Source: Halogranum gelatinilyticum
GTDB lineage: Archaea; Halobacteriota; Halobacteria; Halobacteriales; Haloferacaceae
DNA: 64,000 nt
Direction: 5' to 3'
NCBI RefSeq assembly: GCF_900103715.1
Contig: NZ_FNHL01000007.1
Location: 1 to 64,000, forward strand
Made by a program: the position numbers and the translations under genes. How positions within the stretch are numbered: position 1 is the first letter of the stretch; the number at the start of each line of letters is the position of its first letter. Shown here piece after piece: positions 1-64,000 of the stretch. The notes beneath the pieces were generated by a model, which saw nothing but the letters and a program-made list of their open reading frames with translations, had not been told where the DNA came from and made no database searches.

Positions 1-236
1 AACGAACGTATAGTACGAGAGGAACTACGTTTGGGTGCCACTGGTGTACCGGTTGTCTGACAAGGCAAATGCCGGGAAGCTACGCACCACGGGGTAAGAG
101 CTGAACGCATCTAAGCTCGAAACCCACATGAAAAAGAAGTACCACCGAGGACACTCGTAGAAGACGAGTTAGATAGACTCGGGGTGTACGCGCCGAGGCA
201 ACGAGGCGTTCAGCCCGCGAGCACTAACAGTCCAAG
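1..236 (+). rRNA. rrl: 23S ribosomal RNA, 3' end (partial)
   Basis: The window opens inside 23S rRNA. The sarcin-ricin loop core AGTACGAGAGGAAC is at 12-25, followed by domain VI sequence with the archaeal run GGCGTTCAGCCCGCGAGC near 205-222. The 5' part lies outside the window. The 3' end is estimated near 236 from the resemblance of the CACTAAC...CCAAGCCAC tail to haloarchaeal 23S ends; the exact base is uncertain by several nucleotides. The 5S gene follows on the same strand, as in a haloarchaeal rRNA operon. Confidence 0.95.
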
Positions 237-329
237 CCACATTCATACCGCATGGGAACCCGTGTCCGTAAACGGGTCCAGGTGCTAACTGGAATGCACG
301 AACACATTGGTTGTCAAGACGAATCCAAT

Positions 330-371
330 CCGATCCTGGTGTTAACTACGGTTCGATTCCGTAGATCGGCA
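330..371 (+). other. tRNA-like element in the 23S-5S spacer (5S maturation signal)
   Basis: A 5-7-5 T-arm (TACGG / loop TTCGATT / CCGTA, 347-363) is followed at once by an acceptor-like strand GATCGGC and A. The 6-base CCGATC at 330-335 pairs with GATCGG at 364-369, so the T-arm sits on a short acceptor-like helix. It ends exactly where 5S begins. No D-arm or anticodon arm is present, so it is not a tRNA gene. In Haloferax volcanii a tRNA-like structure just upstream of 5S is known to be cut by tRNase Z to make the mature 5S 5' end; this element matches that arrangement. Confidence 0.8.
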
Positions 372-493
372 TTCGGACGGCCATAGCGGTGAGGTTCCAC
401 CCGTACCCATCCCGAACACGGAAGTTAAGCTCACCAGCGTACGAGCAAGTACTGGAGTGCGAGAGCCTCTGGGAACACCCGTTCGCCGTCCAC
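372..493 (+). rRNA. rrf: 5S ribosomal RNA
   Basis: About 122 nt with the conserved archaeal 5S core: CCATAGCGGTGAGGTT near the 5' end, CCCGTACCCATCCCGAACAC in the middle, and GTACTGGAGTGCGAGAGCC then CTCTGGGAA towards the 3' end. The termini pair (GGACGG at 375-380 with CCGTCC at 487-492), which sets both ends to within one or two bases. It follows 23S in the same transcript. No tRNA gene is seen between 5S and the terminator. Confidence 0.95.
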
Positions 494-506
494 CATTCAT
501 ACTTTA

Positions 507-537
507 GCCTCCGACGCATTGCGTCGGGGGCTTTTTT
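507..537 (+). terminator. rRNA operon terminator
   Basis: An 11-bp GC-rich stem (GCCTCCGACGC 507-517 with GCGTCGGGGGC 521-531, one G-U pair), loop ATT, followed directly by six T residues at 532-537. It lies about 14 bases after the 5S 3' end and ends the rRNA operon. Confidence 0.85.
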
Positions 538-736
538 CATTTATAGAGAGAGCGGCAGCACTATCGAGAGCGGCAGTACGAGCGCGAGACAGTTCCTTAG
601 CGACGGCATCGCGCCAGCGACGGCACCGCGACCGCAACACCGACAGCGACGGCACCGCGACAGCGACAGCCCTGCCGACAGCACAGAGGCGGCCCCCCCA
701 TCGCGCCTGCGGCGCGAAGGGGCCCGCCGGTTTCAG

Positions 737-1153
737 TCAGAACGAGAGGTGAGACGACGAGCTCGGCATATCGTCATCGTCGTCGATGCCGCCCTCGTGG
801 AGGAAGGTGTAGTCGTCGTCGGTGAGATAGACCGTTCCGTCGTCGACGGCGACGTCCACTTCGACGAGTGTCGAGTCCGCGGCTTTGCCGTTGTCACAGT
901 AGCCCGAGCAGCCGTCGAACATCGAGCCGTGTTTCGGGCAGATGATCTCGCCGTCGCGAATCGCCGCGCCGGTCCCGCGGTCGAGTCGTTGGTCGGTTTC
1001 GTGTTGGCAGAAGTTGAGCCACGCGGCGACACAGTCGGCCGTGTGGACGACGAGCGCCTCCTCCTCGGAGCCGTCGCGTTCGCGGACGGTGAAGAGAAAC
1101 GACTCGCCTTCGGCGAGCGTCGCCACCGTCGTGAGTTTCGTCGCGTTTTGCAT
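737..1153 (-). CDS. Rieske [2Fe-2S] domain protein
   Basis: A 138-residue soluble protein with the Rieske cluster motif: CxH (in NFCQHE) and, after about 17 residues, CxxH (CPKHG) followed by SMFDGCSGYC. The length fits a stand-alone Rieske ferredoxin, a small electron-transfer protein, rather than a dioxygenase subunit. The tail is acidic and ends in a serine-rich stretch. The ATG at 1153 is chosen because the frame upstream is Arg-rich and lacks haloarchaeal character. It is transcribed towards the rRNA operon and is the only gene on this strand here; its redox partner cannot be told from context. Confidence 0.85.
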   Translation of the reverse strand: MQNATKLTTVATLAEGESFLFTVRERDGSEEEALVVHTADCVAAWLNFCQHETDQRLDRGTGAAIRDGEIICPKHGSMFDGCSGYCDNGKAADSTLVEVDVAVDDGTVYLTDDDYTFLHEGGIDDDDDMPSSSSHLSF

Positions 1154-1610
1154 CGGTGTTCGGCGTGTCGACGCGGCCAGCGCACAAAAAGTTCGGTATC
1201 GGGTACAGAAACGCCGCAACGCCGCCCAGAGCCGCCGTCTGCGACCGTGGACGAACGGTGAGTCGGGGCCGTAGTCGCTCCGCGACCGACCTGGGGAGCG
1301 GGTGGTGCGTACCGACTCTGCTTGGGGGGCGAAACCGGCTGTTTCCCTACAGTTTTCCATTTCCTGTCCGGGCCGTCGAACCGTTCGGTTGGATGCCCGT
1401 CGGGCCGTCCGCAGTCGCTACACATTCTACAATGTTTGAACTTCTCACAATGGGGAAACAGCTAAGTTCGCCGCCTCGGAGTCGTCAGATACGAATGACA
1501 CAGTTCACGGCACTCGGTGGGCACGGTGTCTGGGCCGGGTGGGAGACTCGGCCGTCGGTCTCGCACGCGCGCACGCGACGTCACACACAGTCCGTGGGGG
1601 GTGTCCGTTG
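1154..1610. other. Intergenic region between divergent Rieske and ParA genes
   Basis: 457 bases with no convincing gene. It separates two divergent genes and must hold both promoters. The stretch around 1424-1470 is more AT-rich than its surroundings and includes CATTCTACAATG, a weak dyad. No parS-like repeat cluster, origin repeat or RNA gene is seen. Confidence 0.6.
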
Positions 1611-2429
1611 ATGGGTCGGGCGGTAAGCGTCTCGCTCCAGAAGGGTGGCGTCGGCAAGACGACGGTGGCCATCAACCTCGCGGACGCGTTGGCCGCGCGG
1701 GACCACGACGTGCTCCTCGTCGACCTCGACCAACAGGGGAACGCGACCGAGGGTGTTGGTCTCAAGGAGCACTACAAGTCGGACTCGCCACACGTCGGCG
1801 ACCTCCTGACCGACAGCGACCCGGTGGACGCCGAGACAGTCATCCACGAGCGTGAGGCCTTCGACGTCCTCCCCGCACACGTCAACCTCGACGAGGTGGA
1901 GGACAAGATCCGCAACTCAACGTTCGGGATGTTGTGGGTGCGTCGCCGAATCGTCGAGCCGTTGCTCGACGAGGTGTACGACTACATCGTCATCGACTCG
2001 CCGCCGAGTCTGGGACCGCTCTCGGACGCCTCGCTCATCGGTGCGCGGCACGTCATCGTCCCGCTCCTGATGAGCGAGCCGAGCGTGAGCGGCTTCGAGC
2101 GGATGTGGGAACAGCAGATTCGGCCCATCCGCGAGGAGGTGGGCATCGACCTGCTGGCCATCGTCCCCAACGACCTCAGCGGCAACAACGAGGAGAAGCG
2201 CATCATCGCCGACCTCGAGGACTCGCCGTTCGCCGAGTTCCTCCCGGCGTTCGCCCGGAGCGCGGAGTTCGAGAGCTCGCCCGGTCCCGGTATCCGTCAC
2301 CGCATCGCCTTCAGCCGTGCGTGGCGTGAGGGGCAGACGTTGCGGGAGTACGACCCGGACAACGATATGCTCGCGCGGTTCGACGCCCTCGCCCGTGTCG
2401 TCGAGGAGGGAGGTGTCGCCGATGCCTGA
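1611..2429 (+). CDS. ParA/Soj family partitioning ATPase
   Basis: 272 residues. The deviant Walker A motif KGGVGKTT is at residues 11-18, followed by the DLDQQGNAT Walker A' segment and IVIDSPPSL, the Walker B region of ParA/MinD ATPases. These proteins dimerise on ATP, bind DNA or membrane and position cargo. The frame runs further upstream, but the ATG at 1611 precedes the canonical beta strand SVSLQKGG. The 3' end overlaps the next gene by 8 bases, implying translational coupling. The location ahead of rdfA and an SMC-like gene suggests a role in segregation or cell polarity; the cargo is unknown. Confidence 0.9.
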   Translation: MGRAVSVSLQKGGVGKTTVAINLADALAARDHDVLLVDLDQQGNATEGVGLKEHYKSDSPHVGDLLTDSDPVDAETVIHEREAFDVLPAHVNLDEVEDKIRNSTFGMLWVRRRIVEPLLDEVYDYIVIDSPPSLGPLSDASLIGARHVIVPLLMSEPSVSGFERMWEQQIRPIREEVGIDLLAIVPNDLSGNNEEKRIIADLEDSPFAEFLPAFARSAEFESSPGPGIRHRIAFSRAWREGQTLREYDPDNDMLARFDALARVVEEGGVADA

Positions 2430-2940
2430 CGAGAACCGCTTTGCCGGACTCGGTGACCAACTCGACAGTGAGGATGAAGACGACTCCGAGACCGTGAGCG
2501 ACGACGCGGCCGACGGTGTCGGCGAGGAGACTGGAAGTACCGAGACCGGTGACGGTGCTGGAAGCGACGGCGGAGCAGAGGGCGGAGCCGACGACGGAGA
2601 GGCAGCCGAGCCAGTGTCGGCGGCCCCGTCCGCTGCGGACCGAGGCGGTTCGCCTACCGGGAACCCCGAGGCGGGTTCCGAGCCGACGTCGTCCGCGGAT
2701 GGCCGGGCCGAGTCGGGACCGGCGTTCGCGTTCGACGACACGCGGGCGAAGAGCCTCTACGTCCGCCCGGAGACGGTCGAACTGCTCGAAGACGCGGAGT
2801 TCGAGGTCGAATCGATCCTCCGTCGCGACCACGGTATCCGCGACCTGACGGGGCGGGAGTTCCACGACGCGCTCGTCCGCGCCGTCGCGGCCGACCCCGA
2901 GGCGGTCGCCGAGCTGGTCGCCGACGCTCGCGACGAGTGA
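2422..2940 (+). CDS. Acidic ParA-associated protein, unknown family
   Basis: 172 residues. The N-terminal ~100 residues are low-complexity and very acidic (Asp/Glu/Gly/Ser/Ala-rich, probably disordered). The C-terminal ~70 residues look folded, from KSLYVRPETVELLED to the ELVADARDE end. The ATG lies inside the end of the ParA gene (8-base overlap). A disordered N-terminus with a small C-terminal domain directly after parA is the position of a ParB-like or adaptor partner, but no ParB nuclease or HTH motif is visible, so the partner role is inference from position. Confidence 0.8.
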   Translation: MPDENRFAGLGDQLDSEDEDDSETVSDDAADGVGEETGSTETGDGAGSDGGAEGGADDGEAAEPVSAAPSAADRGGSPTGNPEAGSEPTSSADGRAESGPAFAFDDTRAKSLYVRPETVELLEDAEFEVESILRRDHGIRDLTGREFHDALVRAVAADPEAVAELVADARDE

Positions 2941-3012
2941 AGGGTGGCGACTCGGTGACCGGTCGCTCGCCTCACCGAGGTATTTTAATGCCTCTCCGTC
3001 CAACGTTCGGCA

Positions 3013-3078
3013 ATGAGTGACACTACACAGTGGGTTCAACGGATTCACCGGCTTCGCCAGAGGTGGGCTAGCAGATGA
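3013..3078 (+). CDS. 21-residue ORF coupled to rdfA
   Basis: A short ORF (MSDTTQWVQRIHRLRQRW..., 21 residues) whose TGA overlaps the ATG of rdfA in an ATGA junction. The peptide is basic and amphipathic, with Trp, Arg and His, unlike the acidic local proteome. A TATA-like TATTTTAAT at 2981-2989 lies about 24-32 bases upstream of its ATG, which suits a leaderless transcript starting there. It may be a translational leader that couples to rdfA, a small real peptide, or chance; the overlap and promoter spacing favour the first two. Confidence 0.4.
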   Translation: MSDTTQWVQRIHRLRQRWASR

Positions 3079-3668
3079 ACAGTAAGGTCAGCCGCGTCAT
3101 CGACAGCTACGACCTGGACGGTCTCGGTGACGAGCTGGTCGTCCGCTGGGTCGACGAGGGTGAGAGTCTCCGGGCGTTGGCCGACGAGTTCAACCGGCGC
3201 GTCCTCATGGGAGCGATGCGGGACGCGGGGGAGAACCCCATCGAGGGCGAGGTCGAGAACACCTACCGGCTCCTGACGGGCGACGACATCTCCAGCGGTG
3301 TCCGCACGGAGGCGCGGCGGTCACTCGAACGCAACGGGGTCGACGTCGAGCAGCTCGAACGGGACTTCGTCTCCCACCAGGCGATCCACACGTATCTGAC
3401 GAAGCACCGCGGCGTCTCGAAGGAGACCGAACCGGAAGACAGCACCGAGACGTTGGAGAAGAACCAGCGGACAATCCAGCAGCTGAAGGGCCGGACGCGG
3501 GCGGTGACGACGAACATTATCGAGAATCTGCGGGACACCGGTCGCCTCGACGTCGACGACTTCGACGTCATCGTCGACGTGCGGGTCATCGAGACGGAAA
3601 CCGGCGAGACGTACGACGTCGCCGACCTCTTCGAGGAGCGTGCCGAGGTCGACGCGGCGGCGGAGTGA
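3075..3668 (+). CDS. rdfA: Rod-determining factor RdfA family protein
   Basis: 197 residues, matching my recollection of the haloarchaeal RdfA family in length, pattern (VIDSYDLDGLGDELVVRW near the start, YDVADLFEERAEV near the end) and position next to an SMC-related gene. In Haloferax volcanii RdfA is needed for rod-shaped cells. The protein is all-soluble and mostly helical in appearance, with a middle segment rich in charged residues. The ATG overlaps the TGA of the 21-codon ORF. About 83 bases separate it from the SMC-like gene on the same strand. The family call rests on memory of the family, not on a search. Confidence 0.75.
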   Translation: MNSKVSRVIDSYDLDGLGDELVVRWVDEGESLRALADEFNRRVLMGAMRDAGENPIEGEVENTYRLLTGDDISSGVRTEARRSLERNGVDVEQLERDFVSHQAIHTYLTKHRGVSKETEPEDSTETLEKNQRTIQQLKGRTRAVTTNIIENLRDTGRLDVDDFDVIVDVRVIETETGETYDVADLFEERAEVDAAAE

Positions 3669-3751
3669 CCGGCCGTCCGGGGTAACCTCTAGGCTTACGA
3701 AGAGTACGCCAACCCCGAAAGGTAAATACGGGCCGTGCATGGTGTCTACTA

Positions 3752-5695
3752 ATGAACTCCCAGCAGGCACCAGCGACCCGTGCCGACGTGTACGTCAGAA
3801 ACGTCGGCGGCATCGACGAAACGACCGTCAGTCTCGACCAGGGCGTCACCGTCCTGACCGGCCGGAACGCCACCAACCGAACCTCGTTCCTGCAGGCGGT
3901 TATGGCCGGACTCGGTAGCGACAACGTCTCGATCAAACGCGACGCCGACGAGGCAGAGGTCACGCTCACGCTCGGCGACGAGACGTACACGCGGACGCTC
4001 AGCCGACGCAACGGCACCATCGTCTCGGACGGCGAGCCGTTCCTCGACGACCCCGAACTGGGCGATCTCTTCGCGTTCCTCTTGGAGATGAACGAGGCGC
4101 GGCAGGCCGTCGCCCGTGGCGACGACCTCCACGAGCTCATCATGCGGCCGGTCGACACCGACGCCATCCAGGCGGAGATCAGCGAACTCCAGTCCGAGCG
4201 GCGTGACGTCGACGCCGAACTGGAAGAACTCGACAAGCTGAAGCGGAAACTCCCGAGTCTCGAAGAGCGGAAGACGAAGCTCCAGTCGCAGATCGACGAG
4301 CAGTCCGACGAGTTGGCCGAGAAGCGCGCCGAGTTGGAGGAACTCGACGCCGACGTCGAGACCTCCCGCGAGGAGCAATCGGAGTTAGACGAGAAGCTGG
4401 CCGAACTCCGCGAGACGGAGTCGGACCTCGAAGACGTGCGCTTCGACATCGAGACCGAGCGTGACAGCCTCGACGCACTCCGGTCGGACAAAGAGGAACT
4501 CGAGACGGAGCGTCGGGAGCTTCCGACCGCGCCCGACGACGAGCTTGCGGAACTCGACAAGCGGATCCAGCGGCTGCGTGGCCGTGCGGAGACCATCGAC
4601 TCGGTCGTCAGCGAACTGCAGTCGGTCGTCCAGTTCAACGAGGAGATGTTGGAGGAGGGCGAAAGCGAGTTCGCCGAGGCACTCCAGCCCGACTCGAACG
4701 GCTCCGTCACCGACCAGCTCGTCGGCGACGAGACGACGACCTGTTGGACCTGTGGGACCGAGGTCGAGACCGACCAGATCGAGGAGACGCTCGACCAGCT
4801 CCGTCAGCTGCGCTCCTCGAAGCTCTCGACGCGCACCGAACTGACGAGCGAGGTCGACGAGCTGCAAGCCGAGAAGCGGTCCATCGAGCAGACCCAACAG
4901 AAGAAAGAGCGGCTCGACCGTCGGCTCGACGACGTGGAGGCGGAGATCCGTCGGCGCGAGGAGAACGTCGAGGACCTCGAAGCCCGCGAGGAGGAACTCG
5001 TCGACGAACTCGGTGAGCTGGAGGACGAGGTCGACGACCTCGAATCCGAGGAGTACAGCGAGGTGCTCGACCGGCACAAGGAGGCCAACCAGCTGGAGTT
5101 CGAGGTCCAGCGGTTGAAGAAGGAGCGTCGGAGCGTCGAGGACGAGATCCGCTCCGTCGAGGACAAGCTCTCGCGTCGCGAGGAACTCGAAGCCCGCCGC
5201 GAGGAGATCAGCGAGGAACTCGAATCGCTGCGCACGCGCATCGACCGCATCGAACAGCAGACGGTCGACGAGTTCAACGAGCACATGGACGCCGTGCTCG
5301 CGGAGCTCTCCTACGAGAACATCGACCGCATCTGGATCGAGCGCACGCAGAAACAGGTCCGTGAGGGTCGCCGGAAGGTCACGAAGAGCCACTTCGACCT
5401 GCACATCATCCGCAGTACCGACGAGGGAACGACGTACGAGGACACCGTCGACCATCTCTCGGAGAGCGAACGGGAAGTGACCGGCCTCGTCTTCGCGCTC
5501 GCGGGCTATCTCGCCCACGACGTCTACGAGGTGTTGCCGTTCATCCTGCTCGACTCCCTGGAGGCTATCGACTCCGAGCGCATCGCCGCGCTCGTCGAGT
5601 ATCTCGACGACTACGCGGACTATCTCGTCGTCGCGCTGCTGCCCGAGGACGCCGCGGCCGTCGACGAGCGGCACGCTCGCGTCACGAGCATCTAA
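3752..5695 (+). CDS. Archaea-specific SMC-related protein (zinc-hook coiled coil)
   Basis: 647 residues with SMC/Rad50 architecture at about half normal size. The N-terminal ATPase half has a P-loop-like GRNATNRTS (residues ~38-46) in which the usual GK is replaced by NR. Two long coiled-coil arms (~130-310 and ~350-520) flank a CWTC zinc hook at residues 331-334. The C-terminal half has a LSESE signature-like motif and a Walker B-like PFILLDSLEAID. Archaeal Sph-type proteins of this kind occur next to rdfA and are linked to cell shape or chromosome organisation in Haloferax. The GK to NR change is, as I recall, typical of this family. No Mre11-like partner is adjacent. Confidence 0.85.
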   Translation: MNSQQAPATRADVYVRNVGGIDETTVSLDQGVTVLTGRNATNRTSFLQAVMAGLGSDNVSIKRDADEAEVTLTLGDETYTRTLSRRNGTIVSDGEPFLDDPELGDLFAFLLEMNEARQAVARGDDLHELIMRPVDTDAIQAEISELQSERRDVDAELEELDKLKRKLPSLEERKTKLQSQIDEQSDELAEKRAELEELDADVETSREEQSELDEKLAELRETESDLEDVRFDIETERDSLDALRSDKEELETERRELPTAPDDELAELDKRIQRLRGRAETIDSVVSELQSVVQFNEEMLEEGESEFAEALQPDSNGSVTDQLVGDETTTCWTCGTEVETDQIEETLDQLRQLRSSKLSTRTELTSEVDELQAEKRSIEQTQQKKERLDRRLDDVEAEIRRREENVEDLEAREEELVDELGELEDEVDDLESEEYSEVLDRHKEANQLEFEVQRLKKERRSVEDEIRSVEDKLSRREELEARREEISEELESLRTRIDRIEQQTVDEFNEHMDAVLAELSYENIDRIWIERTQKQVREGRRKVTKSHFDLHIIRSTDEGTTYEDTVDHLSESEREVTGLVFALAGYLAHDVYEVLPFILLDSLEAIDSERIAALVEYLDDYADYLVVALLPEDAAAVDERHARVTSI

Positions 5696-5917
5696 CCCGG
5701 TGACAGAACCGCCAGCAGCCGCCGACGCTGCTCACTGATAGCTCGGTTCTCACTGTTACGCGTGTAGTCGTGTAACGACCCTCGGCACGCCGACCCATAG
5801 AGCAAAGTATCCGACCGTGGTCTGTGTTGGCATGACGCCCGATGTCGAACCGGTCGCCGTTTCGTCCGTCGTCTCGCCCGTCGACTCCGAGAGCCACCGG
5901 CTCGCCCGGCTGGGACG

Positions 5918-7612
5918 ATGAAAGCAGCCGAGGCGGTCGTCGAGACGCTGGAGGCACTCGGCGTCGAGCGCGTCTTCGGCTATCCCGGCGGGCGCGTCAT
6001 CGAACTGTTCGACCACCTGCCGGACTCCGATATCGACCTCGTGCGCCCGCGCGACGAGCGGGAGGCGAGCGTCATGGCCGAGATGCACGGTCGCTTGACG
6101 GGCCAGCCGGGCGTCCTCTCCGGGCAGGGACCGTGGATCGGCAGTCTGGGCGTCATCGGACAGATGGAGGCGCGGCTCGCCTCGTCGCCGATGGTCGTCC
6201 TCACCGAAGCGAGCGAACGCGGCGACTACTCGACGCTCGCGCCGTACCAGCAGGCGCGCGGCGACTACGGCGGTCTCGATTTACCCAAAATTCTCGACGG
6301 CGTGACGAAGGAACACTGGTTTCCGCGGACGCCCACGGAGACCCTGCGGAGCGTCCAGCTCGCGTTCAAACACGCCGTCGCGGGGCGGCCGGGTCCGACC
6401 GCCGTCATCCTCGACGGGACCGGCGTGACCCAAGCGGTCCCCGAGGACCCGACCCCGCCGGTGTGGGACCCGGTCGAACAGACCCGGACGTGGCTCTCGC
6501 GGCCGACCGCCGAAGACGTCGCCGCCGCCGCGGAGGCACTCGCCGCCGCCGACAGGCCGGTCGTCGTCGCTGGCAACGGGGTCCACGCCGCGAAAGCGTA
6601 CGACGAACTCGCGACCGTCGCCGAGGCGTACGACGCCGTCGTCACGACCTCTTACCTGGGCAAATCCACGTTCCCCGAGACCGACGAGCGGGCGGCGGGC
6701 GTCATCGGTTCGTTCGGCCACGAGGGCGCGAATCAGGTCGTCAGCGAGGCCGATACGCTCCTCGTCGTCGGCTGTCGGATGAACCCGATGGACACCAACT
6801 GGCAGGCACCCAGCTTCATCCGGCCGGACGAGCAGACCATCGTCCACGCCGACATCGACACGCGGAACGCGGGCTGGGTCTACCCCGCGGACGTCGGTCT
6901 CATCGGCGACGCGAAGGAGTCGCTGCGGGACCTCGCCGAGGCTGGCGGCGGCGACAACGACTGGGCACTCGACCGCGCTCGCGAGGCTCGCGGGTCGTTC
7001 ACCGCGCCGGAGTGCGACTCGGACGCCGAGCCGATCCTTCCCCAGCGCGCGGTGAAGGAGATCGAAGCCGTCGTCGATAGGGAGACCATCGTCACGGCCG
7101 ACTCGGGTAACAACCGCTTTTGGCTCTTGAACTATCTCCAGACGCCAGCAGTCAGGACCTACTTCGGCAGCGGCGGCGTCGGCGGGATGGGTTGGGCAAC
7201 GCCCGCGGCGGTGTCGGCCGCGCTCGCGACGGACAAGGACGTGATCGGTGTCGCGGGCGACGGTGGCTTCGCCATGACGATGACGAGCGTCGAGACCGCC
7301 GTCGAGTACGGTGTCGCGCCGACGTTCGTCGTGCTCAACGACACGAGTCTGGGGATGGTCCGGCAGATGCAGGCTGAGAAGAACGACATCGCGGGCGTCG
7401 AGTTCCACGACACCGACTTCGTGAAAGTCGCCGAGGGCTTCGGTGCGGTTGGGCGGCGGGTGACGACGGCCGAGGGGTTAGCCGAGGCACTGCGCGAGGG
7501 GAAGGCGAGCGACCTGCCGACCGTCGTCGACGTGCGGATCGACCGCGAGCAGGACATGGCCGAGACCTTGCAGTCGTCGTTCTACGCGCAGGTGGGTGGG
7601 TTGCACGAGTGA
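5918..7612 (+). CDS. Thiamine-pyrophosphate enzyme, acetolactate synthase large-subunit-like
   Basis: 564 residues with the three-domain fold of the acetolactate synthase/pyruvate oxidase family. N-terminal PYR domain: GVERVFGYPGG and the catalytic Glu in RDEREA (about residue 47). Central domain: PVVVAGNGV. C-terminal PP domain: GDGGFAMT followed by NDTSLG, the ThDP-Mg binding GDG...N motif. No regulatory small subunit (ilvN) follows, so it may be a catabolic acetolactate synthase or another 2-oxoacid decarboxylase/carboligase. It stands alone, followed by a 359-base repeat-bearing gap. Confidence 0.85.
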   Translation: MKAAEAVVETLEALGVERVFGYPGGRVIELFDHLPDSDIDLVRPRDEREASVMAEMHGRLTGQPGVLSGQGPWIGSLGVIGQMEARLASSPMVVLTEASERGDYSTLAPYQQARGDYGGLDLPKILDGVTKEHWFPRTPTETLRSVQLAFKHAVAGRPGPTAVILDGTGVTQAVPEDPTPPVWDPVEQTRTWLSRPTAEDVAAAAEALAAADRPVVVAGNGVHAAKAYDELATVAEAYDAVVTTSYLGKSTFPETDERAAGVIGSFGHEGANQVVSEADTLLVVGCRMNPMDTNWQAPSFIRPDEQTIVHADIDTRNAGWVYPADVGLIGDAKESLRDLAEAGGGDNDWALDRAREARGSFTAPECDSDAEPILPQRAVKEIEAVVDRETIVTADSGNNRFWLLNYLQTPAVRTYFGSGGVGGMGWATPAAVSAALATDKDVIGVAGDGGFAMTMTSVETAVEYGVAPTFVVLNDTSLGMVRQMQAEKNDIAGVEFHDTDFVKVAEGFGAVGRRVTTAEGLAEALREGKASDLPTVVDVRIDREQDMAETLQSSFYAQVGGLHE

Positions 7613-7971
7613 GTGGTTTCTGAGTCTGGAAGCGAACTTTGACTCGATGTCTTTGCGACCCCGAAAGCCCACGCTCTCTCGACTCGCGCGCCTCGCTGTG
7701 CTCCTCGCCTCGTTTCACTCGGCTGCGGTGCTTGCATCGTCGTGCTTCGTCGAGAGCGCGTCCCCTTTCGGTCCCACCCGCCCGCAACAGCCACATCCTC
7801 CCCAGCCGACTCCTTCGCTCGTTGCACTCGCTCAGTCGTCCCTCGCGTGCGTGTTTCGCGGCCGACGCCGCGAAGCCACGCGCCTGGCCAGTGGTTCGGC
7901 GGGCCGAATTTGAATGATTGTTCCTGAGGGACTGAGAAACACTTTTCTCGCCGACGCGTCCTTCTCGGAGT
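7613..7971. repeat. Intergenic region with haloarchaeal intergenic repeat, copy A
   Basis: 359 bases without a credible gene. Read on the minus strand, it contains in order GGCGCGTGGCTTCGCGGC (with variation), CACGCGAGGGA and AGTCGGCTGGGGAGGATG, then a GAGTGAAACGAG-type stretch. The same blocks in the same order occur on the plus strand at about 9360-9490. The two copies are diverged and inverted relative to each other, flanking the epimerase and cupin genes. Either strand gives only Arg/Ser-rich junk translations. Confidence 0.65.
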
Positions 7972-8937
7972 ATGTCAACCGTTCTGGTAACTGGCGGAAC
8001 CGGCTTCATCGGCTCGTACGTCGCCGAGGACCTCCTCGCGCAGGGTCACGACGTCGTCGCGTACGACCTCTCGACGGACCCCAGAATCCTCGAAAAGCTC
8101 GGCATCGCCGACGACGTGGAGATCCGCCGCGGCGACGTGACCGACTCGACGGACGTCGTTCGGGCCGTTCGAGAGACCGGCGCGACCCACATCGTCCATC
8201 TCGCGGCGTTGCTGACGACGACCGCCCGCGAGAACCCGCGGCTGGCGATGCGGGTCAACATCGAGGGGACGAACAACGTCTTCGAGGCCGCCCGGACGCT
8301 CTCCGAGCAGGTCGAGCGGGTCGCGTGGGCCTCCAGTGCCGCGGTCTACGCACCCCCACGGAACTACGACGACGGCAGCGACTGGTGGGTCACCGAGGAC
8401 GACCTCGTGTATCCGGACACGCTCTACGGCGCGACGAAGGAGTACAACGAGCACCAGGCGCGGGTCTACCACGAGGATTTCGGCGTCTCACACGTCGGCC
8501 TCCGGCCGACGGTCGCCTACGGCCCCTACCGCGAGACGGGCGGCTCGGCGTTCCTCGCGAACATCGTCGAGAAGCCCGCGCTCGGCGAGTCGTTCTCCGT
8601 CGAATACGGCGACCAGGCCATCGACTGGCAGCACGTCCGCGACATCGCCCAGTCGTTCCGCTGTGCCGCGTTCGCGCCCGAAGAAGACCTCACCCAGCGC
8701 GTCTACAACGTCCGCGGCGAACTCGCGACGATTCGGGAGGCCGCCGAGACCGTCCAGAACATTCTGCCCGACGCGGACCTCACCGTCTCCGACGAGGGCG
8801 AACTGCCGTGGACCCAGAAGCTCGACATGACCAAGGCCCAGGAGGACCTCGGCTACGACCCCGAGTACGACCTCGAGACGGGCTTCCGGCAGTACATCGA
8901 CGTGCTGCGCGAGGAAGCCGGACTGGGCCCTGTCTGA
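7972..8937 (+). CDS. NAD-dependent epimerase/dehydratase (extended SDR)
   Basis: 321 residues. The N-terminal Rossmann motif GGTGFIGS (residues 8-15) binds NAD(P). The active-site pair is in YGATK, with the SSAAVY strand before it, as in UDP-sugar epimerases and dehydratases. It likely acts on a nucleotide sugar or related polyol; the substrate is not readable from sequence. It is convergent with the cupin gene, only 10 bases apart. Both genes sit between the two inverted copies of an intergenic repeat. Confidence 0.85.
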   Translation: MSTVLVTGGTGFIGSYVAEDLLAQGHDVVAYDLSTDPRILEKLGIADDVEIRRGDVTDSTDVVRAVRETGATHIVHLAALLTTTARENPRLAMRVNIEGTNNVFEAARTLSEQVERVAWASSAAVYAPPRNYDDGSDWWVTEDDLVYPDTLYGATKEYNEHQARVYHEDFGVSHVGLRPTVAYGPYRETGGSAFLANIVEKPALGESFSVEYGDQAIDWQHVRDIAQSFRCAAFAPEEDLTQRVYNVRGELATIREAAETVQNILPDADLTVSDEGELPWTQKLDMTKAQEDLGYDPEYDLETGFRQYIDVLREEAGLGPV

Positions 8938-8947
8938 TTCGACCCCG

Positions 8948-9304
8948 CTACTCCTCGACGACGACGCCGTCGTCCTTCGTCGCGGGCGCGCCGACGACGA
9001 ACACCTCGCCCGGCTCGACACAGACGAGTTGGCGAATCTCCTCGGGCGAGACGACGACGATGTCGCCGGCGACTAGCTCGTCCGTCTCGTCCTCGTAGCG
9101 CAGCTCGAACTCGCCGGAGAGGACGTGGTACAGTTCCTCCTGCTCCTCCTGGTAGTGTCGGTTCAGCCGTTCGCCCGCCTCGAACACCCAGACGTTGGGC
9201 CGCATCTGCTGGGGCCGCAGTTCCATGCCGACGGACTTGAGGTCCGCGACGCCGTCGTCGAGTTCGCGGACGTCGATCTCGTCGAGGTTTACTTTCGCGT
9301 GCAT
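8948..9304 (-). CDS. Small cupin-domain protein
   Basis: 118 residues, a single conserved beta-barrel. Cupin motif 1 is represented by HYQEEQEELYHVLSGEFEL (metal ligands His/Glu/His, with the usual glycine turn), and motif 2 by VVSPEEIRQLVC, in which the usual Pro-x-x-x-x-His is altered. Such proteins bind a metal and small ligand and serve as isomerases, dioxygenases or sensors; no function is assigned. The ATG at 9304 begins MHAKVNLDEI. Confidence 0.8.
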   Translation of the reverse strand: MHAKVNLDEIDVRELDDGVADLKSVGMELRPQQMRPNVWVFEAGERLNRHYQEEQEELYHVLSGEFELRYEDETDELVAGDIVVVSPEEIRQLVCVEPGEVFVVGAPATKDDGVVVEE

Positions 9305-9349
9305 CGGTGACGGTTCTCACAGCAGCCCGAAAAAGATGTGGCCGAATCA

Positions 9350-9500
9350 GGATGTGACTGGTCAGTCGGAACGGCGCGTGGCTTCGCGGCCTCCGTGCCG
9401 CGAGCCACTCACGCGAGGGATGAGCACCGGAACGACGCGAGTGAAACGAGCGGAGTGAGGAGCGCAGTCGGCTGGGGAGGGTGTGGTCTCTCGAAGCGCA
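9350..9500 (+). repeat. Haloarchaeal intergenic repeat, copy B
   Basis: This holds GGCGCGTGGCTTCGCGGC, CACGCGAGGGA, GAGTGAAACGAGCGGAG and AGTCGGCTGGGGAGGGTGTG in order, the blocks found inverted in the 7613-7971 gap. No open frame with haloarchaeal amino acid character covers it. It may be a non-autonomous mobile element remnant or a structured RNA; edges are approximate. Confidence 0.6.
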
Positions 9501-9591
9501 AGCAGCTGTGGCCGTGTCCTTCCCGTCACCCATCTCCCGCCTCACGGACTCAAACGCTGACAGCCGGCACACTGAGCCACACCCAAACGAC

Positions 9592-10194
9592 TCACTCTTG
9601 GGTCTGTGAATACTCCTTGACCCACTCTTTCAGACTGATGCCCATCGTCGCGTAGGTGATCGCGTTCGACGACGCCGAGTTCGCGCTCTTGACTAACTCG
9701 GCCTCCAGCGTCCGCGTCGGAACCTCACCCAGGAAGTGCGGAATCGCGCGCTGCACAGCGAGGGGACAGCCGACCTCGTGGGCCAGTGCGTAGCCCGAGA
9801 TGGAGTGGGGAATCTCCTGTGTCGCGTACTCCGGGTCCGGGTCGTCCAGCACGTCGTCGTCGACGAAGTCGACGTACTCGTAGCACTTGCCCACGTCGTG
9901 CAGGAGGCAGGCGGCGATAATCACGTCCATGTCCGGCTCCGCGCCGTGGAAGTCGCGCTGTTCCTCGGCCGATTTGATGGCGATCCGCGTCACGCCGCGG
10001 ACGTGCTCGACGTTGTCCACTTCGTGGATGTTCCACGCGTAGGGGATGTCGTGGATGTCGCGCCAGCCGCCGCGTTCGAGACCGAGACACCACGCCTCGA
10101 CGACCTGCGCGCGCAGCGTGTCGGAGTCGATATCCGCCAACTCGGGGAACGCCGCCTCGACCTGTCCACGTTGGTCGGTGAAATCGGTCGACAT
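9592..10194 (-). CDS. HD-domain protein (putative phosphohydrolase)
   Basis: 200 residues. Metal-binding HD signature: His in NVEHVRGV, then LLHDVGKCYEY, and a downstream His/Asp region (EIPHSISG). HD proteins are metal-dependent phosphohydrolases acting on nucleotides or cyclic nucleotides. The gene starts 2 bases after the stop of the doubled EthD gene, on the same strand, so the two form an operon. The substrate is unknown. Confidence 0.8.
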   Translation of the reverse strand: MSTDFTDQRGQVEAAFPELADIDSDTLRAQVVEAWCLGLERGGWRDIHDIPYAWNIHEVDNVEHVRGVTRIAIKSAEEQRDFHGAEPDMDVIIAACLLHDVGKCYEYVDFVDDDVLDDPDPEYATQEIPHSISGYALAHEVGCPLAVQRAIPHFLGEVPTRTLEAELVKSANSASSNAITYATMGISLKEWVKEYSQTQE

Positions 10195-10196
10195 AG

Positions 10197-10922
10197 TTAG
10201 CGAAGCTCGTCTTTCTGGACGGTCTCGCGGCCGATGAACCGCGGCCGCTCGCCGATGGCGAGGAAGTTGTTCACGTCTTCTCTCGCTTCCTTCGCCTTCC
10301 CCTTCGCGGGGTCGTAGTCGCGCGACCCCTCGCTGCCGAGGGCGTCGTGGAGCGCGTCGAGGTCGTCGAAGTACAACTCCGCGACGCCGTCGAACTCCGC
10401 CGCCTCGGGATTCGTCGGCAACACGGTGTCGTACTTGACGACGCCTTCGATCTCCCGCGCGATGGGTGTGTGGTTGTTCTGCCAGTGGTCGACGAACTCG
10501 TCGTGGGTCATCCCCTCCTTGCGGACGAGGAACGCCGAGTGTTTGTAGAGTCCATCGGTATCGCCGTCGACCTCGTCTTTCTGGACGACGACCTCGCCGA
10601 TGAAGCGCGGGCGACGCTCGATGTCGAGGAAGTTGTCGACGTCCTCGCGGGCTTCCTTGGCCTTGCCTTTGGCGGGGTCGTAGTCACGGGAGCCTTCGCT
10701 GCCGAGGGCGTCGTGCAGCGCGTCCAAATCGTCGAAGTACAGCTCGGCGAGACCGTCGAACTCCGCCGCCGCGGGCGTCACGGGCTGGACCGTGCCGTAC
10801 TTGACAACGCCCTCGATCTCGCGGGCGATAGGGGTATGATTGGTCTGCCAGTAGTCGACAAACTCCTCGTGGCTCATGCCCTCTTTCCGGACGAGGAGGG
10901 CGATGTGTTTGTAGAGGCTCAT
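10197..10922 (-). CDS. Tandem-duplicated EthD-domain protein
   Basis: 241 residues made of two near-identical ~118-residue halves. Each starts YKH, then (A/F)LVRKEGM, WQ(T/N)NHTPIAREIEGVVKY and a long block around GSEGSRDYDPAKGKAKEARE that is identical in both halves. EthD (dimeric ferredoxin-like alpha/beta barrel) proteins normally work as dimers of one domain, so this is a fused dimer. EthD is named from ether-degradation loci; some relatives are decarboxylases or dehydratases. First gene of an operon with the HD protein. Confidence 0.85.
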   Translation of the reverse strand: MSLYKHIALLVRKEGMSHEEFVDYWQTNHTPIAREIEGVVKYGTVQPVTPAAAEFDGLAELYFDDLDALHDALGSEGSRDYDPAKGKAKEAREDVDNFLDIERRPRFIGEVVVQKDEVDGDTDGLYKHSAFLVRKEGMTHDEFVDHWQNNHTPIAREIEGVVKYDTVLPTNPEAAEFDGVAELYFDDLDALHDALGSEGSRDYDPAKGKAKEAREDVNNFLAIGERPRFIGRETVQKDELR

Positions 10923-10995
10923 TCACCGGAGAATCTCGGTTCGTACTCATAAATCATGAGGGAGAATTAAGAGACCCGGACGCGACAGGTGCGCC

Positions 10996-12270
10996 ATGAC
11001 GTTCTACGAGCGCGACTTCATGGAAGGCACCCGGGGGACGATGGCCGTCGACTGGGAGGAACGCATCGACACGAAGCGGATGCGCGAGGAGCGCAAAGAG
11101 CGCGCGCTCGAACGGATGCGGGATGCTGGATTGAGTTCGATGCTCCTCCTCTCGGACCCGAACATCCGCTACGTGACCGGCCTCGCGATGACCGGCGGCA
11201 GCGGCGCGGACCACTACTCGCTGCTCCTCGAAGACGGCTCTGTCGTCCACTGGGACACCGCCGACCACGCCTCGAACCAGCGGTTCAACTGTCCCTGGCT
11301 GACCGACATCCGCTACGCCTGCCCCGGTCTCGGCAACGTTCCGCGGGCCTCCGGCAGCCCCAGTGCCCGCAAATTCCTCCTCGACACGATGGCCGAGGGC
11401 GTCGCGAGCGCGCTCTCTGACTACGGCCTCGAGAAAGAGCCGATGGGCATCGACGTCGGCAACGCGGGCCTGCTCGACGCCCTCGAACGCCAGGGCATCG
11501 ACACCCGCACCGAGGAGTGCGCGGCCGTGATGGAAGATGCGAGAAAGGTCAAGACCAAAGACGAAATCGAGTGTCTGCGGATGGTCGCCGCCATCGCCGA
11601 GGCGGGCTTCCAGCAGGTCGTCGAGAACGCCCGGCCAGGAAGGAGAGAATCGGAGGTTTGGGGCGACGTGACCCGCGAACTGTGGCGTCACGGCGCGTTC
11701 GTCGGCGGCGGCTACCTGACCTCGGGACCGAACACGTGGCCCAAGCACCAGGCCAACACGACGGACCGGATGATTCGCCCCGGCGACCTCGTCTACGCCG
11801 ATATGTACAACATCGGCTACCTGGGCTACCGCTCCTGTTACTACCGCACCTTCTCGATGGGCGAACCCACGGAGGCGCAGCAGGACGCCTACGAACTCGC
11901 CCGCGACAACCTCTACGACGTGCTCGAACGCATCGAACCCGGCGCGACCACCGACGACGTCGCGCAGGGCTTCCCGGACATGGAAGGCGAACACGCCGAC
12001 TGGTACGACGCCGACGAGCACTGGCAGATGACCACCAACCACTGGGCGCACGGGCTCGGCCTCCAGTTGTACGAAGTCCCCCTCATCTGGCGCGGCATCT
12101 CCGAAGACCACCCCATCGAACTGGAGGAGGGGATGGTGATGGCCGTCGAGACCCAGGAGCCAGCCGAGCGGCAGGGCGTCCGCGTCGAGGAGATGGTCGT
12201 CGTCCGCGAAAACGGCGTGGAGATCCTGAGTCAGTGGCCCGTCGAGGAGATCACCGCCATCGACTACTGA
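10996..12270 (+). CDS. M24-family (pita-bread) protein, DddP/creatinase-like
   Basis: 424 residues. The N-terminal creatinase-type domain contains LLLSDPNIRYVTG; the C-terminal pita-bread domain contains SGPNTWPKH, ADMYNIGY (D269), NHWAHGLGL (H352), AVETQEP (E385) and GVRVEEM (E398). The family has five metal ligands (D, D, H, E, E). The second Asp, expected 12 residues after the first, is Cys here (C281 in YRSCYYRTF). Layout recalls DMSP lyase DddP as well as Xaa-Pro peptidases. The 57-base gap to the next gene on the same strand suggests co-transcription with the LLM flavoenzyme. Confidence 0.8.
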   Translation: MTFYERDFMEGTRGTMAVDWEERIDTKRMREERKERALERMRDAGLSSMLLLSDPNIRYVTGLAMTGGSGADHYSLLLEDGSVVHWDTADHASNQRFNCPWLTDIRYACPGLGNVPRASGSPSARKFLLDTMAEGVASALSDYGLEKEPMGIDVGNAGLLDALERQGIDTRTEECAAVMEDARKVKTKDEIECLRMVAAIAEAGFQQVVENARPGRRESEVWGDVTRELWRHGAFVGGGYLTSGPNTWPKHQANTTDRMIRPGDLVYADMYNIGYLGYRSCYYRTFSMGEPTEAQQDAYELARDNLYDVLERIEPGATTDDVAQGFPDMEGEHADWYDADEHWQMTTNHWAHGLGLQLYEVPLIWRGISEDHPIELEEGMVMAVETQEPAERQGVRVEEMVVVRENGVEILSQWPVEEITAIDY

Positions 12271-12326
12271 CCTTCTGCCGAACCTTCCTGATAAACCGTT
12301 AAGTCCACACCGTCCGACCCTCAGCC

Positions 12327-13331
12327 ATGAAACTCGGCACCGGCCTGTTCACCTGTCAGCGCCGCCCGGACGACGACCGGCCGACGAGCGCCCTCTACGA
12401 CGAGATGCTGACGCTCGCGCGCACCATCGAGGACGCTGGCCTCGACAGCGCGTGGGTCTCCGAACACCACTTCCTCGACGACGGCTACCTCTCGGGGACG
12501 ATGCCCGCGCTCGGCGCGTTAGCGGCCGCCACCGACGAGATAGAGATCGGCTCCTGTATCGCGCTCGCGCCGCTCTACAACGCCGTCCGGCTCGCCGAGG
12601 ACGCCGCCACCGTCGACCTCGTCTCGAACGGTCGACTCACGCTCGGTCTCGCCATCGGGTCGAACCCCCGGGAGTTCGCGGAGTTCGGCGTCCCACAGGA
12701 GGAGCGCGTCGAACGCCTCGCCGACACGGTCGACCTCCTCAGAGGTGCCTGGTCCGACGGACCACTCGGTCACGAGTCGCCCTACAATCCAGTCTCGCCC
12801 GACACGTCCATCACCCCCAAGCCCGACGGCCACCTTCCCATCATGCTCGGCGGGGCGGCCAAGCCCGCGGTCCGCCGGGCCGCCCGCACCGCCGACGGCT
12901 GGTGCGCGCCCTCGTCGCTCTCCGTTGGGGCCGTAAAGAAGCGCGTCGACGACATCCGGCAGGTGCGGGAGAAAGAGGGTCTCGACGGCGACTTCACCGT
13001 CTACGTCCTCCAGCACGGCTTCGTCGGCGACTCCCGCGAGGAGGCGTGGGACGCCATGAAGGACGGCTATCTCTATCTCCAGCGACGCTACGCGGAGATC
13101 TTCTCCGGCGAGTCGGTGCCGGAACTGGACGACGAGCGCAAGCGAGAACTGAAAGACCAGGCCATCTTCGGCACGCCCGAGCAGGTCAGAGAGGAGCTGG
13201 AGACCTACCGCGACGCCCTCGGCGACGACGTTCACTTCATCTTCCGGACGTACCACCCCGGAACGGGAACTGAAGAGATGGTCGAGTGCATCGAGCGGCT
13301 GGGCGAGGAAGTCGCGCCGGAACTGGCCTGA
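12327..13331 (+). CDS. LLM-class flavin-dependent oxidoreductase
   Basis: 334 residues with the luciferase-like TIM barrel: N-terminal KLGTGLFTCQ strand, AWVSEHHF (family motif), SCIALAPLYN, and RLTLGLAIGSNP before the middle insertion. Members use FMN or F420, and haloarchaeal members commonly use F420. It probably follows the M24 gene in a transcript. The substrate is not known. Confidence 0.85.
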   Translation: MKLGTGLFTCQRRPDDDRPTSALYDEMLTLARTIEDAGLDSAWVSEHHFLDDGYLSGTMPALGALAAATDEIEIGSCIALAPLYNAVRLAEDAATVDLVSNGRLTLGLAIGSNPREFAEFGVPQEERVERLADTVDLLRGAWSDGPLGHESPYNPVSPDTSITPKPDGHLPIMLGGAAKPAVRRAARTADGWCAPSSLSVGAVKKRVDDIRQVREKEGLDGDFTVYVLQHGFVGDSREEAWDAMKDGYLYLQRRYAEIFSGESVPELDDERKRELKDQAIFGTPEQVREELETYRDALGDDVHFIFRTYHPGTGTEEMVECIERLGEEVAPELA

Positions 13332-13560
13332 CTCCTCCCCGCTCCTCTTCTCCCCCGCACCCCCTCAACTCCACACCCCTCCTCGGCTGCTCGCGCTCGC
13401 CCCGGCGGCACGCTCGGCTACCGGACGAGTGCCGACGCCCACAGCTCCCTCCCTTCTCCTCTCCTCCCCCACACCCCCTCCTCTCCGCATCCCACCCTGT
13501 CGTCCTTTCGCGCCCTCCCGCACCGCCCGGCGGCTGGCAGGCGCGCAAAAAATTTCACCC
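13332..13560. other. C-rich low-complexity intergenic region
   Basis: The plus strand is dominated by runs of CTCC/CCTCCCC (for example 13334-13380 and 13440-13500), a strong strand asymmetry (pyrimidine on plus, purine on minus). It separates convergent genes, so no promoter is needed here. It may contain pyrimidine-rich termination signals for the flavoenzyme transcript. No gene is credible. Confidence 0.5.
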
Positions 13561-13944
13561 CTACCCGGTCTTGTAGACACCCCGGACCTGCGCGGCGCGG
13601 GTGTCGTCCGCGGTGAACACGTCGACGTCGACGACGCCGATGTCGCCGCCGAGCCGGACCACGTCCGCCACCGCCCGGAGGTCGCCGGTCCCCGCACTCA
13701 GATAATCGATGCGTATGTCGATGGTCGGCACGGGCTGGTCGACCAGCGAGACGAGTGCCGCGCCGCCCACCGTGTCGGCGAGCGTGAACGTGACGCCGCC
13801 GTGGGCCATCTGCTTCTCACTGTTCCACGACAGCTCCTCGCGCATCTCGATCCGGCCCTCGGCGTGGCCGTCCTCTACCTCGGTCACCTCGACGCCGAGC
13901 AGGTCGGCGAACGGCATCGTCTCGAAGAACTCCTCGATGTCCAT
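13561..13944 (-). CDS. PaaI-type hot-dog thioesterase
   Basis: 127 residues, single hot-dog domain. MAHGGVTFTLADTVGGAAL is the PaaI family catalytic region (His-Gly-Gly and following Asp). The N-terminus MDIEEFFETMPFADLLG is typical. It hydrolyses acyl-CoA thioesters, perhaps aromatic ones, in the cytosol. It lies 43 bases downstream of nothing on its strand; the E1 beta gene downstream runs the same way but starts 1 kb away at 14992. Confidence 0.85.
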   Translation of the reverse strand: MDIEEFFETMPFADLLGVEVTEVEDGHAEGRIEMREELSWNSEKQMAHGGVTFTLADTVGGAALVSLVDQPVPTIDIRIDYLSAGTGDLRAVADVVRLGGDIGVVDVDVFTADDTRAAQVRGVYKTG

Positions 13945-13987
13945 GGCAGACTCTCACACGCGACCGTCTTAAAAATGGGTTCCTACG

Positions 13988-14992
13988 CTACGCCTCGGCC
14001 TCGACCGTCTCGCGGATGCCCTCGGCGATACGCACCGGCGCGGGGAGGTAGAAGTCCTCCAGCGCGTGCAGCGGCACGGGCGTGTCGAAGCCCGTGACGC
14101 GCTTGATGGGGGCTTCGAGGTGGTAGAGCGCGTCCTCCTGGAGGGTGGCGACGAGTTCGCCCGCGAAGCCACCCGACAGCGGGGCTTCGTGGACGACGAC
14201 GCCCCGTCCGGTTCGCTTCAGTGACTCGACAGTCGTCTCGCGGTCCAGCGGCGAGATCGTGCGTAAGTCGACCACCTCGACGTCGATACCGAGGTCCGCT
14301 TCGACCAGCTCGGCGGCCTCCAGCGTCGGCGGGACCATCGAGCCGTAGGTGAAGACCGAGACGTCCGACCCTTCGCGGCGGACGGCGGCCTTCCCCAACT
14401 CGATGGGTTCCGCGTCGAGATCGACCGGTTCGCGGAACGACCGGTAGAGCCGCTTCGGTTCGAGGAAGACGACGGGGTCGGGGTCGCGGATGGCCGCACG
14501 GAGCAGGCCGTAGGCGTCGGTCGGCGTACTCGGAATCGCGACCTTCAGCCCCGGCTGGTGGGCGAAGATGGCCTCCATCGACTCCGAGTGGTGTTCTGGG
14601 GCGCGAATCCCGCCGCCGTAGGGCGCGCGGACGACCATCGGACAGGTGAACCGGCCGCGGCTCCGGTTTCTGAGACGGGCGGCGTGAGAGACGAGCTGGT
14701 CGAACGCGGGGTAGACGAAGCCCATGAACTGTATCTCCGCGACAGGCCGCAGCCCCTTCGTCGCCATGCCGATGGAGGCACCGACGATGCCCGATTCGGC
14801 CAGCGGCGTGTCGAGGACGCGCGCCGAGCCGAATTCGTCGTAGAGACCGTCGGTGGCGCGGAAGACGCCGCCGTTCTTCCCCACGTCCTCGCCGAGGACG
14901 AGCACACCCTCGTCGCGAGCCATCTCCGCCCGCAGTGCCTCGCGGACGCCGTCGACGAGCGTCAGCTGTTCGCCGGATTCGGCGAGGCTCAC
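13988..14992 (-). CDS. 2-oxoacid dehydrogenase E1 component, beta subunit
   Basis: 334 residues from a GTG start whose GTGA overlaps the stop of the alpha gene. The N-terminus TLVDGVREALRAEM and GEDVGKNGGVFRAT, LAESGIVGASIG, PYGGGIRAPEHHSES and KRLYRS are hallmark E1 beta sequences; the C-terminal transketolase domain ends DFYLPAPVRIAEGIRETV. With alpha it forms the ThDP E1 heterotetramer that decarboxylates a 2-oxoacid and acylates lipoyl-E2. No E2 or E3 gene is seen nearby, so the complex partners must be encoded elsewhere. Confidence 0.9.
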   Translation of the reverse strand: MSLAESGEQLTLVDGVREALRAEMARDEGVLVLGEDVGKNGGVFRATDGLYDEFGSARVLDTPLAESGIVGASIGMATKGLRPVAEIQFMGFVYPAFDQLVSHAARLRNRSRGRFTCPMVVRAPYGGGIRAPEHHSESMEAIFAHQPGLKVAIPSTPTDAYGLLRAAIRDPDPVVFLEPKRLYRSFREPVDLDAEPIELGKAAVRREGSDVSVFTYGSMVPPTLEAAELVEADLGIDVEVVDLRTISPLDRETTVESLKRTGRGVVVHEAPLSGGFAGELVATLQEDALYHLEAPIKRVTGFDTPVPLHALEDFYLPAPVRIAEGIRETVEAEA

Positions 14993-16104
14993 GAGTGGTC
15001 CCTCCGGAAGGCGTCCTCGCCGTAGCGTTCGACGAGTGCCTCCAGTTCCGCGCGCTGGCGTTCCAGTTCGGGCGTCGGCTCGGCGTAGACGTGCTCGAAC
15101 ATCGCCCCGGGCGACTCGGCCGTGGTCGACTCGGCGGCCGCGATGGCGTCGGCGAGCTGCTCCTCGATACGCTCCGTGATGGCTTCCTCCGTCGCGTCGT
15201 CCAGCAGGCCGCGGTCCCGCAGGAACCGCTCGTAGCGCGGGATGGGGTCGCGGTCGCGCCACTCCTCGGGGACGCCCTCCCGGTAGACGTCGGGGTCGTC
15301 GGCGGTGGTGTGCGCGCCGAAGCGGTACTGGACCGCCTCGATGAGCGTCGGCCGCGCCTCGCCGGGACCGGGGTCGCGCGCCTTCCGGACGGCCTCGCGG
15401 GTGGCGACGTAGACCGCGAGGGGGTCGGTCCCGTCGACCTGGACACCGTCGAAGCCGTAGGCGTCGGCCTTCTGGGCGATGGTCTCACTCGCGGTCTGTC
15501 GCTCGCGAGGGACGGAGATGGCCCACTGGTTGTTGTTGCAGAAGAAGACGACCGGCGCGTCGAAGACGCCCGCGAAGTTCATCCCTTCGTGGAAGTCGCC
15601 CTCGCTGGTCGCGCCGTCGCCGAAGTAACAGCAGTAGACGCTGTCCTCGCCGAGATAGCGCGACGCCATCGCCGCGCCCGCGGCCTGCGGAAGCTGCGTC
15701 GCGATGGGGATATACTCCGGCATGACGTTGACGCCCTCGGGGATCGCGTAGCCGTCGCCGTGGCCCATCATCGTCAGGAGCAGCGACTCGATGGGCACCC
15801 CGCGAACCACCTTCGCGGCGTGGTCGCGGTAGGTCGGGAAGAGCCAGTCTTGGGTCCCCAGCGCGTAGGCACTGGCGACCTGGGCCGCCTCCTGTCCGGC
15901 GAGGGGCGCATAGGTGGCGATGCGGCCCTGTCGCTGGAGGCTAACCGCCCGCTCGTCGAAGCGACGGGCGAGTCGCATATGCTCGTAGATGCCGAGCAGG
16001 GTCTCGTCGTCGACGTCGGGCAGCGGTTCGTCGGTCCGGCTGCCGTCGGGGTTCAACAGTCGATACTGGGAGTCGTCGTCCGCGGAGTGGTCGAGTACGC
16101 TCAT
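14989..16104 (-). CDS. 2-oxoacid dehydrogenase E1 component, alpha subunit
   Basis: 371 residues. ThDP-Mg motif GDGATSEGDFHEG...NNNQWAIS, plus LAGQEAAQVA and RFGAHTTADDP (phosphorylation-loop region of E1 alpha). It looks closer to branched-chain or pyruvate E1 of the heterotetrameric type than to the homodimeric one; the substrate is unresolved. The ATG at 16104 is chosen because the frame upstream is Arg/His-rich. The untranslated region above the start is GT-rich (about 16107-16150). It overlaps the beta gene by 4 bases. Confidence 0.9.
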   Translation of the reverse strand: MSVLDHSADDDSQYRLLNPDGSRTDEPLPDVDDETLLGIYEHMRLARRFDERAVSLQRQGRIATYAPLAGQEAAQVASAYALGTQDWLFPTYRDHAAKVVRGVPIESLLLTMMGHGDGYAIPEGVNVMPEYIPIATQLPQAAGAAMASRYLGEDSVYCCYFGDGATSEGDFHEGMNFAGVFDAPVVFFCNNNQWAISVPRERQTASETIAQKADAYGFDGVQVDGTDPLAVYVATREAVRKARDPGPGEARPTLIEAVQYRFGAHTTADDPDVYREGVPEEWRDRDPIPRYERFLRDRGLLDDATEEAITERIEEQLADAIAAAESTTAESPGAMFEHVYAEPTPELERQRAELEALVERYGEDAFRRDHS

Positions 16105-16551
16105 ATGGTGGGCTGTGGTTCGGTGTGGTGTCGTGGTGTGGTCGCTCGTGGCTGTCCGGGGTTGTCGGGGCGTGCAGAACGCGCGTCGTCGCCGTCTTAG
16201 GTCCGTGTGCTCCTCGTGGCGGGTGCTGTCGGAACTCCGCGCTGTTTCGTCCACAGAACTGCGAAAAACGTCTCCACCAGTGTCGTCTCGGGCCGCGTGT
16301 GGGGGCTGTCGTCGGTGCCAACGGTTCGGTCGGCAGTCGGACTGGTGGAGTCCATACCTGATATGATCTCTATCTTGTATTAATTATTGTGTGGGATTCG
16401 GTGCCACGGATTGGTCGCCACAGTGGGTGGTTGGGGTGACAAAGTTGTGCTTTCAACCGGTTCTTTCTGACCAATCGTCAAGCGTCAGGGGCGGACCGTC
16501 CGGTTCCAGCGGCGTGGATAGCGTTAAGATTCTCCCGGAACGTCATCGTGT
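16105..16551. other. Intergenic region, divergent promoters for E1 alpha and the VOC gene
   Basis: 447 bases without a credible gene. The left end is GT-rich on the plus strand (TGGTGGGCTGTGG and similar). An AT-rich block lies at about 16358-16392 (CTATCTTGTATTAATTATTG). GCGTTAAGATT at 16520-16530 is TATA-like and about 26 bases from the ATG of the VOC gene, fitting a leaderless transcript. Promoter calls are by eye. Confidence 0.5.
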
Positions 16552-17061
16552 ATGTCGACACACCACACACCGATTCGGGTCGACCACGTCGGTATCGCCG
16601 TCGAGTCGGTACCGGAGGCCGAGACCGTCCTCCAGGCGCTCGGGGCGGTCAAGCGTCACGAGGAACCGAGTCCCGACGGCTCGTTCACCTGGGGAACCTA
16701 CGAACTCGGCGACGCGTCGCGGTTAGAGCTTATCGCGCCGACCGAGAGCGAGGCCGAAGACGGGTTCCTCGGCGACTTCCTCGCCGAGCACGGGCCGGGA
16801 CTCCACCACGTCACGCTCGAAGTGGCCGACCTCGCCGCCGTCGTCGACAGTCTCGAAGCGGCCGGGCTGCGGGTCGTCGACGTCACCGACCGGGGCGACT
16901 GGACGGAGGCGTTCGTCTCGCCGCGGAATCCGACTGGCGTCCTGTTTCAACTGATGGAGTACCACGAGGGCTACGCAACACGCCACGGTGGTGCTGACGC
17001 GGCCTACGTCGACGGTGTGCGGCTAGGGGCGAGTGAGGAAAGTCCGGAGGGCGACGAATGA
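16552..17061 (+). CDS. VOC-family protein, methylmalonyl-CoA epimerase-like
   Basis: 169 residues with two beta-alpha-beta-beta-beta modules. Metal-ligand positions seen: His in VDHVGIAV, Glu in ELIAPTE, His in HHVTLEV and Glu in LMEYHEG. This pattern and length resemble methylmalonyl-CoA epimerase, but a mutase gene is not adjacent and other VOC activities are possible. It overlaps the next thioesterase gene by 4 bases (ATGA), so the two are co-translated; that pairing suggests acyl-CoA metabolism. Confidence 0.75.
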   Translation: MSTHHTPIRVDHVGIAVESVPEAETVLQALGAVKRHEEPSPDGSFTWGTYELGDASRLELIAPTESEAEDGFLGDFLAEHGPGLHHVTLEVADLAAVVDSLEAAGLRVVDVTDRGDWTEAFVSPRNPTGVLFQLMEYHEGYATRHGGADAAYVDGVRLGASEESPEGDE

Positions 17062-17486
17062 GCGACGACACGGGAGCCGAGAGCGACGCCGACGACGTCC
17101 CCGCCGAGGTCCGCGAACGGATCGAGTCGGACCCCTACTGTGCGACGCTCGGCATCGACCTCCGAGAACTCGGAGCTGGGTCGGCGACGACGGCGTTGAC
17201 CGTCACCGACGACCTCCTCAACTTCCACGGGACGCCCCATGGGGGCGCGCTCTACTCGCTGGCCGACGCGGCCTTCGCCGCGGCCTCCAACAGTCACGGC
17301 GACCCGGCCGTCGCGCTGGAGACGAACGTCTCCTATCTCGCCGCCGTCGACGTGGGGGCGACCGTCCTCGCAACTGCCACAGAGACCCACCGCACCCGCC
17401 GGACCGCCGAGTACGAGGTGGTGCTCACGACCGAGACCGACGGCGAGCGCGTGGCGACGTTCCGCGGCCGGGTCTACCGCCCCTGA
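17058..17486 (+). CDS. PaaI-type hot-dog thioesterase
   Basis: 142 residues. Hot-dog core: CATLGIDLRELG near residues 28-40, FHGTPHGGALYSLADAAFAAA (catalytic HGG and Asp), and LAAVDVGATV. The short acidic N-terminus precedes a family-typical start. Likely cytosolic acyl-CoA thioesterase. ATGA overlap with the VOC gene. The convergent PaaK-like ligase nearby fits a phenylacetate or other aryl-CoA context, by analogy with PaaI/PaaK pairs, but this is inference. Confidence 0.85.
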   Translation: MSDDTGAESDADDVPAEVRERIESDPYCATLGIDLRELGAGSATTALTVTDDLLNFHGTPHGGALYSLADAAFAAASNSHGDPAVALETNVSYLAAVDVGATVLATATETHRTRRTAEYEVVLTTETDGERVATFRGRVYRP

Positions 17487-17607
17487 CGCCGTCGCTCGCG
17501 TTCAAGGTATCCGAGTCAGCGAAGAAAGACGACGAGATGACGGGACGCCGGGACGCCGGGCCGACGAGACGATGAGACGATGAGACGACGAGAGGACAGC
17601 ACCGACT

Positions 17608-18894
17608 TCAGCGGTGGTCGTAGACGCGTTGGACCTTGCCGACCTCGGTGCGGCCGATGGTGCCCGGTTCGACGATGTCGATGCTGTCGGGCGTGACGTC
17701 GAGGACGTCCTCCAGTCGCGCCTGGACCGTCTCGCGGAGGCTCTCGCTCGACCCCGCGTACTCCTCGTGGTGCTCGACGGTCAGCTCCAAGGTGTCGAGG
17801 CTGCCGTCGCGCCGCAGGTCGATGCGGTAGTGGGGGGCGACCTCGTCGAGGTCGAGCATGACCTCCTCGATCTGGCTGGGGTAGACGTTGACCCCGCGGA
17901 CGATGAGCAGGTCGTCGGCGCGGCCGGTGACGTTGCCCATGCGGACGCAGGTCCGGCCACACTCGCAGCTGTCGTAGTTCAGCGTCGTCATGTCGCCCGT
18001 GCGGTAGCGCAGCACCGGGAGTGCCTGCTTCGAGAGCGTCGTCAGGACGAGTTCGCCCTCCTCACCCTCCGGAAGCACCTCGCCGGTGGCGGGGTCGATG
18101 ATCTCGGGGTAGAAGTGGTCCTCCCAGATGTGGAGCCCGTCCTGTGCGTCCGCACACTCGATGGAGACGCCGGGACCAATAATCTCGGAGAGACCGTAGA
18201 CGTCGACGGCGGTGACGCCGAGTGCGTCCTCGATCTCCTCGCGCATCGGGTCGGTGAAGGGTTCCGCGCCGATGATGACCGTCGACAGCGGCAGGTCGCG
18301 GACGTCGATGCCGCGCTTCTCGGCGGCTTCGGCGAGGTAGAGACAGTAGGAGGGGGTACAGCAGAGGACGTCGCTCCCGAGGTCTTGGAGCATATCGATC
18401 TGTCTTGCGGTGTTGCCGCCGCCGGTCGGGACGACGCACGCGCCGAGTTCCTGAATCCCGTCGTGGAAGCCCAAGCCGCCAGTGAAGAGTCCGTAGCCGT
18501 AGGCGTTCTGGACGACGTGGTCCTCGCGGACGCCCGCGGCGGAGAGCGACCGCGCCATCACTTCCCGCCAGACGCCGAGGTCGTCTTCCGTGTAGGAGAC
18601 GACCTTCGGCTTTCCTGTGGTTCCCGAGGACGCGTGGATACGCTTCACGTCGGCCCAGTCGACGGCGAACATCCCGTCGGGATACTCGTCGCGGAAGTCC
18701 TCCTTCTCGGTGAACGGCAGCGTGTCGATGTCGTCGACGCTCTCGATGTCCCCGGGAGAGACCCCCGCCTCGTCCAGTGTCTCGCGGTAGTAATCGACGT
18801 TCTCGTAGGCGTGTGCAACGATATCTCGGAGCCGCTCGCTTTGGAGTTCGTGGAGGTCCTCTCGTGATGCGGTTTCTACATCATTATTGACCAT
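17608..18894 (-). CDS. paaK: Phenylacetate-CoA ligase family protein
   Basis: 428 residues, the usual PaaK length. ATP/AMP-binding motif ASSGTTGKPKVV (A3), YGLSEIIGPGV, LRYRTGDMT and GRADDLLIVRGVNVYPSQIE (A8 region) are in order; the C-terminal domain ends in GKVQRVYD with the conserved Lys. It activates an aryl or other carboxylic acid as its CoA thioester via an adenylate. A 101-base gap separates it from livF upstream on the same strand, so it likely ends the importer operon; the importer may bring in its substrate. Confidence 0.88.
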   Translation of the reverse strand: MVNNDVETASREDLHELQSERLRDIVAHAYENVDYYRETLDEAGVSPGDIESVDDIDTLPFTEKEDFRDEYPDGMFAVDWADVKRIHASSGTTGKPKVVSYTEDDLGVWREVMARSLSAAGVREDHVVQNAYGYGLFTGGLGFHDGIQELGACVVPTGGGNTARQIDMLQDLGSDVLCCTPSYCLYLAEAAEKRGIDVRDLPLSTVIIGAEPFTDPMREEIEDALGVTAVDVYGLSEIIGPGVSIECADAQDGLHIWEDHFYPEIIDPATGEVLPEGEEGELVLTTLSKQALPVLRYRTGDMTTLNYDSCECGRTCVRMGNVTGRADDLLIVRGVNVYPSQIEEVMLDLDEVAPHYRIDLRRDGSLDTLELTVEHHEEYAGSSESLRETVQARLEDVLDVTPDSIDIVEPGTIGRTEVGKVQRVYDHR

Positions 18895-18995
18895 ATAGAA
18901 TCGGAACCGGCCACCGTTAAATACGTTTGTGTGTCTGTCACTCGCACGCCTCTCGAAACGAACGACGGCGTGCGGGCGGCCGGGGGAGCGGTGTC

Positions 18996-19712
18996 TCAGA
19001 CGCTGACGCCGAGATAGCGGTCCAACACCGACTCGTCTTCGTCCAACTCGGCGGGCGTCCCTTCGTAGACGACCTGTCCCTTGTCGAGGATGTACACTCG
19101 ATCCGCCAACTCGAGTGTGACCGAGACGTTCTGTTCGACGAGCAGCACCGTGATGCCCTCGTCGTTGATCTCTTCGATCAACTCGGCCACCCGGTCGACA
19201 ATGAGCGGTGCCAGCCCCTCGGTCGGTTCGTCGAGCATCAGCAGGTCCGCCCCGGCGACGAGCGCGCGGCCGACCGAGAGCATCTGCTGTTCGCCGCCGC
19301 TGAGGTCGACCCCACGCGACTCGCGCCGTCGCGAGAGGTTCTCGAAGGTATCGAGCACCTCCTCGACGCTGCGGCGGTTCTCCGTGTCGCTGCCGCCGTA
19401 GCTGCCGAGACGGAGGTTCTCCTCGACGGAGAGACCGGGGAAGACGCGTCGTTCCTCGGGCACCAGGCCGACGCCGAGTTTGACGGTCTTCACCGGGTCC
19501 AACTCGGTGATGTCCTCGCCGTCGTAGGTGATGGTCCCCGCTGTCGGCGTAATAGCACCGAGAATCGACCGCAGCGTGGTGGTCTTGCCGACGCCGTTGC
19601 GGCCGATGAGCGCGACCGTCTCGCCCTCGTGGACGTCGAGCGAGACGCCGTCGAGGACCTGCGTCTCGCCGTAGCCCGCCCGCACGTCGCGGAGACTGAG
19701 TAAGGGCTCCAT
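18996..19712 (-). CDS. livF: LivF-type branched-chain ABC transporter ATPase
   Basis: 238 residues. Walker A GRNGVGKTT, signature LSGGEQQML, Walker B LLMLDEPTEGLAP, and the LivF-specific LVEQNVSVTLELADR. It energises import by the LivHM permease. The start is the ATG at 19712, which overlaps the LivG stop; an ATG one codon upstream would also work. Last transporter gene before paaK. Confidence 0.92.
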   Translation of the reverse strand: MEPLLSLRDVRAGYGETQVLDGVSLDVHEGETVALIGRNGVGKTTTLRSILGAITPTAGTITYDGEDITELDPVKTVKLGVGLVPEERRVFPGLSVEENLRLGSYGGSDTENRRSVEEVLDTFENLSRRRESRGVDLSGGEQQMLSVGRALVAGADLLMLDEPTEGLAPLIVDRVAELIEEINDEGITVLLVEQNVSVTLELADRVYILDKGQVVYEGTPAELDEDESVLDRYLGVSV

Positions 19713-20548
19713 CACCGCTCACCTCCGAGATACGCGGCCTGCACCGCGTCGTTCGCGGCTACCTCGTCGGGGTTACCGGTCGCCAGCTCCCGACCTCGGT
19801 CGAGGACGGTGATGCGGTCGGAGACGTTCATCACGAGGTCGATGTCGTGCTCGATGAGGAGCAGGGTGCGGTCGGCGAGCACGTCGTCGATGAGATGCAT
19901 CGTCGCGCGGGTCTCCTCGCGGCTCATGCCCGCGGTCGGCTCGTCCAGCAGGACGACCTGCGGATCCGTCGCAAGCACGAGACCGATTTCCAACCGCCTG
20001 CGGTCGCCGTACGCGAGCGACCCGGCGCGCTCGTCGGCCCGCTCGCGGAGCCCGACCTGGTCGAGCGTCCAGTCGGTCCGCTCGTTGATGTCGTCGAAGT
20101 CGCCCGCCCCCCGGAGGAAGCGGTCCCGCCAGGAGATGCGGTCGTCGAACACCGACTGGGCGGCGACGCGGACGTTCTCGCGGACGCTCAGCCCCGCGAA
20201 GACGTTCGTGATCTGGAACGAGCGGCCGATTCCCTTCTTGACGCGCTCGTAGGGTGGAAGTCGGCTCACGTCTTCGCCCTCGAAGACGACCTGCCCCGAG
20301 GTCGGCGTCAGTGCCCCCGAGATGAGGTTGAACAGGGTCGTCTTGCCGGCTCCGTTGGGGCCGATGACGCTACGGAACTCGCCGCGCTCGATTGCGAGGT
20401 TGACCTCGTCGGTGGCGACGAGTTCGCCGAACCGCTTGACGAGGTCGCGCGTTTCGAGAACGACGTCGGTGGTGGCCGCGTCGGTCGCCGTCGCGGACTC
20501 GCTTGCGTCGGTGGGATTGGTGGGGTCAGCGGGGTCAGTCGTCGCCAT
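19712..20548 (-). CDS. livG: LivG-type branched-chain ABC transporter ATPase
   Basis: 278 residues. Walker A GPNGAGKTT, LivG marker GIGRSFQITNVFAGLSV, and Walker B VVLLDEPTAGMS with LLIEHDIDLVM. The signature LAYGDRRRLEI differs from LSGGQ in the manner common to LivG. The first ~27 residues are a Thr/Ala/Asp-rich extension (TDPADPTNPTDAS). Its ATG overlaps the LivHM stop in TGATG and its stop overlaps livF. Confidence 0.92.
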   Translation of the reverse strand: MATTDPADPTNPTDASESATATDAATTDVVLETRDLVKRFGELVATDEVNLAIERGEFRSVIGPNGAGKTTLFNLISGALTPTSGQVVFEGEDVSRLPPYERVKKGIGRSFQITNVFAGLSVRENVRVAAQSVFDDRISWRDRFLRGAGDFDDINERTDWTLDQVGLRERADERAGSLAYGDRRRLEIGLVLATDPQVVLLDEPTAGMSREETRATMHLIDDVLADRTLLLIEHDIDLVMNVSDRITVLDRGRELATGNPDEVAANDAVQAAYLGGER

Positions 20549-22497
20549 CAGTCGCTCACCTCCACGTCGTCGTCGACGAGTTCCGGCCCTCTCGCCCCGC
20601 CGCCGAACCGCTCTTGGAGCAGGCCGGGCACCGAGACCAGCCCGCGCGGGACGAAGATGACGAAGAGGACGAAGAGCACCCCGAGGACGCCCTGCCACTG
20701 CTCGGTGAAGCCCAGCAGGACCTCCTTGGCGACGAAGAACACCCCGGCACCGAGCATCGGGCCGTAGAGCGTCCCCATTCCGCCGAGGATGGTCATGACG
20801 ATGACCTCGCCGGACTTGATCCACGCGAGGAAGGTCGGGGAGACGCCGCCGGTCGAGACGGCCGCGAGTCCCCCCGCGAGTGCTGCGAGTCCGCCGCTGA
20901 CGACGAAGGCGCGCCGTTTGTAGGCCGTCACGTCGTAGCCGACGAACTCCGTGCGCTGTTCGCTCTCGCGGATGGACTGGAGCACGCTCCCGAAGGGCGC
21001 GCGCATCAGCTGGCGGGCGAGGAGATAGGAGCCGACGACGAGCACGAGGACGACGTAGTAGTAGAGTTCGACGCCGCCGACGAGTTCGATGCTGCCGACT
21101 TCGGGTCCCGACGCCAGCCCGTAGACCGGGTCGATACCGAAGAGACCGTTGTCGGCACCGGTGAACTCGAACTTGAAGACGGCGCTGTGGAACAGTTCTG
21201 CGAAGCCGAGCGTGATCATCGAGAAGTAGACACCGGAGACGCGGATGGAGAGCTGGCCGACCACCCACGCGACCACGACACTCAGGACCATCCCGATGGC
21301 CAAAGCGAGAAACAGCGACGGCACGAAGTGGATGAGCACCAGCACCGACGCATACGCACCAACCCCGTAGAACAGGACGTGGCCGAGCGAGACGAGCCCG
21401 GCGTAGCCCATCACGAAGTCCAGACTGAGCGCGAACAGCGCCCAGACGAGGATGTTGACCATGAGCGTGTTGACGTAGTACGACTGGCCGATCAGCCCCA
21501 TCGCGAGCGGCGCGACGGCGAGGGCGGCGACGACGCCGATGCCGAGCCACCGCCGCAACTCGGGGGTGAGCAGCCCCTGGCCGCTCGCGGTGAGCAGTTT
21601 GCCGTCGCCGCCGTGGCTGCTCCACTCCGGATTCCCGAAGAGTCCCTGCGGCCGGACGAGGAGGACGACGATCATGAGCAGGAAGACCGCTAGCCCCTCC
21701 AGTGCGGGCACGAAGCTCCGCATCAGCGTCTGGATGACGCCGACGCCGAGACCACCCACGACGGCCCCCCGGAAGCTGCCGAGGCCGCCGAGCACGACGA
21801 TGATGAAGGCCGGGATGATGACGAGGTCGCCCATCCCGGGGCTGACGCTCTGTCGCCCGGCGAGGACGATGCCGCCGACCGCGGCGAGGGCGGCCCCGAA
21901 CGCGAAGACGACGGTGTAGTAGCGGTCGATGTCGATGCCGAGATAGCGGACCATCTCGCGGTCCATCGACCCCGCGCGGATGATGAGTCCGTAGCGGGTC
22001 TTGGTCAGCGCGAGCCACGTCCCGAAGGCGATAATCGCTCCGATACCGATGACGAAGTAGCTGTAGATGGCGTACTCGAAGCCGAAGAGGTCGAGCGTCC
22101 CGGCGAGCACTTCGGGGCGGGCGATCTGCTTGGGCTGGGTGCCCCAGATCAGTTCGATGAGGTCCTTGAAGATGAGCACCAGCCCGAAGGTGAGGAGGAT
22201 GTGGTACAGCGGGTTGCGGCCGTAGAGCGGTCTGATGGTCCAGCGTTCGACGGCCGCGCCGACGACGGCGATGAGCAGGGGCGCGACGAGCAGCGCGATC
22301 CAGAAGCCGCTGGCACCGGCACCGACGGCGAGCGCGAACGCGAAGTACGCGCCGAGCGCGAAGAACTCGCCGTGGGCGAAGTTGATGACGTCCATCACGC
22401 CGAAGATGATGGACAGTCCTGCCGCGAGCAGGACGTACACCATCCCGATGGTGAGACCGTTCAGGACCTGCTCTGCGAGGGCGGCACCGACGGCCAT
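20548..22497 (-). CDS. Fused LivH-LivM branched-chain ABC permease
   Basis: 649 residues containing both permease subunits in one chain. Residues 1 to about 297 are LivH (LNGLTIGMVYVLLAAGLSII, then INFAHGEF, ending LVRPQGLFG); after a ~35-residue polar linker comes LivM from about 330 (VMGYAGLVSLGHVLFYGVGAY, then LGGMGTLYGPMLGA, ending VPRGLVS). At least 16 hydrophobic segments are visible. No stop or frameshift separates the two. In most organisms these are two genes. Coupled to livG and one base after the binding-protein stop. Confidence 0.9.
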   Translation of the reverse strand: MAVGAALAEQVLNGLTIGMVYVLLAAGLSIIFGVMDVINFAHGEFFALGAYFAFALAVGAGASGFWIALLVAPLLIAVVGAAVERWTIRPLYGRNPLYHILLTFGLVLIFKDLIELIWGTQPKQIARPEVLAGTLDLFGFEYAIYSYFVIGIGAIIAFGTWLALTKTRYGLIIRAGSMDREMVRYLGIDIDRYYTVVFAFGAALAAVGGIVLAGRQSVSPGMGDLVIIPAFIIVVLGGLGSFRGAVVGGLGVGVIQTLMRSFVPALEGLAVFLLMIVVLLVRPQGLFGNPEWSSHGGDGKLLTASGQGLLTPELRRWLGIGVVAALAVAPLAMGLIGQSYYVNTLMVNILVWALFALSLDFVMGYAGLVSLGHVLFYGVGAYASVLVLIHFVPSLFLALAIGMVLSVVVAWVVGQLSIRVSGVYFSMITLGFAELFHSAVFKFEFTGADNGLFGIDPVYGLASGPEVGSIELVGGVELYYYVVLVLVVGSYLLARQLMRAPFGSVLQSIRESEQRTEFVGYDVTAYKRRAFVVSGGLAALAGGLAAVSTGGVSPTFLAWIKSGEVIVMTILGGMGTLYGPMLGAGVFFVAKEVLLGFTEQWQGVLGVLFVLFVIFVPRGLVSVPGLLQERFGGGARGPELVDDDVEVSD

Positions 22498-22498
22498 C

Positions 22499-23755
22499 TC
22501 AGAGGCTGCACCCCAGCTCTTCGCAGGAGGGCAGTGCGTCCGGGCCTTCGACCTTGCTCAGGAGCTCGACGTCGGCGACGCCGCCGTCGCCGGGGACGAG
22601 TTCGCCCATCCACGTCGGGTTCATCGCCTGATGGTCGCAGTCGCGGAACTGGTTCTGCCCGAAGATGGTCGGCATCTCCAGGCCGGGCAGGACGTCCTTG
22701 ACCTCCGTCGGGTCGGTCGAATCGGCCTCCATCATCCCGCGGACGGTCATCCGGATGGAGTCGTAGCCGACGCGGGCGAAGTTGTCGGGGTCGGCGTCGA
22801 ACTCCTCGCGGTAGGCCTCCACGAACTGCTGGTTGTCGCCGGTCTCCAGCTTCGGCAGGTAGCGGACGCCGCCGTAGGTTCCCACCGCTGCTTCGCCGAG
22901 TGCCCCACGGACGACCCCGAAGGTCATCGTCGGGCTCATCAGATTTACCTGCTCCTTGAGGCCCTGGTCGTTGGCCTGGTTGACGAAGTTGATGAGGTCA
23001 CCCCCGGTCATCCCGAGCACTGCGACCTCGGCCTCGGAGTTCGAGATATCCGAGATGAAGGAGTCGAAGTTGGTCGCGCCGAGCTGTGAGCGCGACTCGC
23101 CGACGACTTCGAGGTCGGTGCTGGCCTGTTCCATCCGCGAGCGGACGCGGTTCAGGACCGACTCGCCGTAGGCGTAGTCGGCGATGTGGAACCAGACCTT
23201 CGAGCCGAGGTTGTTGACGGTGTACTCCGACACTGCCTCGGCGACCTGGGCGGTGTTGGTCTCGAACCGGAAGACGTACTCGTTGCAGTTCGCGCCCGTG
23301 ATGGGGACGGCAGCCCCGCCGGGGTTGTAGATGATCTCCTCGTCGGCCGCGAACTCGTTGAGCGCGATGGCGACGGAACTGGAGATGGCACCGACGATGT
23401 AGTCCGCGCCGTCCTGGTTGACGAGCCGTTCGGCGGCCTGCTGGGCCGCCGTCGGGTCCGTCTCCGTGTCGGCCGTCGCGAGTTCGATCTCGACGTCGAA
23501 CTCGTCGCTCGCGTTGATCTGCTGGACGGCGAGCTCCGACCCGTTCCGTTGTGCCGGTCCGAGACCGCTGTACGCCCCGGAGATGGGATTCAACGCGCCG
23601 TAGACGACAGAGTTGCTACCCCCGCCACCTGTTCCGCCGAGACAGCCCGCGAGTCCGGTGAGTCCGGCGACGCCGGTCACCCCGGTGGCCGCGAGAAACC
23701 GCCGTCTGTTCGTCGAAGTAGTGTCCTTCTGTCGGTTATGTGGCGTGTTATCCAT
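22499..23755 (-). CDS. Branched-chain-type ABC substrate-binding lipoprotein
   Basis: 418 residues. N-terminus has Tat-type RRRFLAATG and a lipobox LAGC at about residues 36-39, followed by a Gly/Ser linker; it should be anchored outside the membrane. The body has the LivK fold (GALNPISGAYSGLGPAQRNG, AERLVNQDGADYIVG, GESVLNRVRSRM). First gene of livK-livHM-livG-livF-paaK, all closely spaced. The ligand could be an amino acid, aromatic acid or short amide. A more upstream ATG (23767) would precede the signal by four residues and is less likely. Confidence 0.9.
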   Translation of the reverse strand: MDNTPHNRQKDTTSTNRRRFLAATGVTGVAGLTGLAGCLGGTGGGGSNSVVYGALNPISGAYSGLGPAQRNGSELAVQQINASDEFDVEIELATADTETDPTAAQQAAERLVNQDGADYIVGAISSSVAIALNEFAADEEIIYNPGGAAVPITGANCNEYVFRFETNTAQVAEAVSEYTVNNLGSKVWFHIADYAYGESVLNRVRSRMEQASTDLEVVGESRSQLGATNFDSFISDISNSEAEVAVLGMTGGDLINFVNQANDQGLKEQVNLMSPTMTFGVVRGALGEAAVGTYGGVRYLPKLETGDNQQFVEAYREEFDADPDNFARVGYDSIRMTVRGMMEADSTDPTEVKDVLPGLEMPTIFGQNQFRDCDHQAMNPTWMGELVPGDGGVADVELLSKVEGPDALPSCEELGCSL

Positions 23756-24183
23756 GACCAAGCACACCGAAGGGATACCTGTATATTAATCATTGTATTT
23801 ATTTAGTGCGAATCATCCCCCTATCGTGACAGACACCGACAGTCGTGCCCGTTTCCCGGCGTTCGTCGCCGAGTTCACCGACCACTGCACGGGTCTGGTA
23901 TCCACCGCCCGTCGCCGTCGCCTCTCGGAGAAAACGTACAATCGGCCAGTTTCGACGCCGCTAGCTGGCTGGCGTGTTTCGAATCGAATTTTCGAAAAGC
24001 GAGGTATAGGGGGCCTTTAAACGCCATTCCCGGCCAGCTTCCGGTTCACTGTCTGTCTCTAGGAAATTTCACAATTTGTGAAACGTTCCAATTCGTCGCT
24101 GACAGTGTGGACACGGGAGAGTGCTGCGTCGTGGGCGGTCTCGGGGCGATACACGCGCGGAGGGAGCGTCCGCGACGTGGAGG
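23756..24183. other. Intergenic region with importer promoter and a dyad
   Basis: 428 bases without a supported gene. AT-rich sequence at 23780-23805 (TGTATATTAATCATTGTAT) lies just upstream of the binding-protein start and is the likely TATA/BRE region for the importer operon on the minus strand. A perfect 7-bp inverted repeat TTTCACA-ATT-TGTGAAA is at 24067-24083. Upstream-strand gene 24184-24339 reads into this region. Confidence 0.55.
24067..24083. promoter_or_regulatory. Perfect 17-bp dyad (operator-like)
   Basis: Arms TTTCACA and TGTGAAA with spacer ATT, in an otherwise non-coding AT-enriched stretch. It is about 310 bases upstream of the importer operon start and about 100 bases downstream of the small zinc protein stop. 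No T-run follows, so an operator is more likely than a terminator. The binding protein is unknown. Confidence 0.4.
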
Positions 24184-24339
24184 CTACTGTCTGACACTAC
24201 GTGCTTCGCGGACTTCGACGCCGTCGCGGACCATATCCTCGCAGTGCGGACAGACGCGGGGGTTGTTCATCCCGTTGGGGGAGAACACGCGGACGTAGTC
24301 GACCGTTACGAACGAACCGCAGTTGCTGCATTCGGGCAT
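24184..24339 (-). CDS. Small zinc-binding protein (two CxxC)
   Basis: 51 residues: MPECSNCGSFV...VCPHCEDMVRDG..., with CSNC at residues 4-7 and CPHC at 30-33 forming a likely zinc site. It matches my recollection of a widespread haloarchaeal mini-protein family (annotated as DUF7563) that begins with this motif and ends VREARSVRQ. Cysteine spacing, GC3 bias and the conserved YVRVFSPNG segment argue against chance. Function unknown; such mini-proteins may be regulators or RNA binders. Confidence 0.85.
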   Translation of the reverse strand: MPECSNCGSFVTVDYVRVFSPNGMNNPRVCPHCEDMVRDGVEVREARSVRQ

Positions 24340-24441
24340 ACACAGAGTGCAAGGAAGTCTATCTGCATAGTGCTCACGCCAAAACAGTTTGGGACGGTCC
24401 GTTCGGTGCCGTGCGCCGCGGTCTGGACCGGTTCGGCCGTC

Positions 24442-24636
24442 TTACCCCCAGTGGCGCAACAACAGCGTCTCCAACTGCCGCGGCGTGTAGCGCTCCAACA
24501 TCGCTTCGGCCTCCGACTTCGACAGCGAGAACGTCGCCATCGCGTCGGCGACCAAGTCGGTCTCGGGCCGGGCGGTCGGTGCCTCCGGGACGTCCTCCTC
24601 CCAGAGGTCGTCCGAGAGCGGTGGGTCGACGGGCAT
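24442..24636 (-). CDS. Small hypothetical protein
   Basis: 64 residues, acidic first half (DPPLSDDLWEEDVPEAP) and a helical second half (MATFSLSKSEAEAMLERYTPRQLETLLLRHWG). It starts 20 bases after the amidohydrolase stop on the same strand, so it is probably co-transcribed. No motif I recognise. The acidic composition and high GC at third positions support it being real. Confidence 0.7.
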   Translation of the reverse strand: MPVDPPLSDDLWEEDVPEAPTARPETDLVADAMATFSLSKSEAEAMLERYTPRQLETLLLRHWG

Positions 24637-24656
24637 AGGCGGGCTAGGGACGCGGC

Positions 24657-25952
24657 CTATGAGTACTGTTCGGCGTACGTCTGTGCCTGCTCGCGCACCG
24701 CCTCGACGTCGACGCCGACGACCTCGCCGTCGTCCAGTAGGACCTCGCCGTCGACCATCGTGAACGCCACGTCGTCGCCGTGGGTCGCGAAGACGAGATG
24801 CGAGAGCACGTCGTGGACGGGCGTCGCCCGGCTCGTGTCGGTCCGCAGGCCGATGACGTCGGCTTTCCACCCCGGCTTTAGTTTCCCCAACTGCTCGAAC
24901 CCGGCGGCCTCCGCCCCGTTGACGGTGGCCATCTCGAAGGCCGTCGCCGCGGGCAACGCCGTCGATTCCAGTTGGCTGACCTTCTGGAGCAGGCTAGCCT
25001 GCCGCATCTCGGTGAAGGGGTCGAGCGTGTTGTTACAGGGCGGCCCGTCGTTGCCGAGCGCGACGTTGATGCCGCGGTCCAGATAGTCCAGGACGGGCGC
25101 GACCCCGCTTGCGAGTTTCATGTTGGAAGAGGGGCAGTGGGTGACGTGGGTGCCCGTCTCCGCGAGGACGTCGCGCTCCGTCTCGTCGGTGTGAACGCAA
25201 TGTGCGAGCACGACGTCCTCGCCCGTCAGGCCGACCTCGTCGAGCCAGTGGACGTTCCGCATCCCCGTCTCGGTCTCGACGGTCTCGATCTCACCCAGGT
25301 TCTCGCTGGCGTGGGTGTGGATACGCACGCCGTCGTAGCGGTCGGCCAACTCGCGCGCCCCGCGGAGACACTCTTCGGAGCAGGTGACGGCGAAGCGCGG
25401 CGTCACGGCGTAGCGCACCCGGTCGCCGAACGCGCCGTGGTACTGCCGAATCAGCTCCTCGGACTCCGCCAGTGCCTCCTCGGTGTCTTCCTCCAGCGGC
25501 TCGGGCGACGCCTGGTCCATCAGCACCTTGCCCATGAGCGCGCGGATTCCCACCTCGCCCGCCGCTTCGAACGCCTGGTCGGCGTGGGACACCGAGAGAT
25601 GGTCGATACAGGTCGTGGTGCCGCTCTCGATCAGCTCCAGATAGCCCAAGGTGGCGGCGGTCCGCATCTCGTCGGCCCCCATCGACCCCTCCATCGGCAG
25701 GATGTGGTCGAACAGCCAGTCGAGCAGTTCGGTGTCGTCGGCGATGCCGCGGCCGAGACTCTGCACCGAGTGGATGTGGCTGCCGACCAGTCCCGGCGCG
25801 ACGATGTCGAAGTCGCGTCGCTCGTGGTCGGGATACCGGTCCAGTAGCTCGTCGCGTTCGCCGACCGTCTCGATGGTCGTCCCGTCGACGACGACCGCGC
25901 CTTCGTCGATGACCGTCGCCGAATCGACGACGACCGTTCCCGTGAGTAGCAT
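24657..25952 (-). CDS. Amidohydrolase, adenosyl-nucleoside deaminase-like (MtaD/DadD type)
   Basis: 431 residues of the amidohydrolase superfamily. Motifs: GSHIHSVQ (HxH metal ligands), HTHASE, VVLAHCVHT, HCPSSNMKLASG and GNDGPPCNN (catalytic Asp region). The order and HCPSSNMKL resemble S-adenosylhomocysteine/5'-deoxyadenosine deaminases. The usual N-terminal strand MLLTGTVVVDSATVIDEG supports the ATG at 25952; the frame above is Arg/Thr-rich. It acts in nucleoside or SAM-product salvage if the family assignment holds. Confidence 0.85.
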   Translation of the reverse strand: MLLTGTVVVDSATVIDEGAVVVDGTTIETVGERDELLDRYPDHERRDFDIVAPGLVGSHIHSVQSLGRGIADDTELLDWLFDHILPMEGSMGADEMRTAATLGYLELIESGTTTCIDHLSVSHADQAFEAAGEVGIRALMGKVLMDQASPEPLEEDTEEALAESEELIRQYHGAFGDRVRYAVTPRFAVTCSEECLRGARELADRYDGVRIHTHASENLGEIETVETETGMRNVHWLDEVGLTGEDVVLAHCVHTDETERDVLAETGTHVTHCPSSNMKLASGVAPVLDYLDRGINVALGNDGPPCNNTLDPFTEMRQASLLQKVSQLESTALPAATAFEMATVNGAEAAGFEQLGKLKPGWKADVIGLRTDTSRATPVHDVLSHLVFATHGDDVAFTMVDGEVLLDDGEVVGVDVEAVREQAQTYAEQYS

Positions 25953-26088
25953 CCTTCCACGGGGAGGGCGTCCGGGTACATGAACCCGGCGAGTCGTCTG
26001 CGGCCGGCCACCGGTGTTCTCGACGGCCGTCGCGGTCGCCGTTGGTCCCCTCACCCGCTTAATTAACTCGATTACGTATTACAGTACT

Positions 26089-26096
26089 ATTTTATA
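26089..26096 (+). promoter_or_regulatory. TATA-like box for small RHH-like gene
   Basis: TTTTATAT-like sequence in ACTATTTTATATTC, about 24-31 bases upstream of the ATG at 26120, the spacing expected for a leaderless archaeal transcript. The stretch 26059-26100 is clearly AT-rich compared with its neighbours. Confidence 0.5.
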
Positions 26097-26119
26097 TTCT
26101 CGCCCCGTAGAAGGTGGTG

Positions 26120-26248
26120 ATGCCCGAGATAACCGTCTCCGACAGCCTCTACCGGCAGCTGGTCGACGCGTCCGGGGAAGAGACCCTCGACAACGCGATG
26201 TGGAAGATGGTCGCGCAGTACCAGCGCGGCAACAATCCGGGCGACTAA
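26120..26248 (+). CDS. Small RHH/antitoxin-like protein
   Basis: 42 residues: MPEITVSDSLYRQLVDASGEETLDNAMWKMV.... A beta-strand start (PEITVSDSLYRQL) and following helix resemble a ribbon-helix-helix or VapB-type N-terminus, as in small haloarchaeal DUF7557-like proteins. No toxin gene follows, so a toxin-antitoxin pair is not supported. TATA box spacing suggests a leaderless mRNA. Its stop is 36 bases from a 9-bp inverted repeat. Confidence 0.65.
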   Translation: MPEITVSDSLYRQLVDASGEETLDNAMWKMVAQYQRGNNPGD

Positions 26249-26284
26249 GCCCACAAACCGGCCCTCACGCGCTTTTATTCGGCG

Positions 26285-26307
26285 GATTGTCAGTATGTCT
26301 GACAATC
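26285..26307. promoter_or_regulatory. 9-bp inverted repeat, operator-like
   Basis: GATTGTCAG and CTGACAATC flank TATGT. It sits between the small RHH-like gene and the CaCA exchanger, 207 bases from the latter's stop, with AAAACATATA following. No T-tract immediately follows, so termination is less likely than protein binding. Possible autoregulatory site of the RHH-like protein, but it is downstream of that gene. Confidence 0.4.
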
Positions 26308-26514
26308 TGTCGAGCAGCACAAAACATATATCCATGCTGTTCTGACTAGGGAGTACGAAACGCGGGACGTAGGCGGCAGGTTTCGGGTAGGGGTACACGA
26401 CACCTGACGCCGATCTCTCCCGCGCAGTATATTATTCACAGTGAGCGACTGCTCTATGGTTCGCCGCCCCGTCTTGGCCCGGCGTCGGTTCGTCCGCCCG
26501 TATCCGTCGACACG

Positions 26515-27501
26515 TCACTGCCCCGCGAAGAGCAACAGTCGCCCGACCACGAAGGCGAAGTAGGCGACGACCAGCAACGCCCCGTCGTGGCGGCTGAGTT
26601 CGTGCGGCTCCCGCCGGAGGAGGACGACGAGCAGTCCGACGCCGACGACGAGCTTGAACGGGAGATCCCAGCGGACGACCGAGACGGGGACTGCGTAGCC
26701 GGAGATGATCCCACCGAGACCGATGCCGACGAGCGGATTGACGACGTTGCTGCCGACGAGCGTGCCGAGCGCGACGTTCGGCGCGCGGCGGCGGACCGCG
26801 TCGACGACGGTCGAGAGTTCGGGCAGTGCCGAGGCCAGTCCGAGCGTGACGACGCCGACCATCGACCCGCCGAGCGCGAGCCGGTCGACGACCAGTTCGA
26901 CGACCGAGAGGACGACGTAACTGCTCGCGAGGATGGCCAGTAGCGCGCCGACTGTGACCACGAGGTCCCGGCGGACGTCGCGGCTCTCCTCGCCGGGGAG
27001 CCGGAGCCGACGCTCACGGCGACCGAGGCTGTAACGCGTATAGCCGAGATACGCGAGGAGCAAGAGCGCGCCGTCGACCCGGCTGACGACCCCGTCGGCG
27101 AGGAGGACGAGCGTCACCACGAAGCCAGCGAGCATCGGGAGATAGTTCGCCCGGAGAAACTGCCGCGTCACTTCTAGTCGGCCGAAGCCGACGAGAAACA
27201 GCCCCACCAAGAGCGTCTGCTGGACCGTCGACGAACCCATGTTGCCGCCGAGGACGGTCGCCGAGGCGACCTCGTAGTCGAGCGTTCCCGCGAGGATACC
27301 CGCGGAGGCGATGACGTGGGAGGCGATCTCGGGGAGGCTCGTCCCGATGGCGAGGACGGTCATCCCGATGACGACGTCGGGCACGTCGTAGTGGGTCGCG
27401 AGCGCGAGTGCCCGTGAGACGGCGACCTCGGCACTCTTGACCAGGACGTACAGCGCGGCCGCACCGACGAGCAACTGGGTGGCGAGAAGCTGAGAGACCA
27501 T
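26515..27501 (-). CDS. CaCA-family sodium/calcium-type exchanger
   Basis: 328 residues, about ten membrane segments in two inverted halves. The two alpha repeats are visible: GTSLPEIASHVIASAGIL...GGNMGSS and GLASALPELSTVVDAVRR...GTLVGSNVVNP. In canonical members these are GTSLPE and GNxxGSN-type motifs, so the ion site is largely preserved; the first repeat has GNMGSS instead of GSN. Likely calcium or another cation extrusion driven by sodium or protons. Confidence 0.88.
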   Translation of the reverse strand: MVSQLLATQLLVGAAALYVLVKSAEVAVSRALALATHYDVPDVVIGMTVLAIGTSLPEIASHVIASAGILAGTLDYEVASATVLGGNMGSSTVQQTLLVGLFLVGFGRLEVTRQFLRANYLPMLAGFVVTLVLLADGVVSRVDGALLLLAYLGYTRYSLGRRERRLRLPGEESRDVRRDLVVTVGALLAILASSYVVLSVVELVVDRLALGGSMVGVVTLGLASALPELSTVVDAVRRRAPNVALGTLVGSNVVNPLVGIGLGGIISGYAVPVSVVRWDLPFKLVVGVGLLVVLLRREPHELSRHDGALLVVAYFAFVVGRLLLFAGQ

Positions 27502-27979
27502 TCGGGTTCCTCAGGATGCGGCCGTCCCGGTCGGCGTCGTCTCGGCGAGAGCGTGGCCCGCCATCGCCGATTCGCGGTCGGTCGTCGTCGCATCTGCGTC
27601 GAACGCTGGACCGGTTAGCTGCAGTGGCATCTCCGGAGAGACGAACGAGCACCGGATAACCGTTGTGCCGCCCGGAGCGACCGCGGCGCGGGGGTTGTGG
27701 CGGGCCCGCACACGACCGGTAAAGGCGTTTATGAGGCAACCGGCAACCGTCGCGTGGGAGGCCAACGCGGCGAGCGACCAGCCACACGCTCCCCCTCCCA
27801 CTGTGTTACCGTCACGTCCGCACGTGTCGGCTCGTGTCCACCAGCGACGTGTGATTTTCAGGTGCCGTCCCGCTCCGAGCAGCGGACGCGCTCCCGACGA
27901 ACCACCGCGAAATGCAAGGACCTCCGCGTTCGCCCAGATTATTCGACAGTTATACAACCAAGTGGCAGCATCGTCCGGT
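27502..27979. other. Intergenic region between CaCA exchanger and Nramp-related gene
   Basis: 478 bases. A 39-codon minus-strand frame at 27511-27630 is listed separately. TTATTCGACAGTTATACAA near 27938-27956 lies about 25-40 bases before the ATG at 27980 and may hold the TATA region. Elsewhere the sequence is GC-rich without coding character. Confidence 0.5.
27511..27630 (-). CDS. Possible 39-residue protein
   Basis: MPLQLTGPAFDADATTTDRE... is acidic and free of the Arg/Ser bias of spurious frames here. CTCCGGAG precedes the ATG. It ends 9 bases before the CaCA start on the same strand and could be co-transcribed. There is no motif and it may be spurious. Confidence 0.25.
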   Translation of the reverse strand: MPLQLTGPAFDADATTTDRESAMAGHALAETTPTGTAAS

Positions 27980-29362
27980 ATGAATCCTGACTCCACGGAC
28001 GTGGCCGACTCGGCTCGGCCGCGTTCACGGTTCGGTCGGCTCGGACGGCTCGGTCCGGCGTGGCTCGCGGGTGCCATCGCGGCCGGGCCGGCGACGATGG
28101 CCAGCCTGCTCACCGCCGGCGCGTCGTTCGGCTACCAGCTGCTCTGGGTCGTCATCCTCTCGGCGATCCTCGGGACGACGGCGCAGCTGCTCGCGATGCG
28201 GCTCGGCCTGCTCACCGAGGACGGTATCGTCAGCACCGTCGAGCGACATCTCGGCTCGCGGTGGGCGTGGCTGCTCGTCGTCGACGCGGTGCTCGCGGCG
28301 GGACTCGCCCAGCTGGTCATCATGAAGACCGTCGCCGACGTGTTCGCGGCCGCCAGCGGCGTCGACGCCCGAATCTGGGGCGTCGTCTGGGCGGTCGTCC
28401 TCGCGGTCGGTCTCGCCGGCGGCGGCTACCGCGTCGCCGAACTCGGGGCGAAGGTCGTCGTCTCGCTGGTCGTGCTCGCGTTCGTCGCCTCGCTGGCGGT
28501 CGTCCCCGTCGACCTCGGGGCCGCGGCGGGCGGTCTCGTCCCGCGACTCCCCGCGGGCGTCGACGGCGCGCTCGTCGCCGCGGGCATCCTCGGCGGCGCG
28601 GTCCACGTCACGCTCGTCACGATGCACTCCTACACGATGCGCGCTCGCGGCTGGACCGCCGACGACGAGGGCGTCGCCACGCTCGACGTGGTCAGCTCGA
28701 TGCTCGGCGCGTTCGGCGTCTACAGCCTCGCCATCTTCCTCGTCGCCGCCGGCGTCCTCCAGTCGCCCGCGGTCGACGCCGCCTCGCTGACGGCGACGAC
28801 GGCCGCCCAGTCGCTCGGCCCGCTCGTCGGCCCGGCCGCGCAGGCGTTGTTCTTCGCCGGCCTGCTCGGTGCGGCCATCTCGACGCTCGGCGGCAACACG
28901 GTCGTCCCGCCCTTCCTCGTCGCCGACAAACTCGGCTGGGACACCGACGTCTCCGACGCCAGATACCGGGGACTGCTCGTCGCCGTCGCGCTCCTCTCTG
29001 CGGGCGGGGCGTTCCTCGGTGGGTCGTTCTTCCCGCTCTTGGTGCTCGTACTCGCGTTCGGTCTCGTCGGGACGCCCTTCGCGATCGTCGTCGTGCTCGT
29101 CCTCCTGCACGACCGCGAGGCCGTCGACGAACCGCTCTCGCGGTTCGGCACGCTCGGCGGCGTCGTCCTCGTCGTCGTGACGACCGTCACCGCCGGCTCG
29201 TTCGTCCGCGAGCGGGTCGCGTCGGGACTCGGCGACCCCCTGACGCTGTTCGTCACCGCCTTCGCGACGGTGATGGCCGCCGCGACGCTGCTGCTCGTCG
29301 CGAAGTCCGTCCGCGAGTCGCTCGGGCGGCCCGACGCGCGGCGGGCACCCACCGACGACTGA
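27980..29362 (+). CDS. Nramp-related membrane transporter lacking metal motifs
   Basis: 460 residues, about eleven membrane segments. The start GPAWLAGAIAAGPATMASLL...GASFGYQLLW aligns with the Nramp TM1 region GPGF...DPGN...GAQFGY, but DPGN is GPAT (residues 36-39). The TM6 MPHN position reads HVTL. These motifs bind manganese/iron in true Nramp proteins, so a different substrate (magnesium or another ion, or non-metal) is likely. The next gene, a P-loop protein, starts 2 bases after the stop. Confidence 0.8.
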   Translation: MNPDSTDVADSARPRSRFGRLGRLGPAWLAGAIAAGPATMASLLTAGASFGYQLLWVVILSAILGTTAQLLAMRLGLLTEDGIVSTVERHLGSRWAWLLVVDAVLAAGLAQLVIMKTVADVFAAASGVDARIWGVVWAVVLAVGLAGGGYRVAELGAKVVVSLVVLAFVASLAVVPVDLGAAAGGLVPRLPAGVDGALVAAGILGGAVHVTLVTMHSYTMRARGWTADDEGVATLDVVSSMLGAFGVYSLAIFLVAAGVLQSPAVDAASLTATTAAQSLGPLVGPAAQALFFAGLLGAAISTLGGNTVVPPFLVADKLGWDTDVSDARYRGLLVAVALLSAGGAFLGGSFFPLLVLVLAFGLVGTPFAIVVVLVLLHDREAVDEPLSRFGTLGGVVLVVVTTVTAGSFVRERVASGLGDPLTLFVTAFATVMAAATLLLVAKSVRESLGRPDARRAPTDD

Positions 29363-29364
29363 AC

Positions 29365-29919
29365 ATGGCAGACCTCCCCTTTCCGCTCTCCGGCGTCACG
29401 CTCGTCGTCGGCCCGTCGAACGCGGGCAAGACCCGGCTGACGGCCCGCGCGCTCGACGCGTGGGTCGCGGCCCACGGACCAGACGGCGTCGTCGTCTTCG
29501 ACTTCGCGCCCGTCGTCGAGCGCGACGGCCGGGTCCTCGGCGGCCGACTGACGCAGTTCACGACGCCGCCCGACGGCGCGTGGTACGGCGTCCTCGACGC
29601 CCACGCCCCCCGTGCCGACAGCGACGACGAGGCAGGCGCGACGCGACTCGCGGCCGACAACGCTGCGCGTGCGACGACGCTGTTCGACGCGGCACCGGCC
29701 GAGCCGACGGCGGTGTTCGTCAACGACGCCACCATCCCGTTTCAGCACTCCTCGGGCGACCGCTCGCGCTTTTTCGACTACTGTTCTTCTGCAAAAACCG
29801 TCGTCTGCAACGCCTTCGAGAGCGACGCACTCGGCGTCGACGACGCGGTCTCGCGGACAGAACAGCGGACGCTGGCGGCATTGAGACGGTGGGCCGACCG
29901 GACGGCCGCGTTGGGATGA
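29365..29919 (+). CDS. P-loop NTPase-like protein, unknown family
   Basis: 184 residues. Walker A GPSNAGKT is at residues 16-23, preceded by a strand VTLVV. A possible Walker B is VVVFDFAP (hydrophobic strand ending in Asp), and TAVFVNDATIPF is another buried strand. No clear family. The ATG is 2 bases after the stop of the Nramp-related gene, so co-translation is likely; an ATPase tied to a secondary transporter is unusual. Confidence 0.7.
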   Translation: MADLPFPLSGVTLVVGPSNAGKTRLTARALDAWVAAHGPDGVVVFDFAPVVERDGRVLGGRLTQFTTPPDGAWYGVLDAHAPRADSDDEAGATRLAADNAARATTLFDAAPAEPTAVFVNDATIPFQHSSGDRSRFFDYCSSAKTVVCNAFESDALGVDDAVSRTEQRTLAALRRWADRTAALG

Positions 29920-29994
29920 CTGCCGTCCGGCCGGGTCGTGATATCGTCGTTCGGTCGTCGTTCGGTCGCCGTCCGAGCGTCGCTCGACTGTCGT

Positions 29995-31335
29995 TCAGTC
30001 GTTGTCGACGGCGGTCGTCGTCCGCGGTGCCTCGTTTGCAGCAGGGCCGGGTTCGCGCAGTGCCAGTGCAGCCACACCGGCGAGCAGCGCGAGCACGCCA
30101 CCGAACTGGAAGGTCATCGGCCAGCCGATCTGCGTGACGACCCAGGCGGCGACCGCGCCGCCGAAGACGCCGCCCCACATCTTGCCGGAGTAGAGCAGCG
30201 CGTAGTTCGCGGAGGAGCCCTCCTCGCCGTAGTAGTCGGCGACGATACTCGGGAAGAGCGTGTACTGGGGACTCCAGAAGAACGTCGCGATGACGACGGC
30301 CGCGAGGAAGCCCGCGGTGGTCCCGGTCTGGCCGAAGGCGACGACGGCGAACAGCCCGAGTCCGCAGAGGCTGAACGACGCGGCCATCGCCAGCCGGCGG
30401 TTGAGCCGGTCGGAGAGTTCGCCCAAGACGAGCCGGCCGACGCCGCCCGCCACCGGGAGCAGCGTCGCCGCCGCGGTCACGGTGGCAGCGTCGAGTTCGA
30501 CCGCCTGCGCGAAGGAGACGATTTTGGCCGTGAGCATCAGCCCCGCGCCGCTGACCGCGACGAACATGCCGTACATCAGCCAGAACTGCCACGTGCGGAG
30601 CATCTCGCGCCAGTGGTAGTCGCGGGCGCGAGTCGCCTCGCCCTCGCCGTTCGCCTCGGCTTCGGCCGCCTGGTCCGCCTTCCGCGCGTCGAACCACGAC
30701 TGCGGCGGGTCACGCAGGACGACGGCGGCGACGAGGATGCCCAGCCCGATGACGAGCCCCATGTTCTGGAGCACCGCGTCGTACGCGCCGGTCGTCGCGT
30801 TGGCACGGACGTACGGGATAAAGAGTGCCGCACCGGCGGCGAAAGCCATCGTCCCGACGCCGGTGGTCAGCCCCTTCCGGTCGGGGAACCACTTCAGTGC
30901 CGTGTTGACGGAGATGGTGTAGACGATACCGACGCCGAGCGCGCCCAGCGAGTAGAGCAGGTAGAGCTGCCAGACCTCCGTCGCATACGACAGCAGGTAG
31001 TACGAGCCGCCTGCCAGTGCCGCGGCACCGAGCGTCAGGAGCCGCGGGCCGTGCTCGTCGCGCCACCAGCCGACGGGGAACTGCGACCCCGACTGGACGA
31101 TGACGAAGAGGGTGAACACCAAGCCGAGTTGCGTGAGCGGGATGTCGAGGTCCGCCGCCATCGGTCCCTCGATGGACGACCAGACGTACTGGTAGGGGCT
31201 GACGACGGCCATCGCCAGCGCGGCGGCGACGACGAGCCACCACCGCGAGAAGCCCAGCTCCTCGCGGGCCCGCGCGCCGTAGTCGGGACTATCCGTCTCG
31301 CTACTTCCGGCCGTCGACCCAGTGTCACCGGACAT
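29995..31335 (-). CDS. OFA-type MFS transporter (oxalate/formate antiporter family)
   Basis: 446 residues, twelve membrane segments. SRWWLVVAAALAMAVVSPYQYVWSSI and WFPDRKGLTTGVGTMAFAAGAAL (loop motif of the OFA family) are typical; a hydrophilic N-terminus of ~30 residues precedes. It probably moves a monocarboxylate or dicarboxylate. Its ATG shares a base with the stop of the gamma-glutamyltransferase gene (TGATG), so the pair is translated together and the carrier may move a product or substrate of that enzyme. Confidence 0.85.
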   Translation of the reverse strand: MSGDTGSTAGSSETDSPDYGARAREELGFSRWWLVVAAALAMAVVSPYQYVWSSIEGPMAADLDIPLTQLGLVFTLFVIVQSGSQFPVGWWRDEHGPRLLTLGAAALAGGSYYLLSYATEVWQLYLLYSLGALGVGIVYTISVNTALKWFPDRKGLTTGVGTMAFAAGAALFIPYVRANATTGAYDAVLQNMGLVIGLGILVAAVVLRDPPQSWFDARKADQAAEAEANGEGEATRARDYHWREMLRTWQFWLMYGMFVAVSGAGLMLTAKIVSFAQAVELDAATVTAAATLLPVAGGVGRLVLGELSDRLNRRLAMAASFSLCGLGLFAVVAFGQTGTTAGFLAAVVIATFFWSPQYTLFPSIVADYYGEEGSSANYALLYSGKMWGGVFGGAVAAWVVTQIGWPMTFQFGGVLALLAGVAALALREPGPAANEAPRTTTAVDND

Positions 31336-32951
31336 CAGTAGCCGATACTCAGCCCGTCCTTACGCGGGTCGGTCGCCCCCGAGAGGGTGCCGTTGTCGTT
31401 GCGGACGATCTGCGCGCCGCCGAACTGTAGCCCCTCGAGGATACGCACGTCGTGGCCCTTCCGGGCGAGCTTCGTCGGGACTCCCGAGGCGATGTGTTCC
31501 TCGACAGCGATGGTGCCGTCCTCGCGGTAGCGCCACCGCGGCTCGTCGAGTGCCTCCTGCAGGCTCATGTCGTAGTCGACGAGGTTCGAGATGACCTGAA
31601 CGTGACCCTGCGGCTGCATGTAGCCGCCCATGACGCCGAAGGCGGCCCAGTCGTCCTCGCCCAGTCGGGCGATGCCCGGAATCAGCGTGTGGAACGGCCG
31701 CTTGCCCGGTTCGAGCACGTTCGGATGGTCCTCGTCGAGCGAGAACGAACTGCCGCGGTTCTGGAGCGCGATGCCGGTGTCGCCCGCGACGAGCCCGCTG
31801 CCGAAGCCAGCAAATCGAGAATTGATGTACGAGACGACGTTGCCCTCGTCGTCGGCGACACAGAGGAGGACGGTGTCGGCGTCCTCGGCGTTGGCGTCGG
31901 GGACCCCGAAAGAGACGTCCTCCATCCGTTCGTCGCCGATCTTCTCGGCGCGCTTTTCGGCGTAGTCCATCGAGTTCAGCGGCGGAATCTCCTCGTACTT
32001 CGGGTCGGTGATGTAGCGGTGGCCGTCGTGGAAGGCCAGCCGGAGGGATTCGGCGAACTCGTGGACGCGCTCGACGGTGTGCAGGTCGTGCTCGCCCGCG
32101 CCGCGGACCTGCGCGATGTTGAGTGCTTCCAGTGCGATGAGGCCCTGGTTGTTCGGCGGCAGTTCGAACACTTCGACGCCGTTGTAGGTCGTGCTGACCG
32201 GCTCCAAAAATTCGGGTTCGAACTCGGCGAGGTCGTCGACGGTCATGAACCCACCCTTCGACTGGACCTCGTTGGCGATCTTCTCCGCGATCTCGCCCTC
32301 GTAGACGACGTCTGCACCCTTCTCGGCGATCGCTTCCATCGTCGCGCCGAGTTCGGGGAAGTGCATCGTCTCGCCCATCTTGGGCGCACGGTCGTTCAGG
32401 AGGTAGGCGTCACGGGCGTGGTCGTCGGTGAACAGCTCCTCGGCGTAGCCCCAGTGGCTCGCGATGATCTCGGTGACGGGGTAGCCCTCTTTCGCGTAGT
32501 TGATGGCGGGCTGCAGCACCTCGGAGAGGGTCAGGTTCCCCAACTCTTCGACCGTGGTCTCCCAGCCGCGGGCAGTGCCGGGGACGGTGACGGTGTGGGG
32601 GCCGGTGTCGGGCATCTCGGCGTCCTCGGGGTCGATTTCCTCCTCCTCGGCGACGGCCTGCCGGACGTTGTCGACGGTCGCCTCGGCGGGCGCGCCGCCA
32701 CAGCTCCGAATCGCGCCGACGTCGCCGTCGGCGGTGCGGTAGAGCCCGAAGACGTCGCCGCCGATGCCCGTGCTCGTCGGTTCGACGACGTTCAGGACGG
32801 CGGCGGTGGCGACGGCGGCGTCGAAGGCGTTCCCGCCCTGGCGGAGGATTTCGATGCCCGCCTGCGCCGCCAGCGGCTGACTCGTCGAGACGACACCCCG
32901 CTGGCCGTACACCGTCGACCGGCGGGAGTGGTACTTGTCGATATCTACCAT
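31335..32951 (-). CDS. ggt: Gamma-glutamyltransferase (Ntn hydrolase)
   Basis: 538 residues. Features: GGNAFDAAVATAAVLNVVEP near the N-terminus, the autoproteolytic Thr at about residue 360 (DADT-VLLCVADDEGNVVS), and SGLVAGDTGIALQNRGSSFSL. The chain should self-cleave into large and small subunits. No Sec/Tat signal is seen, so it is probably cytosolic. Haloarchaea use gamma-glutamylcysteine as a thiol, one possible substrate; other gamma-glutamyl amides are equally possible. Divergent from DUF1028, with which it often pairs. Confidence 0.9.
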   Translation of the reverse strand: MVDIDKYHSRRSTVYGQRGVVSTSQPLAAQAGIEILRQGGNAFDAAVATAAVLNVVEPTSTGIGGDVFGLYRTADGDVGAIRSCGGAPAEATVDNVRQAVAEEEEIDPEDAEMPDTGPHTVTVPGTARGWETTVEELGNLTLSEVLQPAINYAKEGYPVTEIIASHWGYAEELFTDDHARDAYLLNDRAPKMGETMHFPELGATMEAIAEKGADVVYEGEIAEKIANEVQSKGGFMTVDDLAEFEPEFLEPVSTTYNGVEVFELPPNNQGLIALEALNIAQVRGAGEHDLHTVERVHEFAESLRLAFHDGHRYITDPKYEEIPPLNSMDYAEKRAEKIGDERMEDVSFGVPDANAEDADTVLLCVADDEGNVVSYINSRFAGFGSGLVAGDTGIALQNRGSSFSLDEDHPNVLEPGKRPFHTLIPGIARLGEDDWAAFGVMGGYMQPQGHVQVISNLVDYDMSLQEALDEPRWRYREDGTIAVEEHIASGVPTKLARKGHDVRILEGLQFGGAQIVRNDNGTLSGATDPRKDGLSIGY

Positions 32952-33041
32952 ATAGCATAACCGAGCGAATACAGCCTCTAATACCGCACACCGAATCAGT
33001 TTGGGTGGGCTTATAGCCCCCTCCGTCGCGCACACAGAGCC

Positions 33042-33692
33042 ATGACGTTCTCCATCTGCGTTCGCGAGGAGACTGACGACGGGACGGTCTTCGGCGTCGC
33101 CGTCGCGACCGACGCACCCGCAGTGGGCGCGCTCGCCCCCTGCATCTCCCACGAGGGAGTCATCAGCACCCAGAGCTTCGTCAACGTCCGACTCGGCCGC
33201 CGCGGCGTCGAACTGCTCTCGGACCTCGCGGTCGACGACGCCTTGACGGGGCTGCTCGAACAGGACGACCACAGTGACCTTCGGCAGGTCCACGGTCTCG
33301 ACGCGCGGGGGACGGCGTTCGCCTTCTCCGGCGACGAGTGCGACGGCTGGTTCGGCCACGAGGTCCACGAGGAGGCGGGCATCACCGCCGCGGGCAACAT
33401 GCTCGCGACCGGCGAGACGCTCCCGGCGGCCGTCGAGGCCTACCAGTCCACGGAGGGACAGGTCGGCGAGCGACTGGTCGCCGCGCTCGCGGCGGGCAAG
33501 GAGGCCGGCGGCGACAAGCGAGGTCACACCTCGGCGGCACTGAAGGTCAAAGCCCCCGAGACGACCATCTACCACGACCTTCGCGTCGACGAACACGAGA
33601 CACCCATCGCCGAGTTGCAGCGCGTCTACGACGCCGCTCGCACCGCCAGCGAGCAGTTCACGGAGGCGAAGAAGTCGCGTATCTTCGACTGA
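33042..33692 (+). CDS. DUF1028 family protein (Ntn-hydrolase-like)
   Basis: 216 residues. MTFSICVREETDDGTVFGVAVATDAPAVGA and the following GVISTQSFVNVRLG block are family typical; the fold is believed to be Ntn-hydrolase-like. The catalytic N-terminal residue of active relatives is Thr/Ser after Met; here Thr follows Met. Divergent from gamma-glutamyltransferase, a common association in which both may process related gamma-glutamyl compounds. Function unproven. Confidence 0.85.
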   Translation: MTFSICVREETDDGTVFGVAVATDAPAVGALAPCISHEGVISTQSFVNVRLGRRGVELLSDLAVDDALTGLLEQDDHSDLRQVHGLDARGTAFAFSGDECDGWFGHEVHEEAGITAAGNMLATGETLPAAVEAYQSTEGQVGERLVAALAAGKEAGGDKRGHTSAALKVKAPETTIYHDLRVDEHETPIAELQRVYDAARTASEQFTEAKKSRIFD

Positions 33693-33775
33693 GGAGCCGC
33701 CGTCGACGGCTGTCACGACCCCGTACCGCTAGTCACCGTTAAGTGGGTTCCGGAGCACCATGAAGGGGAACAGAC

Positions 33776-35950
33776 ATGAGCGACTCCGCGGAAGAGATAG
33801 CAATCTTACACGTCGACGACGACGAGGCCTTCGCCGAGCTGGTGGCGACGTTCCTCGAACGGGAGAACGACCGGTTCCGTGTCGAGACCGCCGCGTCGGT
33901 CACCGACGGTCTCGCCCGCCTCACGGCCGGTGAGTTCCACTGCGTCGTCTCCGACTACGATATGCCCGAGCGCGACGGCCTCGACTTCCTCGACGCCGTC
34001 CGCGAGGTCGACCCCGACCTGCCGTTCATCCTCTACACCGGCAAGGGCAGCGAGGAGGTCGCGAGCGAAGCGATATCCGCGGGCGTCACCGACTACCTCC
34101 AGAAGGAGCAGGGCACGGGCCAGTATACGGTCCTCGCCAACCGTGTCGAGAACGCGGTCGAGCAGTACTCCGCGCGAGCCGCTCTGGAAGCCAGCGAAGA
34201 ACGGCTCTCCTTTTTCATCGAGCAGTCACCGCTCGGCGTCCTGGAGTACGACGAGGACTTCGAGATCGTCGAACTGAACGAGACCGGCGAGGAGATCCTC
34301 GGCTACACCGAGGAGGAACTACGCGGCCACAGCTGGGAGATTCTCGTCACCGACAACAGCTACGACAACGTCGACGTGGTCACGCGGGAGCTCGCGAAGG
34401 CCTCGGGCGGCTACCACAGCATCGACGAGAACGTCCGGAAGGACGGCAGCCAGATCGTCTGCGAGTGGCACAACCGCGTCGTGACCGACGACGACGGCGA
34501 CGTCGTCGCGATCTTCTCGCTGTTCCAGGACGTGACAGAGCGCGTCGAACGCCAGAAACGGCTCGGCGAGACGTCGGCCCGACTCACCGCGCTCTTCGAG
34601 GAGTCGCCCGACATGATCAACGTCCACGACGTCGACGGCGAAATCCTCGACCCGAACCCGCGGCTGTGTGAGGAGACGGGCTACAGTGTCGACGAACTGA
34701 CCGGGATGAAGGTCTGGGAGCTGGATCAGTCGTTCGACCCCGACGAGGTCACCGACCTCTGGAACGGGATGGAGCAGGGCGACAGACAGCGTCTCGAGGG
34801 CGTCTACCGTCGCAAGGACGGGTCGACGTTCCCGGTCGAGGTCCATATCCGTCGGCTCGACCTGGCGGGAGAAGACCGCTTCATCGCCATCAGCCGCGAC
34901 ATCTCCGAGCGGAACCGGCGCGAGGAGGAACTCGAACGGACGAACGCGTTGCTCTCGACGCTCGTCGCGGGACTCCCGGTCGGCGTCCTCGCCGAGGACA
35001 GAGACCGGACCGTCCTCGCGGTCAACGAACGGCTCCTCGAACTGTTCGGTCTCTCGGGGTCGCCGACGGAACTGGTCGGAGCCAACTGTCGAGCACTGGC
35101 GGAGACGGCCAGCGAACTCGTGGCCGACTCCGAGGGCTTCGTCGAGCGTATCGACGAGCTGACCGCGGGGCTGGAGCCGGTCCACAACGAGTCCGTCGAA
35201 CTGGTTGACGGCCGGTCGCTCGCCCGGAGCTACGAACCGATCGAGCTGCCCGACGGCACCGGCCATCTCTGGATGTACCGCGACACGACCGAGCAGCGCG
35301 CACGCGAGCAACAGCTTCGCCAGCAGAACGAACGGCTGAGCGAGTTCGCGAGCGTCGTCAGCCACGACCTCCGCAATCCGCTGAACATCGCCGCTGGCAA
35401 CGTCGAACTCGCCCGCGAGGAGTACGAGAGCGACCATCTCGTGACCGCCGCGAACGCGCTCGACCGTATCGGCGACCTCATCGACGACCTGCTCACGCTC
35501 GCCCGCAGCGGCGACGACCTCGGCGAGCGCGAACCTGTCGCCATGGACCCACTCGTCACCGACTGCTGGGGGACCGTCGAGACGGCCGACGCCACCCTCC
35601 GGACCGACCTCGCGTCGACGGTCGTCGCCGACCGCAGTCGGCTCCAACAGCTCGTCGAGAACCTCGTCAGAAACAGTGTGGAGCATGGCGGCGACGGCGT
35701 GACGGTCACGGTCGGCGACCTCCCCGACGGCTTCTACGTCGAAGACAACGGTCCCGGTATCCCGGCCGACCGACGTGACACCGTCTTCGACGCCGGCTAC
35801 TCGACCTCCCGGTCGGGCACCGGCTTCGGTCTGAGCATCGTCAAGCAGGTTGCCGAGGCCCACGGCTGGAACGTCCGCGTCACCGAGTCCGCCGAGGGCG
35901 GTGCGCGCTTCGAGATTACGGGCGTCGAGTTCGTCGACGCCGAGGAGTGA
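33776..35950 (+). CDS. Hybrid sensor histidine kinase with receiver and PAS domains
   Basis: 724 residues, soluble. Receiver domain about 8-125 with acidic pocket D14-D16, phospho-acceptor D60 (VVSDYDMPERDG) and Lys in YLQKEQG. Then about three PAS domains (~143-260, ~270-380, ~390-510). The HisKA H-box has H530 (SHDLRNPL). The HATPase domain near 630-715 has NLVRNSVEHGG, DNGPGIP and GTGFGLSIVKQV. No transmembrane segment, so it senses a cytosolic signal. The output regulator is not encoded nearby. Confidence 0.9.
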   Translation: MSDSAEEIAILHVDDDEAFAELVATFLERENDRFRVETAASVTDGLARLTAGEFHCVVSDYDMPERDGLDFLDAVREVDPDLPFILYTGKGSEEVASEAISAGVTDYLQKEQGTGQYTVLANRVENAVEQYSARAALEASEERLSFFIEQSPLGVLEYDEDFEIVELNETGEEILGYTEEELRGHSWEILVTDNSYDNVDVVTRELAKASGGYHSIDENVRKDGSQIVCEWHNRVVTDDDGDVVAIFSLFQDVTERVERQKRLGETSARLTALFEESPDMINVHDVDGEILDPNPRLCEETGYSVDELTGMKVWELDQSFDPDEVTDLWNGMEQGDRQRLEGVYRRKDGSTFPVEVHIRRLDLAGEDRFIAISRDISERNRREEELERTNALLSTLVAGLPVGVLAEDRDRTVLAVNERLLELFGLSGSPTELVGANCRALAETASELVADSEGFVERIDELTAGLEPVHNESVELVDGRSLARSYEPIELPDGTGHLWMYRDTTEQRAREQQLRQQNERLSEFASVVSHDLRNPLNIAAGNVELAREEYESDHLVTAANALDRIGDLIDDLLTLARSGDDLGEREPVAMDPLVTDCWGTVETADATLRTDLASTVVADRSRLQQLVENLVRNSVEHGGDGVTVTVGDLPDGFYVEDNGPGIPADRRDTVFDAGYSTSRSGTGFGLSIVKQVAEAHGWNVRVTESAEGGARFEITGVEFVDAEE

Positions 35951-35954
35951 ACGC

Positions 35955-37271
35955 CTACTCGATACGGTGACACGCCGCAGTGTGTGCGTCGCCGACGGCG
36001 ACCGTCTCCGGCGTCTTACCCGCACACGGCGACGGGAACGCCTCTTCGACCAACTCGCTCGCTCGGTCGTCGTTGCCCGCGACGACCGCGGCGGTCGCCT
36101 CTTCGATGACCGTCACCGCGTCGGCCGGGAGGGTCTCTCGGGTGCCTCTGAGCGTCCCGTCGACGAGATGGTCGACGACGTGGCCGTCGTCGGTCGACTC
36201 GCCCTCCGCCCGGAGTCGCTCTCTCGCCGCCTCGGGGTCCAACTCGCCCGCGGCGAGTCGTGTCCGGTAGCGGAACACGCGTCGGAACGCCTCTTCGCTC
36301 CCCTCCCAGTCGCTCGGTGGGACGACCTTCGGACAGCGCGTGTGGAAGCGACAGCCCGACGGCGGATGCAGCGGGCTGGGGACCGACCCCTCCAAGAGGA
36401 TACGGTCGGTCCGTGCCTCCGGGTCGATGCGCGGCACGGCGGAGAGGAGCGACTGCGTGTAGGGATGTTGGGGGTTGTCGAACAGTTCGTCCGTCGGCGC
36501 GGTCTCGACGATCTCGCCGAGATACATCACGGCGACGCGGTCGGCCAGATAGCGGACGACCGAGAGGTCGTGCGTGATGAACAAAAGCGAGAGGTTCAGC
36601 TCGTCCTGGAGCTCCTGCAGGAGGTTGAGAATCTGTGCCTGCACCGAGACGTCGAGCGCGCTGACCGGCTCGTCGGCGACGATGAGATCCGGCTCCAGCG
36701 TCAGCGCGCGGGCGATGCCGACGCGCTGCTGTTGGCCGCCGGAGAACTGCTTCGGATACCGCTCCAGCTGGTTCTCCTTCAGCCCGACGCGTTCGAGTAG
36801 GTCGCGCGCCAACTCGGTTCGCTCCTCGTTCGAGTCGCCGATGCCGTGGACCTCCATCGGGGCTTTGAGGATCTGTCCGACGGTCTGCCGCGGGTTGAGC
36901 GACGCGAGTGGGTCCTGAAAGACCATCTGGATGTTCCGGCGGTGCGTCCGCATCTCGCGGTCCGAGAGGTCGGTCAACTCGGTGCCGCGGTAGCGGACGC
37001 TGCCCGCGGTCGCGTCGTGGTGTTGCAAGAGCGTCCGGCCGAGCGTCGACTTGCCGCAGCCGGACTCGCCGACGACGGCGACCGTCTCGCCCTCGTGGAC
37101 GGTGAGGTCGACGCCGTCGACGGCCTTTACCGACGCGTTCTCGCCGAGCAGCTTGTCCAGCATCCCGTCGGCCTGCGCGAAGTACTTCTTGACTCCGGTG
37201 GCTTCGAGGACGACCTCGTTGCTCGCGTCGTCGGTGTCGGTACCGTTTCTCGTCTGTTGGGTTCCGCTCAT
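35955..37271 (-). CDS. dppF: Peptide/oligopeptide-type ABC ATPase (DppF/OppF)
   Basis: 438 residues, longer than the usual ~330. Walker [10 protein letters not shown], signature [15 protein letters not shown], Walker [14 protein letters not shown], and the C-terminal cluster [11 protein letters not shown] typical of the subfamily. A ~110-residue C-terminal extension (ends [15 protein letters not shown]) is acidic and unrecognised; a Cys/His pair near its end (ACHRIE) matches the end motif of this family. ATGA overlap with dppD. Confidence 0.9.
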
Positions 37272-38368
37272 AGCTGCTCCTCCGGGGGACCGCGACGGAG
37301 ACAGGCGGCCTCGTGGCCGTCCTCGCCGACCTCGCGGAAGTCGGGCTGAATCTCGAAACACTCGCGCTCGGCCTCGGGACACCGCGGCGCGAAGTGACAC
37401 GCGTAGGGGATGTCGATGAGGTCCGGCACGTTGCCCTCGATGGGCGTCAGCTTGTCGCCCGGTGCGTCCAGCCGCGGCGTGCTCGCGATGAGCCCCTGCG
37501 TGTAGGGATGCCGCGGGTTGTCGAACAGTTCGCGGGCGTCGGCCCGCTCGACGATCTCGCCCGCGTACATGACGGCGACGCGGTCACACACCTCAGAGAC
37601 GACCGCGAGGTCGTGGGTGATTAGCAGGATAGAGGTATCGAACTCGTCTTTCAGGTCGCGCAACTCGTCGAGGATCTGTGCCTGCACGGTGACGTCGAGT
37701 GCCGTCGTCGGCTCGTCGGCGATGAGCAGGTCCGGCTCGCAGGAGAGTGCCATCGCGATCATCGCGCGCTGACGCATCCCGCCGGAGAACTCGTGGGGGT
37801 AGTCGCCCGCGCGGCTCTCGGCCTCGGGAATCTCGACGGCTTCGAGCATCTCGATGGCGCGGCGCCACGCTTCACTGTTTTTCGTCGCGCCGAGCAGTTT
37901 CCGCTTCAACTCCGCCGGGAGCGACACGGACTCGCCGACGTCCTGGTGGAGCCGGACGGTCTCGGCGATCTGCTCGCCGACCGTCAGCGTCGGGTTGAGG
38001 CTGTTCATCGGGTCCTGGAAGATCATCGAGAGTCGGCCGCCGCGAAGCGCTTCGAGCGTCGCGTCGGACTTGTCGAGCAGCGACTCGCCGTCGAGGCGGA
38101 TGTCGCCGCCGACGATCTCGCCGGGATGGTCGACGATGCCCATGATGCTCTGGGCGAAGACGCTCTTGCCCGAGCCGGACTCGCCGACGAGACCGACGAT
38201 CTCACCGCGCTCGACCGTCAGATCGACGTCGTCGACGGCGACGACGGTCCCCCGCGAGGTCGGGAACTGCGTGCGCAGTCCCTCGATTTCGAGGAGGCTC
38301 GTCGCGTCGGTCTCGGGGGTGGTGGCGTCGGATTCGCTCGTCCCGTCGGTCGAACCCATCGAACTCAT
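37268..38368 (-). CDS. dppD: Peptide/oligopeptide-type ABC ATPase (DppD/OppD)
   Basis: 366 residues. Walker [23 protein letters not shown] (Q-loop region), signature [15 protein letters not shown], Walker [14 protein letters not shown] and C-terminal [16 protein letters not shown]. The N-terminus has a Ser/Thr/Asp-rich 20-residue tail. The stop overlaps the dppF ATG and the start overlaps the dppC stop. Confidence 0.92.
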
Positions 38369-39348
38369 CGCGCCTCCACCTCCCCTTCGTCGATGTCGAA
38401 GGCGTCGCGGAGCCCGTCACCGAACATATTGAACGCGAGGACGGTCAGCATGATGGCGAGCCCGGGCATGACCGAGATCCACCACGCCTCGCTGATGAAC
38501 TGCCGCCCGTCCGAGAGCAGCAGTCCCCAGGTCGGCGTCGTCGGCTTGACGCCGAGCCCGAGGAACGACAGCCCCGCCTCGGCGAGGATGGCGAGCGGCA
38601 GCATCAGCGTCGCCTGCACGATGAGCGGGGCGACCGCGTTCGGCAGTATCTCCTTGACCATGATGCGGATGTCCGACATCCCCACCGTCTGGGCGGCCAT
38701 GATATACTCCTCCTCGCGGATGGAGAGGACTTCCCCGCGGATGAGGCGGGCGAAGTCGTCGATGTAGGCGATGCCGATGGCGATGACGACGTTGACGACG
38801 CCCAACCCGCCCGAGAGGGCGATGATGGCGACCCCGAGGATGAGTTCAGGAAAGGCCCACTGGAAGTCGACGTAGCGCATCAGCAGGCTGTCGATCCAGC
38901 CGCCGTGGTAGCCTGCCAAAATTCCGATTGCGGTCCCGATGGTGAACGCGACGGCCAAGGTCGCCAAGGCGACGAGCAACGAGACCTGCGCGCCGTAGAT
39001 GAGTCGCGTCAGGATGTCGTGGCCGAACGAGTCGGTGCCAAGGGGGTGAAAGACCTGTTCGAGTTCGCCGTCGCCGTCGAAGTCGCCCTGCGAGGAGGAG
39101 AGCGGCTCCTTCATGAAGCCGAAGGTCTGTTCCTCGCCGTAGGGGGCGACGTAGGGGGCGAAGGCCGCCGTGAGGACGAAGAGCAGGATGACGACGGCAC
39201 CGAACAGTGCCATGCGGTCGCCGAGGACGCCCTCGACGAGCCGCTGTCGCGTGCTCTTGAACTCCTCGACCGTCTCCGACTGTTCGTACTCGGGCGGGAC
39301 CTCACCGGGACCGTACGTGCCGCGGTTCTCGCCGAATTCCGTGCTCAT
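38365..39348 (-). CDS. dppC: Peptide-type ABC permease (DppC/OppC)
   Basis: 327 residues, one N-terminal membrane segment, then five with the permease motif GTDSFGHDILTRLIYGAQVSL and the EAA-type loop EYIMAAQTVGMSDIRIMVKEILPN. A long soluble segment after the first membrane helix is characteristic of DppC. ATGA overlaps on both sides show tight coupling. Confidence 0.92.
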   Translation of the reverse strand: MSTEFGENRGTYGPGEVPPEYEQSETVEEFKSTRQRLVEGVLGDRMALFGAVVILLFVLTAAFAPYVAPYGEEQTFGFMKEPLSSSQGDFDGDGELEQVFHPLGTDSFGHDILTRLIYGAQVSLLVALATLAVAFTIGTAIGILAGYHGGWIDSLLMRYVDFQWAFPELILGVAIIALSGGLGVVNVVIAIGIAYIDDFARLIRGEVLSIREEEYIMAAQTVGMSDIRIMVKEILPNAVAPLIVQATLMLPLAILAEAGLSFLGLGVKPTTPTWGLLLSDGRQFISEAWWISVMPGLAIMLTVLAFNMFGDGLRDAFDIDEGEVEAR

Positions 39349-40301
39349 GCTGACTCACTCCCGTAGCGGATGCGCGGGTCGATGGCGGTGTACGCCAGGT
39401 CGACCGCGAGGTTCGTGAAGACCAGGACGGCGGAGACGAGCAGGATGACGACCTGTGTCACCGGATAGTTGCGGTCGAGCATCGAGTCGACGAGGAGGCG
39501 GCCGAGCCCCTGAATCCCGAAGACGAGTTCGACCGTGACGCTCCCGACGAGCACGAGCGCGAGCTGGATGCCCGCGACCGTGACGACCGGGATGAGCGCG
39601 TTCTGGAGCGCGTGCTTGTAGAGCCGCACCCGCGAACTGACGCCCTTCGCCAGGGCGGTCTTCATGTACGGTTCGTCCAGCACTTCCAGCAGCGACGAGC
39701 GCATCATCCGCATGACGACGGCACCGTAGGGCAGTCCCACGGCGATGCCGGGCAGGAGGATGCTCTCGAACCACGGGCCGACACCCTCAGCGAGCGGCGT
39801 GTAGCCGAAGACCGGCAGCAGGTCCAACCAGACGCCGAAGATCAGCGCGAGCAGGATGCCGACGAAGAACGCCGGCATCGACAGCCCGAGGAACGCCGCC
39901 ACGGTGGCGAGATAGTCCACGGGTTCGCGCTTTCGCGTCGCACTGACGATGCCCGCCGGGATGGCCACGCTGAGACCGACGACGACGGCGACCGCCCCGA
40001 TAGAGACGGTCCGCGGAGCCGCCTGCATGACGAGGTCGGCGACGGGCTGGCTCGTGGTGAGGCTCTGGCCGAAGTCGAACGTCACGAGGTCGACCATCCA
40101 GTCGCCGTACTGCACGTACCAGGGGTCGTTGAGACCGAGCTGGTCACGCAGGGCCTGTTTCGCCTCCGGCGTCGACTCCTGGCCCAGCATCGCCGCGACC
40201 GGTCCCCCCGGGATGGCGCGCAGCCCGAAGAAGACCGTCGTGGCGACGAGCCACATGATGAAGACGGCGTGTGCGACCCGCTTGAGGATGTACCGGCGCA
40301 T
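39345..40301 (-). CDS. dppB: Peptide-type ABC permease (DppB/OppB)
   Basis: 318 residues with six membrane segments. The N-terminus MRRYILKRVAHAVFIMWLV and GGPVAAMLGQ are classic DppB; the EAA loop is YMKTALAKGVSSRVRLYKHALQNA. It starts one base after the stop of the binding-protein gene and overlaps dppC. Confidence 0.92.
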   Translation of the reverse strand: MRRYILKRVAHAVFIMWLVATTVFFGLRAIPGGPVAAMLGQESTPEAKQALRDQLGLNDPWYVQYGDWMVDLVTFDFGQSLTTSQPVADLVMQAAPRTVSIGAVAVVVGLSVAIPAGIVSATRKREPVDYLATVAAFLGLSMPAFFVGILLALIFGVWLDLLPVFGYTPLAEGVGPWFESILLPGIAVGLPYGAVVMRMMRSSLLEVLDEPYMKTALAKGVSSRVRLYKHALQNALIPVVTVAGIQLALVLVGSVTVELVFGIQGLGRLLVDSMLDRNYPVTQVVILLVSAVLVFTNLAVDLAYTAIDPRIRYGSESA

Positions 40302-40302
40302 T

Positions 40303-42006
40303 CTAGCGTGAGACCATCACGCGTGAGAGGTCACGCATGAACGGGATGTGAGTGAAGTTCGACACCGCGTCCGTGTGGGCGGCGATGTCGTTCTGGTGGA
40401 CGAGATAGGCGTGCGGCACCTGCTGGATGAGGCGGTCTTCGAGCTGGTGCAGCAGGTCCCTGCGCTCGTCGCGGTCGAGTGCACGCCGCTGCTCGTCGAG
40501 GAGGTTGTGGACCTCCTCGTCCTCGAAGTTGACCCAGTTCCAGACGCCGCCCTCGTCGGGCAGCCGGTAGAAGTTGTAGAGCGACTGGTCGGGGTCGGGG
40601 TCGCCGACGCTGCCACTGATGGTCGTGTCGTAGTCGAGGTTCTCGTACCGCTCCCAGTACGTCGAGGACGTGACCTGCTCGATTTCGACCTCGAAGCCCG
40701 CGGCGTTGAGCTGCTGGCGCATCGCCTGTGCGGCCCGGGTGTTGCCCTGTGCGACCATGATGCTGAAGCTCTCGCCCGCGATACCGGCCTCTTCGATGAG
40801 CTGCTGCCCGGCCTCCATGTCGTAGGCCTGGTCGTCGGGTTTGTCCTCGCGGTAGACCCAGTTGGTCGCCTTGTTGATGGGACCACGCGCGGACAGCGCG
40901 TTGCCGAAGTAGGCCGTCTCGATGAACGACTCGTTGTCGATGACCTTCGAGATACCGAGCCGCGCCTCACGCGAACTGAAGATGTCGCGCGTCTGGTTCA
41001 TCGCGAGCCCGTACCAGTTGACACCGGGGGCGATCGAGGCGGTGACGCTGTCGGTGTCCTGGATGCGGTCGAGGTTCTGGAGCGGGATCAGGTTCGCGAA
41101 GTCGATGTCGCCCGACTGCAGCGCGTTGACGAGCGTCGCCGCCTCCGGGATGGGCTGGAGGTCGATGCCGTCGACGTAGGGCAGCTGGTTGCCGTCCTCG
41201 TCGGTCTCGAAGTAGTCCGGGTTGGCGTCGAGCGTCAGGCTCGACCCGATCTCGTGGTTGGAGACCATGAACGGTCCCGTACCAACGGGAGCCGTCCGGT
41301 AGGCCTCCTCGCCCATTTCCTCGATGGCACCCTGCGAGACGATGGTGGCCGCCCGTCCCGGTCCGCGCGTCAGGTAGATGAGCGCCGGAGCCATCGCCTG
41401 CTCGAAGTTGAGCGTCACCGTGTAGTCGTCCTCGACGACGACGCCGTCCTCGTCGAGCGGCCGGAGCGTACTGAGCTTCGAGGCGGCCGGAGCCTCCTGC
41501 GTGATGGTCCGCTCGATGGTGTAGCGGACGTCGTCGGCGGTGAAGTCGTCGCCGTTGTGGAACGTGACGCCCTCACGGAGGTTGAACGTCATCGTAGTCC
41601 CTTCGTTCTCGACCGTCCAGTCGGTCGCGAGGTCGCCACGGATGGTCAGATCCTCGTTCAACGTGACGAGCCCGTTGAAGATGTTGGCTGCGACCTGGAA
41701 GTACTGGCCGACGCTGATGTACGGTGGGTCGAGCACGTCGATGCTGCCCGTGAACCAGCCAGCCTGGAGTCGGCCGCCCATCGAACTGCTCGATTCGGTC
41801 GACTCCGCCTCGGTCTCCTCGCTGCCGCCGTCGCCACCGTCGCCCCCACTGCCACCGTCGCCGCCGTCACCACCGCTGTCGCTGGTACAGCCAGCGAGAC
41901 CCGTGACGCCTGCTGCCGCGAGTAGTTTCATGGTCGTCCGCCGGTCGATTCTCGGTCCGCTGAGTTCCTCGTCCGTGAACCCTTCCGGGTCGTCGGATGC
42001 CGTCAT
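40303..42006 (-). CDS. Peptide-type ABC substrate-binding lipoprotein (family 5)
   Basis: 567 residues. Signal RRTTMKLLAAAGVTGLAGC with a Tat-like pair and lipobox LAGC, then a Gly/Asp/Ser-rich linker. Body is SBP family 5: DPPYISVGQYFQVAANIFNGL, LREGVTFHNGDDFTADDVRYTIE, RTAPVGTGPFMV. First gene of the importer. The ATG at 42006 begins MTASDDPEGF, an acidic pre-signal; an upstream ATG would add hydrophobic residues and is unlikely. Divergent from the bat-type HTH gene. Confidence 0.92.
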   Translation of the reverse strand: MTASDDPEGFTDEELSGPRIDRRTTMKLLAAAGVTGLAGCTSDSGGDGGDGGSGGDGGDGGSEETEAESTESSSSMGGRLQAGWFTGSIDVLDPPYISVGQYFQVAANIFNGLVTLNEDLTIRGDLATDWTVENEGTTMTFNLREGVTFHNGDDFTADDVRYTIERTITQEAPAASKLSTLRPLDEDGVVVEDDYTVTLNFEQAMAPALIYLTRGPGRAATIVSQGAIEEMGEEAYRTAPVGTGPFMVSNHEIGSSLTLDANPDYFETDEDGNQLPYVDGIDLQPIPEAATLVNALQSGDIDFANLIPLQNLDRIQDTDSVTASIAPGVNWYGLAMNQTRDIFSSREARLGISKVIDNESFIETAYFGNALSARGPINKATNWVYREDKPDDQAYDMEAGQQLIEEAGIAGESFSIMVAQGNTRAAQAMRQQLNAAGFEVEIEQVTSSTYWERYENLDYDTTISGSVGDPDPDQSLYNFYRLPDEGGVWNWVNFEDEEVHNLLDEQRRALDRDERRDLLHQLEDRLIQQVPHAYLVHQNDIAAHTDAVSNFTHIPFMRDLSRVMVSR

Positions 42007-42152
42007 TACAGTGCGACGTATGAGAACGTATATCAAATAGGCGCACCCGAATATGTTTGGGCGGCTCTCAGCGAGGCTACGAACAGACACTGAATCGCCC
42101 TAGAAATGGACGAACAACAACCAAATCTGCAAACTGGCAAGGGTATCGGACG

Positions 42153-42848
42153 ATGAGAGAGGTGACACTGCTTATCAGACATCACGGTGAGCCGGAGAGC
42201 GACGTGAGTGTCAACTACCCGAACATCACCCTTCGCTCGCGTTCGTCGATGACGGGGCGGACGTCGAACCGGAAGCGTATCATCGAGGTCTCGGGCGACC
42301 CCGAGGTCATCCCCGAGTTCTTGGCGGAGTTCGAGGCGGCCGACCCGATTCTCGAACTCGAGCCGCTCTCGCCGGTCGACCGCTCGCGCGTGTACGTCGC
42401 GATGACGTACGACGCCTACCAGTGGGACAGCATCTCCGAGCGGCTCTCGGACATGGAGGTCCACTACCGTAACGGGACGACCATCACCGGCGGCTGGGAG
42501 CGGTGGACGCTGTATCTCGACGACGACGAGAGCATCGGCGACATCCGGCGGTCGCTGGAAGCGGCGGGTAACGAGACGGAACTCGTCCGGACCGTCGAGT
42601 TGAGCGAACTCAACGCGCCCGCACAGCTCGATATGTTCGACTTCGTCCAGGAGCTGACGCCGCGCCAGCGGGAGGTGCTGACACTCGCGATCAAAGAGGG
42701 ATACTACCAGCGCAACCGCGACACCTCCGTCGAAGACCTCGCCGAGGAGGTGGGCGTCGCCTCGACGACGGCCTGGGAACATCTCAAACGCGCCGAGGAG
42801 AAGGTGATGGACGAGCTGTACGACTATCTGCGGTCCGCGCCGGAGTAG
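42153..42848 (+). CDS. Bat-type HTH transcriptional regulator
   Basis: 231 residues. A sensor half of ~160 residues is followed by the HTH_10 (bat) domain: LTPRQREVLTLAIKEGYY...TSVEDLAEEVGVASTTAWEHLKRAEEKVMDEL. Start ATG at 42153 begins MREVTLLIRHHG. It is divergent from the peptide-importer operon, 146 bases away, and is the natural candidate to regulate it. The ligand is unknown. Confidence 0.88.
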   Translation: MREVTLLIRHHGEPESDVSVNYPNITLRSRSSMTGRTSNRKRIIEVSGDPEVIPEFLAEFEAADPILELEPLSPVDRSRVYVAMTYDAYQWDSISERLSDMEVHYRNGTTITGGWERWTLYLDDDESIGDIRRSLEAAGNETELVRTVELSELNAPAQLDMFDFVQELTPRQREVLTLAIKEGYYQRNRDTSVEDLAEEVGVASTTAWEHLKRAEEKVMDELYDYLRSAPE

Positions 42849-42886
42849 CGACGAATCTCACGCCGTCGACGACGCGTGACCCGTCG

Positions 42887-43735
42887 CTACTCCGTCAGTC
42901 GGGCCAGTTCGTCGTCGGTGAGCTCGATGCTCGCGGCGGCGACGTTGTCTTCGAGATGGTCGACGCTGGAGGTGCCCGGAATCGGCAGCATCACCGGCGA
43001 GTGATGCAGCAGCCACGCCAGCGAGATCTGCTGGGGCGTCGCGTCGTGGGCGTCGGCGACGTCGGCGACGACGGACTCCTTCTCGCCGAGGTCGCCCGCG
43101 CCGAGCGGGAACCACGGGATGAAGCCGATATCGTACTCCTCGCAGGCCTGCAGCACGTCCTCGGACTCGCGGTCGCCGACGTTGTACTGGTTCTGGACGG
43201 TCGCGATGTCGACGATGTCGCGCGCCTCGTCGAGCTGTTCGACCGAGACGTTGCTCAGGCCGAGATGCTTGATGCGTCCCTCGTCTTTCTGCTCTGCGAG
43301 CGCGTGGACGGAGTCCTCGAACGGCGTGTCGGGGTCCGGTCGGTGGTACTGATAGAGGTCGATGGTGTCGACGCGGAGGCGGTCGAGACTGCCGAGAAGG
43401 GCGTTCCGGAGATAGTCCGGGTCGCCGTTGGGCAGCCACTCGCCGTCGGGGTTGCGCAGCAGTCCACCCTTCGTGGCGACGACGAGGTCGTCCGGGTAGG
43501 GTGCGAGTGCCTCGCCGATGAGCCGTTCGCTGACCGCGGGACCGTAGGAGTCGGCGGTGTCGATGAAGTCGACGCCGCGGGCGAGCGCGGTGTGCAGGAC
43601 CTTGCGGGCGTTTTCGGGACTCTCGGGGTCACCGATGATGTCCTCGCCGGTCAGCCGCATCGCGCCGAAGCCGAGGCGGTGGACGGGTGTCTCGCCGTCG
43701 AGATGGAACACGTCGCTCTCGTTGATTACAGGCAT
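42887..43735 (-). CDS. Aldo/keto reductase
   Basis: 282 residues, TIM barrel. N-terminal RLGFGAMRLTG, catalytic Asp/Tyr in DTADSYGPAVSE, Lys in VVATKGG, His in YQYHRPDPDTP. It should reduce carbonyls with NAD(P)H. The ATG at 43735 gives MPVINESDVF; a longer frame upstream is not coding-like. Confidence 0.85.
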   Translation of the reverse strand: MPVINESDVFHLDGETPVHRLGFGAMRLTGEDIIGDPESPENARKVLHTALARGVDFIDTADSYGPAVSERLIGEALAPYPDDLVVATKGGLLRNPDGEWLPNGDPDYLRNALLGSLDRLRVDTIDLYQYHRPDPDTPFEDSVHALAEQKDEGRIKHLGLSNVSVEQLDEARDIVDIATVQNQYNVGDRESEDVLQACEEYDIGFIPWFPLGAGDLGEKESVVADVADAHDATPQQISLAWLLHHSPVMLPIPGTSSVDHLEDNVAAASIELTDDELARLTE

Positions 43736-43835
43736 GGTTGGACAGTGGACGGAGAGCCAGTAAGGGCTTTGGGCAGGGGAAATCGTCTCGGCCGGTGGAC
43801 GGTGGGGTTTTGTCCGCCCGTCGCCTCGGACGGCT

Positions 43836-43970
43836 ATGGCAGCCGAGACGCTCACCTGTCCACTCTGCGACGACGACTATACGAGTCACAACCATCTCCG
43901 TGACCATCTCCACGAGGAACACCGAAAGAGCGAGATCATCGACGCGCTGCTCGAACACTACGCGGGCTGA
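43836..43970 (+). CDS. Small C2H2 zinc-finger protein
   Basis: 44 residues. C8-x2-C11-x12-H24-x4-H29, a textbook C2H2 finger (CPLC...HLRDHLHEEHR), followed by a short helix SEIIDALLEHYAG. ATG at 43836 lies 100 bases after the divergent aldo/keto reductase start. C2H2 mini-proteins of this size occur in haloarchaea and may bind DNA or protein. Too short to be chance given perfect ligand spacing. Confidence 0.85.
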   Translation: MAAETLTCPLCDDDYTSHNHLRDHLHEEHRKSEIIDALLEHYAG

Positions 43971-44037
43971 CCGCGCCGGCTCGCAGGCGACCACTCCCCG
44001 CCGATAGCGGTTTGGGGCCGCTCGCCGTACTCCACCT

Positions 44038-44985
44038 ATGCGCCGCCTCGGTCTCCGCCTCCTCATGGCTCTCGTCGGCTTGTCGCTTCTGGCCCTCTAT
44101 CTCGGCGCGGCTGCCGTCGGGGCGTTCGTCCTCACGGCCGTCTTCGCCCGCCAGGACCTCCCGACCGTCGTCGGTCTCGCCACCGTTCTCACCCTCGTCT
44201 TCGGCTTCCTCAGCTACCGCTTCGGGACGGTCCAACTGCTCTCCTCGATGGACGCCGTCGCAATCGACCGCGACCGTGGCGCGGGTCTCTACCGTCGGCT
44301 GGACTGGCTGACCGCCCGGATGGCCGTCGACACGCCGACCGTGTTCGTCGCGGAGATGCAGCTGCCGAACGCGATGGCACTCGGGACGGCCCGCAACGGG
44401 GTCATCGTCGTCGACCGCTCGCTCTTCTGGCTCCTGTCGCCCGCGGAGTTGGAGGCGATACTCACGCACGAACTCGCCCATCTGGAGAGTCACGACGGGC
44501 TCGTCCAGACGCTCGCCTACAGCGCGTTGCGGACGCTCGTCGGGCTCGTCCTCGTCCTCTGTCTCCCCTTCGTCCTCGTCGTCACCGGTATCGGCCAGGC
44601 ACTCGGCTGGCTCAGCGGCCGCCCGGCGTCGTGGACGGCGTCGCCGGTCGGGCGGCTCCGCGACGGTCTCGGCCGGGCGGTCGCGCTGCTCTTCGTCGCG
44701 CTGACGCTGCTCGTCCGGGCGCACTCGCGGCGGCGGGAGTTCGCCGCCGACGACCGGGCCGCCGAGATCACGGGCGACCCACTCGCGCTCGCCCGTGGGC
44801 TGCGTCGCATCGAGCGCGCCTCCGAGCCGGTCTGGGGGCTTCGGTCGCCGCTCTACGTCCACAGTGAGGAGAGTCGCCTCGGCCGACTGCTGTCGACACA
44901 TCCGCCGATGGACGAACGCGTCGCACGGCTCGTCGAGCGCGCCACACACGGGGAACGGACGGCGACGGCGATACCTATTCGGTGA
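44038..44985 (+). CDS. M48-family membrane metalloprotease (HtpX-like)
   Basis: 315 residues. Two N-terminal membrane segments (about 5-35 and 42-62), zinc motif HELAH at residues 144-148, two more hydrophobic segments (~165-190 and ~220-237), then RRREFAADDRAAEITG with the third ligand Glu. This is the HtpX topology, for quality control of membrane proteins. The C-terminus carries LSTHPPMDERVARL, typical of the family. Confidence 0.9.
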   Translation: MRRLGLRLLMALVGLSLLALYLGAAAVGAFVLTAVFARQDLPTVVGLATVLTLVFGFLSYRFGTVQLLSSMDAVAIDRDRGAGLYRRLDWLTARMAVDTPTVFVAEMQLPNAMALGTARNGVIVVDRSLFWLLSPAELEAILTHELAHLESHDGLVQTLAYSALRTLVGLVLVLCLPFVLVVTGIGQALGWLSGRPASWTASPVGRLRDGLGRAVALLFVALTLLVRAHSRRREFAADDRAAEITGDPLALARGLRRIERASEPVWGLRSPLYVHSEESRLGRLLSTHPPMDERVARLVERATHGERTATAIPIR

Positions 44986-45004
44986 TGGGAGTTCCACGGG
45001 AGGT

Positions 45005-45244
45005 ATGACAGACGTCGACGCCGCACTCTCCGGGCTCTCTCCGGGCGAGATAGTCTCGCTCATCGTCAAGCCGCTCGGCCGCCCCGACGACCGCGACGAC
45101 CACGACGTGGCCGCGGTGAAGATCGACCCGCCCTATCTGTTCGACGACGGGGAGAGCCTCTACACGATCACGCGGCGTGAGGGGGTGTTCCGCGTCACGG
45201 TCGACGGTCTCGACTGCGGCGAACTGCGGAGCATCGTCCGCTGA
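45005..45244 (+). CDS. Small hypothetical protein
   Basis: 79 residues: MTDVDAALSGLSPGEIVSLIVKPLG... with acidic stretches and VFRVTVDGLDCGELRSIVR. It is 19 bases after the M48 protease stop and likely co-transcribed. Composition and GC3 support coding; no family recognised. Confidence 0.7.
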   Translation: MTDVDAALSGLSPGEIVSLIVKPLGRPDDRDDHDVAAVKIDPPYLFDDGESLYTITRREGVFRVTVDGLDCGELRSIVR

Positions 45245-45389
45245 GCCGGCATCCACCCCACCCCACACGACCCGCTGCCGCGTCGACAACACCGACTGTT
45301 CTCGCCCGAGACGTGACCCGCCGTGAGCGCGCGCCTATTTAAATAGAAATCTGCAAAGCAACAAGACGTTGCAGCTACTACGGTACACT

Positions 45390-45719
45390 GTGACCGACGA
45401 CACCGATACGTGGCACACGGACGCCCGCACCCGCCTCAGTGTGCTGTCGGCCAACCTGGAGACGCTCGCGGCGCTCGCAGCGGAGCTGGCGAGCGAGGCC
45501 GCTCACCCACGCAGCCGCGAGTTCGACGCGCTCGCGACCGCGCTCCGCGAGGAGGCACTCGTCATCCAGGACGCCCTCCAGTCGGCGACGACGGCAGAAC
45601 AGGAAGAGACGTTCGAGATGGCCCTCCGCAACCTCGTCGAACTACGCGAGGAGACGCCCGACCGCGTGCTCTCGGCGGTCGACGAGCGAGCCGAGGGGTC
45701 GCTGGAGACGTTCGAGTAG
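45390..45719 (+). CDS. Helical hypothetical protein
   Basis: 109 residues from GTG at 45390 (TDDTDTWHTDART...). Rich in Ala/Glu/Leu and predicted helical throughout (AELASEAAHPRSREFDALATALREEALVIQDAL), perhaps a four-helix bundle. A TTG seven codons upstream is also possible. TATTTAAATAG at about 45335 is TATA-like, ~50 bases above the start. No family recognised. Confidence 0.65.
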   Translation: MTDDTDTWHTDARTRLSVLSANLETLAALAAELASEAAHPRSREFDALATALREEALVIQDALQSATTAEQEETFEMALRNLVELREETPDRVLSAVDERAEGSLETFE

Positions 45720-45867
45720 GGGAGTGCTTCGGATGTGGAAGTTGCAGCGGTAGCAGTGGCTATGGTCAGTCGCTCTCGTAAATCGCCCCGGCTTTCGTTC
45801 GGCTAGCTGATTAGTAGCCAATCGCTGCTACTCGTTGTCGAACCGGTGTTCTGTCGCCGCACTGTGA

Positions 45868-46302
45868 CTAGCTTCTCAAACCCACGCTTCTGTTCCGGAG
45901 GTAGAGATACGCCCCACCGGCAGGGATCGTCACCAGTTGGACCGGCGAAAACACGAACGACAGCAGATGGACAAGGCTGACGAGTCCCCACACGGCTCGG
46001 TTCGGAGACCACTCCTCGCTCCCCTGCAGGGAGCGGACGTCCAAGTAGAGACAGAGCGAGTAGAGGGGTGCTAGTAAACTGGTGATCAGAACGAACAGTG
46101 CACTCAGGACTGCGGAGGCCAGAAATATGCCTCCTACTCGTGGATCAGAAGGAACCAGCGCGGTGGAGGACGGTGTTTGCGGGCCGCTCACTGTCTGTAA
46201 GACCAGATACGACACCCACACCAGAGTAAGCGATAGTACGAAAAATGCGATTCCGTACCACCAACGGGACCCGGTCGCTCGGTGCTGTTTTGATTCGGTC
46301 AC
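45868..46302 (-). CDS. Hypothetical four-segment membrane protein
   Basis: 144 residues from GTG at 46302 (TESKQHRATG). Hydrophobic segments near 15-38, 55-80, 105-122 and 125-140. Codon use is less GC3-biased than neighbours (the surrounding ~700 bases are AT-richer), which may indicate transfer. An upstream ATG at 46374 adds 24 residues of basic sequence and looks wrong. Family unknown. Confidence 0.5.
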   Translation of the reverse strand: MTESKQHRATGSRWWYGIAFFVLSLTLVWVSYLVLQTVSGPQTPSSTALVPSDPRVGGIFLASAVLSALFVLITSLLAPLYSLCLYLDVRSLQGSEEWSPNRAVWGLVSLVHLLSFVFSPVQLVTIPAGGAYLYLRNRSVGLRS

Positions 46303-46558
46303 GCAGTTCGTGAATTCGACTCGGTTCGAATATATATTTCGCCTCGAGCACTCTAGTGAAAAAGCGATTCGCACACAGTTGGCTCGTGCGGTGAAGGTCC
46401 TGTCTCTGCTCTTAGCGATGGTGAGTTCGGTGCAAAGCGCGCAGCTCTACCGAAGCACGTGAGTGACTAGGGTGCGGCACACTCCCCCCGATTGTCGACA
46501 TCGCTAACGACCTTCCCCCACACCAACGCACTTCACCCTCCGTGCAAATTCCTCCACC

Positions 46559-47527
46559 ATGGAGTACACCACACTCGGTGACACCGGCACGACCGTCAGC
46601 CGCCTCTGTCTCGGCTGCATGAGCTTCGGGAGCGGTCACGACTGGATGCTCGACCGTGAGGAGGGCGAGGAACTCGTCGAGCGCGCGCTGGAGCTCGGAA
46701 TCAACTTCTTCGACACCGCGAACGTCTACTCGGCGGGCGAGAGCGAGTCCATCCTCGGCGACGTGCTGAACGAGTACGGCCGCGACGAGGTCGTCGTCGC
46801 CACGAAGGTCCGGTTCCCCGGCGCGACGGAGCACAAGAACGCCTCGGGACTGTCGCGGAAGACCATCGAGCAGGAACTCGACGCCTCCCTCGACCGACTG
46901 GGCATGGACACCATCGACCTCTATCAAATCCACCGCTGGGATTACGACACGCCCATCGAGCAGACCCTGCGCGCGCTCGACGACGCCGTCCGACGCGGGA
47001 AAGTCCGGCACATCGGTGCGTCGTCGATGTGGGCACACCAGTTCGCCGAGGCACTGCACACCGCGGACCGCCTCGGTCTCGAACGGTTCCAGACGATGCA
47101 GAACCTGTACAACCTCGCGTACCGGGAGGAGGAGCGCGAGATGCTGCCGCTGTGTGCGAAGGAGAACGTCGGCGTGATGCCGTGGTCGCCGCTCGGCGCG
47201 GGCTATCTGACCCGGCCGCACGAGGAGTTCGACGCGACGACCCGCGGCGAACACGAAGAGGGTGTCGGCCGACCGTACAAGGAGGGCGGCGGCGTCGAAG
47301 TCAACGAGCGCGTACAGGAACTCGCCGACGAGAAGGGCTACTCGATGGCGCAGCTGTCGATGGCGTGGCTGCTGCACAAGGACGTCGTCACGACGCCGAT
47401 TCTCGGCACGTCGAGCGTCGAGCATCTCGAATCCGCCGTCGAGGCGTTCGACATCGACCTCTCGGACAGCGAGTTGGCGTATCTCGAAGAGCCGTACGAG
47501 CCGGTTCGCGTCTCGGGCCACGAGTAA
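46559..47527 (+). CDS. Aldo/keto reductase (AKR, TAS/YakC-like)
   Basis: 322 residues. YTTLGDTGTTVSRLCLGCMSFGSG, FFDTANVYSAGESE (catalytic Asp/Tyr), VVATKVRF (Lys), YQIHRWDYDTP (His) and APIL-type cofactor segment TTPILGTSSVEHLES are in order. Reduces or oxidises small carbonyl compounds with NAD(P)H. Related to but distinct from the reductase at 42887-43735. Confidence 0.88.
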   Translation: MEYTTLGDTGTTVSRLCLGCMSFGSGHDWMLDREEGEELVERALELGINFFDTANVYSAGESESILGDVLNEYGRDEVVVATKVRFPGATEHKNASGLSRKTIEQELDASLDRLGMDTIDLYQIHRWDYDTPIEQTLRALDDAVRRGKVRHIGASSMWAHQFAEALHTADRLGLERFQTMQNLYNLAYREEEREMLPLCAKENVGVMPWSPLGAGYLTRPHEEFDATTRGEHEEGVGRPYKEGGGVEVNERVQELADEKGYSMAQLSMAWLLHKDVVTTPILGTSSVEHLESAVEAFDIDLSDSELAYLEEPYEPVRVSGHE

Positions 47528-47601
47528 GCCGCCCCGTCCGGCGAACGATTAACGGTGTCAACGGCCCTCATGGGCATTATGAGAGGAATGAGAGGAGTAC
47601 G

Positions 47602-49350
47602 ATGACCGAACGGACACTACGGGGGACGGGCGCGACACCCCGCGCCGGTGTCGGGACCGTCGTCTGGTACCGGCCGGACGCGAGCCTCGAACTCGACGAC
47701 CCCGAGACGGTCCCCGAGAGCGAGCGTGCGGCCGAACGCGAGCGGTTCGCGGCCGCCCGTGACACCGCGCGAGAAGAACTCGAAGTCGAGCGCGACCGCA
47801 CGGCCGAGCGCGTCGGAGAGGAGGAGGCCGCGGTCTTCAGCGCGCACATCCAGTTCCTCGACGACCCGCAGATCGACGACGGCGTCGCCGACGCGCTCGG
47901 CGACGGTCTCCCGGCCGAGCACGCCGTCCGCGAGGCCTTCGCTGGACCCATCGAGCAGTTCGAGGGGATGGAGGGCCGGATGGCCGAGCGCGCCGACGAC
48001 CTCCGCGACGTGCGGGACCGCCTGCTCCGACTGCTCACTGGGAGCGAACGCGTGAACCTCGCCGAACTGCCGGAGGGGTCCGTCGTCCTCGCCGAGCGGC
48101 TGACGCCGAGCGACACCGCCCAACTCGACCCCGAGCGCGTGGCCGGCTTCGCCACCGTCACCGGCGGCCGGACGTCCCATGCCGCTATCTTCGCGCGGTC
48201 GCTCGCACTCCCGGCCGTCGTCGGCGTCGGTCCCGACCTGGAGACCGTCGAGGAGGGCGCGCGGGTCGTCGTCGACGGCGACACGGGCGATGTCGTCGTC
48301 GACCCGAGCGACGAGCGGGTCGCGGCCGTCGAGACCGGCTCGGGGGTGGAAGTGACTCGCGAGCGCGTCGCGACGGCCGACGGCAGAGAGATCGAGGTCG
48401 CCGCCAACGTCGGCCGGTCGGCGGAGTTGCCGGGTGCAGTCGAGCAGGGAGCCGACGGTATCGGTCTCTACCGCACGGAGTTCCTCTTTCTCGACCGCGA
48501 GACCCCACCAGACGAGGACGAGCAGTACGAGACGTACGTCGACGCCCTGGAGGCGTTCCCGGACGGCCGCGTCGTCGTCCGGACGCTCGACATCGGCGGC
48601 GACAAGCAGATCCCGTATCTCGACCTGCCCGAGGAGGAGAACCCCTTCCTCGGCGAGCGCGGGATTCGGCGGTCGCTCGGCCCCGACGCCGACCTGTTCG
48701 AGACACAGTTGCGGGCACTCCTGCGGGCCGGTGCCGACGCCGGAGAGGAGCGACGCTCCGCAAGCGGCCGGACGCAATCAGGTGACGACGGCGGCAGCCG
48801 GTTGAGCGTCATGTTCCCGCTCGTCTCGACGGTCGACGAGTTGGACGCCGCACTCACCCGCGTCGAAGAGGTCGCCGCCGACCTGGAGGCCGAGGGCGTC
48901 GCCCACGCCATCCCCGAACTCGGCGTGATGGTCGAGACGCCGGGGTCGGTCTTCATGGCGCGGGAGTTCGCCGCCCGCGTCGACTTCCTCAGTATCGGGA
49001 CGAACGACCTCGCGCAGTACGTCATGGCGGCCGCCCGCGAGAACGAACACGTCGCACACCTCCACGACCCGCTGCATCCACCCGTGCTTCGCGCCATCGA
49101 CCGCACCGTCGACGCCGCCCACGCCAACGACGCCTGGGTCGGGATGTGCGGCGAGATGGCGGGCGACCCCGACCTGACCGAACTGCTCGTCGGCCTCGGT
49201 CTCGACGAACTGAGCATGAGTGCCGTCACGGTCCCCGAGGTGAAGGCGAACGTCGCGGCGACCGACGGCGACGACGCCAGCGACGTCGCCGACCGCGTGC
49301 TGACCGCGGAGACGCGGGCCGACGTGGTCGACCTCCTCGGCGTCGAGTAG
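47602..49350 (+). CDS. ptsI: Phosphoenolpyruvate-protein phosphotransferase (PTS enzyme I)
   Basis: 582 residues. Swivel-domain active site GGRTSHAAIFARS with H193; PEP-binding half with GLYRTEFLFLD, TLDIGGDKQIPYLD, GTNDLAQYV and MCGEMAGD (catalytic Cys). It transfers phosphate from PEP to HPr. A polar insertion (GEERRSASGRTQSGDDGG, about 374-391) breaks the barrel near a loop. No HPr or EII gene is adjacent, although Haloferax-type PTS genes are often clustered. Confidence 0.92.
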   Translation: MTERTLRGTGATPRAGVGTVVWYRPDASLELDDPETVPESERAAERERFAAARDTAREELEVERDRTAERVGEEEAAVFSAHIQFLDDPQIDDGVADALGDGLPAEHAVREAFAGPIEQFEGMEGRMAERADDLRDVRDRLLRLLTGSERVNLAELPEGSVVLAERLTPSDTAQLDPERVAGFATVTGGRTSHAAIFARSLALPAVVGVGPDLETVEEGARVVVDGDTGDVVVDPSDERVAAVETGSGVEVTRERVATADGREIEVAANVGRSAELPGAVEQGADGIGLYRTEFLFLDRETPPDEDEQYETYVDALEAFPDGRVVVRTLDIGGDKQIPYLDLPEEENPFLGERGIRRSLGPDADLFETQLRALLRAGADAGEERRSASGRTQSGDDGGSRLSVMFPLVSTVDELDAALTRVEEVAADLEAEGVAHAIPELGVMVETPGSVFMAREFAARVDFLSIGTNDLAQYVMAAARENEHVAHLHDPLHPPVLRAIDRTVDAAHANDAWVGMCGEMAGDPDLTELLVGLGLDELSMSAVTVPEVKANVAATDGDDASDVADRVLTAETRADVVDLLGVE

Positions 49351-49443
49351 CCGCGCTGTCGCGGCCGTCGCCGCGACTCGGCTCCTCGAAGACGCCCGAC
49401 CGCGTCACATACATACGCCCACGGGGGCTATCTGAAGGCGACA

Positions 49444-49986
49444 ATGACGACTGAGACTGCGACGCTCGGCGGCGGCTGTTTCTGGTGTACCGAGGCGGCG
49501 TTCAAGGAGCTGGAGGGCGTCCACGGGGTCACCTCCGGCTACGCGGGGGGCCACGTCGACAACCCCAGCTACAAGGCCGTCTGCCGCGAGGAGACGGGCC
49601 ACGCCGAGGTGACCCGCGTCGAGTACGACCCCGACGTCATCGCCTACGAGGACCTCCTGGCCGTCTTCTTCACGGTCCACGACCCGACGACGCTCAACCG
49701 ACAGGGCCCGGACGTCGGCAGCCAGTATCGCTCCATCATCCTCTACGAGAGCGACGACCAGCGTCGCATCGCCGAGGAGTACATCGCCGGGCTGGAGGCG
49801 GAGAACGTCTACGACGACGACATCGTGACCGAGGTCGAGGCGTTAGAGACGTTCTGGGAGGCAGAGGCGTACCACCAGGACTACTACGAGAAGAACCCCG
49901 GCGACGCCTACTGTCAGTTTAACGCCGACCCGAAGATCCGGAAAGTGAGAGAGAAGTTCGGCGACAAGGTGAAACAGGAGGCGTAG
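49444..49986 (+). CDS. msrA: Peptide-methionine (S)-S-oxide reductase MsrA
   Basis: 180 residues. GGGCFWCTEAAF carries the catalytic Cys12; GVTSGYAGG, NPSYKAVC and TGHAEV are MsrA signatures; the C-terminus YCQFNADPKIRKVREKF has the resolving-type Cys. Repairs oxidised methionine in proteins, cytosolic. Separate promoter region of ~93 bases after ptsI. Confidence 0.95.
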   Translation: MTTETATLGGGCFWCTEAAFKELEGVHGVTSGYAGGHVDNPSYKAVCREETGHAEVTRVEYDPDVIAYEDLLAVFFTVHDPTTLNRQGPDVGSQYRSIILYESDDQRRIAEEYIAGLEAENVYDDDIVTEVEALETFWEAEAYHQDYYEKNPGDAYCQFNADPKIRKVREKFGDKVKQEA

Positions 49987-50092
49987 AACGCCGCTCGGCC
50001 CCTCTCGAAGCTCGCTGTGCCGTCTCAGGGGCCACGAAAGCGGCCTCTCCGAGACTCAAGACTGATAAGACTCGCTGCCAGTAGTCTGAGCT

Positions 50093-50551
50093 ATGGACCA
50101 ACGGAAAGAGAAGCGAACGTGGCTCGCGGTGGTGCTCGCGATCCCCGTTGTCGGCTTCGGCCATCTCTATCTCCGCCGCTGGCTGCGAGCGGTCGGCTGG
50201 ATACTGCTGACGTTCGGCGCGTCGATGTTCGTCCCGCCGGAGCAGCTCGAAGCGTTGTCGGCCTGGCAGCAGGCACTGTTCACGACCGGGAGCGTCTCGG
50301 GCGTCACGGCCCCGGAGTTCAGCGCGCTCGCGCCGGTCCTCGCCGTCGCACTCATGAGTATCGCCGACGCGTACATGGTCGCGCGCCGCCACAACGCGCA
50401 GGTTCGGATGCAGGCGGCGACGATGGCCGCTATGGACGGCGACGTCGCCGACGCCGACGTCGTCACCTGTCCGGCCTGTGGCCGCGAGGTCGAGGCCGAC
50501 CTGGACTTCTGTCACTGGTGTACGACGGAGTTCGAGCGGCCGCAGGACTAG
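50093..50551 (+). CDS. Membrane protein with C-terminal zinc ribbon
   Basis: 152 residues. Two hydrophobic segments near 10-25 (AVVLAIPVVGFGHLYL) and 32-50, a third near 82-95, then a C-terminal zinc ribbon CPACGREVEADLDFCHWC. This order is common for haloarchaeal membrane-associated zinc-ribbon proteins. Its stop overlaps the stop of the small membrane gene on the other strand. Confidence 0.8.
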   Translation: MDQRKEKRTWLAVVLAIPVVGFGHLYLRRWLRAVGWILLTFGASMFVPPEQLEALSAWQQALFTTGSVSGVTAPEFSALAPVLAVALMSIADAYMVARRHNAQVRMQAATMAAMDGDVADADVVTCPACGREVEADLDFCHWCTTEFERPQD

Positions 50552-50670
50552 GGCAGGTGCACCATCCCGGTGGCAAGGAAGAACAGCGACACCACGACGA
50601 GGAGGCCGAGGATGAGCGCGAGCAAGTACTCGAAGGCACCCTCGGGCGTCCGACTCGATGGGAAATGCAT
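50548..50670 (-). CDS. 40-residue single-span membrane protein
   Basis: MHFPSSRTPEGAFEYLLALIL... with one membrane segment of ~22 hydrophobic residues. The frame's TAG overlaps, tail to tail, the stop of the zinc-ribbon gene. Small size limits certainty. It resembles small haloarchaeal membrane ORFs of the same opening (MHFPSSRTPEG) as I recall them. Confidence 0.5.
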   Translation of the reverse strand: MHFPSSRTPEGAFEYLLALILGLLVVVSLFFLATGMVHLP

Positions 50671-50764
50671 ACTTGAACTACGCTAGCATGGACCATAGCT
50701 TCGCGCCTACGACAAAGTGGCCGTCGGACACAAATACATAGCCCCCCAGTCGTACAGGTCTCGT

Positions 50765-51190
50765 ATGGACAAACTCGCCGACGTCAGTGCCGACGCACTG
50801 CGAACTGCCCTCGGTGACGTCGAGAGCGCGAAGGCGGCGAAACGGCTGATGGTCGCGCTCGACTACAAGGACGACGTCTCCGTCGACGTCCTCACCGAGC
50901 GGTACGGAATCCCGCGCTCGACGCTCTACTACTGGCTCGACCGGTTCGAGGAACGCTCTATCGCGGACGCTATCGAGGACGAGCCGCGTCCCGGTCGGCC
51001 GCCGCGGCTCACCGAGGCGGCCCGCGAGACGCTCCGTTCGGACCTCGCCGACGACCCGGCGGCCCACGGCTACGACGCCGACGAGTGGACGCCGGAACTC
51101 GTCCAGACGCACGTCGAACGCGAGTACGGCGTCTCCTACTCGACGGGTCACGTCCGCCGACTGCTGCGCGAGTTCGAACTGGCCGCGTAG
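50765..51190 (+). CDS. Transposase-derived helix-turn-helix protein (IS630-like N-terminus)
   Basis: 141 residues consisting only of the winged/HTH part: DYKDDVSVDVLTERYGIPRSTLYYWLDRFEERS, then a linker PRPGRPPRLTE and a second HTH (VQTHVEREYGVSYSTGHVRRLLREF). No DDE catalytic domain follows. IS630-type transposases have this N-terminal arrangement, so it is probably a domesticated DNA-binding protein rather than a fragment, because the frame ends cleanly and no terminal repeats are seen. Confidence 0.8.
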   Translation: MDKLADVSADALRTALGDVESAKAAKRLMVALDYKDDVSVDVLTERYGIPRSTLYYWLDRFEERSIADAIEDEPRPGRPPRLTEAARETLRSDLADDPAAHGYDADEWTPELVQTHVEREYGVSYSTGHVRRLLREFELAA

Positions 51191-51199
51191 CCGGACGCG

Positions 51200-51400
51200 C
51201 TACTGGACGGCCAACTCCGAGCCGCACTCCTCGCAGGTCGTCGCTTCGAGCGCCAGCCGCGCCGAGTAGGGTCGGCTGAGGCTGATGCGACGCGGATAGC
51301 TGATACAGTCGTCGTTCGGGCAGACGAGTTCCGCGTCGCCCTGCAGACGCTCGATGTACTCGACGGCCGAGAGGTCGGTCAGGGGGGTACCGGCTGACAT
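51200..51400 (-). CDS. Small zinc-ribbon protein
   Basis: 66 residues. Cys pairs CPNDDC (27-32) and CEEC (56-59) form a likely zinc site, with an aromatic/Arg middle (SYPRRISLSRPYSARL). Convergent with the HTH gene, 9 bases away. Function unknown; its architecture resembles small transcription or translation-associated haloarchaeal zinc ribbons. Confidence 0.75.
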   Translation of the reverse strand: MSAGTPLTDLSAVEYIERLQGDAELVCPNDDCISYPRRISLSRPYSARLALEATTCEECGSELAVQ

Positions 51401-51511
51401 CACATCCCTTTCGAGTTCACTGAAGTAATTAGTTCTGTAACTCGGAATCCAGTACTCTTTCGGCCTGCCGCGAGCCACGGCTTTAGGAGCGTCCGTCGCG
51501 TGCTCCCGCCA

Positions 51512-52267
51512 ATGGAAGTCGCGATTCTCACCGTCGGCGACGAGATTCTCGCCGGTGACACCGAGAACACGAACGCCTCGTGGGTCGCCCGACAGGTGAC
51601 CGCTCGCGGGGCCACGGTGGCCCGCATCCTGACCGTCCCGGACGACGCCGCGCTCATCACGGAGACGGTCCGCGAATGGCACGACGCCTTCGACGCCGTC
51701 GTCGTCATGGGCGGACTCGGGGGGACGCACGACGACGTGACGATGGCCGCCGTCGCCGACGCCTTCGACCGCGAGCTGGTCGTCGAGGACGCGGTCGCCG
51801 CCGACGTCGAGGCGACCGCCCGCGCCTACCGCGAGAACAACCCCGAGCAGTTCGAGACCTACGAGGACGACCTCCACATCGACGTCGAGGCGTGGGCGTC
51901 GACGCCCGAGGGAGCCGAACCGCTGCTCAACGAGGTCGGTCTCTCGCCGGGCTGTGTCGTCGAGTCGGTCTACGTCTTCCCCGGCCCGCCCGCGGAGCTG
52001 AAGGCGATGTTCGAGACGGTTGCCGACCGCTTCGGGGGCGACCTCGTCAGTCAGACCTTCTACACGCCCGCGCCGGAGGGTGCGATGGGCGAGGTGTTCG
52101 CAGGGCTGCACGACCGCTTCGACGTTGTCGTCGGCAGCTACGCCGCCCGCGGGTCGACGCCGAACCGCGTGAAGCTCAACGCCCGCGACGAGGCGACGCT
52201 CGCCGACGCCGTCGCGTGGCTCCGCGACAACGCCGACGTCGCCGACGACCCCGACGCTCTCCAGTAA
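51512..52267 (+). CDS. CinA/MoaB-type molybdopterin-binding domain protein
   Basis: 251 residues. VAILTVGDEILAGDTENTNASW and VVVMGGLGGTHDDVTMAAVADAF are the MoCF (MoaB/MogA-like) motifs of the CinA N-terminal domain. The C-terminal NMN amidase domain of full CinA is absent. A GTG four codons upstream is an alternative start. Could act in nucleotide or pterin metabolism. Confidence 0.85.
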   Translation: MEVAILTVGDEILAGDTENTNASWVARQVTARGATVARILTVPDDAALITETVREWHDAFDAVVVMGGLGGTHDDVTMAAVADAFDRELVVEDAVAADVEATARAYRENNPEQFETYEDDLHIDVEAWASTPEGAEPLLNEVGLSPGCVVESVYVFPGPPAELKAMFETVADRFGGDLVSQTFYTPAPEGAMGEVFAGLHDRFDVVVGSYAARGSTPNRVKLNARDEATLADAVAWLRDNADVADDPDALQ

Positions 52268-52350
52268 CGCCGCCAATTCTCGGCTCCTGCAGCAACGCCC
52301 GCCGCCAACGGGTCCAAGAGGCTCCAGGCCCTATCTCCCCCGTGTCACCA

Positions 52351-53328
52351 ATGTCAGCACCGTGGACTGTCGAGCGGATGCCGGACTGTTCGGAGAAGAC
52401 CGTCGTCGTCACGGGTGCCAACAGCGGCCTCGGCTTCGAGGTCACCCGTGCGTTCGCGAAGAAGGGGGCGACCGTCGTCCTCGCCTGTCGGAGCACGGAG
52501 CGCGGCGAGGACGCCGCCCAACGGGTCCGCGACGAGGTGCCCGACGCCGACCTCGACGTGCGGCATCTCGATCTCGCGAACCTCGACTCGGTTCGCTCCT
52601 TCGCCGAGGGCTTCCTCGCCGACTACGACAATCTGGACATCCTCTGTAACAACGCCGGGGTGATGGCGACGCCGTACCGGACGACCGAGGACGGATTCGA
52701 ACTCCAGTTCGGCGTCAACCATCTCGGTCACTTCGCGCTCACGGGTCACCTTCTGCCCCAGCTGGCCGAAACAGCCGCCGAGTCCGGGAGCGAGACGCGC
52801 GTCGTCACCACCTCCAGCGGTGCCCACCGCATGGGAGAGATCGACTTCGACGACCTACACCACCAGCGGTCCTACGGCAAGTGGGAGGCCTACGGCCAGT
52901 CGAAGCTCGCGAACCTGCTGTTCGCGTACGAGCTGGACCGTCGCCTCGCCGTCGCCGACGTCGACGTGACGAGTGCCGCCGCCCATCCGGGCTACGCCGC
53001 GACCAACCTCCAGCTTCGCGGTCCGGAGATGGAAGGGGCTGACCTGCGCGAGCGGCTGATGGGGCTGGCGAACAACGTCGTCGCCCAGTCCGCCGAGATG
53101 GGCGCGCTACCCATCCTCTACGCGGCGACCGCCGACGACGTGCGCGGCGGCGACTACATCGGCCCGGACGGGCTGGCCGAGATGCGTGGCTATCCGACCA
53201 AAGTGCAGTCGACAGACACGTCGTACGATATGCAGCTCGCAGACGAGCTGTGGGCCGTCTCGGAGGATCTCACCGACGTCAGCTACGACTTCGACGCGCT
53301 CGCCGGGGCGGCCCAGCCGGCCGACTGA
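52351..53328 (+). CDS. Short-chain dehydrogenase/reductase (retinol dehydrogenase-like)
   Basis: 325 residues. Rossmann motif TGANSGLG (about 21-28), NNAGVM, catalytic Ser in TTSSGAHRMG and YGQSK. PGYAATNLQ and the long C-terminal part fit the retinol dehydrogenase-like subgroup. Oxidises or reduces hydroxy/keto groups with NAD(P)H. Confidence 0.88.
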   Translation: MSAPWTVERMPDCSEKTVVVTGANSGLGFEVTRAFAKKGATVVLACRSTERGEDAAQRVRDEVPDADLDVRHLDLANLDSVRSFAEGFLADYDNLDILCNNAGVMATPYRTTEDGFELQFGVNHLGHFALTGHLLPQLAETAAESGSETRVVTTSSGAHRMGEIDFDDLHHQRSYGKWEAYGQSKLANLLFAYELDRRLAVADVDVTSAAAHPGYAATNLQLRGPEMEGADLRERLMGLANNVVAQSAEMGALPILYAATADDVRGGDYIGPDGLAEMRGYPTKVQSTDTSYDMQLADELWAVSEDLTDVSYDFDALAGAAQPAD

Positions 53329-53384
53329 CGCAGGGGACAAACACCGACTATTTCCCGTTCGACTCCCTCCTTCCGCCAGATTCG

Positions 53385-54128
53385 ATGGCCCCCGACTCCG
53401 CCCCCGACTTCGACGCCGACATCACTTCGACCGACTCCGTCGCCGAGCACCGCGAGGAACTGCTCGCGGCGGTGAACGAACACGCCGGTCGCATCGCCCG
53501 CGAACTTGCCTTGCTCCAAGGTGGCGACTACGGTTCGACCACGTTCAACACCGACCGCGGCGAGTGGACCGTGAAGTACGAGGCGGGCGCGTTGCAGTAT
53601 CTCCGCTTTTCGGGGAAGGCTGGCGGCGACATCTACGTCGTCTCGACGCAGCGACCGCCCGAGCCGAAAGACCTCGTCACCGCGATGAAAGACTACGACG
53701 CCTTCGTCGAGTCCTACAACGAGCACGTGGCGTCGCTGGACGGCGTCCTCGACGACGTCACGACCGACTTCCCCGACGTGGTCTCCACCGAGACCGTCGT
53801 CGTCGAACGCGACCGTATCGTCGGCGCGATCCGCGAGACGGCGAACGACATCGCCGGACAGCTCCACCGGTTCGAGGGTGACTCCTACGGTACCTTCGCC
53901 CGTCGCGTCGGCGGGAAACGCTGGGAGCTGAAGTGGGAGGACGGCGTCGCCTCGTATCTCCGCGTCGGCGGCGAGGGTGGCATCTACCTCGTCTCGCAGT
54001 ACTCCCCGCCCTCTGCCCGCGACGTGCGGACCCTCGCCGACGGCTTCGTCGGCTTCGTCGAGGCCTACAACGAGTTCGTCGACGAACTGGAGTCGGATCT
54101 CTCGCAGGTCACGTTCGGCGACAACTGA
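53385..54128 (+). CDS. Tandem-domain haloarchaeal protein, unknown function
   Basis: 247 residues made of two diverged copies of one domain (about 20-125 and 142-245). Each copy has helix, then a GDYGSTTF-type / DSYGTFAR-type loop, W(T/E)(V/L)K(Y/W), a Tyr-Leu-Arg strand (YLRFSGKAGGDIYVVS / YLRVGGEGGIYLVS), PP and FVE(S/A)YNE. All soluble and acidic. Not assigned to a family I know. Separate from the SDR gene by 56 bases. Confidence 0.75.
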   Translation: MAPDSAPDFDADITSTDSVAEHREELLAAVNEHAGRIARELALLQGGDYGSTTFNTDRGEWTVKYEAGALQYLRFSGKAGGDIYVVSTQRPPEPKDLVTAMKDYDAFVESYNEHVASLDGVLDDVTTDFPDVVSTETVVVERDRIVGAIRETANDIAGQLHRFEGDSYGTFARRVGGKRWELKWEDGVASYLRVGGEGGIYLVSQYSPPSARDVRTLADGFVGFVEAYNEFVDELESDLSQVTFGDN

Positions 54129-54310
54129 GAGCGCGACGCGACGACGCGGACCATGGAGGCGACGCGAGGCGGGTCAAAGTGGGTCGAAGTGGGTGAAGCG
54201 AGTCAAGCGGGTCAAAACGAGTCGAGTCAGAGCGAGAGACCGCCGTCTCACGCCGTCTCCCCCTGAGTTTCGAGACCTATATAGTTCACAGACTGTCCGG
54301 CGGACGTAGA

Positions 54311-54318
54311 TTTAAGTA
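54311..54318 (+). promoter_or_regulatory. TATA-like box upstream of tRNA-like remnant
   Basis: TTTAAGTA preceded by purine-rich GACGTAGA. Transcription would begin around 54340-54345, at the start of the tRNA-like segment, and continue into the small zinc-protein gene. Confidence 0.4.
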
Positions 54319-54344
54319 GTCGTAGTCGAACGGTTCAACCAACC

Positions 54345-54410
54345 CCGACGTGTGGTAGACGGTAGCTCATCTGGTGGTCCAGGCGAGTCGGTTCGATTCC
54401 GACGTGGGCG
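54345..54410 (+). other. Degenerate tRNA-like sequence
   Basis: A perfect T-arm (GTCGG / TTCGATT / CCGAC, 54387-54403) is followed by GTGGGCG, an acceptor-like strand. A D-arm-like TAGCTCATCTGGTGG is at 54363-54377. There is no anticodon arm between them and no matching 5' acceptor (CGCCCAC) upstream, so it is not a functional tRNA by this reading. It could be a decayed tRNA copy or an attachment remnant. Confidence 0.4.
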
Positions 54411-54448
54411 GTGACCCGACCGGGATTCGGTGCAGCCCCGTCTCGGGT

Positions 54449-54679
54449 ATGGAGCAACCAACACATGTTCGGCAGCAAGCCCTCAGAAAGCTGGACGACT
54501 CCGACGACTTCCCCGTGTGCCCGCTCGGAGGTGCGAGCATGAGCACACAGGACGGGAGCGAGTTCGCTGGCGCGCAATGCCCCGACTGTGGCAGCCCGTG
54601 CGTCAAGGCGACGCTCCTTCACTTCGGAAACACATGGAATCCGACTGAGTGCCGCGACTGTCACTGGACCCGAGACTGA
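54449..54679 (+). CDS. Small zinc-binding protein
   Basis: 76 residues from ATG 54449; an alternative ATG at 54539 (46 residues) has a GGAGGTG Shine-Dalgarno at 54529-54535. The C-terminal part has CPDCGSPC and CRDC, a likely zinc knuckle, with HFGNTWNP between. The upstream part has acidic, GC3-biased codons (LDDSDDFPVCPLGG), which argues for the longer start. The frame also stays open leftward to 54374 over the tRNA-like segment. Confidence 0.6.
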   Translation: MEQPTHVRQQALRKLDDSDDFPVCPLGGASMSTQDGSEFAGAQCPDCGSPCVKATLLHFGNTWNPTECRDCHWTRD

Positions 54680-54750
54680 GCGAAGACACCGACTGACCGA
54701 TTTTTTCGCGTCGCCGACACGGAGAGCGTGTCGCTCGGCGCGACGGCGGG

Positions 54751-55359
54751 TCAAATGAAGTGTGGCTTGAGCCGCCGGAGCGTCCGCTCGATGTGGTCGA
54801 TACCCTCCGTGATTCGCTCGGCTTCCTCACCCTCGTCGAACGGTCCCACGTACACGAACGCGTACACCGCCTCCATGAGCAGGTCTTCGACCGTCGCATC
54901 GTCGTGCGCCGTCGCGACCTGCTCGCACTTCTCTCGGAGATCGTCGGGAAGCCGGTCGTAGAGGTCCTGAAAGTTGCCGAGGAACCACCGGGTCGTCTCG
55001 CGGACGTCCGGGGTCTCGGTGCAGAGATGGTTGGCCACGGCGAAAGGCTCTCTGCCTGCGAAAAACGAGTGGAGCACTTCGTTTCGCTCGAACCGCGTCT
55101 CTCGTTCGAGCAGATCGAGTCCTCGCTGGAGTTTGGGGTGGAGCGTCACCAGTTTTCTGATCCGTCGATCCGACCGTCCAGGTGCCCGGGTCAGTGCCCG
55201 CGCGGCCTCCGAGAAATGCTGGAATACGGCCTCGCGCCGCTCCTCGGCGTCCAACTGCGATACGTCCTCGTCCTTCGCATGAAGCTGGAGTGCGTCCGCG
55301 ACGAAACGCAGTTTGACGACACTGATACCCTCCTGTCTGGGTGCGATAGGACGAGACAT
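54751..55359 (-). CDS. Unrecognised helical protein
   Basis: 202 residues from ATG 55359 (MSRPIAPRQEGISVV). Mostly helical, charged, with FFAGREPFAVANHLC and EEAERITEGIDHIERTLRRLKPHF at the end. A TATA-like element on the minus strand (55388-55395, ~30-36 bases upstream) fits a leaderless transcript. It is divergent from the 55504 gene and shares its TGGGACC-bearing promoter region. No family recognised. Confidence 0.7.
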   Translation of the reverse strand: MSRPIAPRQEGISVVKLRFVADALQLHAKDEDVSQLDAEERREAVFQHFSEAARALTRAPGRSDRRIRKLVTLHPKLQRGLDLLERETRFERNEVLHSFFAGREPFAVANHLCTETPDVRETTRWFLGNFQDLYDRLPDDLREKCEQVATAHDDATVEDLLMEAVYAFVYVGPFDEGEEAERITEGIDHIERTLRRLKPHFI

Positions 55360-55469
55360 GGTATCAAGATAGAGTAATCGTATGACATACATAAACCTTT
55401 GGCCGGTATGGTCACAGAGGGTTTCTCCATGGGACCGGCGCACCCACAGTGGGACCGATTACCATTGGG

Positions 55470-55477
55470 TTTAAATA
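55470..55477 (+). promoter_or_regulatory. TATA box of the 55504 gene
   Basis: TTTAAATA lies 27-34 bases upstream of ATG 55504, the spacing for a leaderless or near-leaderless transcript. A TGGGACC motif at 55450-55456 is 13 bases above it and another is at 55523-55529 just inside the gene, so regulators could bracket the promoter. Confidence 0.65.
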
Positions 55478-55503
55478 GGATGTGGTGCTGATGTTTACTC
55501 GTG

Positions 55504-55971
55504 ATGGCAGGTAAGACCCAATTGGGACCACGTGTCGAAGGTGATTTGGCAGACAAATACCGGAACTTCGTCCGGTTCGTCAACGATGGGACGTACAAGG
55601 GACGGTTGGGCGACGAGGTGGAGAAGGCACTCAAATACCAGATGGCCTTGTACTTCGTCCGTCATCCCGAAGAACTCGACCGGGCGGCCAACTCCGACTT
55701 CATCGAGGACGACGACTTCGTGAGCGACATGATGAGCCTCATCGACACGATGGGACCGCATATCGTCGCCGCGGCGGACAACCTGCGCCCGGACGACGAC
55801 TATCGCTCTGAGCCACCTCGCCGTGAACGGACCTACCAGCCGTCGGTCGACTCCATCCCCGCCAGCGAGCAGCTCCTCCGGTCGACAACGGCCGACAACG
55901 AGGACGACGTGATGCGACGCATCGAGCGTCTCGAGCGGCTGCTGGAAGAGAACCTCTCGGACGACACGTAG
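55504..55971 (+). CDS. Putative DNA-binding or plasmid-type protein, unrecognised
   Basis: 155 residues. The N-terminus AGKTQLGPRVEGDLADKYRNFVRFVND begins like a ribbon-helix-helix protein (strand then two helices); the middle is acidic and helical, and the C-terminus RRIERLERLLEENL is a short coiled coil suitable for dimerisation. GTG at 55501 is one codon earlier. The gene is surrounded by TGGGACC/GGTCCCA motifs, so it may bind them. RHH assignment is by pattern only. Confidence 0.65.
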   Translation: MAGKTQLGPRVEGDLADKYRNFVRFVNDGTYKGRLGDEVEKALKYQMALYFVRHPEELDRAANSDFIEDDDFVSDMMSLIDTMGPHIVAAADNLRPDDDYRSEPPRRERTYQPSVDSIPASEQLLRSTTADNEDDVMRRIERLERLLEENLSDDT

Positions 55972-56079
55972 TTCGACGACCGACTCGCCGCACCGACATC
56001 GCTTTCTTCGCCGTCGCGGACACTGCCGAGCGTCCGAGCCGGAGAGCCGACACAGTTTCCGACAGCACCCCGTTCAGTA

Positions 56080-56098
56080 TGGTCCCATAATAGGACCA
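56080..56098. promoter_or_regulatory. TGGTCC/GGACCA dyad
   Basis: Perfect 6-bp inverted repeat TGGTCC (56080-56085) and GGACCA (56093-56098), spacer CATAATA. It lies in the gap between the 55504 and 56254 genes, upstream of the TATA box at 56156. It is one of several GGTCCCA-type motifs in this intergenic region. Confidence 0.5.
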
Positions 56099-56125
56099 GA
56101 ATAGTGCATAACTAGCTCAAACCAC

Positions 56126-56141
56126 ATATTGGTCCCAATAT
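56126..56141. promoter_or_regulatory. ATATTGG-TC-CCAATAT dyad
   Basis: Perfect 7-bp arms around TC, containing GGTCCCA. It ends 15 bases upstream of the TATA-like TTTTATA at 56156-56162. Position upstream of a promoter is typical of an archaeal activator or repressor site. Confidence 0.5.
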
Positions 56142-56155
56142 GCGAAAGATTCAAG

Positions 56156-56162
56156 TTTTATA
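56156..56162 (+). promoter_or_regulatory. TATA-like box of the 56254 gene
   Basis: TTTTATA followed directly by AGTCCCA (56162-56168), an altered copy of the local motif. The start is ~90 bases downstream, so a leader with a Shine-Dalgarno GGAGGA at 56242-56247 (6 bases from ATG) is expected. Confidence 0.5.
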
Positions 56163-56253
56163 GTCCCAAACAAGCTCTTGTGAGCCAGGAGGTGTGGAGG
56201 CTCCAAGTGTGGTCCCAGCGTGTGACCAAACGCGCTAGAACGGAGGAGACAAC

Positions 56254-56550
56254 ATGACCGAACAACTCACCGCCCAGTGCCCGTGTGGAGAGACGATACA
56301 CATCACCGACCCCGACGACGGTCCCGAAGTGGAGGTGGACGTCGTCCTGTTCAACCGTAAGTTCAGGTTCGTGCCGAACGTCCACGCGATCCTGTCCGTG
56401 TCGGCGTTGGTCGTCATGGCGATGCTCATCTACACCGAGATGATTCACCACGGCGAGGCGAACCCGCTGACGCTGGCCGAGGTGGCTCATTTCGCCGGTT
56501 GGGTCTACCTCGAACTCCCCGAAGCCATCTTCATCGAGACGCTGGAGTGA
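56254..56550 (+). CDS. Small membrane-associated protein, unrecognised
   Basis: 98 residues. N-terminal CPCGE (Cys at 9 and 11) and an acidic strand region, one hydrophobic segment near 45-60 (ILSVSALVVMAMLIY), then an amphipathic tail (LAEVAHFAGWVYLELPEAIF). GGAGGA precedes the ATG. The promoter carries two dyads and further GGTCCCA motifs. No family recognised; likely co-regulated with the 55504 gene. Confidence 0.7.
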   Translation: MTEQLTAQCPCGETIHITDPDDGPEVEVDVVLFNRKFRFVPNVHAILSVSALVVMAMLIYTEMIHHGEANPLTLAEVAHFAGWVYLELPEAIFIETLE

Positions 56551-56623
56551 CGCGGGCGGCGCGAGACCGCGTCCACCCAGCCGTTCTAACGGTTTTATGG
56601 CCTCGACTGCCGACAGGACTGAC

Positions 56624-57742
56624 ATGAACCGCACCCGTGCGTTCTTCCTCTTCGTTTTGGTCGCCGTCGCGGGACTCTCTCTTCTCGTCGCGCTTCCGTA
56701 CTCGCAGTATATCCTGTTCGGCGTCCTCCTCGCCTACGTCCTCCGACCGTTACACCGGCGGCTCACTCCCCGGTTCGGCCCTCGAATCGCCGCGGGCACG
56801 CTCATCCTCGCGACGGTCTTCACCGTCTTACTCCCGGTCTTCGTCCTCCTCAGCGTCGTTCTCGGACAGGCACTCTCGTTGCTCGCGGCGGTCAGAAACG
56901 GCGAACTGGACTACGATCTCGTCGAGGACGCCATCCGAGAGTACATCGGCGTCAGCGTCGACGTGCGGGACGTGGTCCGCTCGCTGACGCTCGACGTCCG
57001 CGCGGTGCTGTTCGACAACGCCCTCGACGTCTTCGGCGGGCTCTCGAACGCCACCGTCGGTCTCGCGGTGCTGCTCTTCGTCCTCTACTATCTGCTGAAG
57101 GACGGCCACCGGCTGCTCGCGTGGCTCCGCACGTCCATGCCGCTCCCTCGCGACGTCCAAGACGAGTTGCTCGAGACGCTGGATCGTCTGATGTGGGCCG
57201 TGCTCGTCGGCAACGTCCTCGTCGCGGTCGTCCAGGGGGTGCTGACGGGCATCGGCTTCGCCATCGTCGGTCTCCCGAGCGTCCTCTTCTGGACGGTGAT
57301 GACGACGGCACTCTCCTTGCTCCCGCTCATCGGGGCCTCGATCGTCTGGTTCCCCGCTGGCGTCTATCTGCTCGTCACGGGTGACATCGTCGCCGGTGGC
57401 TTCATCCTCGTCTACGGCTCCCTCATCGTCAGCCTCTCGGACAACTATCTCCGGCCGCTCATCGGCGGCCACGAGGCGCGGCTCAATCCGGGGCTGTTCA
57501 TCGTCGGTATCTTCGGCGGTATCGGCGCGTTCGGGGTCGTCGGTCTCTTCTACGGCCCCATCGTCCTCGGGGCGTTGAAGGGACTCGTCGACATCTACAG
57601 CGACGTGGGCGACCGCCTCGTGCCTGCGGACGCGTCCGGTGTGACCGCCCCGGCCGGCGCGACCGATGCGACCGACGTGGCCGATGCAACCGATGCAACC
57701 GACACGACCGACACGACTGACGGCCCGACGGATTCCGAGTGA
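56624..57742 (+). CDS. AI-2E family (PerM-like) transporter
   Basis: 372 residues from ATG 56624 (MNRTRAF), the usual haloarchaeal start; an in-frame ATG at 56597 is possible. About eight membrane segments; SQYILFGVLLAYVLRPL, YYLLKDGH, GLPSVLFWTVMTTALSLLPLIGA and SDNYLRPLIGG are family typical. The last ~30 residues are a simple repeat of Ala/Thr-Asp units (TDATDVADATDATDTTDTTD) encoded by GACCGATGCA-like repeats. Confidence 0.88.
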   Translation: MNRTRAFFLFVLVAVAGLSLLVALPYSQYILFGVLLAYVLRPLHRRLTPRFGPRIAAGTLILATVFTVLLPVFVLLSVVLGQALSLLAAVRNGELDYDLVEDAIREYIGVSVDVRDVVRSLTLDVRAVLFDNALDVFGGLSNATVGLAVLLFVLYYLLKDGHRLLAWLRTSMPLPRDVQDELLETLDRLMWAVLVGNVLVAVVQGVLTGIGFAIVGLPSVLFWTVMTTALSLLPLIGASIVWFPAGVYLLVTGDIVAGGFILVYGSLIVSLSDNYLRPLIGGHEARLNPGLFIVGIFGGIGAFGVVGLFYGPIVLGALKGLVDIYSDVGDRLVPADASGVTAPAGATDATDVADATDATDTTDTTDGPTDSE

Positions 57743-57793
57743 CCACCGGCCGTCGCCGGTGGGATGAAGTCGTGGTCGGCCGTGGGAGGTGGT

Positions 57794-58171
57794 ATGAGTA
57801 CGACGAACGGGCCGACCGCGACGAGTGAGACGACCACGAGCAGGGGGCCGAGCGACGTGGCCGACGTCGGCGACATCGGCGGTATCGATGACGTCGGCGA
57901 CGCCGGTCAGGCGGGGGGCTCCGGTGGGTCGACGGCCGAGTCCGGCGGTCCGGCGGCGAAGATCGTTCGGGCGGTGCGGCTCCTCCGAATCGGGGCCTGG
58001 ACCGCCCTCGCGCTCTTCGTCGTCGCACTGCTCGCCGTGACCGTCGTCGGCCCGTTCCTCCTTGGAAATCCGGCCGTCACGGGCGGCCGACCGCGCCTGT
58101 TCGGCGGTCTCCTGCTCTCGCTCGTCGCCGGGACGGCGGTGTTCGTCGTCGCCACCCTCGCTCTGGACTGA
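57794..58171 (+). CDS. Small membrane protein with acidic N-terminus
   Basis: 125 residues. The first ~60 are Ser/Thr/Gly/Asp-rich; two membrane segments follow (about 75-96 and 104-124). Located 51 bases after the AI-2E gene on the same strand. The hydrophilic region shares low-complexity DVADVGDIG with the end of the neighbouring protein. Function unknown. Confidence 0.6.
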   Translation: MSTTNGPTATSETTTSRGPSDVADVGDIGGIDDVGDAGQAGGSGGSTAESGGPAAKIVRAVRLLRIGAWTALALFVVALLAVTVVGPFLLGNPAVTGGRPRLFGGLLLSLVAGTAVFVVATLALD

Positions 58172-58238
58172 CTCACTCCGAAGTGTAAGGCAAAAAGAAA
58201 CTCTGTTTAACACGGACGGCGGTGTAGGACGAGCAACT

Positions 58239-58961
58239 GTGACTACGATTACTGTCGACGGGCTCTCGAAGTCCTACGGGTCGACGGCCGTCCTCGCCGG
58301 ACTGTCGTTCACCGTGGAGTCGGGAACGGTGTTCGGGCTGCTCGGCAAGAACGGGGCGGGGAAGACGACGACCATCAACGTCCTGACCGGGACCGTCTCG
58401 GCCGACGAGGGCACCGTCTCGGTGCTCGGTCTCGACCCCGGCGACCACCCCCAAGCGGTTCGCGAGCGTATCGGCGTCCTCCCCGAGAAGGAGTCGCCGC
58501 CGAGCTTTCTCACGCCGCGGGAGTATTTCTCGTTCGTCGGCGGCGTCCGCGAGATGGACACCGACGTCGTCGAGGAGCGAGTCGGCGAGTGGACCGAGCG
58601 GCTGGACTTCGCCGAGAAGCTCGATACGCTCTGTACGGACCTCTCGCGGGGCCAACAGCAGAAGGTAATGCTGACGCAAGCGTTCCTCCACGAGCCGGAA
58701 CTCGTCTTCATCGACGAGCCGCTGGCGAACCTCGACCCGGTCATCCAAGAGCGCGTCAAGGCTGCCATCCGGGAGTTTCAGGCCCGCGGGACGACGGTCG
58801 TCCTCTCGACGCACCACGTCGAAGTAGCCCAAGAGCTGTGTACGCAGGTCGGTATCCTCGTCGACGGCGCGTTCGCCGTCGAATGCGACCCGCGGGCTCT
58901 CGACGGTGAGACGCTGCGGGACGTGTTCCTCCGTGCCGTCGGTGCCACTCCCACGTCATGA
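58239..58961 (+). CDS. ABC transporter ATPase (ABC-2 exporter type)
   Basis: 240 residues from GTG 58239 (TTITVDGLSKSYG). Walker A GKNGAGKTT, signature LSRGQQQKVML, Walker B ELVFIDEPLANLDP, switch His THHVEVA. The signature LSRGQ differs from LSGGQ at one position. Stop overlaps the permease ATG (ATGA). Confidence 0.9.
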   Translation: MTTITVDGLSKSYGSTAVLAGLSFTVESGTVFGLLGKNGAGKTTTINVLTGTVSADEGTVSVLGLDPGDHPQAVRERIGVLPEKESPPSFLTPREYFSFVGGVREMDTDVVEERVGEWTERLDFAEKLDTLCTDLSRGQQQKVMLTQAFLHEPELVFIDEPLANLDPVIQERVKAAIREFQARGTTVVLSTHHVEVAQELCTQVGILVDGAFAVECDPRALDGETLRDVFLRAVGATPTS

Positions 58962-60379
58962 CCCGGTTCCTGACGCTCCTGCGGCTCATGACGGTCGAGG
59001 AGTGGCGGCTCCACAGCGAACTGTTCGGTGGCCGCCGGTTCGCCGGGTTCCCGCTCGTGCTCCTCGTCCTCACCGCCGTCGCGAGCTACGCGCTGACCGT
59101 CATCGGCGTCCCGGCAACGACGCTCACCGCCGGTGTCGTCGGTCTCGCGTTCGCCTTCGGTCTCCAGACGGGGAGTATCGGTTTCGTCAGCCGCGACTCG
59201 CTGTCGGACCTGCTGGGTGACGTGACGCTCCTGCTCTACGCGACGCGCACGCTGCCCGTCTCGGCCCGCGAGGTCGTCGCGGCGTTCCTGGTGAAAGACG
59301 TCGGCTACTACGCGCTCCTGTTTCTCCTGCCGGTCTCCGTCGGCGCGCTCGTCGGCCCGGCGGCGGCGAGTGACGCGACGTTCGGGCTCGTCCTCACGCT
59401 CTGGCCCGCGTCGACGCTCGCGTTCGCCGCCGGATTGGCGCTCACGCTCGCCGCAAGTTCGCTCTGGGTCGACGGCTCCCGGCTCGTCCGTGTGCTCGGT
59501 CTCGTCGTCGGTGGCGGCGCGCTCGCTGCGGTCGTCCTCGCCCGGTCGAGCGGGGTGGGGTTCGACATCGGCACGCTGGCCCCGCCGTACTCGCCGCTCG
59601 TCGTCGCCGGAGTTACACTCGCGACGGTGGTGCTCTTTCTCGTCGGCGTCTGGCGTTTCGACTTCGCAGATTCCGGGGAGACGGCGGCCCGTCACACTGG
59701 CTACCGGTGGCTGCAGCACCGCCTCGGCGGGGGACCGCTGGCGTCGCTCGTCGCCAAGACGGTCTTCGAGGTCCACCGCAGCAGCGGCGGCGTGTGGAAG
59801 CTCGCGCTCTCAAGCGGCGTCCTGCTCGGCGCGGCGGTCGTCGTCGTCCGCTTCGTCGGCACCTACGTCTCGCTCCCGCTCGTCCCGGCGGTACTCTTCG
59901 GCGCGGTCCTCGGTGCGACGGCGTTCCCGACCTACAGCTGGCTCACGCAGGTCGACTCGCCCGCGGACTACCGGCTCTACCCTGTCTCCGAGCGCTCGCT
60001 CTACCTTGCCAAGGCGGGCGCGTTCGCCCTCCTGGAGACGCCGGTCGTCCTCGTCTACTATCTCGGACTGGCACTCTTCACCGACGCGGGCGTCGCGGAC
60101 CTCGCGCTCGGCGGCGGGGTCCTCGTCGGCTCCGTCCTCTTCCTCTTCGGACTCACGGTCCTCGTGACCGGCTTCCAGCCCGACGAGTTCCTGTTCGATA
60201 CGGTGCGGTTCTCGGCGTACTCGCTCGTGATGCTGCTCGGACTCCTACCGCTCGTCGTCGCCGGGTTCGTCCTGCCGGCACTCCCGGACGTCTTCGCGCT
60301 GGCGACGCTGGGTTACGCGCTGGCCGTCGGCGTCGTCGGCGTGCTCGCGCTGGAGCGTGCCGCGTCGCGGGCCGTGTGA
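58958..60379 (+). CDS. ABC-2-type membrane permease
   Basis: 473 residues with about twelve hydrophobic segments. ATGA overlap with the ATPase gene. The N-terminus has a soluble Arg/Trp-rich stretch (TVEEWRLHSELFGGRRF) before the first membrane helix. The substrate is unknown; such pairs export drugs, lipids or peptides. Confidence 0.85.
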   Translation: MTRFLTLLRLMTVEEWRLHSELFGGRRFAGFPLVLLVLTAVASYALTVIGVPATTLTAGVVGLAFAFGLQTGSIGFVSRDSLSDLLGDVTLLLYATRTLPVSAREVVAAFLVKDVGYYALLFLLPVSVGALVGPAAASDATFGLVLTLWPASTLAFAAGLALTLAASSLWVDGSRLVRVLGLVVGGGALAAVVLARSSGVGFDIGTLAPPYSPLVVAGVTLATVVLFLVGVWRFDFADSGETAARHTGYRWLQHRLGGGPLASLVAKTVFEVHRSSGGVWKLALSSGVLLGAAVVVVRFVGTYVSLPLVPAVLFGAVLGATAFPTYSWLTQVDSPADYRLYPVSERSLYLAKAGAFALLETPVVLVYYLGLALFTDAGVADLALGGGVLVGSVLFLFGLTVLVTGFQPDEFLFDTVRFSAYSLVMLLGLLPLVVAGFVLPALPDVFALATLGYALAVGVVGVLALERAASRAV

Positions 60380-60387
60380 CCACGCCG

Positions 60388-60606
60388 TCAGTTCAACGCC
60401 GTGACCTCGTCGGTGAGGTCCGTCGGCTCGTCGACGGGGCCGTTGACGAACAGAGCGTGGCTCATGATGGCGATGGCGACGAGGCCGGCCACGGGGACGG
60501 TGACGGCCGACGACAACGCGGTGAACTGCCCGAGGGCGACGCCACTCTCGAGACTGCCGGCGATACCCAGCAAGACGAGGTCGTAGTACTGCCAGGTGTA
60601 GCTCAT
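60388..60606 (-). CDS. Small two-span membrane protein
   Basis: 72 residues: MSYTWQYYDLVLLGIAGSLE..., hydrophobic segments about 8-22 and 30-52, then an acidic tail (DEPTDLTDEVTALN). Convergent with the exporter permease. Codon bias fits coding; no family recognised. Confidence 0.7.
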   Translation of the reverse strand: MSYTWQYYDLVLLGIAGSLESGVALGQFTALSSAVTVPVAGLVAIAIMSHALFVNGPVDEPTDLTDEVTALN

Positions 60607-60777
60607 GGGTGTGTGTTGTGACTGGTGTCGGGAAAGTGTGAGGGCGAGTCGCCTCAGGTGTACTCCTGTGCGACGTCCGTCGAACCCGTGTGGTCACGTA
60701 CGAGAGCGGCACATCATATTAAAAACACCGCCAGATAATTAATCCCAATAGGCATAGAATTATTCGGAGAAGTAACG

Positions 60778-61131
60778 ATGGATCTTCGGACGCTTCGAGC
60801 CGCTCTGTTGTCGGTTCTCGCGGTCGTCGCAGCGGGCGGGTCTGTCGTAGTCGGTGTGACGCCGAACGGCTGGAACCCGCTCGGTGGAGTCGTGCTCGGC
60901 TTCGTGCTCGTGTATCTGCTGCTCCGTCGGGTCGTAGGAGCGTATCTGACGGAGGTGCAGCGGTGGGGACTGTTTGCACTGTTCGGCGTGGTCTCGTTTC
61001 TCTCCGTGGCGACCTACACGGCGGTGTACGGCGGGAGTCCGGATGCCGAACTCGTCGTCAGCGTGCTCGTGTGTCTCCTCGTGTCCGCACTGTTCGGCTA
61101 CCGAGCGCGAGCACGTGTACGCTCGGGGTGA
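60778..61131 (+). CDS. Hypothetical four-span membrane protein
   Basis: 117 residues, hydrophobic segments about 8-27, 33-50, 63-82 and 87-107, ending in a basic tail (RARARVRSG). AT-rich sequence precedes it (TTAAAAACA to GGCATAGAATT, 60719-60762), likely the promoter. GGAGAAG lies 9 bases before the ATG. Confidence 0.65.
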   Translation: MDLRTLRAALLSVLAVVAAGGSVVVGVTPNGWNPLGGVVLGFVLVYLLLRRVVGAYLTEVQRWGLFALFGVVSFLSVATYTAVYGGSPDAELVVSVLVCLLVSALFGYRARARVRSG

Positions 61132-61191
61132 CGACTGCGTCTGACAATTAGGAATCCAACTGTCGCAGCGTGATGGGGTGCTGCACTGAGA

Positions 61192-61233
61192 GTGAGTTCA
61201 GCGAAAACACAGCGGGAAGTAGATTTGAACTAC
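61192..61233 (-). repeat. Duplicated 3' end of initiator tRNA-Met plus trailer
   Basis: The 23 bases at 61211-61233 are identical to 61355-61377, the 3' acceptor strand and part of the T-arm of the initiator tRNA-Met gene. Homology extends into the trailer (GTGAGTTC at 61192-61199 and 61338-61345), so about 40 bases are duplicated, 144 bases apart. The copy cannot form a tRNA. Confidence 0.85.
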
Positions 61234-61286
61234 GCGAACGTCGCTCCCTTCGGTCGCTCGTTCTCTCGTTCAAACTACGACGTGAC

Positions 61287-61355
61287 TATTTTCAGGAACT
61301 CTGGGGTCGCGACGCGATGAAACGCGTCGCTTGCGGTGTGAGTTCCTGAAAAATA
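61287..61355. repeat. Nested inverted repeats downstream of initiator tRNA
   Basis: Outer arms TATTTTCAGGAACTC (61287-61301) and GAGTTCCTGAAAAATA (61340-61355, one extra A). Inner arms GCGACGCG (61309-61316) and CGCGTCGC (61323-61330) with loop ATGAAA. In the transcript from the tRNA (minus strand) this forms a strong hairpin right after the 3' end. Confidence 0.7.
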
Positions 61356-61428
61356 GCGGGAAGTAGATTTGAACTACCGATCTCCGGGTTATGAGCCCGG
61401 CGGAATCTCCTGGCTATCCCATCCCGCT
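61354..61428 (-). tRNA. Initiator tRNA-Met (CAU)
   Basis: 75 nt on the minus strand. 5' AGCGGGA pairs with 3' TCCCGCT. Anticodon CAU (plus-strand ATG at 61391-61393) sits in GGGCTCATAACCC with the three GC pairs characteristic of initiator tRNAs. T-arm GTAG/TTCAAAT/CTAC, discriminator A. CCA is not encoded. The 5' AGCGGGATGGGATAGCC is the haloarchaeal initiator form, rather than elongator Met. Confidence 0.93.
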
Positions 61429-61496
61429 ATCATCACGTATCCCTCGGTTACGTATAAGGTTTGGTAAGTCGGTCTGTCCTGTCTCCCGGTACCACG

Positions 61497-61922
61497 TCAC
61501 TCGACAGCGACGCCGTTACCGCTGGCGTCCCAGACGCGTCGCTGGAGGTCTTCGAGACCTTCGCGCTCCGAGAGTCGGTGGTCGTCGACGACGACCTGTA
61601 CGGGCCGCGTGCGGTCCGTGAAATGGTTGTGGAGCACCGTCGCGACGATGTCGCGGGCGATAGTCGACGGAATCTCGATGGTCACCCGGAGCACGTCGAC
61701 CGGGGCCGAGCCGTTCGTCTGTGCCGCCGCACGCTCGACAGCGACGTCGAGGTCGGAGTCCGTCGCCCGCCGTGGCTGCTCGGGCGACTCGTGGGAGGGG
61801 CCGCGCGGCACCTCCGTCCACTGCTCGGTCGTCACCTCCGAGACCATCTCGTCGAGCTGCTGGAACGCCGTTGCTACTGCGGATCGGTCGCCGACGAGTG
61901 TCACGGTGACCGGTCGAGCCAT
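61497..61922 (-). CDS. Hypothetical protein
   Basis: 141 residues from ATG 61922 (MARPVTVTLVGDRSAVATAF). Mixed alpha/beta, with VDVLRVTIEIPSTIARDIVATVL and QPVQVVVDD-type strands, reminiscent of a ferredoxin-like or ACT-like fold but with no secure match. Frame above the ATG is short. Upstream of tRNA on the same strand, about 68 bases away. Confidence 0.65.
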   Translation of the reverse strand: MARPVTVTLVGDRSAVATAFQQLDEMVSEVTTEQWTEVPRGPSHESPEQPRRATDSDLDVAVERAAAQTNGSAPVDVLRVTIEIPSTIARDIVATVLHNHFTDRTRPVQVVVDDHRLSEREGLEDLQRRVWDASGNGVAVE

Positions 61923-62070
61923 GGTATGTGATAACGCCCAACACACATGAAGCTTCCCGCCGTGCGGTGTGTCGGCATCGACCGAGTATCAGTCAGACAG
62001 CCGTCACACCGGCCTGAAGCTTGATTACGCACCAGTAGAAGAATCAAACAATCAGTGACGTGAGAGAGTC

Positions 62071-64000
62071 ATGACGGGCACACACTCCGGGCAGGAGGAA
62101 GACGGCGAGACGGATCGACGGACGTTGTTGAAGGGAATCGCACTGGGGAGCCTCGGCACCGCGGGCATCTTCGGCGGTCTGGGAGCCGCCGACGGTACGG
62201 TGGGCGGCGCGGTCGACGACGTCGCAGGGGGTCTCCTCGGCGACGACAGTCACGACGGCCACGACAGCCACCACGTGCTGGCTCTCGTTCCGCGCGACGC
62301 CGTGACCCACACCGCGAGCGGTGGGCAGTGGGCCGACGCGACGACGTGGGGAGACGAGACACCGACCGACGGCGCGCGGGTCCACGTGCCCGCGGAGACG
62401 ACGCTCACACTCACGTCGACGACGGCGCGGCTGCAGACCCTCCGCGTCGACGGGACGCTCCGCGTCGACCCCGAGACGGCGGCGCGCCTCCTCGTCGAAA
62501 CGCTCGTCGTCACCGGCAGCGGCCGACTCGAACTCGGGAGTGAGGAGACTCCGGCACAGGACACCGTCGTCACGTTCCTCGACTCGGGAGCCATCGACGA
62601 GTCCGACGACCCCGAACGCATCGGCCGGGGCCTGCTCACCCTGCCGGGTGCGACGGTCCGGGTCCGGGGCGTCGAGAAGACATCCTTCCTCGAACTGGCG
62701 AGCGCGCCGACGAGCGGTGACGACGAACTGCGCCTCGCGGCCGAACCGACCGGTTGGACCGCCGGCGACACGGTCGTCCTCCCGGGACTCTCACCCGACC
62801 GCGACGAGGACGAGGAGCGCGAGGTCGTCGCCGTCGACGGCACGAGCGTCCGCCTCGACGAACCACTGGAGTACGACCACATCCCACCCAAGTCCAGTCT
62901 CCCGAGCTACGTCGTCAGCCTCTCGCGAACCGTCCGCTTGGCGTCCGAGAACGACCGGACGAAACGGCGCGGCCACGTGATGTTCATGAGTCGCGACGTC
63001 GACGTCGTCGGTGCGGAGTTCTCGGACCTCGGCCGGACCGACAAGTCCCGCCCCGTCACCGACCCGGCCAACGGCGTTCCCCCGAAAGACGCCGAGTCGA
63101 ACCCCCAAGCCCGCTACGCCTGTCACTTTCATCGAACTGGCCCGACCGTCGGCGACCCCCGCGTCGTCCGCGACTGTGTCGTCCGGGGCAGCCCCGGCTG
63201 GGGCTACGTCAACCACGACAGCCACGTCCGGTTCGAGGACAACGTCTCCTACCAGGTGTTCGGTGCGGGCTTCGTCGCCGAGATCGGGACCGAAGCAGGG
63301 ACGTTCAAACGGAACTTCGCGCTCCGGTCGCACGGTTCGGGTAGCGTCCCGGACGGTCGACAGTTCCGCGAAGGGGACGAAGGAGCCATCGACGACTTCG
63401 GCCATGGCGGCTACGGCTTCTGGTTTCAGGGCCCCGGCGTCGCCGTCGAGGGGAACGTCGCCGCCGGCCACCGTCACCACGGCTTCGTCTACTGGACCCG
63501 CGCCAAGCCGGACCGGGAGGTCCCCCCGGGCGAACTCGGTGGCGTCACCGGCGAGTTAGCCAACTTCCCCGTCGAGCGCATCGAGAACCAGCCCGACCTC
63601 GTCGACTCAGACGAGGTCGACGACGGCATGGTCCCGTCGAGTCTGGTGAAGTTCCGGTCGTTCCGCGACAACACCGTCTTCGCCTCCGGCGGCGGGCTCG
63701 ACATCTCGCGGCACCGCTTCGGCGCACACCACGACCGACTGGACGAGTACAGCGTCGTCGACGGATTTCTCGCATTTAACATCGGCCGCCACTACAGCCA
63801 GTGGGACCATCTCAGAGTTCCCAACAGCCGCGGTGCGCAGGGTGGCTACAACGGGGTCTCGGTCCGGTACAGCGCGAACGTCCGGATTCGAGACGCCCAC
63901 CTCGTCGCGGGCGACGGCGCGGGTCGCGGGGTCGGAATAAATCGAAATCACGCGCCGAGCAACGTCCGCGTGGAGGACTCGACGGTCGAGGGCTTCACGG
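62071..64000 (+). CDS. Tat-exported G8-domain/beta-helix protein, CEMIP-like (partial, runs off window)
   Basis: The reading frame from ATG 62071 is open to the window end (643 codons and counting), so it is truncated by the window. Tat motif RRTLLKG at residues 16-22 and a hydrophobic stretch follow. G8 domain about 85-205 begins GGQWADATTWGDETP and has VHVPAETTLTL and RLQTLRVDGTLRVDPETA. From ~340 parallel beta-helix-like coils follow, with HFHRTG at 352-357 and GVGINRNHAPSN near 620-632. This resembles CEMIP/TMEM2-type extracellular proteins, some of which depolymerise hyaluronan. A secreted polysaccharide-acting enzyme or adhesin is likely. Confidence 0.85.
   Translation, partial: MTGTHSGQEEDGETDRRTLLKGIALGSLGTAGIFGGLGAADGTVGGAVDDVAGGLLGDDSHDGHDSHHVLALVPRDAVTHTASGGQWADATTWGDETPTDGARVHVPAETTLTLTSTTARLQTLRVDGTLRVDPETAARLLVETLVVTGSGRLELGSEETPAQDTVVTFLDSGAIDESDDPERIGRGLLTLPGATVRVRGVEKTSFLELASAPTSGDDELRLAAEPTGWTAGDTVVLPGLSPDRDEDEEREVVAVDGTSVRLDEPLEYDHIPPKSSLPSYVVSLSRTVRLASENDRTKRRGHVMFMSRDVDVVGAEFSDLGRTDKSRPVTDPANGVPPKDAESNPQARYACHFHRTGPTVGDPRVVRDCVVRGSPGWGYVNHDSHVRFEDNVSYQVFGAGFVAEIGTEAGTFKRNFALRSHGSGSVPDGRQFREGDEGAIDDFGHGGYGFWFQGPGVAVEGNVAAGHRHHGFVYWTRAKPDREVPPGELGGVTGELANFPVERIENQPDLVDSDEVDDGMVPSSLVKFRSFRDNTVFASGGGLDISRHRFGAHHDRLDEYSVVDGFLAFNIGRHYSQWDHLRVPNSRGAQGGYNGVSVRYSANVRIRDAHLVAGDGAGRGVGINRNHAPSNVRVEDSTVEGFT

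Follow-up and report, generated by a model that had tools for sequence, protein, structure and literature searches.

The locus raises the question of why one seven-letter word, TGGGACC (GGTCCCA on the other strand), recurs so densely around three unrecognised genes in a 64,000-nucleotide stretch of Halogranum gelatinilyticum DNA. This whole stretch is referred to here as the window. The original prediction, made from the letters alone, read the copies either as an autoregulated operator set or as iteron-like replication or partition sites, with the ribbon-helix-helix (RHH)-like product of the gene at 55504 as candidate binder. The operator half of that reading was supported by operator-like sites at promoters, an RHH-type protein B and relatives on plasmids, but the iteron and partition half was not supported in this genome. 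We consider it probable that the TGGGACC sites are operators of a plasmid-derived three-gene cassette that is autoregulated by B. The cassette and its genes are as follows.

54710-56580 (approximate extent), no strand: the cassette, comprising genes A, B and C and the putative operators; two same-genus genomes have about 110-130 bp there
54751-55359, minus strand: gene A, an ORF for a 202-aa protein, predicted all-helical, with a C-terminal Y-x-G-P motif
55504-55971, plus strand: gene B, for a 155-aa protein with an N-terminal RHH-type domain (residues about 4-53) and an acidic C-terminal part; the proposed repressor
56254-56550, plus strand: gene C, an ORF for a 98-aa protein with one predicted transmembrane helix (about residues 45-64)

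TGGGACC is clustered at a single locus

All seven exact copies were recovered where they had been predicted (55430, 55450, 55523, 55751, 56081, 56131 and 56211), as were the variant copies at 56092 and 56162, and the count of five intergenic copies among the seven held. This gives 7 copies in 788 bp, while 0.08 would be expected from the genome rate (379 copies in 3.77 Mb, or 1 per 10 kb). Across the window, enrichment is mild, with 14 copies against 9.25 in shuffles and 7 of 100 shuffles reaching 14. The anomaly is one of clustering rather than of window-wide abundance. Post hoc choice of the word does not explain the density, because no 7-mer reaches such counts in shuffled DNA. In an unbiased test of all 7-mers, none of 3000 dinucleotide shuffles of the region gave any 7-mer seven times, and none of 3000 shuffles of the two intergenic stretches gave any 7-mer five times.

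An intergenic scan for equal density elsewhere had been set beforehand as a refutation test. The background was a 484-kb sample of this genome in which a simple codon-usage script had been used to call genes, and equal density was not seen in it. There are five copies in 423 bp here, compared to 0.126 copies/kb elsewhere in the genome's intergenic DNA (P about 3e-9 by a naive Poisson calculation, meant for scale alone). No other intergenic region in the 484 kb approached this density, except for a tRNA-Pro end. The other triple cluster (contig C1:287808-288003) was examined and set aside, as it consists of the tRNA-Pro 3' end with partial copies. This 3' end and its two upstream partial copies (contig C1:287808-288040; L018:7808-8040; GTGGGACCGCCCGGAT) are suggestive of past integration events at that tRNA.

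The in-gene copies at 55523 and 55751 both fall on Gly-Pro codons, at conserved residues of B. They are weak evidence, since they may be a coding coincidence, and are not countable as operators on present data. Because these two sit on Gly-Pro codons, the five intergenic copies carry the case. When one mismatch was allowed to TGGGACCA, eleven sites were found in 891 bp. Six of these fall within the 282 bp that precede gene C, which is the top count among the sampled intergenic regions.

The sites lie at the putative promoters

Candidate sites gather at the inferred gene B and gene C promoters, and near gene A there is a weaker site; this bears out the operator-like character originally proposed. 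Promoter positions for all three genes were read from the sequence alone. The sites and promoter elements are listed below.

about 55391-55397, minus strand: TATA-like box of gene A
55409-55416, minus strand: one-mismatch site TGTGACCA, about 10 bp from the gene A TATA-like box; missed by the original prediction
55430-55436, plus strand: TGGGACC, upstream of the gene B promoter
55450-55456, plus strand: TGGGACC, 20 bp after the 55430 copy and 14 bp from the gene B TATA box
55470-55479, plus strand: putative gene B TATA box TTTAAATAGG, about 34 bp from the ATG
55523-55529, plus strand: TGGGACC in gene B, within conserved Leu-Gly-Pro codons
55751-55757, plus strand: TGGGACC in gene B, on Met-Gly-Pro codons
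56080-56098, no strand: 19-bp dyad 1, TGGTCCCATAATAGGACCA (TGGTCC-7-GGACCA)
56125-56142, no strand: perfect 18-bp dyad CATATTGG-TC-CCAATATG, upstream of the gene C TATA box
56157-56162, plus strand: gene C TATA box TTTATA, overlapped by a variant site
56161-56168, minus strand: variant site TGGGACTA, overlapping the gene C TATA box
56210-56228, no strand: 19-bp dyad 2, TGGTCCCAGCGTGTGACCA, in the expected leader of gene C; also missed earlier
56241-56247, plus strand: putative Shine-Dalgarno-like GGAGGAG in the expected gene C leader

An RHH autorepressor should have sites at its own promoter, and the 55430 and 55450 copies do stand upstream of the putative gene B TATA box (55470). The gene B mRNA is expected to be leaderless, given the short distance from this box to the ATG.

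Before gene C, the two perfect dyads that had been predicted both exist, but they do not flank a TATA box as claimed; both are upstream of the gene C TATA box (56157). Dyads 1 and 2 share one form and are 130 bp apart. The underlying pattern, TGGTCNCA-N6..8-GACCA, occurs at 3 places in the 3.77 Mb, two of which are dyads 1 and 2, and a reversed-pattern control occurs at 0 places in the genome. Two other dyad places were inspected as operators and rejected, as each falls within an unrelated coding sequence or right at its beginning. It is hardly credible that the clustering reflects chance or codon or compositional bias: Gly-Pro codons hold two of the seven copies and other codon-rich 7-mers attain similar counts in GC-rich genes, but the five intergenic copies are far above the genome's intergenic rate and are accompanied by three dyads.

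The cassette is inserted in the chromosome

The flanks of the 1.9-kb cassette, a zinc-ribbon gene on the left and an AI-2E-type transporter gene on the right, were compared by blastn to two genomes of the same genus (G437 and G449). In both, the flanking genes are neighbours and the cassette is absent. The cassette is read as having entered the chromosome because these two genomes do not have it at the site. It is a lineage-specific chromosomal insertion, and two losses would be a less simple account. The G+C content of the cassette is 0.601, compared to 0.664 for the window. No integrase and no clear target duplication were seen at its ends, and no close relatives carrying the cassette were found in the genomes searched.

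A separate observation concerns the tract at 54355-54450, upstream of the small zinc-ribbon gene (about 54465-54679). It contains the tRNA T-arm-like GTCGGTTCGATTCCGAC and is strongly conserved in the two same-genus genomes. ARAGORN and Rfam called no tRNA in it, and its folding energy was no better than that of shuffles. The tract is possibly a tRNA relic or a leader RNA.

Relatives of the cassette occur on plasmids

Relatives of the three genes had been anticipated on plasmids or viruses. Plasmid relatives were found, on pNG100 and a Haloplanus plasmid, but viral ones were not: IMG/VR scans with the B and C profiles returned nothing, and phage records held no match. Haloarcula marismortui plasmid pNG100 carries A, B and C in matching order and orientation. 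On a 53.6-kb contig of Halobaculum gomorrense (NZ_FQWV01000012), B, A and C adjoin orc1/cdc6, with A standing between B and C and B on the opposite strand. An RHH/PIN pair and a ParA-type ATPase are a few kb from this cassette, ParA-type genes being about 4 kb away. A Haloplanus aerogenes plasmid with orc1/cdc6 carries A and B, and a fragment of draft genome G471 has B beside a divergent gene in place of A; this gene showed no significant relation to A.

Two side observations were made at these loci. After gene B, the Haloplanus plasmid has two genes annotated as transcription factors (L009:6587-7857), the first of which matches the Pfam TBP (TATA-binding protein) model with E=2e-30. Between orc1/cdc6 and B of H. 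gomorrense (L003:1150-1290), there are repeated GGGGGTGCGTCC(A/G)ATGTAAA words that are origin-recognition-box-like.

Pfam, NCBIfam and PHROG searches with the A, B and C proteins gave no usable family. Kinship of the A proteins across loci is weak pairwise and visible by profile: a profile-profile match joined A to the pNG100 and H. gomorrense proteins (E=6e-6), and the pairwise comparison with Haloplanus A gave E=0.003. The structure model of A was of very low confidence. The C protein has 52-57% identity to its pNG100 and H. gomorrense copies (three loci) and carries a highly conserved HGEAxPLxxAExxHFAGWxYLELPE segment. Strong C matches were found in 3 of 394 sampled genomes, only in ones that also have B. 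A GTDB scan with C found H. gomorrense only, one with B alone found nothing, and C was found on pNG100 only among 148 further Haloarcula-family genomes.

The letters of the sites differ between loci, and neither the pNG100 nor the H. gomorrense cassette contains TGGGACC. H. gomorrense has instead a perfect 16-bp dyad, GACACATAAAGGTGTC, which is found between B and A, about 240 bp from the start of B, and again just upstream of C. It is found nowhere else in 28.6 kb of the contig, and the excess of words shared by the two promoter regions is significant (p<0.001). In pNG100, no clearly significant element was common to both promoters. The H. gomorrense arrangement is alike with other letters, as a co-evolving regulator would leave, and is a single case.

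Gene B encodes a protein with an RHH-type N-terminal sequence

The proposal that the 55504 product is RHH-like was corroborated by a profile match of its N-terminus to a solved 51-aa protein, PDB 2k6l (E=8e-6). The match was made with a 13-member profile and covers residues 2-45 of 2k6l with strand-helix-helix spacing. We take 2k6l to be a plasmid-encoded RHH protein of Xanthomonas. Curated RHH models (Pfam, NCBIfam) gave no significant match to B or the aligned members, a finding that bears on a supporting rather than a strictly defining criterion. PHROG 29021 (function unknown) matched 9 of the 13 aligned members, with a best E=1e-13.

An AlphaFold2 monomer of B, run with the Haloplanus sequence left out, was of low confidence (pTM 0.41) and had helices at 13-26 and 34-53 and no strand. 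A fold search with this model gave no match. The strand's absence from the model would neither support nor refute an RHH fold, because in an RHH protein the strand of one subunit pairs with that of the other.

A wide range of haloarchaeal proteins can be aligned to the first 50 residues of B, and the likeness is limited to that part. Loci L043-L051 represent a wide haloarchaeal family with an RHH-type N-terminus like that of B and very different C-terminal parts; the L051 protein has two RHH-type domains. This family matches PHROG 29021 and no Pfam model.

Autoregulation by B is the most probable explanation of the sites

We infer that B is the binder and that its binding represses. The cassette, which is inserted between two chromosomal genes, would have come from a haloarchaeal plasmid. 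Most likely, dimers of the RHH protein B recognise the 7-bp word and join in pairs across two sites: at the gene B promoter these would be the direct 20-bp repeat, and at that of gene C the 19-bp and 18-bp dyads. Lying over the TATA/BRE regions, B would repress gene B and gene C, and perhaps gene A as well. The best-supported mechanism would be autoregulation together with co-repression, through promoter occlusion. SvtR and F55, RHH regulators of archaeal viruses, each bind their own promoter and a few others, and regulators of this type work by promoter occlusion (PMC5569661). The gene C product is perhaps a membrane effector or a plasmid-maintenance function whose level has to be held down.

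Another possible explanation is that a host or unrelated regulator binds the sites and that the cassette belongs to a larger regulon. B as binder is a proposal; the putative binder could be another factor, a host protein included, and TGGGACC is present 379 times in the genome. However, sites in paired or dyad form are found almost nowhere but at this locus, and the related cassettes of other species use different letters, as a cassette-encoded binder would lead one to expect. Such a binder is favoured because H. gomorrense has its own repeated element in a like layout, and regulation from outside the cassette seems unlikely.

Alternatively, B could be a partition protein of the RHH ParB type and the sites its centromere or parS-like set, inherited from the parent plasmid and now idle or doubling as operators. 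Omega, an RHH protein, recognises 7-bp words at the promoters of copy-number and partition genes (PMC9499535). ParA-type genes are present near the H. gomorrense cassette, as noted above, and on the Haloplanus plasmid. However, the inserted cassette has three genes without parA or a recognisable ATPase, and its flanks are chromosomal genes. The parA of the Haloplanus plasmid, counted across the start of the record, lies about 15 kb from B and has another small gene as its neighbour, and no ParA family match was found among seven pNG100 proteins tested. Full activation of ParA by omega requires at least 4 contiguous heptads (PMC9499535), but exact neighbours here are 20 to 80 bp apart. Partition sites, which had been predicted as one option, are improbable for spaced copies in a chromosomal insertion that has no parA.

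RHH antitoxins autoregulate, and a toxin-antitoxin unit would make B the antitoxin, C a membrane toxin and the sites their operators. C is indeed a small membrane protein under a like type of sites. Against this, B and C are not in one operon, as a type II unit would be, but have separate putative promoters, and in H. gomorrense they are not neighbours. In addition, pNG100 carries the cassette, and a Haloarcula strain cured of this plasmid is viable (PMC6528647). We regard a toxin-antitoxin unit as quite doubtful.

The suggestion of iterons, or of origin elements left over from a plasmid replicon, fared worse and is very unlikely. Relatives do adjoin orc1/cdc6 in H. gomorrense and occur on plasmids with orc1/cdc6. 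However, no Rep or Orc1/Cdc6 initiator was found among the cassette genes and the neighbours tested, and the motif is missing from the pNG100 and H. gomorrense cassettes. Origin boxes of haloarchaea are described as elements with a G-string beside orc/cdc6 (PMC3528665), while the sites here are spaced rather than contiguous repeats and lie at promoters, not beside orc1/cdc6.

Autoregulation by B has a broader, more tentative extension. The unit may be an undescribed haloarchaeal plasmid maintenance or control cassette, made of an all-helical A, an RHH regulator B and a membrane protein C, with an operator word that changes rapidly per lineage and the ability to move to the chromosome. No study of the A-B-C cassette was found in the published literature. 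The cassette is apparently undescribed; its regulatory wiring is familiar in principle, the particulars are new, and the probable operators are well localised. Haloarchaeal plasmids are full of unnamed genes, and this cassette gains a testable wiring diagram of binder, operators and regulated genes. It also offers a natural case in which a regulator seems to have changed in step with its operator letters from one plasmid to another. Gene C, which encodes a strikingly conserved small membrane protein, is marked as a likely regulated output.

Comparison with known systems

CdrS of Halobacterium is a haloarchaeal RHH transcription factor (PMC7439475) and resembles B at the level of fold class. 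It is a 55-aa cell-division regulator of the core genome (PMC7439475), unlike the cassette-encoded, 155-aa B. The likeness of B to 2k6l is one of sequence profile over the strand-helix-helix; 2k6l itself is bacterial and single-domain. CopG-type plasmid copy-number repressors are plasmid-encoded RHH autorepressors that act at their own promoter. In contrast, the B cassette has no downstream rep gene, and its sites are at three promoters instead of one. CopG-type repressors are named in the same review as SvtR and F55 (PMC5569661).

Omega, the RHH-ParB protein of pSM19035, binds 7-bp words in direct and inverted orientation at several plasmid gene promoters including its own (PMC9499535), as proposed here for B. 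At each site it has 7-10 contiguous heptads, which act together with ParA (PMC9499535), whereas the cassette sites are spaced and parA is absent. From SvtR of SIRV1 and F55 of SSV1, B differs in its extra acidic C-terminal half, in the words of its sites and in the haloarchaeal plasmid origin of its cassette, and no direct sequence relation was detected. Like B, however, both are RHH proteins of mobile elements with short repeated sites at their own and a few other promoters (PMC5569661), and their promoter occlusion near the TATA/BRE (PMC5569661) is the mode of action that we propose for B.

Follow-up and report, generated by a model that had tools for sequence, protein, structure and literature searches.

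An intact haloarchaeal gene for a homologue of the CEMIP/TMEM2 core, putatively an exported glycan-processing enzyme

The described proteins with which the present one can best be compared, TMEM2/CEMIP2 (human structure 8C6I) and CEMIP/HYBID/KIAA1199, have a G8 domain that opens a continuous right-handed beta-helix, and in the TMEM2 structure report G8 is itself described as part of that helix (PMC10206443). The literature disagrees on whether TMEM2 is an enzyme at all (PMC10206443 and PMC10276149 against PMC10474455). A GG/lectin-like domain was found essential for hyaluronan breakdown by mouse TMEM2 (chimeras) and by HYBID (PMC10276149). R265, D273 and D286 sit in this domain of TMEM2 and their substitution reportedly abolishes activity, and the structure paper was unable to assign an active site (PMC10206443). 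Our search of open-licence papers turned up none that deals with archaeal G8 proteins.

The window analysed here is a stretch of 64,000 nucleotides from Halogranum gelatinilyticum (contig NZ_FNHL01000007.1, positions 1 to 64,000), at the end of which a plus-strand reading frame starts with ATG at 62071 and reaches no stop by 64000. An earlier note on this DNA had left the frame open at that point; on the organism's own contig (C7 of genome G000, 111,339 bp) it is completed as a protein of 948 aa, with a TAG ending at the window-equivalent position 64917. Zero internal stops and zero frameshifts occur in the coding sequence 62071-64917, so that the decay just past the window which the earlier note had named as its refutation does not take place, and the gene is intact. 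Its third-position G+C of 0.86 is like that of the adjacent genes. The features are the following.

62071..64000, plus strand: coding sequence of the G8/CEMIP-core protein, 643 of 948 codons inside the window, the rest running to the stop at 64917
62071..62196, plus strand: N-terminal twin-arginine (Tat) signal region, read from the sequence, RR being residues 16-17
62344..62697, plus strand: G8 domain, residues 92-209 (PF10162, E 4.7e-13)
62974..62976, plus strand: H302, kept in 37 of 38 homologues, His in human TMEM2
63109..63516, plus strand: CEMIP beta-helix, residues 347-482 (PF24606, E 6.6e-12; fold match 8C6I)
63112..63132, plus strand: RYxxHxH motif (R348, Y349, H352, H354), RYPVHFH in TMEM2
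63214..63216, plus strand: H382, kept in 37 of 38 homologues and in TMEM2
63280..63282, plus strand: E404, kept in 37 of 38 homologues and in TMEM2

The protein has a Tat-type start (ETDRRTLLKGIALGSLGTAG), with a twin-arginine motif and then a hydrophobic segment (DRRTLLKGIALGSLG); a lipobox cysteine is absent from this signal region, and both arginines are kept without exception in the 25 haloarchaeal homologues that were aligned, in agreement with the Tat signal proposed earlier. The G8 domain of the earlier note, for which the lack of a profile match had been the other refuting outcome, is recovered by hmmscan of the full protein over positions 1-123 of the 124 of PF10162, with 49.6 bits against a curated cut-off of 22.9, and PF24606 (CEMIP_beta-hel) matches over profile positions 31-180 of 212 with 46.1 bits against a cut-off of 27.3. 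At the other end, the last ~125 residues match residues 871-988, the end, of the GH2 beta-galactosidase 6HPD (E 5.7e-6), and to judge from this alignment the C-terminal domain resembles that of a GH2 enzyme.

A family profile of 15 homologues, searched against the PDB sequences, matches one of them only, human TMEM2 8C6I, with an E of 5.8e-63. The 643 window residues (of 948) were modelled with AlphaFold together with five relatives; the model is confident over most of residues 75-475 and poor at 1-60 and 546-643, the latter stretch having a pLDDT below 50, and G8 forms the opening coils of the modelled beta-helix. The best fold match of this window part is again 8C6I (VIA-align; Z 21.3, rmsd 3.0, 411 residues), and by both profile and model G8 runs without a break into a parallel beta-helix such as that of TMEM2. 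On these two grounds the window protein is homologous to the CEMIP/TMEM2 core, and the CEMIP/TMEM2-type beta-helix proposed from the letters alone is borne out by the PF24606 match and by the first rank of 8C6I in sequence and in fold. The next fold matches are the alginate epimerase/lyase 8ja4, tailspikes, NosD of the copper maturation system (Z 19.2), AlgG and PL6 lyases, and the beta-helix adhesin PfbA is found at Z 16.1. PL6, AlgG, 8ja4 and the phage tailspike depolymerases share the right-handed parallel beta-helix with the window protein at Z 14-20, but the identity of these lyases, epimerases and tailspikes to it is only ~10%.

The homology does not extend to the whole of the animal protein. 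In the stretch that separates G8 from the remainder of the helix, the TMEM2 chain runs from 164 to 335 (~170 residues) where the family profile runs from 180 to 187, so that six profile residues stand in place of the lectin-like/GG domain. An hmmscan of the 948-aa protein gave no ILEI match up to an E of 10; a genome search with PF15711, in which no control matched, is set aside as evidence on the GG domain. As aligned, the archaeal protein is a core-only homologue from which GG/lectin-like domain 1 is absent, and the earlier likeness to CEMIP/TMEM2 thus holds for the core and not for a full CEMIP/TMEM2. The archaeal protein further differs from TMEM2/CEMIP in having no transmembrane anchor and being predicted to be exported by Tat, in its length (948 aa against a TMEM2 ectodomain of ~1270 residues) and in its C-terminal domain. 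Since the GG/lectin-like domain is absent, the label hyaluronidase does not follow. No source of hyaluronan is known in this habitat, which also counts against such an activity. Homology to the TMEM2 core could suggest that the protein degrades hyaluronan as a genuine hyaluronidase; this seems to us scarcely credible, the domain found essential for such breakdown (PMC10276149) having no counterpart here.

What the core does share with TMEM2 is a set of polar residues. In an alignment of 38 homologues (25 haloarchaeal, nine bacterial and four from IMG/VR contigs), H302, R348, Y349, H352, H354, H382 and E404 are each conserved in 37. The single exception at R348 is the copy G581b; that at the six other positions is one and the same protein, L107, which has Y, T, T, Y, I and W at H302, Y349, H352, H354, H382 and E404, respectively. 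L107 keeps most of the Gly, Trp and Asn columns, and four other columns of at least 90% conservation are also altered in it. This ORF of 861 aa, which came from the search of the phylum Nitrospirota, is a candidate natural inactive variant. Profile alignment with TMEM2 gives identical residues at the RYxxHxH, H and E positions: the equivalent stretches are GGHIM, RYPVHFH, ITVHG and FFLEDG, with H550, H552, H585 and E608 in a numbering that we derived from the construct as published, adding 82 to the chain index. In the model, the conserved residues fall on successive strands (302-305, 349-354, 377-382 and 401-403/404), as expected for a ladder stacked on one face. It is tempting, as a tentative proposal to which we give less than even weight, to take this set, which haloarchaea and bacteria share with phage-context contigs and with human TMEM2, for the active site of all G8/CEMIP proteins. 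If this were so, the GG lectin domain would be an addition for hyaluronan and the archaeal core-only protein a natural minimal enzyme; at the outer edge of the readings, the shared site would act oxidatively or depend on copper.

Two other explanations of the same residues have to be weighed. They could be structural, the beta-helix then being the scaffold of a cell-surface adhesin or glycan binder with no catalytic role, as the fold match to PfbA, the PKD, PA14, LamG and FG-GAP domains typical of large surface proteins in many homologues, and the absence of hyaluronidase activity from the human TMEM2 ectodomain in one study (PMC10206443) would allow. Yet His, Glu, Arg and Tyr, and not only Gly, Asn or hydrophobic residues, occupy the near-invariant positions, these change together in one copy in which the structural columns are mostly kept, and in another study the purified TMEM2 ectodomain cleaves hyaluronan robustly (PMC10474455), so that we regard a purely binding role as unlikely. 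The set is also rich in histidine, and its HxH, H and E could bind copper or iron in a metal-handling or redox protein, whether for metal delivery or for oxidative glycan cleavage. One homologue, in G655 (L081:508-4848), carries on its G8/CEMIP core PA14, PKD and a C-terminal halocyanin/plastocyanin-type copper domain with H, C, H and M at the usual spacing, and NosD is among the fold matches. The cupredoxin fusion is however found in one copy only and not in the close relative G614b, the likeness to NosD is at the level of fold, and the accessible text on the 3.5 A TMEM2 structure reports no transition metal (PMC10206443); we consider this explanation very improbable.

The company kept by the relatives points to glycans. 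Haloarchaeal relatives bear CBM6, CBM35, malectin, CBM5/12 and PA14 modules. The Nitrospirales MAG protein L017 and the haloarchaeal paralogues G581 and G666b are 32-36% identical to the window protein over G8 and helix and differ from it by extra LamG, PKD, FG-GAP or CBM modules (CBM6/CBM35 in G581 and G666b). In Rhodobacterales, plasmid-borne "G8 domain-containing proteins" of Ruegeria, Salipiger, Leisingera and Antarctobacter have a core 30-35% identical to that of the window protein, with the same conserved residues and likewise no lectin insert; they carry Type I secretion/RTX, PA14, LamG or cadherin-like modules where the window protein has Tat, and their genes lie mostly inside exopolysaccharide clusters whereas the window gene stands alone. 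Among six inspected alphaproteobacterial plasmid copies, several of which are close relatives and hence not independent, four lie among glycosyltransferases with sulfotransferases, GH16, Wzz/CpsD or O-antigen ligase, and a fifth is close to a glycosyltransferase gene and to one for LPS biosynthesis; no such glycan genes were seen at the inspected locus of the Croceibacterium copy. The flanks of three archaeal copies (G005, G688, G581) hold sugar-polymer genes. Several glycan genes occur at 3 of 22 haloarchaeal test loci, against two such genes at one of 20 control loci, and the flanks of the remaining archaeal loci, that of the window included, have no such gene or, at most, one weak match to an epimerase. 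Near the G005 gene, we observed a run of several sulfatase-like genes (L032:4920-12417) adjoining glycosyltransferase, flippase-like and RmlA/RmlC-like genes, all named by eye from the starts of their sequences.

At the window locus itself no glycan gene was found in the flanks, which consist of a tRNA-Met, small hypothetical genes and DUF4112, mostly divergent, and we dropped operon logic there. Neighbours shared by the five genomes G704, G501, G576, G614 and G599, among them a class V aminotransferase, were judged to reflect genomic context and not function, and UDP-sugar dehydrogenases, present in the organism's own genome and also in nearly all controls, were uninformative.

Viral contigs, so classified by IMG/VR, carry the family as well. 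L111 encodes a G8 protein (6469-9315) on the same contig as a portal (10607-12022) and a virion structural protein, and in L113 a CEMIP protein (1-1347) lies beside a holin (1954-2622); both proteins keep the RYxxHxH, H and E residues. They are possibly tailspike-like depolymerases. No INPHARED phage matched P0001 or L111, and an IMG/VR scan with P0001 gave nothing; motif scans of IMG/VR did yield copies.

Taken with the sequence and the model, we put at roughly 0.6 the probability that the window protein is an exported metal- or His/Glu-dependent depolymerase or modifier of an extracellular glycan, most likely an acidic, uronate-containing one. The earlier note had left the choice between action on extracellular glycans and an adhesin; glycan processing is now favoured and the adhesin less so, because the CBMs, the exopolysaccharide-cluster and phage contexts and the conserved His/Glu set point to the former. 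The folded protein would cross the membrane by Tat, and a candidate substrate, an acidic, uronate-containing exopolysaccharide or cell-surface glycan, would lie along the helix groove, where the seven residues on successive strands may form one catalytic or metal site; internal cleavage would yield shorter chains, possibly for the turnover of the cell's own or its neighbours' matrix. A lyase acting on uronates is slightly preferred over a hydrolase, because the best modelled fold matches other than TMEM2 are alginate lyases/epimerases and capsule depolymerases. Haloarchaea produce acidic exopolysaccharide containing glucuronic and sulfated glucuronic acid (PMC9943897), and a substrate is therefore available in principle. 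Against the depolymerase reading, invariant residues of a beta-helix can be structural, and the window gene and most haloarchaeal copies have no neighbouring glycan genes. A soluble core-only homologue that is predicted to be secreted, and that keeps the near-universal His/Glu set but not the lectin domain, makes it simple to test where catalysis is located and what the lectin domain contributes.

The family is matched in 25 of 392 sampled Halobacteriales genomes, two by the C-terminal part only. The core is thus present in 23 (~6%), which points to a putative exported glycan-processing enzyme in that share of the genomes; within the organism's own genus, one of three genomes has a PF24606 match. 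The earlier note had described CEMIP/TMEM2 as known mainly from animals and some bacteria; among archaea, the window protein is not unique. The archaeal copies fall into two types: A, to which the window protein belongs, and B, which has fewer members (G007, G177, G191) and clusters with Croceibacterium in the tree. The window protein falls inside a fully supported clade of eight. Most type-A archaeal groups, together with the Nitrospirales copy and three IMG/VR copies, meet in one unresolved fork with long branches, and for this reason we claim no direction of transfer; a recent plasmid transfer was rejected, the plasmid-borne relatives being only ~30% identical.

Some minor observations may be recorded. 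G620 has two equal-scoring G8 genes (L075 and L076) near 27-30 kb and 4.089 Mb, that is, near both ends of the 4.13 Mb contig C1, either an assembly overlap or a duplication. In the G008 copy (L084:9739-13101), a short stretch, DEVIQPDRWNAQGG, is repeated in the helix region and may be a small duplication or an assembly artefact. Upstream of the window gene, a 29-bp direct repeat (61205-61233 and 61349-61377; 93% identical, 23 bp exact) duplicates, 144 bp apart, one end of the tRNA-Met gene (61353-61429, minus strand) and resembles an att-site or integration remnant.
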